25,297 nt of DNA from a virus: the IMG/VR virus record IMGVR_UViG_3300006028_000034, positions 1-25,297 of that record; one strand, written 5' to 3'. Positions 1 to 25,297 of this stretch are shown one piece after another. The translations under genes and the position numbers were made by a program. Every line of letters starts with the position of its first letter. The stretch's first letter is position 1. The notes under the pieces were generated by a model. That model was not told where the DNA came from. It did not search any database and saw nothing but the letters and a program-made list of their open reading frames with translations.

Positions 1-225
1 CTCGGCACGGCAACCCCCTCCACGCCGGCTCAGATCGAGGGAGCAACTCAGGCAGTTTGGCAGGAGCTGGATAAGGCCGGCTTGCTGGTAGGCTTTGCCA
101 CACCGGTTCCACCGCTGGTTGCGGCAGTTCCCGGCACGATCGACGATATCATCGCCGCGCTGGGTAAGTTGGAAGGCTTTGCGGCCTGGCTGAAGACTGC
201 GCCGATCGCCATTCCGGCGAAGTGA
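1..225 (+). CDS. 3' end of an unidentified gene
   Basis: An open frame enters from the left edge and ends at TGA 223-225, giving the last 74 residues of a protein. The visible part is rich in Ala, Pro, Leu and Ile, has one amphipathic stretch (DDIIAALGKLEGFAAWLK) and ends PIAIPAK. I do not recognise the family. Third codon positions are strongly G/C, like the surrounding genes, which supports coding. It lies 77 bases before the next + start. The N-terminus is outside the window, so function cannot be judged. Confidence 0.6.
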   Translation, partial: LGTATPSTPAQIEGATQAVWQELDKAGLLVGFATPVPPLVAAVPGTIDDIIAALGKLEGFAAWLKTAPIAIPAK

Positions 226-302
226 TCATCCACTAAATCTGGCGATTTTACCGGGTGCTACAGCTTGGCAGAGTGTTTGCAAACCTCACCTAGAGGCCCC
301 AG

Positions 303-470
303 ATGCGCTATTTGCGCATGAAATTCCTTGATAATGCGAAAAAGTCCACTCCGGCGCCCATGACGCGCGAGGAAGAGGCGCTGCTCGGCGTGAGCGAAGA
401 GGATCTGATCACCTTGAGTGCCGAAGACTCACATTTGTCGGAAAAGGTCAGCAAGTCTCCGAATGCCTGA
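303..470 (+). CDS. Small acidic protein, 55 residues, unknown function
   Basis: ATG at 303 opens a 55-residue frame starting MRYLRMKFLDNAKK and ending SKSPNA. The middle is acidic (TREEEALLGVSEEDLITLSAEDS) and probably helical, with no membrane segment or cysteine. It has no strong Shine-Dalgarno; a weak GAGG lies about 7 bases upstream. Its stop TGA (468-470) overlaps the next gene's ATG at 463, so the two are probably translationally coupled. Position before a helix-turn-helix protein suggests a phage packaging or regulatory accessory, but nothing in the sequence assigns a function. Confidence 0.5.
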   Translation: MRYLRMKFLDNAKKSTPAPMTREEEALLGVSEEDLITLSAEDSHLSEKVSKSPNA

Positions 471-1113
471 CATTCCCAAGCGCCCCTACACTCGCCGGGG
501 CGAGAAATTCGCATGGACCCGCAACCGCGAGCTCGCGGCGCAACTGGTAGCCGAAGACCGGCTCACTAATGTCGAGATCGGCGCCCGTTGCGGTGTCGTC
601 GACCGGCAGCTCGAGCGCTGGAAGGAGATCCCCGAGTTCAGGGCCCGCGTCGCCGAGCACCTCGCCACTTACCGCGCGAAGATTACGGCCGATGGCTTAG
701 CCGACAGAATCAACCAGATTGCCTTCATCAAGTCGCGGCTGGCTGACATCCACGGCATTGTCGAGTCGCGCGGTTTGCTCGCTGTAGCCTCCGGGGACTG
801 GAACGCGCCTGGCGCCAGCACCACGCAGAGGGGCCTTCAGGCTCACACGGTCAAATCGATCGGCAGCGGCGCGAAGCAACAGACCGTCCACGAATTTGCG
901 CTAGACACGGCCTTGATAGCCGAGGAGCGCGCCCTCCTGCAACACCTGTCGATCCTGATGGGCGACTGGAAGCAGAAGGTGCAGCTCTCGGGCGATGTCG
1001 AGGTGTCGGTGGTTGACATCCTGCGGGCGCGGAGGGCGAGGCGGGAAGCGGCGGCCGAGCATCCAGCCGAATCTGCACCGGCGCCGGCGCCGCCGTGCGA
1101 CAATGAGCCATGA
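463..1113 (+). CDS. Helix-turn-helix protein, possible small terminase subunit
   Basis: The frame is open from a GTG at 418, but ATG 463 is preferred because it overlaps the upstream stop by only 8 bases. The 216-residue product has a basic N-terminus (PKRPYTRRGEKFAW) and then a predicted DNA-binding helix-turn-helix near residues 25-60 (AAQLVAEDRLTNVEIGARCG, then an ERWKEIPEF recognition-helix region). A helical region follows, and the Ala/Pro/Glu-rich tail looks disordered. This layout resembles phage HTH proteins of the phBC6A51 or small-terminase kind, which bind packaging sites. No large terminase follows it here, so that role is inference; a transcription regulator is the alternative. 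Its stop overlaps the next ATG as ATGA. Confidence 0.6.
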   Translation: MPDIPKRPYTRRGEKFAWTRNRELAAQLVAEDRLTNVEIGARCGVVDRQLERWKEIPEFRARVAEHLATYRAKITADGLADRINQIAFIKSRLADIHGIVESRGLLAVASGDWNAPGASTTQRGLQAHTVKSIGSGAKQQTVHEFALDTALIAEERALLQHLSILMGDWKQKVQLSGDVEVSVVDILRARRARREAAAEHPAESAPAPAPPCDNEP

Positions 1114-1307
1114 TAACCGCCACGGCGCGAGTCGCAAACCAGGAAGCGGTGATGCTGGAGGTTGCGGTAACGATGTCAGTGCCGGAGTGGGATCAGGCGC
1201 TTACCTCTATAGCCTACGCGATTGGAACCGAGAGGGATGGGTCCTCATCGCTTGCTCGGTTAGCAGCGGTACATCCCCGCTTAGAAGTGGGGATGAATCG
1301 ACGCTAA
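1110..1307 (+). CDS. Small coupled ORF of unknown function
   Basis: ATG 1110 overlaps the preceding stop in an ATGA arrangement typical of coupled phage genes. The 65-residue product (starts MITATARVANQEAVML, ends LEVGMNRR) has no recognisable domain, signal or membrane segment. Its last codons lie inside a perfect inverted repeat (1272-1295), so the 3' end may serve as RNA structure as well as, or instead of, coding. An overlapping + frame is also open here. The call rests mainly on the ATGA overlap and is tentative. Confidence 0.4.
   Translation: MITATARVANQEAVMLEVAVTMSVPEWDQALTSIAYAIGTERDGSSSLARLAAVHPRLEVGMNRR
1272..1295 (+). other. Perfect 7-bp hairpin at the end of a small ORF
   Basis: CATCCCC (1272-1278) pairs with GGGGATG (1289-1295). 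The 10-base loop can add an inner CTT/AAG pairing after one mismatch. There is no U-tract, so it is not a typical intrinsic terminator. It sits between convergent genes, just before the stop at 1305-1307. The form, a hairpin followed by GAATCGAC, reminds me of the 3' end of TnpB-associated (IS200/IS605) RNAs, but no transposase is present. Confidence 0.55.
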
Positions 1308-1320
1308 GCATTGTCCAGAC

Positions 1321-1866
1321 CTATTCACCACGCATGAGGATATTGCGTAGCGGGCAGCGGTTCTTTTTACGCTCCCGATCTGCGATGAGCGCGCTGACGT
1401 CTTTGCTCGACAGCCACAGTGCGCCCCGTTTGTAGGTGTAGGCGATCAAGCCATCTTTCGCCATGATCTCCAGCCGCTCCAGGGTAACGGCCAACAGCTC
1501 AGCAGCGCGGTGAGCATCCATTGAGTAAGCGGGTTGGCGATTCTTGACGGCTTTCCGCATCTTGCGGCAGATATCCGCCCGCTTCTTGGCCGGCATTCGC
1601 AACCTGGCAGCCAGACGGATTCCTGGATCGGCGCGCGCACAGCCGCAGGAAACCTGCACGCTCTTCTCTTTATTGCTCCCAGTGCCGAGCAGCCTACCGC
1701 CGGGAACCCGGCAGAAATTCCCGCAGTCGCATTCGCAACACCAGAACGATTTGCGGTGTTTGTCCATCCCCGCGAAGAAACGGACTACCAGCCGTCCGAA
1801 CCGCGCGCCGATCAGGGACCGGACGCGCGGAGGTATGGGGATAGGGGCATTCTTCGGCTGTTGCAT
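1321..1866 (-). CDS. Zinc-ribbon plus winged-helix DNA-binding protein
   Basis: The 181-residue protein begins three bases after the preceding minus-strand gene stops. Residues about 15-75 match a common phage zinc-ribbon pattern: GARFGRLVV, then WCCECDCGNFCRV, then VSCGCAR, giving paired Cys knuckles that would bind one metal. Basic residues (MPAKKRADICRKMRKAVKNR) follow. Residues about 115-165 (AHRAAELLAVTLERLEIMAK, then IAYTYKRGALWLSSKDVSAL) look like a MerR/excisionase-type winged helix. Such domains occur in phage DNA-binding proteins and next to homing nucleases; no nuclease motif is visible. A regulator is the simplest reading. A relative with the same N-terminal ribbon is encoded at 3501-4075. 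Confidence 0.75.
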   Translation of the reverse strand: MQQPKNAPIPIPPRVRSLIGARFGRLVVRFFAGMDKHRKSFWCCECDCGNFCRVPGGRLLGTGSNKEKSVQVSCGCARADPGIRLAARLRMPAKKRADICRKMRKAVKNRQPAYSMDAHRAAELLAVTLERLEIMAKDGLIAYTYKRGALWLSSKDVSALIADRERKKNRCPLRNILMRGE

Positions 1867-1869
1867 GTC

Positions 1870-2835
1870 TCACAGCTCGATAGTCCGCGTGAAGCTAAAC
1901 GGACCGTGAGGTATGGTGATCTTGGCGCAAATGACAGCTTCGGGATTGTCTTCACTTTCGTATCCCTCATCACCGGGGCACGGTGTGATACCCAGAAACT
2001 CCACGGTTGCGCTCTCCGGGAGCTTGGCTTTGATGACGGACCATTTCGCGTAGTCGGACGGTGGAATACAAGCAAGCTTTTCTTTGCCGCAGGGACACCG
2101 CATGTTGTCGCAGATCGTGTAGCGATAAGTGGCGCCGACTCCTGCGGCGGTGAATGCGGCATCAGCAATCATGCTGATTAGAGTCTCACGACACAACAGG
2201 CCATCGTCGAATTGGGCGCGGGTCAATTCATCGCCATTTGCAGCGACCCACGCGGCGATGTAGGATTGCTTGGCGGCTTCCTTGGCGGCCTTGGCAACGT
2301 CCTCAGCGTCCCTATCGGCCTTATTCCTACGTGCGATCTCCGCCACGAATTCGGCGTGATTCTCCGGCCACCAAGCGGCCGGCGAAACCGCCTCAACAAC
2401 ATCTCGAGCACTCTTGATTCGCGCTGTGGGATCGGCGAGGAAGGCTCGATAGGCGGCTTCGGTGCGCTCCCGATTCTTACGCCCGTTTTCGGCCAGCAGG
2501 GCTTTGTCCCGCTCCTGATTCTCGGCCAGCTTGACAAGGCCGACGCGCAGGGTTGCGGCAATGTTATTGATTTGATCCGGAGTATAGGCGTACAGGCTGG
2601 AATGATTTTGTCGCCCATCCATCCCGCCAGCTTTGAGCTTGACCATCAGATCCGTCTCGTATCCTCGGTCAAGCTCTACTTTGATTTCACCAGATTCCGA
2701 GACTGGGAACAATTCGAGATCTTCCGCCGAGACCTCCACCGTCGCTACCTGTTTGCGCGCTACCGGCTGGCCCGTGGCCGTCATCTGCGCGCGTTGCGCC
2801 TGCTCGGTGAGCAGATACGTGATTGTGGCTTGCAT
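1870..2835 (-). CDS. Hypothetical protein with a C-terminal Cys cluster, 321 residues
   Basis: ATG at 2835 has a good Shine-Dalgarno (AGGAG, 2843-2847, 7-base spacing). The protein starts MQATITYLLTEQAQRAQM. Its centre is a highly charged, Ala/Lys/Glu-rich helical stretch (about residues 100-205) that could form a coiled coil. Near residues 240-255 is CDNMRCPCGKEKLAC, a compact metal-binding-like Cys cluster. A beta-rich end (FLGITPCPGDEGYESED, then KITIPHGPFSFTRTIEL) follows. I do not recognise the family. It lies between an 84-residue gene and the zinc-ribbon gene on the same strand, probably in one transcript. Confidence 0.75.
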   Translation of the reverse strand: MQATITYLLTEQAQRAQMTATGQPVARKQVATVEVSAEDLELFPVSESGEIKVELDRGYETDLMVKLKAGGMDGRQNHSSLYAYTPDQINNIAATLRVGLVKLAENQERDKALLAENGRKNRERTEAAYRAFLADPTARIKSARDVVEAVSPAAWWPENHAEFVAEIARRNKADRDAEDVAKAAKEAAKQSYIAAWVAANGDELTRAQFDDGLLCRETLISMIADAAFTAAGVGATYRYTICDNMRCPCGKEKLACIPPSDYAKWSVIKAKLPESATVEFLGITPCPGDEGYESEDNPEAVICAKITIPHGPFSFTRTIEL

Positions 2836-2902
2836 CGTTTTTCTCCTAGGCGAATCGCCCGCAAGGGACTCCAGGCGAGGGAATCCGATGCGCGGGGCTC
2901 GA

Positions 2903-3157
2903 TCAGGCGGCGCGGAGCCAGTCTTCGCCGACGATCACGCGGCGCGTGGAATGGCAGTAGACCATGGAGGACCAGCCGCGCTTGCTGTAGGCGCTCGGAT
3001 GCCAGATGCGGAGCCCGGTCTTGGTCTCGTAGTGGTAGCTCTCGCCGACCGTGCGCGGGGCAAGAGCGATACCGGGGATGATCTGGATTTTGATGTTCGC
3101 CTGAGTTTCGGCGGCGGAAAGCAGGATGGAACGGCGTTGCAGTTTTGAAATGGTCAC
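2903..3157 (-). CDS. Small hypothetical protein with GTG start
   Basis: The frame can be extended to 3202, but a strong Shine-Dalgarno, AAGGAG (3165-3170), lies 7 bases before GTG 3155-3157, which decides the start. The 84-residue product begins (M)TISKLQRRSILLSAAETQ and ends VIVGEDWLRAA. It is basic and probably alpha/beta, with aromatic residues in the second half (ESYHYETKTGLRIWHPSAY). No domain is recognised. It is the first gene of the leftward group 3157 to 1321 and follows a putative promoter at 3207-3236. Confidence 0.7.
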   Translation of the reverse strand: MTISKLQRRSILLSAAETQANIKIQIIPGIALAPRTVGESYHYETKTGLRIWHPSAYSKRGWSSMVYCHSTRRVIVGEDWLRAA

Positions 3158-3206
3158 AATGTGACTCCTTTTAAGAGGGCCAGTGGCCCCGGTTACTGAC
3201 AAGAAC

Positions 3207-3236
3207 AGAATGCTATAAGCGATTATTGGAAGTCAA
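3207..3236 (-). promoter_or_regulatory. Putative promoter with palindromic operator core
   Basis: Reading leftward there is a -35-like TTGACT (3231-3236) and, 18 bases on, a weak -10-like CATTCT (3207-3212). Within the spacer lies TAATCGCTTA (3216-3225), nine of ten bases identical to the perfect palindrome in the neighbouring promoter at 3484-3512. The site would drive the 84-residue gene and the genes after it. The -10 match is poor, so the shared core is the stronger evidence. Confidence 0.4.
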
Positions 3237-3252
3237 GAGAATAATGCAGCCC

Positions 3253-3477
3253 TTACGAAGATTTTTGAAGAGAAAGCGAAACCCGCGCTAACTTGTTGCG
3301 CCGTCTAGTCTCCAGCGCCTTAGCTTGCAGCGCGTTCAAGCGCTCAATCGTCATTGAGCCGAATCCTTTCCGCGCATGCCGCGCCTTACCGCCTATCCGG
3401 CCCATTTGGCGCATTACCTCGCGCTGTTCAGCCGTCAGTTTCGAAACTTCCGTGTCGCCCGCCACAACTCGATACAT
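3253..3477 (-). CDS. Small basic DNA-binding-like protein, 74 residues
   Basis: ATG at 3477 starts MYRVVAGDTEVSKLTAEQRE. The middle has QMGRIGGKARHARKGFGSMT and the end ALETRRRNKLARVSLSLQ. The Gly-Gly-Lys-Ala-Arg pattern between basic helices resembles small phage and bacterial nucleoid-associated or KGG/general-stress-type proteins, suggesting nucleic-acid binding. There is no Shine-Dalgarno. A good promoter places transcription initiation at or next to the ATG, so the mRNA may be leaderless. It is the best candidate for a regulator of the two palindrome-bearing promoters, but that is inference from position only. Confidence 0.7.
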   Translation of the reverse strand: MYRVVAGDTEVSKLTAEQREVMRQMGRIGGKARHARKGFGSMTIERLNALQAKALETRRRNKLARVSLSLQKSS

Positions 3478-3483
3478 GGCTAC

Positions 3484-3512
3484 ATCGTATCAGTAAGCGC
3501 TTATTCGGTCAA
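3484..3512 (-). promoter_or_regulatory. Sigma70-like promoter containing a perfect palindrome
   Basis: Reading leftward: TTGACC (3507-3512), an exact 17-base spacer, then TACGAT (3484-3489). The spacer contains the perfect 10-base palindrome TAAGCGCTTA (3494-3503), well placed for a repressor to block polymerase. Six bases separate the -10 from the ATG at 3477, implying a leaderless or nearly leaderless message. The presumed stop of the frameshifted upstream gene (3501-3503) lies inside this palindrome. Confidence 0.6.
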
Positions 3513-4075
3513 GCTCACTGCAATAAGGCGGACCTCACGCCGGACACCTTGCAGACTGCTGAGTCGAGGTTTACCCCGCACAAGCCCAACCTGTACGCGC
3601 TGAACCAACTCCAGCGCTCGACATGCCGTGCGATAGTCTGGTTGTGGCTGGGCCCGATCCGAAAATTCGACATATCGTAGGAGACTAGGATGCTCCTCTT
3701 TAACGGATCGACGATCTTCTCTCCCACATCGGCGAATCCTCCACTGCTCCCCGCTCGCGCTGGCCCACCACGTACTGGATCGTGCCGCCTAGCTGCTGCT
3801 CCAGCTCGCGCGATCGCGTGCCGCTTGCGTGCTGGAACCTTGGCGCGGGCGGTCTTATGCCGCTCCGAGCTCCGCCTATAGCCGAGCGCCCCGCAATGCT
3901 CGGTGAGCCCGCGAATCAGTCGCGTGGCCTTCACGCTGAGAGTACCCAGGCATGCGGGTTTCTCGCAGTCACACCGGCACAGCCAGTACGCGGCTTTGCC
4001 GCGGATCGCGTCAAACTCGATCACCCTGAGGGCGCCGAAGCGGCGCCCTTTAAGATTGGTGCGGGGAGCTGGCAT
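3501..4075 (-). pseudogene. Zinc-ribbon protein gene broken by two frameshifts
   Basis: ATG 4075 opens a frame with the same N-terminal ribbon as the 1321-1866 protein: LKGRRFGALRVIE, then YWLCRCDCEKPACLGTLSV, then GLTEHCGAL, followed by basic RAKVPARKRHAIA. Near 3803-3820 the protein-like signal moves one base over (RELEQQLGGTIQYVVGQRER). Near 3744-3752, at a G-run, it moves one more base, giving EQWRIRRCGREDRRSV, VKEEHPSLLRYVEFSDRAQ and finally RLIAVSLTE, with TAA at 3501-3503. Joined, this gives about 190 residues, close to its 181-residue relative. The unshifted frame stays open to 3515, but its tail is Ser/Arg/Trp/Cys-rich and unconvincing. Sequencing error is possible instead of decay. 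Confidence 0.5.
3749..3787 (-). repeat. 39-bp perfect inverted repeat, left copy
   Basis: The minus strand of 3749-3787 is identical over 39 bases to the + strand of 4527-4565, about 740 bases away. In both copies the DNA can be read in the same phase as GTIQYVVGQRERG, here in the middle frame of the frameshifted minus-strand gene. Homology stops abruptly on both sides. Confidence 0.85.
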
Positions 4076-4169
4076 CACTTACCGCTTCGCGCGATTTCAG
4101 CCTGCTGCCTCATGATGCGCGCGGCGTGGACCAATCTCGATCACTCTGTTCCTCTGACTGGATTCTAGC

Positions 4170-4406
4170 ATGTACCTGCCTAATTCCTTCCGCAAGACGA
4201 ACAAGCAGCCGCAGAACTTCGCGCAGGAAGTCAGCGGCATGGCGGGCGCGAACATCAAGAAGTTCCCCAGGCAGAACGCCGGCGGCCCCAGGCCGAGCAA
4301 CGGCATCTTCCCCGGCAAGTCGCGCAGGGGGATGCCGCCGGTTGCGGCAGGACACACCAAGATCGTGAATCCCAAGACGCACGCGAGCAAGTTACTGGGA
4401 ACATAG
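4170..4406 (+). CDS. Small basic protein of unknown function
   Basis: ATG 4170 begins a 78-residue protein (starts MYLPNSFRKTNKQPQNF, ends VNPKTHASKLLGT). It is rich in Lys, Arg, Gly, Pro and Asn, low in hydrophobic residues and probably largely disordered. Third positions are strongly G/C, which supports coding over the antisense frames. No Shine-Dalgarno is evident. Stop at 4404-4406 is 7 bases before the next start, so the three genes 4170-4928 are probably one transcript. No family recognised. Confidence 0.65.
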   Translation: MYLPNSFRKTNKQPQNFAQEVSGMAGANIKKFPRQNAGGPRPSNGIFPGKSRRGMPPVAAGHTKIVNPKTHASKLLGT

Positions 4407-4413
4407 GAACATC

Positions 4414-4629
4414 ATGACTGCTCCTCATCTGACTGGCCTGCTGACCGGCGGCGTCGCCTTCGGCGTGATCGCGCACGCAGTCCAGACCTTCCCCGTGCCA
4501 GACAATAAGTACGGCGCCTGGCTGCTCGGCACGATCCAGTACGTGGTGGGCCAGCGCGAGCGGGGGCTCAATACCCTGGCTGGCAGCGACACGGCCACCG
4601 CGGCAGTCGAGCGCGGGAGCGGACGATGA
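4414..4629 (+). CDS. Small membrane-segment protein
   Basis: The 71-residue product starts MTAPHLTGLLTGGVAFGVIA. Residues about 6-24 form a plausible membrane segment, followed by a polar segment containing GTIQYVVGQRERG, which is encoded by one arm of the 39-bp inverted repeat. The end is small and polar (DTATAAVERGSGR). It overlaps the following gene by ATGA at 4626. A short single-span protein coupled to another single-span protein fits a holin or holin-accessory pair, but no lysin is in the window and homology is not recognised. Confidence 0.65.
   Translation: MTAPHLTGLLTGGVAFGVIAHAVQTFPVPDNKYGAWLLGTIQYVVGQRERGLNTLAGSDTATAAVERGSGR
4527..4565 (+). repeat. 39-bp perfect inverted repeat, right copy
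   Basis: Exact reverse complement of 3749-3787. This arm lies inside the intact 71-residue gene 4414-4629, where it encodes GTIQYVVGQRERG. Direction of copying cannot be decided from the sequence, but this copy is in the intact gene and the other is in a damaged one. Confidence 0.85.
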
Positions 4630-4928
4630 TGGACATAGCGCAAGCCGCCGCAGCCGCCGGCACATTCATCGGCGCAATGGTGGGCGCTTTTTTCGCTCGC
4701 AAAGCGAAATCTTCGACCGAGAAGTTGCGCGCGGAAGTCGAAGGCCCCGGCAACGAACCGAGTCTGCGGCAGATGCTGCTCAGTCAGAATAGGGTGATCG
4801 AGGGCCACGCTGCGACGGTCGCGACTGAGTTTGCGCGGACCCATCGGGACTCCGGCGCCATCATGGAGCGCGTGTCTCGGCTTGAGGGGCGGGTGGATAA
4901 GTTAGAGAAGGTCCACCGGAACGGGTAA
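4626..4928 (+). CDS. Membrane-anchored coiled-coil protein, holin-like
   Basis: ATG 4626 overlaps the previous stop (ATGA). The 100-residue product has an N-terminal membrane segment at about residues 6-24 (AAAAAGTFIGAMVGAFFARK), then a basic junction and a long charged helix. The C-terminus has coiled-coil heptads (IMERVSRLEGRVDKLEKVH). One N-terminal span plus a coiled coil resembles small phage holin-like or lysis-accessory proteins. Topology would be N-out/C-in by the positive-inside rule. Function is inferred from architecture and coupling to another small membrane-type gene. Confidence 0.7.
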   Translation: MMDIAQAAAAAGTFIGAMVGAFFARKAKSSTEKLRAEVEGPGNEPSLRQMLLSQNRVIEGHAATVATEFARTHRDSGAIMERVSRLEGRVDKLEKVHRNG

Positions 4929-4934
4929 GCCTCG

Positions 4935-5252
4935 TTAGGCTCGAGGAAGAGGCACTCTATACTCAACCGCGAGTTCAGCGGCGAGCTCGCGCGTAATCTG
5001 AAGCTCAGTTGGGCATGGCCAACCTCGGGCCGACCAGTGATCGAGCATCTGGTTGAGCGCAACCTCAGCCTCAGAGTACATAGCCCTGGGATCGACAACC
5101 GGATGAAGCGGACTGCGCCACGGCTCCAAGCTCGATTGCGTCGGAGCTACAGGCTTCGGCGCCGCTGGCTCTGAAGTTTTGGCCGCTAATGCCGCTGGAG
5201 CCGCAGCCGATGCGGTCAGCAATCCAAAGAAACTGCGTCTCGAAAGGTTCAT
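4935..5252 (-). CDS. Tat-signal exported protein of unknown function
   Basis: The frame is open further upstream, but ATG 5252 is preceded by GAGGAG (4-base spacing) and starts an obvious twin-arginine signal: MNLSRRSFFGLLTASAAAPA, with AALAA as a likely cleavage region near residue 24. The mature part of about 80 residues is Pro-rich at first and ends in a helical region (YSEAEVALNQMLDHWSARGW, then ELQITRELAAELAVEYRV). No family recognised. It is convergent with 4626-4928 (6-base gap) and divergent from 5269 (16-base gap), as expected for an inserted cargo gene. Tat export implies folding, perhaps with a cofactor, before crossing the inner membrane. Confidence 0.75.
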   Translation of the reverse strand: MNLSRRSFFGLLTASAAAPAALAAKTSEPAAPKPVAPTQSSLEPWRSPLHPVVDPRAMYSEAEVALNQMLDHWSARGWPCPTELQITRELAAELAVEYRVPLPRA

Positions 5253-5268
5253 GGTTCTCCTCAATTCT

Positions 5269-5727
5269 ATGACATTCAACCCCTTCCGCATCTTGGTAGT
5301 TGTTTCCCTTTTAGTCCTTGCCGCTGCGCCCTCCCACGCCTCGACGCCCGCCTGGATGTGCAATCTCTTCGGCTCTTACTTCCCTGGCTGCGGCCCTAGC
5401 CAGCCATCCTTTGCTCCCACATTCGAGCCCAACGTGATAATTCAGTCACCTTTCGGCGGCGCTACTCAGCCGACAAACAAGTACTACTTCGCCACGCTCG
5501 ACACCGCCAACAAGGTCTGCGCTCTGCTTGGCTGCACGCGCGTTTACGAGGCCAATCCGTGCAATGAGGGCGGCGGGCCCGTTAACTGTTCGGCGCCGGA
5601 GCGCATTTGCGCCTTCCCTACCGGCGACAAGAACTGCGGCTTCCTGGCCGGATACTGGGACCGCAACCCGGATAACTTGTACCCCGGTGTGGCGCTCAAC
5701 TTGGCGCGGGCCGACATGCTCCGTTAG
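5269..5727 (+). CDS. Secreted cysteine-containing protein
   Basis: Start is placed at ATG 5269, giving a clear Sec signal MTFNPFRILVVVSLLVLAAA and then PSHAS; an ATG at 5251 in the same frame would overlap the divergent gene. The mature part has about ten cysteines (for example CNLFGSYFPGCG, VCALLGCTRVYEANPC, NCSAPERICAFPTGDKNCG), suggesting disulfides in the periplasm or outside the cell. Length is 152 residues and the family is unknown. No Shine-Dalgarno is evident and only 16 bases separate it from the divergent start, so its promoter may lie within the minus-strand gene. It directly precedes the scaffold and coat genes. Confidence 0.7.
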   Translation: MTFNPFRILVVVSLLVLAAAPSHASTPAWMCNLFGSYFPGCGPSQPSFAPTFEPNVIIQSPFGGATQPTNKYYFATLDTANKVCALLGCTRVYEANPCNEGGGPVNCSAPERICAFPTGDKNCGFLAGYWDRNPDNLYPGVALNLARADMLR

Positions 5728-5861
5728 GGAATCGCTCCGACATTTCTATGGGTCGCGCTTCCGAGGATCAGGCGGGGGCCGGTTCCATTGCGCGCGGCTA
5801 CCTCGCCATTGATTCGGCCGTTGGCACATCCTTTTCTAAAAAATACCAGGAGTTCCAAAGT

Positions 5862-7160
5862 ATGGACACAGAAGTAATCGAATCCAAGCCGCCGCAGTTT
5901 GAGAGCTATGTCGAGATGAAGAAGTCTCGCCACTCGAAAGCGGCAGGCAAGGATCCGGGCGCGGCTACCGACACACAGCCGAAAGAAAAAGATCCGGTCC
6001 CGGCTTCCGACAAGCCGCCCAAGGCTCCCGCAGAGAGCGCCGCACCCGCGGCTGAGTCTGCGCCACCGGCCGAGGATGACAAATCCCCTGCTGCCCCAGT
6101 ATCTACGTCCGCGCCGAAAGGCGAAACCGCTGGAACCTCGGACGAACCAGGAAAAGAAGCTCAACAACCAAAGAGTGGTGAAAAGAAACGGGACCGCAGC
6201 GCCAAGGGCCGTGCGCAAGAGCTGCTGGCCGAAGGCCGTTTCGAGGAAGCCGAGAAGATTATCGCGGCCGCCGTCACGAAGACGGACCGCGAGAAATTTG
6301 ACGCCGACCTCAAGACGGAAAAGGAACGGGCCGATCGACTCGACAAAGAATTGCAGGAACTCCGGACTCGCAAACCGGCCATCGAGGAGAAGCCCGCCGC
6401 CGAGGCTGCGAAACCAGCCGAGCCAGCCAAGCCAGCCGAGCCGGCGAAGTTCGCCGAGCCGAAGCCGCAGCCCAATATGCGCGCCTTCATGGAGAAGGCG
6501 CCGACCGAGCATCCGGATAAGTCCTACGAAGAGTTGCAGGATTTGTACTGGGCTCAGTATGGGGCCGAGGTAGAAGCCTGGAGCGATCGGCGTGACGCAT
6601 GGCGCGATACAGAAAGGGCGCGTCAGGCTGAAGCGCAGGCCGCGACTGAGCGCGCAAAGGCGGCCCAGGCCAGCCGGAAGGCTGAGCAGGATGCCAAGAT
6701 CTCGGCCGCGAAGGCGAAGTATCCAACCTTCGAAGCCGAGCTACAGGCCGGGATAGCTCTAAAGTTGGTGAATGAGGGCATCGAAGCAGCCTTCGGACAG
6801 GCCAGAGATATGGGCGAGTTGCTCTACGGGCTCGTTAAAGACAACCAGGCTGAATACCAACGCATCGCGAAGTTGCCGCCGCAGGAAGCGTTTTACGAAA
6901 CCCTGCGGCTGGCAATCCGGCTGGAACTCGAGCAGGGTAAGCCTGCCGACCCGCCAGCCGCCGCCCCTGCCGCTCCCGTTTCCACTCCAGCTCCGGCGCC
7001 ACCCGCGCCGGCCGCCGAAGCCACTCCCGCCGTTGTTGAAAGACCCAGGCCAGCCGTCAGCAAGGCTCCCAAGCCTTATGTGCCGCCCACGGGCGCCGGG
7101 GAATCGGTTCCCGTGCGCCCGTCGAATTATAAGCAGTTCAAGAATCGCCACGCGGCCTGA
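5862..7160 (+). CDS. Scaffold-like capsid assembly protein
   Basis: The frame is open from 5748, but ATG 5862 follows AGGAG (9-base spacing) and is preferred, giving 432 residues. The N-terminal third is acidic, Pro/Ala-rich and low complexity. A helical zone follows (GRAQELLAEGRFEEAEKII, then FDADLKTEKERADRLDKELQ), then Pro-Ala-Glu repeats near residues 185-205, then a long Ala/Gln/Lys-rich coiled coil. It ends in a short basic tail, NYKQFKNRHAA. Highly charged helical composition, a basic C-terminal tail and position immediately before the coat gene match phage scaffolding proteins (P22 gp8 role; P22's is about 300 residues). The basic tail would be the coat-binding end. Function rests on composition and synteny. 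Confidence 0.75.
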   Translation: MDTEVIESKPPQFESYVEMKKSRHSKAAGKDPGAATDTQPKEKDPVPASDKPPKAPAESAAPAAESAPPAEDDKSPAAPVSTSAPKGETAGTSDEPGKEAQQPKSGEKKRDRSAKGRAQELLAEGRFEEAEKIIAAAVTKTDREKFDADLKTEKERADRLDKELQELRTRKPAIEEKPAAEAAKPAEPAKPAEPAKFAEPKPQPNMRAFMEKAPTEHPDKSYEELQDLYWAQYGAEVEAWSDRRDAWRDTERARQAEAQAATERAKAAQASRKAEQDAKISAAKAKYPTFEAELQAGIALKLVNEGIEAAFGQARDMGELLYGLVKDNQAEYQRIAKLPPQEAFYETLRLAIRLELEQGKPADPPAAAPAAPVSTPAPAPPAPAAEATPAVVERPRPAVSKAPKPYVPPTGAGESVPVRPSNYKQFKNRHAA

Positions 7161-7205
7161 CGGCCCAACCCGGCCGCTTCCAGAGTGAAGCGGCCACCTC
7201 AGTCA

Positions 7206-7250
7206 GTCGTACGTACCGACTCAACCCGTCGTACGTACCGACTCAAACCC
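7206..7250 (+). repeat. Two-copy tandem repeat in the coat-gene leader
   Basis: GTCGTACGTACCGACTCAA occurs at 7206-7224 and again at 7228-7246, followed by CCC and ACCC respectively, so the period is 22 bases. A further GTAC follows at 7251-7254. Each unit contains the self-complementary GTACGTAC. The repeat ends 10 bases before the coat ATG, where a Shine-Dalgarno would be expected and none is seen. Confidence 0.85.
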
Positions 7251-7260
7251 GTACAAAACA

Positions 7261-8511
7261 ATGGCAAACCAACTTTTGACCAGACAGGAAATGGTCTGGG
7301 GAGTGCTCGAACCGCTGAGCAATAACACCGTCGCCATCCCGAACACGACCCGCGACCTAGACCAGGAATTCGGGCGCAAGGGAAACAAGATCGGCGACAC
7401 AATCTATGTAGCCAAACCGTGGCGCGCAATCGGCCGCGACGGCGCCGCCTACCAACCCGAGGGCCTGATCGACACCCAGGTACCCATCACCATCAACCAG
7501 CAGTCGGGTGTGGACTTCCAGTTCTCGAGCCAAGAAAAGTACCTCAGCTTGGACGCGATGAAAGACCGGTATCTGGACAAGGCCGGCCTCTCCCTCGCCA
7601 ACAAGCTCGACCTACGACTCTTGCAGATGGCCGTAGTCAACACCGCCAACCTCGTCGGCACTCCCGGCACCACGCCGGGACTCTCCGGCTCGAATGCGTT
7701 CCAGATTTGGGCGCAGGCCGGCCAGAAGCTCGACGAAATGGGCTTCCCGCTCAAGGGCTCGACCCGCTGCGCGTTCATTACGCCCGCGATGAGAGTCGGC
7801 TGGATCACCAACCAGACCGCGTTTTTCAATCCGCAGAACGCGATCGGTAAGCAGTGGAAGACCGGCCAGGTGGAAGATGCGCTCGGCTACGAGTGGTATG
7901 TCGACCAGAATATCCCGACGCAGACCATCGGAGTTCTGGGCGGCACGCCCGCCGTCGTCGGCGCAGGCCAGACCGGAACCAGCATCCTGACCAATGGCTG
8001 GACGGCCACAACCGCCACCATCGCCGTCGGCGATAACGTCACCTTCGCCGGCGTCTATGCGGTCAATCCGCAATCGCGCCTCTCGACCGGTTCTCTCCAG
8101 GACTTCGTGGTCCAGGCATTGGGTACCGCGGACGGCTCGGGCAACATGACGCTAACCGTCACCCCAGCCGTCGTTCCATCCGGAGCGTTTCAGAATGTCT
8201 CGGCCTCGCCCGCCTCTGGCGCGCTCATCAACGTGTACCACGCAGCGGCTGCCGGACAGTCCGCCCTCTCGGCGCTGCAGACCCCCCAGGCGCTGCTCTG
8301 GGACAAGCAGGCTTTCGCGTTTGTCAGCTTCCCCGGTGACGTCCCGGAGGGAGTCGACATGGGCTTCCAGGACCAGGATGACGACATCGGCGTGAGCGTC
8401 CGGTTTGTGCGCCAGTTCATCGGCGCCACCGACCAGATGATAAATCGTTTTGATGTGTACTATGGAAGCGGGCCTTTATATCAGGAAGGCAGCGTAAGGA
8501 TTTGCGGGTAG
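7261..8511 (+). CDS. Major coat protein, P22 gp5-like
   Basis: The 416-residue length is close to P22 coat protein (430). Family-like features: N-terminal helix (MVWGVLEPLSNNTVAIPNTT), KIGDTIYVAKP at residues 43-53, PITINQQSGVDFQF at 75-88, and the helical GLSLANKLDLRLLQMAV from residue 109. A central beta-rich insertion (about 215-310) is followed by the end region GFQDQDDDIGVSVRFVRQF and YYGSGPLYQEGSV. It would form the HK97-fold icosahedral shell in the cytoplasm. It directly follows the scaffold gene. No Shine-Dalgarno is visible; a tandem repeat occupies the leader. Gene order scaffold-coat supports the call. A nuclease remnant follows its stop. Confidence 0.9.
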   Translation: MANQLLTRQEMVWGVLEPLSNNTVAIPNTTRDLDQEFGRKGNKIGDTIYVAKPWRAIGRDGAAYQPEGLIDTQVPITINQQSGVDFQFSSQEKYLSLDAMKDRYLDKAGLSLANKLDLRLLQMAVVNTANLVGTPGTTPGLSGSNAFQIWAQAGQKLDEMGFPLKGSTRCAFITPAMRVGWITNQTAFFNPQNAIGKQWKTGQVEDALGYEWYVDQNIPTQTIGVLGGTPAVVGAGQTGTSILTNGWTATTATIAVGDNVTFAGVYAVNPQSRLSTGSLQDFVVQALGTADGSGNMTLTVTPAVVPSGAFQNVSASPASGALINVYHAAAAGQSALSALQTPQALLWDKQAFAFVSFPGDVPEGVDMGFQDQDDDIGVSVRFVRQFIGATDQMINRFDVYYGSGPLYQEGSVRICG

Positions 8512-8529
8512 CTATTTGTAGATTGTTAG

Positions 8530-9167
8530 AATCAATGGTATCTTAGCAGCCGAGGTACGCTCGGCCACAAGAAGACTGAGGCTGGCCTACTTGCACTCTC
8601 GATTAAGGGCACCGGTAGGAAGCTATCGGATGAACATCGAGAGGCGATACGTCAAGCTCAGATGGGCAACCAGCACGCTGCAGGCAAGAGTCATCCCGCT
8701 TGGAATGCGGGTGGTTGCCACACGCCCGAAACAATAGCCAAGATGTCTGAGGCGAAAGTTGGCGGCAAGAACTGGAATGCTAGGCCGATAGAGATAGGCG
8801 GAAAAGTCTATCCTTCGACTACAGAGGCTGGTCTCGACTTAGTCAAGGAGCCGCCAAGTTTCTGGTCGCATCGCGATATAAAGGAATGCCACGGAGGATT
8901 AACGAGCCGTGGAATAAGGGCATTCCCCGCACAGAAGAAGAAAAGGCTAAGATGCGCGCGACGCATTTGTTGAAGCTTCATCCAAGGTGTCGCGCCGTCG
9001 AGGTCAAAGGTATTATCTACCCCTCCGTTGCGCAGGCCGCGCGTGAGTCTGGCTTGAGCGTGGGGCAGATTTGGCATCAACTTAAGACCGGACGCGCCCG
9101 GTACATCAACCCGCCATCTGGCGGCAAATCCCTCAAGGAAAAAACAGTAACATGCGAAACATCTTGA
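8530..9167 (+). pseudogene. Decayed homing-endonuclease tail with NUMOD3/IENR1-type repeats
   Basis: From 8530 one frame reads NUMOD3-like repeats (GTGRKLSDEHREAIRQAQMG, then HTPETIAKMSEAKVGGKN) and an IENR1-like start (PIEIGGKVYPSTTEAGL). Near 8825-8845 the signal jumps to another frame (LSQGAAKFLVASRYKGMPRR), which continues as EPWNKGIPRTEEEKAKMRAT and a second IENR1 module, VEVKGIIYPSVAQAARESGL and onward. The two modules end alike (GMPRRINEP and GRARYINPP), showing they were once one protein. The first frame has no good start before ATG 8662, and no GIY-YIG or HNH catalytic part is present. Two shorter proteins (8662-8973 and 8886-9167) could still be made. These DNA-binding modules normally follow phage homing nucleases. 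Confidence 0.7.
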
Positions 9168-10210
9168 AACTCGGGCCGATTCTGGCGCTTCTCGCAGCGT
9201 CTGCCTTCACAGTCCAAGCAGCCACCGTCTACGGCGGCCAAGTCGATACCACCAACACCACGCTGTCGGCCGCCGTTGCCGCGCAAGCCACGCAGTCTGG
9301 CGTCTTTCCGCCACAGTGGTGTGTCGCTTCGGCAACTGGTATCGTGCTGCCGTCGCTGTCAGGCAACACCGTCGGCTCTTATCTGTTTGTGGATAAGGAA
9401 GCCGCGCAAGTCTACGGACAGGGAACCAGCTCTACCTGCTTTTTGGTTCGCCGCGGCGCGCTTACCACATCGGCCAACTACGCTCACGCCTCTGGGGCAA
9501 CCGTGTGGGTCGGCAATCCCGCCGTCAGCTCGGGTGACAACTCGCGGCCATTCAGCGGCGCCTTCATTCCAGAACCTCCGTCTGGCACATGCACCGCCAG
9601 CGCTCAGTATAGCTTGCCGGTGATCGTGACCGGCAGCGCAACCGCCCAGGGCCTCTATTCTGGCGATGTCTACTACTGCCGCGGCGGATACTGGGCCAAG
9701 GGTGACGCGCAGATTCCTGCCGCGCCTTACACTAGTTTCACCACCTTGGCCCTGCCGGGCATTCCGCTGGCGACCATGGCCGCGTCGGTGACCGACGTAA
9801 ACGGGAAGGTATTCTACAGCCAACTCAGCGTGCCAGCCAACGCGACACTGACCGGCGCCTGCTTGCTCAACGCCGCGACGGCCACAACCGACAAGGTTAT
9901 CTACATCCTATGGGATGGAGCGGGCAATGTCGTCGCTACCACGGCGCTTGCCGGAACCACAGTCTCTGGCGCTTCGCAGTACCAATGCCTCGCGTTCACC
10001 AACAAGGTGAATGTGCAGGGGCCCGGAACGTATTTTATCGGCGTTCAGGGCAACGGAACCACCTCCACTTTCTACGCTTACACGACTGGAGGCAACACGA
10101 CCGGCTACGCGACCGCAGCGGTGACCGGTGGAACCTTTGGCACGATTGCGGCGATCGCACCCTCAACGACCTTCCACGACGTGACAGGTCCCTTGATGTC
10201 GACTTACTAG
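9152..10210 (+). CDS. Secreted structural-like protein, 352 residues
   Basis: ATG 9152 starts a Sec-type signal, MRNILKLGPILALLAASAFT, with cleavage likely after VQA. The mature part is Thr/Ser/Gly/Ala-rich and beta-predicted, with scattered cysteines (QWCVASATG, TCFLVRRGAL, CRGGYW). The C-terminal 150 residues (SQLSVPANATLTGACLLNA onward, then GTYFIGVQGNGTTSTFYAYT) resemble beta-sandwich domains of phage tail and fibre proteins. It begins inside the end of the nuclease remnant and is the first of the signal-peptide-bearing cassette. AAGGA lies about 11 bases upstream. A receptor-binding or decoration role is inferred; no enzyme motif is seen. Confidence 0.75.
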   Translation: MRNILKLGPILALLAASAFTVQAATVYGGQVDTTNTTLSAAVAAQATQSGVFPPQWCVASATGIVLPSLSGNTVGSYLFVDKEAAQVYGQGTSSTCFLVRRGALTTSANYAHASGATVWVGNPAVSSGDNSRPFSGAFIPEPPSGTCTASAQYSLPVIVTGSATAQGLYSGDVYYCRGGYWAKGDAQIPAAPYTSFTTLALPGIPLATMAASVTDVNGKVFYSQLSVPANATLTGACLLNAATATTDKVIYILWDGAGNVVATTALAGTTVSGASQYQCLAFTNKVNVQGPGTYFIGVQGNGTTSTFYAYTTGGNTTGYATAAVTGGTFGTIAAIAPSTTFHDVTGPLMSTY

Positions 10211-10232
10211 GAGACCAATACTAGGAGACCAA
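10205..10232 (+). repeat. Tandem 14-bp duplication of the ribosome-binding site
   Basis: TACTAGGAGACCAA occurs twice back to back (10205-10218, 10219-10232). Each unit carries AGGAG. The first unit contains the upstream stop TAG (10208-10210); the second places AGGAG 9 bases before ATG 10236. Only the second is suitably spaced for that start. Confidence 0.9.
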
Positions 10233-10235
10233 AAC

Positions 10236-10631
10236 ATGGACACCAAAATTCACCCCTTCCACGAGTTCCCTCCCGAGGGGATTCACCTGCACCACAAAAC
10301 CAAGCCTCCGATCGTCGCGCACGACTCCGAAACCAGGGACAAGGCGATGCAGGACGGCTACACGACCGAGTATCTGCATAAGGACTTCCCCGCCGTGAAG
10401 CACGTTGAGGTTCATAACGCCGCAGAGGCAGACGATGCCGCGGCGCATGGCTTCCACGGCAGCGGGGATTTCCCGCGCACGGTGAGCCGGACCTTCCAGT
10501 CTGAGGAGGAGTTTGAGGGGTTCAAGAATCCGAAGGAGCCGGAGAGTTCCAAGGACGAGCGCCCCAATGAAGGCAGTGGCAGCGTCAGCCATCCCGCTTC
10601 GGATCATCCCGAGCACGACGACCAGAAGTAG
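10236..10631 (+). CDS. Acidic, His-rich small phage protein
   Basis: The 131-residue product has no signal peptide, unlike its neighbours. Residues about 28-75 contain two copies of a loose motif, V-x-(D/N)-x-x-E-x-x-(D/A)-x-A-x-x-x-G-(Y/F): IVAHDSETRDKAMQDGYTTE and VEVHNAAEADDAAAHGF. The same motif with a following FP/YP (HKDFP here, RRNYPKMLF there) occurs in the 17323-17970 protein. The C-terminal third is Glu/Pro/Ser-rich and disordered. Small capsid- or tail-associated proteins often look like this, but I cannot name the family. It ends 9 bases before a strong terminator, which probably closes the coat transcript. Confidence 0.7.
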   Translation: MDTKIHPFHEFPPEGIHLHHKTKPPIVAHDSETRDKAMQDGYTTEYLHKDFPAVKHVEVHNAAEADDAAAHGFHGSGDFPRTVSRTFQSEEEFEGFKNPKEPESSKDERPNEGSGSVSHPASDHPEHDDQK

Positions 10632-10640
10632 TTCTCCTTT

Positions 10641-10679
10641 AGCGGGGGCCGCCTTACCGGGCGGCCCCCGCTGTTTTTT
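10641..10679 (+). terminator. Strong intrinsic terminator
   Basis: AGCGGGGGCCGCC (10641-10653) pairs perfectly with GGCGGCCCCCGCT (10660-10672) around a six-base loop TTACCG, followed by G and six T (10674-10679). It ends the + transcript after 10631. On the minus strand the same DNA encodes the last residues (TAGAAR) and stop (10654-10656, in the loop) of the convergent gene. Confidence 0.95.
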
Positions 10680-10929
10680 CTCTGAACAAGTGCGGGGCAA
10701 ACTCACCTGTCATCCCGCTAATCGTCACCATCCCATTCCAACTTACCGACTGGATATGTCGCGCAGGCTCCTCTGGCATATGCGCGAAGGTGATGTCTTT
10801 GCCGAGGAGTGACAGCGCGAGCTTCTTCTGCTCTAGATCCTCTCGGCCCATGATGAGCGGATGTGGGCACCCGGTATCGCATTCGGCGTCGTCATAGTCG
10901 GCGCGGCAAGTATCGCACGTCCTGAGCAT
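10654..10929 (-). CDS. Cys-cluster protein, 91 residues, cargo-type gene
   Basis: ATG 10929 begins MLRTCDTCRADYDDAECDTG, continuing CPHPLIMGRE; the cysteines resemble a small zinc ribbon. A helical part (DLEQKKLALSLLGKDITFAH) and a beta-like end (HIQSVSWNGMVTISGMTGEF) follow. The pattern of a metal knuckle plus a short alpha/beta domain suggests a nucleic-acid- or protein-binding accessory; no family is recognised. Its stop lies in the loop of the terminator for the convergent + operon, and its start is 24 bases from the divergent gene at 10954, a moron-like position. Confidence 0.7.
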   Translation of the reverse strand: MLRTCDTCRADYDDAECDTGCPHPLIMGREDLEQKKLALSLLGKDITFAHMPEEPARHIQSVSWNGMVTISGMTGEFAPHLFREKTAGAAR

Positions 10930-10953
10930 AGACCCAGCATAACATCAGATTTT

Positions 10954-11430
10954 ATGAACCTACGATTTCTCCCCATCCTCCTTCTTTTTACGTCGAGCCT
11001 CCTGGCCCAACGCGCGACTACCCAGCCCACCCATACAGCCTTCCACGCCGCCTCGCTCTCCAGCTCCACCGACAAGGTGACGGTCCAAGGTGTCGCCGGT
11101 GGAAAGAACGGGCAGTTCACGACGGCCACAGTCTACTGCTCGGTCGCCTGCTCGTTCACATTCCAGCAGAACGGCGCTGCGGCGACGACCACGACACTGG
11201 CCACGACACCCTTCAATCTCGCGCCCCCCTCGACGGCCACGGCATGGTCGGCTTCGAATGTCGGCACGGGCACCACGCTTCCAACCTTCAACATTCCCGC
11301 CGGCGGAGGCACGATGACCTTCGACCTCTCCATGTTTACCTTGCAGCCCTCGCCAACCAGTAACCTCTCGATCGGCATCGCCTCGATGACCGGCAGCACC
11401 CAAATCACGATCAACTGGACCGAATTCTGA
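10954..11430 (+). CDS. Secreted beta-rich structural-like protein, 158 residues
   Basis: The frame extends upstream to 10861, but that part overlaps the divergent gene; ATG 10954 gives a clean Sec signal, MNLRFLPILLLFTSSLLAQ, cut before Q or R. The mature part is Thr/Ser/Ala/Pro-rich and beta-predicted (DKVTVQGVAGGKNGQFTTAT, then YCSVACSFTFQQNGAAATTT, then GGTMTFDLSMFTLQ), like a small jelly-roll or fibre tip subunit. The final codons overlap the next start as TGATG (11429-11433). It is the first gene after the terminator, so it likely has its own promoter in or near the divergent gap. Confidence 0.75.
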   Translation: MNLRFLPILLLFTSSLLAQRATTQPTHTAFHAASLSSSTDKVTVQGVAGGKNGQFTTATVYCSVACSFTFQQNGAAATTTTLATTPFNLAPPSTATAWSASNVGTGTTLPTFNIPAGGGTMTFDLSMFTLQPSPTSNLSIGIASMTGSTQITINWTEF

Positions 11431-12293
11431 TGCGCGTTCTCTGGCTATTATTGCTCGCTGCCGGCCTGGCGGCGCAGACACCTATACCGGGGCCTGGATC
11501 AGGAGAGGGCGGTGGAGGCAGTTCGATCAGCGGACTGACGCCGACGGCCATCGTCACGGCAGCGAGCGCCACCACGGTTCAGACACCATCGGCCACAGCG
11601 ACGATGGACGCGAGCGGCAATATCTCCACGCGGGGCTCGATCTCCTCAGGCGTCGGCTCTGGATTAGCTGGCGCTGATGATTTGCAAGCCGGTACAGCAC
11701 ACACGGCCATCGGCGTCGGATTTCAAGCACCCACAGCGATCACTACTCCGTTCATGATGACCCTGCCCGCGCTTCCGGCGACGGGGTTTCTATTCAACAC
11801 TGGTACGGCCGATCCGGGCGTGCTTTCTTTCGTGGCGGGAACCGGATCAGGCAGTGTCGTGCGCGCGACATCGCCGACTTTAGTTGCTCCGGCTTTGGGG
11901 ACTCCAGTGAGCGGCATTGGGACCAACATTACGGCTATCCCGAATGCAAATGTGTTGGGAACCCCAGTCCCTACCCCCGGAACCTCGATCACCCTCACCG
12001 CTCCGAGGGGCTATGCGATTTGCACCGGAACCTGCACCGTCACTGTTCCGGTTCCCGCTGCGGGAAATGAATTCTGCATCATGAACGACGACAACGTGGC
12101 GACGGCGATTACTCTAGCGGCCCTCGGTTCAAGCGCAATGTATGAAAACCAAGCACGAACAGCCTATGGAACGGCTGGAACTGGTACGTTAGTTGTAGCG
12201 GCTGCGGCGGCGAACAAAGTCTGCATCGTCGGACGTGACACAACACACTACCTTACCGTCTCGAATACGGGCGGCGCGATCACGGTGAACTGA
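11430..12293 (+). CDS. Secreted tail-fibre-like protein
   Basis: It starts MRVLWLLLLAAGLAAQ, a short Sec signal with likely mature N-terminal Gln, then a Gly-rich linker (GPGSGEGGGGSS). The centre has tail-fibre-type text: RATSPTLVAPALGTPVSGIG and NITAIPNANVLGT, close to the SPTFVTPALGTPSSG-style repeats of many phage fibres. The C-terminus is beta-rich (SITLTAPRGYAICTGTCTVT, then VCIVGRDTTHYLTVSNTGG). Length is 287 residues. Fibre proteins normally assemble in the cytoplasm, so the signal is unexpected. Coupled to both neighbours by TGATG overlaps. Confidence 0.8.
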   Translation: MRVLWLLLLAAGLAAQTPIPGPGSGEGGGGSSISGLTPTAIVTAASATTVQTPSATATMDASGNISTRGSISSGVGSGLAGADDLQAGTAHTAIGVGFQAPTAITTPFMMTLPALPATGFLFNTGTADPGVLSFVAGTGSGSVVRATSPTLVAPALGTPVSGIGTNITAIPNANVLGTPVPTPGTSITLTAPRGYAICTGTCTVTVPVPAAGNEFCIMNDDNVATAITLAALGSSAMYENQARTAYGTAGTGTLVVAAAAANKVCIVGRDTTHYLTVSNTGGAITVN

Positions 12294-12994
12294 TGAGTAT
12301 CTATCTAGCTCTCGCCGTTATCTGGCACACGCTTGTATTCTCGCCGTCTCCTCAGATGTTGCAGGGAATCGTGCATGGTAGTTCTACATCTGGCGGTGGT
12401 AGCAATACCTTCACTACAGTTCAGAACACGGCTATCCCTTCGCCTAATGGCAGCAGCTACACCGGGCCAAGTGGAACTGGCAACATAGCAACTATAATTT
12501 TTACCAGTGATACAGGCTCTGATTTTACGATCTCCTCGATTTCCGGTGGAGGCACGTGGGTTATTCCAGCGGGGTGTCATGGGGGATCTGGTGCTATAGG
12601 TTTTATTGCGTGCGCCTATACATTAAGCACTACCGCCGCTGCGACTATAACTATTACGAAGTCTGGAGCAAGCGTTACAACCGCTAGTATTTGGGAGTAC
12701 ACCCCAAGCGGGACAGCAGCACTAGATGGTGTTGGTACTTGTACGATTAGTTCCGGAAATCCGATTAATGGCTGTACTCCGTCTCTCTCTGGAACGAACG
12801 ATGTGATAGTTCAGGGGATAGCGTTAGCATCAGCCCAAGCCAGTTCTGTTTCTGTGTATGGAAATATGATAAATCACGGTGGCACAGTCTTTTCCGCCGA
12901 AGCCGATTTGGAGAACTCGGCAAGTACTACGCCTCCTAGCTGGACATTAACAGGTGCAAGTACAGGATTTGGAACCTTGATTGCCTTCAAATGA
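12293..12994 (+). CDS. Secreted beta-rich fibre-like protein, 233 residues
   Basis: ATG 12293 shares its A with the previous stop. The N-terminus MSIYLALAVIWHTLVFSPS is hydrophobic and signal-like but lacks a basic n-region, so export is less certain than for its neighbours. The rest is Ser/Thr/Gly-rich and beta-predicted (TIIFTSDTGSDFTISSISGG, then ATITITKSGASVTTASIWEY), with the pattern of repeated beta-sandwich phage adhesins. Codon third positions look richer in A/T than in flanking genes, suggesting separate acquisition; I did not compute this. It ends ATGA into the 1242-residue gene. Confidence 0.7.
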   Translation: MSIYLALAVIWHTLVFSPSPQMLQGIVHGSSTSGGGSNTFTTVQNTAIPSPNGSSYTGPSGTGNIATIIFTSDTGSDFTISSISGGGTWVIPAGCHGGSGAIGFIACAYTLSTTAAATITITKSGASVTTASIWEYTPSGTAALDGVGTCTISSGNPINGCTPSLSGTNDVIVQGIALASAQASSVSVYGNMINHGGTVFSAEADLENSASTTPPSWTLTGASTGFGTLIAFK

Positions 12995-15900
12995 GACTAG
13001 CTATTTTATTGCTGCTTGCTGTGGCGAGCTTGCACGCCCAAGGTGTCGCGCATTCCTACACGGCAATCTCTCGCGCAAATGGAAACTGCACCGGAGCGAC
13101 GAACGACAACACCGCGTTCACAACAGCCAATACGGACGCGATCAACTGGCAGAACACGCCGAATGTCGGGATAGTTGAGATTGACATAGGCTCAGGTAGA
13201 AGCGATCTACAGGATTGTGAGTTTACCTCAGGCGGATCGGGAAATAGCTTTCTGAAGGGAATCAAGCAAATCCGCCTCGTCTGTCTATCCACTGGCGGCT
13301 GTAAACTCGGAGATGGCGGCGGAACCGGAAACGGATTCTTTCTGGGTGGCGTCGGCCAGATCAATGATAACGTGCATTCCGCTCGCATTCAGACAGTGAG
13401 CGCCGGATCGTCGGCGGTAACTCTAGTAACCGCAGGGCAGAATACACGCTTTACCGTCGGCCAGTGGGTTCTCATCACCGGCTTGGACTTACAGGGTTTT
13501 GGCAACCCGACTAATCCGCACTTCTTTGAATATGCGCTGGTGACAGCAATCAACGGATCGTCGGGCGCAATTTCGTTATCGGCACCGCTCAACAATTCGT
13601 ATAAGTCAACTTGGCCCGCCTACACCTCAGGCGATGGGTCGAATGTCGATCAGGGAGGACCAGCTACAATTTACGCGCTCGATCCAACGTGGGACACGGA
13701 AGTCTATATCGACGGCTTCACCATCGACCAAGCCTCTCAGACGACGGCTAATGGGCGCAAGGTCACGTTTCATAACTGCACTTTCACGACGACCGCAGGT
13801 ATCCCAAGCCAGAATCTTTCGTGGTCGCTCATCAATTCCACCGAGACGACGACGGTCGAAATGGATAAGTTGGTTGGAACCGTCGCGGCGTATAATTCCT
13901 CCTTCACTGGTATCGACTTTCAAAGCAGTTCCATTGACTTATTTACGATGTACGGCGGCTCGATCTCTGGCCGCTTGCATGGTACGCCAAAGAGTATGCG
14001 GATGGTCAACGTGGCTGTCGCTCCAGGCGCAGACTTCTGGCCGGGGGCGATTGCTTACGGAGTGACAACTTTACCGATCACGTTAGAAGGCGTGGCGCTC
14101 CCAACGTCCACAGCGCGGGGCGGCTATAAGACTGACACCACGACGCTTACCGGGGCCTCTATCACGGCGGGAACCATCACGATTCCAAACGTGCCTAGCG
14201 TGAATAATCCTCCTGCGTGGGCTGTTCCGAACACGCCCATCATGTTCGCCGGGAGTAATCCGCTTGGAACACAAACTTGGTTTACGGTCACCGATGTCAC
14301 GCAGAGCGGCAGCAGCGTCGTCATCACGACAAGCCTTGGAGGGGGAGTCAACGCATTCCCTGCCCAATACATCTGGACTCATCCCGCGCCAAATATCACC
14401 TGCTCTGGCTGCACTGGACCCGGCGCTTCCGTGCTTTCGCCCAATAACGCAGGGCAGGCGTTCCCCGGCTACAGCGGGGGTGTGAATCCAGTTCTGCTTG
14501 ATCTGGTCAACCACTGGTCGTTGTTGGACACACAGACAACCTCGGCAACCTCGGTCACGATAGGAACAGGCACTTTCACATTCACCGTCGCGGCGGGGTT
14601 ATCATATCCAAATTGTTTCAATGGTAGCGTGCGGCAGGATTGCACTTCCACCACCGGGCATGGCGTTACCGTCGCCAGCGCTGCAAACAACGCAAATTTT
14701 GGGCAGGGGTACATTGTTTCGTACTTGGATACAGCCCTGAAAGTCACTTTTACCACGACTGGCGGCTCGGGTACGCATACAGATTGGCAGATTTCCACTC
14801 CGCGCTTAGGCTCACTCTCAAATCAACTCCCGATTACAAACCCGCTTCAATTCAACCTGGAGGAAACGGCGTTTGGAGGGGGGGCTGGACAAAGTGTTCT
14901 ACCGGGAGGACCGACGAACGGCGCTGGAATATTCGACTTTTTCAATAGTTCCGTGGCAGAAGAATTGGCACCCCCGCGCAATGTTGGTCAAGGCGTTCTC
15001 CCGCAACGCGACATGGCTGGAGCGGGGAGTTGGACTGCAACGCTTCGCTATAAGGTGACTAGTCTTCCAACCTCTCCCGCGCCATTGCTTTGCGCTGGAA
15101 ATAATTGTAGTGGCTATAATCTCGTTCTTAATCAGTCAGATCACGCCCTCCACTTTTCCTCCACGGCGGATGCCGCTCACTCAAGTACGGTGACTACGAT
15201 TTGCAATGGGGATGTGACGTGTGTCAGTCCAACGGCGTTGACGACTAATCACCTTTATTTCATCACAGCAAGCTTTGATGCAGTTCTAGGTCAATTGAGC
15301 CTCAGTGTTGACGGAACAATCACCCAGTCCGCGACCGGGCTTGCCCCGCGAATCCTCTTGACTTATCCTAGTCCCGCGCCAACATTAGGCGGTACAGGAT
15401 CTAATTCGGCAGAGGGATATATCCAAGATTTCAGCTTTTTCAAGTCTGCGCTATCATCTTCTCAGATCACCTACCTCTACAACGGCGGCACGCCTCTTGC
15501 GTTCAACCCTTACACCTACAACTACACGTCTAGCGCTTCTGGTACAGGACCGTTGCCCAAGGTGACCCTTGTCAAAGAGGCATTCGAGACAAGCGATTCC
15601 AGTTCCAACGGGATTACAAATGGCATTGCGGGTGTTGGGTTCTATCGGCCTTATCACTTGAGTGCTTGGAATCAAACCGTAGCAACAGCGCGAGGTGGAA
15701 ACTACGTCTGGTCACTTTCTACAGATCACATTGGATTTGGTAGCGATACTCCACCTAATCTACAGAACGGGCTCTGGCTTGGTTATTCAAGTGGCCCCAC
15801 TGTCAAACCGTCCAGTTACACGCGAGTCATTGTTGGTCCAAATGCTGGCAGCGGCTTGGACCCCGGCAACGGGGTAACTTACTTAAAGTTTGAACAGCCG

Positions 15901-16719
15901 AGACTTCAGTACAATGCCGCTGACCCGAATAGTCTCCCGTTTTACGCCTACATGACTGGGGAGCGAAACACCACAAAATCTCCCTGCCTTCTCAGCGACA
16001 CGCAGGAAACGCTCTTGTGGCGCTCGGCAGACATGGTGACATGGACATTCTACGGGATTGCGATTCCATCCTATACTAGCGGCACTGTCTTCAACTACGA
16101 CCTCTGCTTCCCCGGATTCGCAAACATTTACGCTCCCGGCGACCTTCCCGGCATCACCACATGGCAATCGTACAACCTCGGCAATAATGCTTTTGCTCTG
16201 GAGTATGTCCTGCAATCCTCTAATCCAAAGCTGTTTGACTTCAATGCCGTGAATCAAGATTTGAAAGAGTTAGATTTTGCAGCGGCGCTTCCCGGTCAAT
16301 ATCAGGAATGTGACTGGATGCAGGGCGTGTTCTCTCCCGACAATACAAACGTCTACGCTGTTGCCAAATGTTTCATGCCGGGAGGTAGAGGAATGGCGCT
16401 GTTTAAGCTAGCTCAGGAGACATGCTCCGGTTGTTCATCCCTATCCTGGCGTCAACTGACCGGGCAGGTGTGGCCGCTGGGCATCATGGCAACGGACGTT
16501 TACCCAACTCTTGGATACATCCAGGACGCCCACATCTATTTCGAGTCAGGGACGTTGTACATCTACGTGGAGCGGGGATTTTATCCAGGCGCTACGGCTC
16601 CGGGGACAACTCCGGTTCATCTTAACCAGATCGATCTGTGGACGGCGACAGTGGCGAATATCGGCGGTTCGGTAATTGGGGGCAATGTTGTGATGGGTGG
16701 CAACGCGGTGAGGCAGTGA
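12991..16719 (+). CDS. Giant secreted modular adhesin/tailspike-like protein
   Basis: 1242 residues starting with a Sec signal, MRLAILLLLAVASLHAQ. Residues about 20-340 are beta-rich with repeated short strands (DNTAFTTANTDAINWQ, GGCKLGDGGGTGNGFFLGG) and look like a tailspike-type beta-helix start. Residues about 640-850 fit a LamG/concanavalin-like lectin: SWTATLRYKVTSLPTSPAPL, YNLVLNQSDHALHFSS, LYFITASFDAVLGQLSLSVD, GYIQDFSFFKSALSSSQI. Residues about 855-1242 look like a propeller fold with LLWRSADMVTWTFYG, a blade motif seen in five-bladed glycosidases. Carbohydrate binding, perhaps cleavage, on the host surface is inferred; no catalytic residues are assigned. It is the largest gene here, coupled to the preceding one by ATGA. 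Confidence 0.8.
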   Translation: MRLAILLLLAVASLHAQGVAHSYTAISRANGNCTGATNDNTAFTTANTDAINWQNTPNVGIVEIDIGSGRSDLQDCEFTSGGSGNSFLKGIKQIRLVCLSTGGCKLGDGGGTGNGFFLGGVGQINDNVHSARIQTVSAGSSAVTLVTAGQNTRFTVGQWVLITGLDLQGFGNPTNPHFFEYALVTAINGSSGAISLSAPLNNSYKSTWPAYTSGDGSNVDQGGPATIYALDPTWDTEVYIDGFTIDQASQTTANGRKVTFHNCTFTTTAGIPSQNLSWSLINSTETTTVEMDKLVGTVAAYNSSFTGIDFQSSSIDLFTMYGGSISGRLHGTPKSMRMVNVAVAPGADFWPGAIAYGVTTLPITLEGVALPTSTARGGYKTDTTTLTGASITAGTITIPNVPSVNNPPAWAVPNTPIMFAGSNPLGTQTWFTVTDVTQSGSSVVITTSLGGGVNAFPAQYIWTHPAPNITCSGCTGPGASVLSPNNAGQAFPGYSGGVNPVLLDLVNHWSLLDTQTTSATSVTIGTGTFTFTVAAGLSYPNCFNGSVRQDCTSTTGHGVTVASAANNANFGQGYIVSYLDTALKVTFTTTGGSGTHTDWQISTPRLGSLSNQLPITNPLQFNLEETAFGGGAGQSVLPGGPTNGAGIFDFFNSSVAEELAPPRNVGQGVLPQRDMAGAGSWTATLRYKVTSLPTSPAPLLCAGNNCSGYNLVLNQSDHALHFSSTADAAHSSTVTTICNGDVTCVSPTALTTNHLYFITASFDAVLGQLSLSVDGTITQSATGLAPRILLTYPSPAPTLGGTGSNSAEGYIQDFSFFKSALSSSQITYLYNGGTPLAFNPYTYNYTSSASGTGPLPKVTLVKEAFETSDSSSNGITNGIAGVGFYRPYHLSAWNQTVATARGGNYVWSLSTDHIGFGSDTPPNLQNGLWLGYSSGPTVKPSSYTRVIVGPNAGSGLDPGNGVTYLKFEQPRLQYNAADPNSLPFYAYMTGERNTTKSPCLLSDTQETLLWRSADMVTWTFYGIAIPSYTSGTVFNYDLCFPGFANIYAPGDLPGITTWQSYNLGNNAFALEYVLQSSNPKLFDFNAVNQDLKELDFAAALPGQYQECDWMQGVFSPDNTNVYAVAKCFMPGGRGMALFKLAQETCSGCSSLSWRQLTGQVWPLGIMATDVYPTLGYIQDAHIYFESGTLYIYVERGFYPGATAPGTTPVHLNQIDLWTATVANIGGSVIGGNVVMGGNAVRQ

Positions 16720-16735
16720 TTGCAGCGTCTCCCAG

Positions 16736-16882
16736 GTGTATCGGAACCGGCAAAAGCTGAAGGCAAACGAGTACCGGCTGGCAACCGACGCGCAAGGCAA
16801 GACTATGGTGATTGTGCTTCTACCCGCGAACTCAGGCATTGAGGAGTTCCAGGCCATCGCAGCGCTGCCGCCAGGGACGTAG
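16736..16882 (+). CDS. Small protein, GTG start, unknown function
   Basis: Between the giant gene's stop and the next gene a frame reads (M)YRNRQKLKANEYRLATDAQG, then KTMVIVLLPANSGIEEFQAI and AALPPGT before TAG 16880-16882. Composition is protein-like (balanced charge, alternating hydrophobics) and third positions fit the genome. GTG 16736 is the only convincing start; the frame is closed upstream at 16709-16711. It has no clear Shine-Dalgarno, so it could instead be a remnant of a longer gene. 48 residues, no family. Confidence 0.45.
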   Translation: MYRNRQKLKANEYRLATDAQGKTMVIVLLPANSGIEEFQAIAALPPGT

Positions 16883-16891
16883 GCTAGTGCG

Positions 16892-17131
16892 ATGACCACC
16901 GAAACAATCTTCGTCCGAGCCGAACACCGCCCGAGCGTCTGCCTCCGCTGCCGGGAGCGCTCGCGCAATCTGCAAACCTCCGCGCGTATCTGTCTGTCCT
17001 GCATCGAGTATCTGGCTACCGAGGGTGGCCGCTGGAGCGCAGGTGACGACAGCTACATGCCGGCCGTGCGCGAGTGGCTCAAGAGGCGCGGCTGCCGCTA
17101 TGAGGAGCTGCCGGCGGCGGAGATGGCGTAA
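16892..17131 (+). CDS. Small CxxC zinc-ribbon protein
   Basis: The 79-residue protein starts MTTETIFVRAEHRPSVCLRC. It has two CxxC pairs, CLRC at residues 17-20 and CLSC at about 34-37, which would bind one zinc ion. The C-terminal part is a charged alpha/beta segment (DSYMPAVREWLKRRGCRYEE). Such proteins are common phage accessories, usually nucleic-acid or protein binding; no specific role can be assigned. It overlaps the convergent minus-strand gene by 53 bases at its 3' end. Confidence 0.65.
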   Translation: MTTETIFVRAEHRPSVCLRCRERSRNLQTSARICLSCIEYLATEGGRWSAGDDSYMPAVREWLKRRGCRYEELPAAEMA

Positions 17132-17285
17132 TCTCTATGTCCAATTTGCATCGTCCGTGTCCAGCGTGATCTGACTTCCAGGCTAGTAGTTGCCCTAAAA
17201 ACCGGCCATACGCTTCCTTATCGGCCAGCAATAACAGCCAATCGGGCCGCCTGAGCTCTGATCCGCAGACGCAGGTGTATTTCAT
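17079..17285 (-). CDS. Small Cys-containing protein, cargo-type gene
   Basis: ATG 17285 (a GTG two codons upstream is possible) gives MKYTCVCGSELRRPDWLLLL, continuing ADKEAYGRFLGQLLAWKSDH and a later Cys in GRCKLDIEI. The CVCG near the start and that Cys suggest a small metal site. The last 15 residues are Pro/Ser-rich and lie antisense to the 3' end of 16892-17131, so the functional part may end earlier. It is divergent from 17323 by 37 bases, in the same arrangement as the other minus-strand cargo genes. Family unknown. Confidence 0.55.
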   Translation of the reverse strand: MKYTCVCGSELRRPDWLLLLADKEAYGRFLGQLLAWKSDHAGHGRCKLDIEITPSPPPAAPHSGSRAS

Positions 17286-17322
17286 TTCCACAGTCCAATT
17301 CTAAAGGATTTTCACCACCACT

Positions 17323-17970
17323 ATGCTCAACGATCACACCCAGTCCGTCCAAGACCAGCAAGTCGAAATCGACCGCGTTCTAACGCGCCTGCAGCAGAAG
17401 GGCGTCGCCAATTCCACCAAGCCCACGCTGATGGTCAACACCATCGCCGTCATGCGGGGCCGCAACAATGGCTACCCGAAGAATCTCTACCATGAGTCTT
17501 TCGAGCCGCGGATCGCCATCAACGAGGACCAGGAGGACATGCTGCGCGCGCAGGGTTACGGCGATATCTACATCCGCAGGAACTACCCGAAGATGCTCTT
17601 TCGCCGCAACATGCACCCTAAATTTGCGGCCAAAGCCGATCCGTCGATGGGTTCGCCCGATGACACCAGCACCTTCAAAGGCAATGAGTTCGTTGAGGAG
17701 CGCACTGTCCGCGACGAGAAGGCTGAGAAGGCGCTGCTCGCCGCTAAGGTTCCGAATGGCTGCAGCCCGTGGTTCGAGAAGTTGACCGACCTGCCAGAGC
17801 TCGATGCGACCGAAGAGGATCAGTCCCTACTGATCGCACGGCTTCAGGGGCAGCTCGCCGAGGCGCAGCGCAAACAGGCTGAGCCGCAGGAGACTACCAA
17901 TCCAGCGCCGCCACGCCACGGTCGCGCACCGTCGAAGGACCCGGCCCTGGCAAACAAAGAGGCGGCGTAA
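17323..17970 (+). CDS. Phage structural-associated protein, no signal peptide
   Basis: 215 residues starting MLNDHTQSVQDQQVEIDRVL. An N-terminal helix precedes a module with YPKNLYHES, RIAINEDQEDMLRAQGYGDI and RRNYPKMLFRRN (about residues 51-95), resembling motifs of small phage virion proteins and shared in part with the 10236-10631 protein. Residues about 160-190 are a charged helix (EEDQSLLIARLQGQLAEAQR) and the tail is Pro/Ala-rich. It is cytoplasmic by sequence, lying between signal-bearing genes. Weak AAAGGA upstream. Virion or assembly role is inferred from position and composition. Confidence 0.7.
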   Translation: MLNDHTQSVQDQQVEIDRVLTRLQQKGVANSTKPTLMVNTIAVMRGRNNGYPKNLYHESFEPRIAINEDQEDMLRAQGYGDIYIRRNYPKMLFRRNMHPKFAAKADPSMGSPDDTSTFKGNEFVEERTVRDEKAEKALLAAKVPNGCSPWFEKLTDLPELDATEEDQSLLIARLQGQLAEAQRKQAEPQETTNPAPPRHGRAPSKDPALANKEAA

Positions 17971-17976
17971 ACGGAC

Positions 17977-19059
17977 ATGAAGAAACTCATCGCCATTCTG
18001 CTGCTTGTCTCAGCCACCGCCTTCGGGCAGGGTTTGGACGGGCAACTTTCCGCCGGTATGCCGCTCGGCCCCGGCGATTCGCTTCACGGCCTGGCTGGAA
18101 CCGGCGCCGTTGTGACCTACACGCTACTGGGTGTGGAGGCGAGCCTTTCTTCGCAGCCGCGCGTGTTCCAGAACCACGTGCTGGCGCAAGGGCAACTGGG
18201 AACCGGCGATGCGTCCATCTACTCGCCACCCAGCCGAACGACAGCCGCCGTCAGTCAGGTCATCCTGACCAACACCAGCGGCAGCGCCGTGTCGGGCGTC
18301 TCGCTCGGAATAAACGGGTCCTCGGCGACCGCCGGCAACCAGATTCTTGCCAGCATCTCGATTCCGGCAAACGGGCTGGCGCTTCTCATTGACGGCATCC
18401 TGCGCGTCTACGATGCGAACGGAAATCTCTACCAGACGGCGACCACTCCGTTTGATGCGACGGCGCCGGCCGCGACTACCCCGCTCGCGCTAGGGACCGT
18501 TGGAACGGCAGTCACCGCGCCGCACCGGGATCACACGCACCAGAGTCCCGGCGGCGTCGCTTCGACAGTTGCCGCGTCTTCCGGCATCAACACGACCGAG
18601 ACACAAGTTGTTGGCGCCACCATCCCGGCAGGAATGTTGAAGGCGGGAAGTGTGATCGAGATCGAGGCATACGGCACGATTACCTCGACCGTCGATAACG
18701 TGGCCACGTTTAACATCCGGTTGGGGCCCACCACACTTACGGGCAATATCCCGGCTGCCCTGGCGGTCCATTGCGGGAATTCTGGAACAGTCACCAATGC
18801 GGCGTTCGTCCTGCGGGCCCGCATGCACGTCCGGACGGCGGGCGCGAGCGGCACCGTTTACGGATACGGAACCGTTATCAGCCTGGACTCTGGAGCGGCG
18901 GTCACCCAAGCCCTGGCTCTGACCACGGAACTGTTCACGCCGGCATCGGTCGCCCTGGACACCACGGTGGCTAACGTAGGCGAGTTGACCGTGGTCACGG
19001 CGGCAACCACGACGACGATCACCTTCCAGGCCGCCAGCGCGTCCGTCATCAAGATGTAA
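17977..19059 (+). CDS. Secreted fibre-like protein with HxDHxH motif
   Basis: 360 residues starting MKKLIAILLLVSATAFGQ, a textbook Sec signal with likely mature N-terminal Gln. The first half is beta-rich and fibre-like (GTGAVVTYTLLGVEASLSSQ, then SQVILTNTSGSAVSGVSLGI). Residues about 183-190 contain HRDHTHQS, a His-rich stretch that could bind metal, as in some fibre trimerisation regions. The C-terminal 150 residues (TQVVGATIPAGMLKAGSVIE, then GTVYGYGTVISLDSG) look like a jelly-roll domain of phage adhesins. It follows 17970 by 6 bases, likely co-transcribed. Confidence 0.75.
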   Translation: MKKLIAILLLVSATAFGQGLDGQLSAGMPLGPGDSLHGLAGTGAVVTYTLLGVEASLSSQPRVFQNHVLAQGQLGTGDASIYSPPSRTTAAVSQVILTNTSGSAVSGVSLGINGSSATAGNQILASISIPANGLALLIDGILRVYDANGNLYQTATTPFDATAPAATTPLALGTVGTAVTAPHRDHTHQSPGGVASTVAASSGINTTETQVVGATIPAGMLKAGSVIEIEAYGTITSTVDNVATFNIRLGPTTLTGNIPAALAVHCGNSGTVTNAAFVLRARMHVRTAGASGTVYGYGTVISLDSGAAVTQALALTTELFTPASVALDTTVANVGELTVVTAATTTTITFQAASASVIKM

Positions 19060-19063
19060 GGGC

Positions 19064-19354
19064 ATGTGGCGCTCGCCGAGGCAGGCCATTCCGCTGGATC
19101 TTACCCTCCTCTGGAAATTTCCGTTCCAGCTCTACTATCTGGAGGCCGTGAATCCGACCGACTCCGACATCGTGCTCACGGTCCAGGATCAAGCCGGGCT
19201 GGCCGGACCAGTACAGCAGATTGTTTCCAGTCAAAAGTTGCTGACCTACGAATCGAAGTACGGAACACCGATGAACGGCCTCGCGTGGAAAGCTTCCGCG
19301 TCGGGGCTCGTCGGATGGATCTGTGGAGATAATAAAGATGAAGTACACCCGTAA
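19064..19354 (+). CDS. Small protein of unknown function, 96 residues
   Basis: ATG 19064 follows the previous stop by 4 bases. The product starts MWRSPRQAIPLDLTLLWKFP and has no signal peptide. Its middle (AVNPTDSDIVLTVQDQAGLA) and end (YGTPMNGLAWKASASGLVGW) are beta-like, with one Cys near the C-terminus. It overlaps the next ATG (19338) by 17 bases, supporting a single transcript. Possibly a chaperone or small subunit for the adjacent exported proteins; nothing direct shows this. Confidence 0.6.
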   Translation: MWRSPRQAIPLDLTLLWKFPFQLYYLEAVNPTDSDIVLTVQDQAGLAGPVQQIVSSQKLLTYESKYGTPMNGLAWKASASGLVGWICGDNKDEVHP

Positions 19355-19949
19355 AATCTCGCCTGGCTTGTGGGGCGTCATTGCCCTGTTAGGGCTACTG
19401 TTAGCTTCCGGAGTATTCGGCCAACTCCAGCAATCGGGAGGCCCAGGATCAAGCGTCAACGCGACGCAGACTGGAACCTGGACCGTTCAGCCCGGAAACA
19501 CCGCGAACACGACCGCATGGAAGGTCGATGGATCGGGCGTAACTCAGCCGGTGTCTGGAACCTTCTGGCAGGCGACACAACCAGTCAGCGGAACCTTTTG
19601 GCAGGCAACGCAGCCCGTGTCGATCGCTGCCACACTGAGCACTGCGCCGAAGACCTCCTGCGGCACGACGGCCTTCACTCCGGCGTGGGCGGCGATACCG
19701 ACGTCTACCACGGCCCTGACAGCCACAACCTCCTGCGTTCTGGCCATTATGGTGACCAACACCAACGCTTCGGCGCAAACGGTTACCGTAACGGATGGAC
19801 AAGGCTCACCGATAACAGTCCTGCAGGCGTTCTCCGTTCCAGCCAACTCCGAGTTGACGCTGCCGTTCTACGGATCCCAGATGACGAGCGGCATAAAATG
19901 GTCCGCTGGCGGAACAGGCATGACGGGCACGGTTGTAGCTTACCAATGA
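19338..19949 (+). CDS. Secreted protein with QPVSGTFWQAT repeats
   Basis: The start is ATG 19338, preceded by GGAG at 9-base spacing. It has a Sec signal (MKYTRKISPGLWGVIALLGL, then LLASGVFGQ). Early mature text GTWTVQPGNTANTTAW is nearly repeated in the next gene, and then two tandem QPVSGTFWQAT units and a partial third follow (19545-19622). The C-terminus (VTVTDGQGSPITVLQAFSVP, then NSELTLPFYGSQMTSGIKWS) is beta-sandwich-like. Repeats of this type occur in uncharacterised phage virion proteins. 203 residues, ATGA-coupled to the next gene. Confidence 0.75.
   Translation: MKYTRKISPGLWGVIALLGLLLASGVFGQLQQSGGPGSSVNATQTGTWTVQPGNTANTTAWKVDGSGVTQPVSGTFWQATQPVSGTFWQATQPVSIAATLSTAPKTSCGTTAFTPAWAAIPTSTTALTATTSCVLAIMVTNTNASAQTVTVTDGQGSPITVLQAFSVPANSELTLPFYGSQMTSGIKWSAGGTGMTGTVVAYQ
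19545..19622 (+). repeat. Tandem coding repeat QPVSGTFWQAT
   Basis: Two 33-base units (19545-19577, 19578-19610) encode identical QPVSGTFWQAT, and a third starts QPVS (19611-19622). The two full units differ at 9 of 33 bases, every change being synonymous (for example TCT versus AGC for Ser). Confidence 0.9.
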
Positions 19950-20386
19950 GAACGGTTCTTATTTTGCTGCTCGTTGGAGTTTTCCTGCGAGCCGACCTAA
20001 GCCCCTCCGGAAATGCCGTTCCGGCGAGCCAAAGCGGGGTGTGGACGATGCAACCTGGCAACACGCCCAATACCACCGCCTGGCTCCATCAATTCCCAGC
20101 CTCCAGTTCCAATGTCATCACCGCTGCCGCGACGACTGCGGTGAAGGCGACAGCCGGCACGCTACGGCGCATCAGCGTGACTACCCAGGTAGCATCGGCG
20201 ACGATCAAGTTGTTCGATCTCGCAAGCGCTTCCTGCACGGGCACGCCGTCCACGAACCCAAAAGGCGTCCTCACGTTACCCGCGACTATTTCCAATCCGT
20301 TCACCCTGGAATTTCAGCAGGCGTTTGCAAATGGCATATGCGTGCTGACGAGTGGAGCCACAAACCTGACGGTCATCTACGACTAA
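19946..20386 (+). CDS. Secreted paralogue of the preceding protein
   Basis: The frame extends far upstream, but ATG 19946 overlaps the previous stop (ATGA) and starts a signal-like MRTVLILLLVGVFLRAD. Mature text GVWTMQPGNTPNTTAWLHQF matches GTWTVQPGNTANTTAW of the preceding protein, so the two are tandem relatives, this one without the QPVSGTFWQAT repeats. The rest is a beta domain of about 100 residues (LRRISVTTQVASATIKLFDL, then FTLEFQQAFANGICVLTSG). 146 residues. Virion-surface or exported accessory role is inferred from the cassette. Confidence 0.75.
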   Translation: MRTVLILLLVGVFLRADLSPSGNAVPASQSGVWTMQPGNTPNTTAWLHQFPASSSNVITAAATTAVKATAGTLRRISVTTQVASATIKLFDLASASCTGTPSTNPKGVLTLPATISNPFTLEFQQAFANGICVLTSGATNLTVIYD

Positions 20387-20523
20387 TGTGACCTTCAGCG
20401 CGGTTGTGGCGCCAGGACTAATCGAAAAAGCTCTTTTACGGTGGCCGGATCTGGCGACGCTGGATCGGGTCGTTTCCCCCAGTTGCCGTTCGATTCGGCG
20501 CGGCTGCCCCACTTTCAACACCC
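20387..20523 (+). other. Short stretch with only weak ORFs
   Basis: Two competing + frames are open: one from GTG 20388 running to 20639 and one from GTG 20441 ending at TGA 20525-20527, which overlaps the next ATG as ATGA (contains GRFPQLPFDSARLPHFQHP). The second has the coupling style of this genome but only 28 residues. Neither is convincing; no terminator is present. Confidence 0.3.
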
Positions 20524-20658
20524 ATGAAGACTGTGGTCAATCTGCTGTTAGCGCCCGCAGCCTTCTGTTTTGCCGCTGTAACGCTCGCCTGCTACGCGAC
20601 ACTCGGAGCCGCTGCGCTGCCGAGATTGGTAGCCAATAGCGCGCTCCACCGCAGATAA
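20524..20658 (+). CDS. Tiny membrane/signal-type protein
   Basis: ATG 20524 gives a 44-residue protein, MKTVVNLLLAPAAFCFAAVT and then LACYATLGAAALPRLVANSA, ending LHRR. It is almost entirely hydrophobic between a basic start and a basic end, so it is a single- or double-span membrane peptide or an uncleaved signal. It lies 5 bases before the gp4-like gene. A VTLAC sequence is not a good lipobox. It could be a holin/spanin-type peptide; evidence is only hydrophobicity and position. Confidence 0.5.
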   Translation: MKTVVNLLLAPAAFCFAAVTLACYATLGAAALPRLVANSALHRR

Positions 20659-20663
20659 ACTCC

Positions 20664-21377
20664 ATGTCCTCCTCTCTGACTCAATTCGCCAACGCCGCTG
20701 GCCTCGACCTCGGCGTCATGGACTCCGGCGGCGCTTTCTCCACTCAGCAGTATCTGGATATCCTCGCCAAAGCCAACCGGATCCTCGACAACTGGTCCGC
20801 CGATCAGATCCAGATTCCATGGGCCATCAAGAGCTCGGTGGCCGTCACCGCCAATACGCGGCTCTATTCCGTCGGTCCGGGCGGAGCGAACTGGGCGCTC
20901 GGGAGCCTTTACGCGCCGGTCAAGTTTGTTGCCGCGGCGCACAACGTGGGTGGAACCGGGCAGATTACGCCGGTTAAGATCGTGAGCCCAGTCGAATGGG
21001 AGTCGATTGCCGACCGGGATGTGAGCGCGAACCTCATCAAGTACCTGTTCTATCAGCGCGGCTCGATCGGCACATTCCAGGCATCGGCCGCAATTTCTCC
21101 CGCGCCGCTGCAAAACGGGACGCTCGAGCTTGTCTGGTGGGATCGATTCACCCAGTTCGCCGATGTGAGCACACCCGTCACGTTCCCGCCAGGCTACGAG
21201 CGCGCCTTTCAGTTGGAGCTCGCACTCTCGATCGCGCCGATGTTTGACGAAACGCCGTCTGCCGATCTCCAGGCGGAGTATGGCAAGGCTATGAACGCGC
21301 TGCGCAAGCTCAATGCCGACCTATGGGGCGTGGATTCTCTGGCTCCGGAGCAGGCGGCGGTGAAGGCGACGGAATAA
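20664..21377 (+). CDS. Tail adaptor (head-completion) protein, P22 gp4-like
   Basis: 237 residues, no signal peptide. The pattern fits the P22 gp4/tail-accessory family: N-terminal helices (FSTQQYLDILAKANRILDNW), an aromatic/basic segment, then TRLYSVGPGGANW and beta strands (VKIVSPVEWESIADRD), and a C-terminal helix with YERAFQLELALSIAPMF and AEYGKAMNALRKLN. P22 gp4 (166 residues) attaches under the portal and starts tail assembly. A second, shorter homologue begins at 24812 and shares LDxW and Y-(S/T)-(V/I)-GPG. The gp10-like gene follows immediately, as in P22-like tail modules. Confidence 0.8.
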   Translation: MSSSLTQFANAAGLDLGVMDSGGAFSTQQYLDILAKANRILDNWSADQIQIPWAIKSSVAVTANTRLYSVGPGGANWALGSLYAPVKFVAAAHNVGGTGQITPVKIVSPVEWESIADRDVSANLIKYLFYQRGSIGTFQASAAISPAPLQNGTLELVWWDRFTQFADVSTPVTFPPGYERAFQLELALSIAPMFDETPSADLQAEYGKAMNALRKLNADLWGVDSLAPEQAAVKATE

Positions 21378-21381
21378 GCGC

Positions 21382-22890
21382 ATGAAGTTAGTCCCGCCAG
21401 CCGAGTGGGCTTTCAATGGTCCGACATACCTCGCCGAATCGCCCGTCTTCGACTGCCAACGCGCTGTGAATCTTTATCCAGAATTTGGATACAAGACCAG
21501 CAAGACCGGCATCGCCCTGATCGGCACGCCGGGTCTGGCGACTTTCATGACGCTGCCGACCGCGCCGGTTCGCGCGCTGTGGGCGGGTTCCACCGCACTC
21601 GCTGGCCGCAATAAGCTATTCGCCGTCGGGGGCACGCATCCCTATCAGTTGGGCAACGGGGGCGTGGTCATCCACGATTACGGGGCGATGGCCGTTAGCG
21701 ACGGCACCGGGCCATGCTTTTTCAAAGAAAACGGGCTACAACTCCTCGTTTTAGACACTTCCGCCCTGGAGATTTTCAACCTCAATAACAGTGGATTCAC
21801 CGCCGATCCAGTGTTCAGCGCGACCGCCCTTGAGTATCTGGACGGGTTTTACGTGGCGATCGCCGCCGGCGGAAGTCTGGCCGGCCCCAATCCGAACCAG
21901 ATCAACGTATCGGCGCCACTCGATGGAACCACCTGGCCCGCGCTTGCTTTCGCCATCCGCACCGGCGCCGCCGATCTCATCACGCAACTCTGCGTCGTCA
22001 ACAATAAGCTGTGGATATTCGGCCAGAAGAACATCGAAGTCTGGTACAACGCTGGCTCGTCTCCCTTCCCGCTCGCCCGCATTGACGGGATGACGATCAA
22101 CCAGGGGCTGCTGCTGCCCTACTCGGTCGTTAAGCTCGACAATACCGTGTTTTGGGTTGGCGCCGACGATCGCGGCTATGCGGTGGTCTATCGCGCCAAC
22201 GGGCAACAGCCGCTCCGGATCTCCAATCATTCGGTCGAGAACTTTATTTCCACATGGGCGCAGACCGGCTCGGCCAACGCCTTCGCATACCAGGAGCGAG
22301 GCCACACCTTCTACGTGCTGAACTTCCCACTGGCTGTCGTCGGCGGCGGACAGGTAGGCGCGACGCTGGCTTATGATCTGGCCACGCAGATGTGGCATGA
22401 GCGGTACTACCTGAACCCCGGCAGCGGGAATTTCGAAGCGGCGCGGCAATACTGCTTTGCGTCGATACCGAACTTCATGTCCGGCTCCAGCGCGACAACC
22501 AACTTCGCCGGCGACCGGAGCAACGGCAAGATCTACACGCAGAGCATCGAGATTGCGAGCGACGCAGGCGACGCCATCCGCCGGATCAGGACCAGCCCGC
22601 ATGTGGCTCCATCGGACCGCTGGATCAAGTATCCGCGCATCGAGTTCGAAGCGGATATCGGCAACGCGCAGATTATCCTGGACTACTCAAACAACGGTGG
22701 CCGGAACTTTGCGACCGGGACACCGACTTACACGCTCTCAAAGAGCGGTGAGAAGACACCCGGCGGGTTTGACCGCTACTTTCAGACGCAACTCGGCCGG
22801 TCGCGTGATCGAGTGTTCCGGGGAACCATCACCAGCTCAGCCGATCTGATCCGGCTGATTAATTCGAATTTGTACGTTGGGGGCCAATAA
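21382..22890 (+). CDS. Packaged-DNA stabilisation/tail protein, P22 gp10-like
   Basis: 502 residues (P22 gp10 is about 470). The N-terminus CQRAVNLYPEFGYKTSKTGI and then ALIGTPGLATFMTLPTAPVR is the typical opening of the phage stabilisation family. Middle blades: YLDGFYVAIA, WPALAFAIRTGAADLITQLC, LWIFGQKNIEVWYNAGSSPF, FWVGADDRGYAVVYRANGQQ. The end has RIEFEADIGNAQIILDYSNN and RVFRGTITSSADLIRLINSN. In P22 gp10 forms the tail hub below gp4 and keeps DNA inside. It starts 4 bases after the gp4-like gene and its stop abuts the next ATG. Confidence 0.85.
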   Translation: MKLVPPAEWAFNGPTYLAESPVFDCQRAVNLYPEFGYKTSKTGIALIGTPGLATFMTLPTAPVRALWAGSTALAGRNKLFAVGGTHPYQLGNGGVVIHDYGAMAVSDGTGPCFFKENGLQLLVLDTSALEIFNLNNSGFTADPVFSATALEYLDGFYVAIAAGGSLAGPNPNQINVSAPLDGTTWPALAFAIRTGAADLITQLCVVNNKLWIFGQKNIEVWYNAGSSPFPLARIDGMTINQGLLLPYSVVKLDNTVFWVGADDRGYAVVYRANGQQPLRISNHSVENFISTWAQTGSANAFAYQERGHTFYVLNFPLAVVGGGQVGATLAYDLATQMWHERYYLNPGSGNFEAARQYCFASIPNFMSGSSATTNFAGDRSNGKIYTQSIEIASDAGDAIRRIRTSPHVAPSDRWIKYPRIEFEADIGNAQIILDYSNNGGRNFATGTPTYTLSKSGEKTPGGFDRYFQTQLGRSRDRVFRGTITSSADLIRLINSNLYVGGQ

Positions 22891-23472
22891 ATGGCTGATG
22901 TAAATAATACCGCATCCCCGCTTGTGCCGCTTGATACGCCGATCCTTACGGCAGGCTCCATGGACGACATTCCAGCCGGGCAGGACCGCGGGTTACCTAC
23001 GATGCCATGGATTGCATTCTGGAACGCACTTGGAAATTTCCTGAGGGCGCTGATCGGCCTGCCAGCCCATTCCGTTCTAATCGGACAAGGGGTTGCGCCG
23101 ATAACGGGAGCCTCGCCTGGGGCCGCTGGGCACGTGTTGACTTCGAATGGCGCCGCAGCCGACCCCACGTTCCAGGCTGGGCTGGCTACTCCTGTAACTG
23201 TGCCAAACGGCGGCTCGGGTGATACCACGCTAACGGCGCATGGAGTCTTGATCGGACAAGGCGTTCTGCCGGTGGCGGTAACGGGTGTCGGCGGCGTGAA
23301 CCAATTTCTAGCCGGGGTCGTGGGAGCGGATCCCATTTTCCGAAACCTCGCCTCCAACGATGGACCCGGAATCCACAACACCATCGTTCTCGCCAAGATA
23401 ACTCCGGGAGGAACCAACGGATCATTGACGGTTGACGGCGGATTCATTATGGGTTACGTCCCGCCGACGTAA
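22891..23472 (+). CDS. Tail-fibre-like protein with LIGQG repeats
   Basis: 193 residues starting MADVNNTASPLVPLDTPILT; no signal peptide. Two repeats of fibre type: HSVLIGQGVAPITGASPGAA with HVLTSNGAAADPTFQ, and HGVLIGQGVLPVAVTGVGGV with FLAGVVGADPIFR. These match the GVLLGQGTSPVTATA...LTSNGAGADPTFQ style of many phage tail fibres. It begins directly after the gp10-like stop (TAAATG). As the fibre gene after gp10 it is probably a virion fibre or needle-associated protein. It is notable as a fibre gene that lacks the Sec signal seen upstream. Confidence 0.8.
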   Translation: MADVNNTASPLVPLDTPILTAGSMDDIPAGQDRGLPTMPWIAFWNALGNFLRALIGLPAHSVLIGQGVAPITGASPGAAGHVLTSNGAAADPTFQAGLATPVTVPNGGSGDTTLTAHGVLIGQGVLPVAVTGVGGVNQFLAGVVGADPIFRNLASNDGPGIHNTIVLAKITPGGTNGSLTVDGGFIMGYVPPT

Positions 23473-23484
23473 GAAGGAGGCTTT

Positions 23485-23889
23485 ATGCTCGAACGATTAC
23501 TCTCGCAGTTCGCCTATGTCCAGGACCTCAAGAAAGAGCTTGCCATTACCACCGAAGAAGCCAAGTTGCTGCTCCGGCAGAGAACGGAGTTGCGGGAGAT
23601 CGCCGACGCCGAGTTGAAGGATAATGCGAGGCTGCGGGAACAGGCCAAGATACGCGAAGGGTTGCTCCATCACGAAGTGGCGATGCGTGCGGATGAGGGC
23701 CATAGGGCCAAGGGGCATATCACGGAACTGGAATCGCATTGCCAGCGCCAGATGAAGATAAATGAGGGCCTGGAGAAGAAACTTGCGGCGACCTACACCC
23801 AAATAGGTGAGATGGCGGAAGAGTTGCGGAATATCAAGGTTGAACTACCGCCCGCGAAGCCCAAGCGTGCGCCGCGCAAGCGGAAGTAG
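23485..23889 (+). CDS. Coiled-coil protein with basic tail
   Basis: ATG 23485 has a strong Shine-Dalgarno (AAGGAGG, 4-base spacing). The 134-residue protein is almost entirely charged helix with coiled-coil heptads (VQDLKKELAITTEEAKLLLR, then ADAELKDNARLREQAKIREG), ending in a very basic KPKRAPRKRK. It could bind DNA or membrane at the basic end; P22 gp26 (tail needle) is also a coiled coil, but the basic tail and small size differ. Its stop (23887-23889) directly abuts the stop of the convergent gene. Confidence 0.75.
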   Translation: MLERLLSQFAYVQDLKKELAITTEEAKLLLRQRTELREIADAELKDNARLREQAKIREGLLHHEVAMRADEGHRAKGHITELESHCQRQMKINEGLEKKLAATYTQIGEMAEELRNIKVELPPAKPKRAPRKRK

Positions 23890-24204
23890 TCAGGACTCCG
23901 GGGTGTTCAGCAACTTCAGGAATTCGTCGGAAGGTTTCGGCCAGACATAGGGCTGGCCGGTAGCCGGGTGATAACAAATAATTACGGGCGTTCCGTAAAC
24001 CTCCATCTTACTCGCCATCCGCCAACCTTCCTCCCACGGGACAAGCCTGAGTGGCGGCGGGAAAGTCGGTGGGTTCTGTAAGTGCTCCAAAGCCTTGGGT
24101 CTGTCGGAAAAATAGAGCGTAAAGCCCAGAACCGTAGCAATCAAAAACATAAATGCCGCCACCTTGCCGGGATCTGAGAGGTCGGACACGGTAACGGGCA
24201 GCAT
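23890..24204 (-). CDS. Membrane-anchored accessory protein, 104 residues
   Basis: ATG 24204 overlaps the upstream Tat gene's stop by one base (TGATG), so the pair is an operon. One membrane span at about residues 13-31 (KVAAFMFLIATVLGFTLYFS) is followed by an external/soluble Pro-rich domain with PLRLVPWEEGWRMASKMEVY, GTPVIICYHPATGQPYVWPK and PSDEFLKLLNT. No family recognised. Coupling to a Tat-exported protein suggests both act at the inner membrane or periplasm. Confidence 0.7.
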   Translation of the reverse strand: MLPVTVSDLSDPGKVAAFMFLIATVLGFTLYFSDRPKALEHLQNPPTFPPPLRLVPWEEGWRMASKMEVYGTPVIICYHPATGQPYVWPKPSDEFLKLLNTPES

Positions 24205-24800
24205 CAGGATTTCACGACACCCAGACCATAGATCATGTCGAAACGCAGAATGCGGGTTGCCGTCGGATCGAAGCGGCGTTCTCCCGTAACGACCAATAAG
24301 TTGGCGCCGCCAGCGCGGCGGACAGACTGAATGATTCTCTCAGCAAGGCTGAGTCCGAGCGGCTCGATGCGCCTCTCTGAATACTCATCCCACGCGCGAT
24401 GAATGGGGCAGGAATGGTAATTGTCAAGATCTATATCGACTGCCACTTGCTGAAGTAGCGTTACTGGCGTCAGGTGGTCCAGGGGCGACAAATGGTAATG
24501 CGGTGACCAAAGGGGAAGCGGAGTCCGTACCATGACTGTGTCGCCTGATTTGACGGTGCGCCATTCGTCCACGGCCCATTGATTCATCCGGAGCCACTTC
24601 AGCTCGCGCTCGACTACTTCCAGTATCCGGGCGCTCAAAATCTCCAGTGGTTGGTAGCTCTCAATGGGAGTAGGGCGTTCGAGCGAGACTGCGTGCAGCC
24701 AGTTCTCATGCGTCGGATCGGCGATCAACTTCGGCCCGATGATCTTGCCAAGCACAGCCCCGGCGAGCAGCCCCAGGAATCCGCGGCGCGTTGTTTCCAT
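24204..24800 (-). CDS. Tat-signal protein with coat-protein-like body
   Basis: 198 residues starting METTRRGFLGLLAGAVLGKI, a clear twin-arginine signal. The rest shares three motifs with the coat protein encoded at 7261, in order and at nearly the same spacing: KSGDTVMVRTP (residues 84-94) versus KIGDTIYVAKP (43-53); PVTLLQQVAVD (112-122) versus PITINQQSGVD (75-85); GLSLAERI (149-156) versus GLSLANKL (109-116). It therefore looks like a truncated relative of the coat N-terminal half carrying an export signal. This is by eye; chance similarity is possible. It is operonic with 23890-24204 and starts 11 bases from the divergent 24812 gene. Confidence 0.75.
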   Translation of the reverse strand: METTRRGFLGLLAGAVLGKIIGPKLIADPTHENWLHAVSLERPTPIESYQPLEILSARILEVVERELKWLRMNQWAVDEWRTVKSGDTVMVRTPLPLWSPHYHLSPLDHLTPVTLLQQVAVDIDLDNYHSCPIHRAWDEYSERRIEPLGLSLAERIIQSVRRAGGANLLVVTGERRFDPTATRILRFDMIYGLGVVKS

Positions 24801-24811
24801 GACCTAATTGT

Positions 24812-25297
24812 ATGCCCCAAACGTACACCTTCGCCCAGATCGCCTACCGCGCCTACCGCCACATCAGCGGCCATCGCGCCGCCATGGTGCTGTCGCCCGA
24901 CATCCTAAACGATATCTTCGGCGAGGGCACAGACATGCTCGACGAGTGGCTGAACGACGAGAACATGGTTTTCGCCCGGCGCCGGGACTCCTGGAGCCTC
25001 TTGGCTGGCGTGCAGGCGTACACCATCGGGCCGGGAGCGGATTTCAATGGTCCGCGCCCCACCAATATCGACGAGGCGAATGTCATCCTCACGACCAGCA
25101 ATCCGCCGATCCGCAAGCCGGTCCATATCGCCACCGCTTCGGAATTCTCGCTGATCGCGGTGCAGGGCATTCCGTTCGCCATCCCGCAGGAGCTCTGGTA
25201 CGACAATAATTTCTCAGACACAGGCACGGCCACCATCAACCTGTGGCCCGGTCCGCTCGCCGACTACCTGCTCGAGCTGTACACCTGGCAGCAGTTG
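24812..25297 (+). CDS. Second P22 gp4-like tail adaptor, 5' part only
   Basis: ATG 24812 opens a frame that runs to the right edge with no stop, giving the first 162 residues. It begins MPQTYTFAQIAYRAYRHISG, then SPDILNDIFGEGTDMLDEWL, an aromatic/basic SWSLLAGVQAYTIGPGADFN, and beta text ending LELYTWQQL. It shares the LDxW helix and the YxxGPG strand with the protein at 20664. The rest of the gene lies outside the window. Two adaptor genes 3.4 kb apart suggest a duplicated or mosaic tail module. No Shine-Dalgarno is visible in the 11-base gap to the divergent Tat gene. Confidence 0.75.
   Translation, partial: MPQTYTFAQIAYRAYRHISGHRAAMVLSPDILNDIFGEGTDMLDEWLNDENMVFARRRDSWSLLAGVQAYTIGPGADFNGPRPTNIDEANVILTTSNPPIRKPVHIATASEFSLIAVQGIPFAIPQELWYDNNFSDTGTATINLWPGPLADYLLELYTWQQL

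Follow-up and report, generated by a model that had tools for sequence, protein, structure and literature searches.

A putatively Tat-tagged, internally deleted relative of the P22-type coat protein belongs to a recurring set of export-tagged coat fragments in P22-like phages

The protein of 198 aa encoded at 24204..24800 on the minus strand of the stretch analyzed here (the window, a 25,297-bp IMG/VR virus record with a P22-type head cluster inside it) is almost certainly a homologue of the P22-type coat protein, and, as judged from sequence, it is not unique: Tat-tagged coat fragments recur in P22-like phages, and it is one of them. The gene starts with ATG and its product, which we call the mini-coat, begins METTRRGFLGLLAGAVLGKIIGPK. 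It is probably a Tat-tagged, domesticated and internally deleted P22-type coat in which the N-arm, F-loop, E-loop and P-domain are retained.

The initial annotation had based a relationship to coat on three motifs common to this ORF and the full-length P22-type major coat protein of the window (7261..8511, plus strand, 416 aa; PF11651, 1.7e-30; phrog_283, 3.5e-64). The motifs are K43-IGDTIYVAKP, P75-ITINQQSGVD and G109-LSLANK in the coat and K84-SGDTVMVRTP, P112-VTLLQQVAVD and G149-LSLAER in the mini-coat, and the spacings given for them, 32 and 34 residues in the coat and 28 and 37 in the ORF, proved exact. A fourth collinear match had been overlooked at the C-terminus (RFDMIYGLG in the ORF, RFDVYYGSG in the coat); taken alone, this match in the window protein is not significant in a shuffle test. 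A chance resemblance of motifs, with coat kinship absent, would be in keeping with the weak direct match of the ORF to the window's own coat (pairwise BLASTP) and with the lack of any meaningful match of the ORF itself in Pfam, PHROGs, PADLOC or, by sequence, the PDB. Opposed to it is a single-pair BLASTP match to the P22-type coat encoded on contig L018 (29% identity along 112 aa; E 2e-8, a value somewhat flattered because L018 was chosen by the motifs common to the ORF and the window coat), as is hhalign of the ORF against a 15-sequence coat profile (P 82%, E 1e-5). In 3,000 shuffles of the protein body, none attained the HMM score of the real sequence (7.1–8.3 bits, against 3.2 for the best shuffle) or its BLAST score (39.7 against 28.5).

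The decisive evidence on coat kinship comes from a second sequence. Searching for RRxF(L/F) followed at the correct distance by G-x-T-x-x-x-(R/K)-x-P yielded an orthologue in contig L063 (5589-6269) with the same architecture and 42% identity to the window protein (tblastn E 2e-40), the sequence common and peculiar to the two lying in the linker and spine helix. On its own, the orthologue matches the coat-only profile in order at 44-116 (E 3.5e-4) and 332-386 (E 2.9e-7), and it matches PHROG 283, 'major head protein', with E 1e-3. When a two-member profile of the ORF and the orthologue was searched against every ORF of the collected loci, the only other matches above the inclusion threshold were P22-type coats, with E from 9e-10 to 2e-3 and in most cases two collinear segments. 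The proposed coat relationship is thus borne out by BLASTP, hhalign, the two-member and coat-only profiles and the shuffles, with a compatible predicted fold; the motif similarity is, at the level of sequence, real homology, and chance resemblance is barely credible in the face of the orthologue and profile results that contradict it. No close relatives emerged when viral and genome contigs were scanned with the single sequence or when phage records were searched by tblastn, and a scan of genome contigs with the shared motifs confirmed no candidate.

Using the domain borders of P22 gp5 (PMC9965877), we could map the protein segment by segment. Residues 1-27 (METTRRGFLGLLAGAVLGKIIGPKLIA; 24720..24800, minus strand) form an N-terminal twin-arginine-type signal by sequence and TIGR01409. 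Residues 52-159 (24324..24647, minus strand) correspond by BLASTP and hhalign to coat residues ~8-119, that is, the N-arm, F-loop, E-loop and first part of the P-domain with the spine helix, and residues 165-194 (24219..24308, minus strand) correspond to the last P-domain strands (RFDMIYG, compare RxDVLYG), more clearly so in the orthologue. The A- and I-domains are missing, and where they would begin the spine helix leads into a short GGA turn; the absent coat region is ~120-355 in the window protein and ~120-331 in the orthologue. Because the full subunit with A- and I-domain is absent, the mini-coat is by its sequence a coat relative and not a coat protein, and the 'domesticated shell protein', which the initial annotation put forward as one option beside a possible decoy and a superinfection or assembly interference factor, fits this anatomy. 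When coat rows were included in the alignment, AF2 gave for the ORF a model of modest quality (pLDDT 58, pTM 0.56) in which the segments follow one another as anticipated: an N-arm helix (52-70), strands at 88-92 and 110-124, a long helix (137-162) and a hairpin (168-194). VIA-align ranks the P22 procapsid coat 8i1v first for this model (Z 8.3, rmsd 5.5, 138 aligned), and the places below it are taken almost entirely by HK97-fold shells. Foldseek with the same model returned nothing at E <= 0.001, and a model of the orthologue from three Tat-coat rows alone, without coat rows, reached a pLDDT of 34; for these two reasons the support for the HK97-type fold comes by way of homology and is not independent.

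With regard to the signal, the (S/T)RRxFL motif and the hydrophobic region at residues 3-27 (METTRRGFLGLLAG) fit a Tat tag and are kept in the orthologue. The proposal of such a tag is supported, with a reservation: the window protein itself stays below the TIGR01409 cut-off (13.0 bits against 16.7), but the orthologue (17.7) and proteins of L029 (17.1) and L123 (17.0) pass it, as do further relatives at 19.6-21.2 bits, so that the cut-off is exceeded in six contigs (L063, L029, L123, L129, L130 and L133). The hydrophobic stretch contains a conserved lysine, and the cleavage site is not conserved between the window protein and the orthologue, which together suggest that the signal is uncleaved. 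The lysine, the unconserved cleavage site and the sub-threshold score could also be taken to mean that there is no Tat signal: the N-terminus would then be a plain hydrophobic anchor or a false positive, and the mini-coat would be a minor virion protein or a decoration protein. We regard this as rather improbable, since RRxFL is kept in all siblings (partly through selection by the scan), relatives on six contigs exceed the Tat cut-off and a TatA gene is present in L133. A real Tat-type or membrane-targeting signal is, in our judgment, highly probable.

Two scans with a Tat plus LWxP...F(L/I)P pattern that included no coat position gave ~7 coat-bearing ORFs among ~15 Tat ORFs, on L120, L123, L129, L130, L029 and L063/L071; as the scans select RRxF(L/F), these counts say nothing on the frequency of coat fragments without a tag, one of which was seen (L120:1051-1347). 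The tag is joined to N-arm pieces in L029 (1365-1682, between terminase and portal genes; coat 3-56, E 2.9e-14), L123 (coat 3-60, E 3.8e-11) and L130 (coat 6-38, E 7e-11), and to the I-domain in L120 (E 3e-14). In L129, one Tat ORF resembles the window protein in being an N+C form that lacks the middle (coat 3-60 plus 348-381), and another carries C-terminal coat 354-384; a third Tat-tagged gene (7311-7652, plus strand) lies immediately upstream of the gene with the C-terminal piece. A minus-strand frame of L071, which is the same contig as L063, reads NRRAFL...LLWEPGRKKIFIPPP...VGDVLEFAGRYAVNP and combines a Tat-like start with an I-domain piece (E 2.4e-4). Lastly, five Tat-like genes stand one after another in L133 (4639-7806, minus strand), two with coat C-terminal pieces, one of these also with a weak I-domain piece. 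The domain-sized fragments known are the N-arm, I-domain and P-domain. All carriers are fragmentary metagenomic contigs. A full-length P22-type coat is also found on L029, L123 and L133, and one truncated at the contig end on L063 and L130; in the short records of L120 and L129 no such coat is seen.

Two side observations concern N-terminal sequences in this group. A module of the form ~(L)D(P/I)E(R/K)xLWVPGxKTxF(L/I)P follows the signal and precedes quite different passengers (L120:656-1054, L122:7943-8275, L130:3187-3618, L132:6549-7247, L133:4639-5190 and L116:8309-8683), with an AxA-like site just ahead of it in several carriers. Full-length P22-type coats at L130:11396-12112 (plus strand) and in L139/L140 (G018) have a conserved N-terminal predicted TM extension, and where a coat normally begins no alternative start is evident.

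Next to the row of Tat-like genes in L133, with all five directly after it, lies a TatA homologue (8003-8215, minus strand; PF02416, 56 bits against a cut-off of 21). This contig also encodes terminase and portal genes, and its terminase large subunit is present as two separate ORFs flanking the TatA/Tat-like stretch. A motif search for TatA in the 25 kb of the window found none. It is possible, and we suggest it tentatively, that P22-like phages run a dedicated export programme in which host Tat moves proteins made of the phages' own virion pieces into the envelope or anchors them there, and, equally tentatively, that the phage's own TatA supplements host Tat in one of them.

At its locus, the mini-coat gene is followed by an ORF of 104 aa with a hydrophobic N-terminal segment (23890..24204, minus strand), the start of which overlaps the mini-coat stop (TGATG); it is a probable operon partner and has no family match in Pfam, PHROGs or PADLOC. 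On the other side, a gp4/SU10-adaptor-like head-completion gene (24812..25297, plus strand; phrog_12985; PF24175 at 3e-4, below cut-off) runs past the record end and points away from the mini-coat gene, the two start codons being 11 bp apart. It is the second of two gp4-like genes in the window; the first, starting at 20664, lies with a gp10-like gene (head closure Hc3, start 21382) at 20664..22890 on the plus strand, as part of the same late cluster, by matches to phrog_12985 and phrog_578. At least four gp4-like paralogues occur in phage contig L071 (3339-7983, plus strand). The window also holds a second Tat-like ORF (4935-5252, minus strand; MNLSRRSFFGLLTASAAAPAALA...), whose weak similarity to a gp4-like helix (E 0.002 in a set of 35 sequences) hints that it may be a piece of another virion protein; an origin from coat was ruled out for it, as a coat match is absent. 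A promoter scan found none, and one terminator-like site was seen, fewer than chance would give. The ORF, its partner and the relatives tested match no PADLOC model of an anti-phage defence protein.

The base composition of the mini-coat frame (GC1/2/3 = 0.64/0.43/0.66) and its slightly positive codon log-likelihood (0.057 per codon, exceeding that of the tested antisense ORFs) make it plausible that the frame is coding. This bears on the idea that the tagged pieces are neutral, functionless remnants of coat recombined behind signal sequences, an idea to which the variable extent of the fragments between phages and the shortness of some (93-108 aa) lend themselves. The open frame and fitting codon usage speak against it, as do the architecture and 42% identity kept between the window protein and the orthologue, with their own linker and spine-helix sequence, and the recurrence in L129 of the N+C form without the middle. 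We therefore consider neutral remnants quite improbable.

Our best guess, which we think probable, is that the mini-coat is an envelope-anchored Tat substrate built from a domesticated coat P-domain. The small P-domain would fold in the cytoplasm and the RR signal would direct it to the host Tat translocase. We propose that the protein would then stay in the inner membrane by its own signal, because a conserved signal-peptidase site is absent, and would expose its coat-derived domain on the outer side; a role there as an envelope factor is conceivable, directed perhaps at competing phages or, late in infection, at the envelope itself. We lean, with somewhat less assurance, towards the protein being exported or anchored outside the cytoplasm. 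Tat-tagged genes share the strand of late genes in L063, L029, L120, L129 and L133, whereas the window gene has the opposite orientation. Because the siblings are mostly co-directional with late structural genes, we think it likelier that the protein acts late in infection than that it serves early superinfection exclusion.

The same co-orientation with late genes would suit the main rival reading, in which the RR/hydrophobic N-terminus fastens the coat-derived subunit to the inner membrane from the cytoplasmic side as a tether for head assembly, its N-arm, E-loop and P-domain binding scaffold or coat and localizing or capping growing procapsids. In P22, scaffold binds the coat N-arm (PMC9965877), and both this arm and the E-loop are among the retained parts; the predicted TM extension on two full-length coats of related contigs is a further hint. 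A working Tat signal would carry the domain out of the cytoplasm, however, positive-inside topology also puts it outside, and several siblings consist of the I-domain only or the last strands only. Such a tether is in our view unlikely, and any one named function for the mini-coat would at present be doubtful at best.

To our knowledge, phage capsid proteins have been thought active only in the cytoplasm and the virion. In the open-access literature we found no description of Tat-tagged capsid proteins or fragments, so that the absence of precedent is provisional, and no relevant work on phage TatA. Since several related phages carry comparable export-tagged coat pieces, the data suggest that phages send parts of their own shell to the bacterial envelope or anchor them there. 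If true, the recurring proteins with export signal and coat piece, accompanied by TatA in one phage, would mean that capsid domains have been exapted for envelope work, or, alternatively, that head assembly in such phages is tied to the membrane.

Compared with the P22-type coat (PF11651, gp5; phrog_283), the mini-coat has the N-arm, F-loop, E-loop and P-domain segments in the same order and a compatible predicted fold; the coat, however, has ~416 aa with A- and I-domains, whereas the mini-coat, with 198 aa, neither domain and a Tat-type N-terminus, could not as such form a complete HK97-fold shell subunit. Tat substrates (TIGR01409/PF10518) are typically host enzymes, often with cofactors. 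Their S/T-R-R-x-F-L followed by a moderately hydrophobic stretch is seen in the mini-coat as well, but its passenger is coat-derived, and a capsid-derived passenger was not found for them in the open-access literature. For TatA/TatE (PF02416), the related contig L133 has its clear homologue beside Tat-tagged genes, and none was found in the window. Encapsulins, HK97-fold shells domesticated by cells, rank high in the VIA-align comparison with the mini-coat model and likewise reuse the HK97 fold outside the virion. The mini-coat as an encapsulin was rejected, with the A-domain missing and no nearby cargo gene recognized in the ORF list, Pfam or PHROGs: encapsulins are whole subunits with an A-domain and without an export signal, whereas the mini-coat is encoded by a phage, comprises part of a subunit and bears a Tat-type tag.
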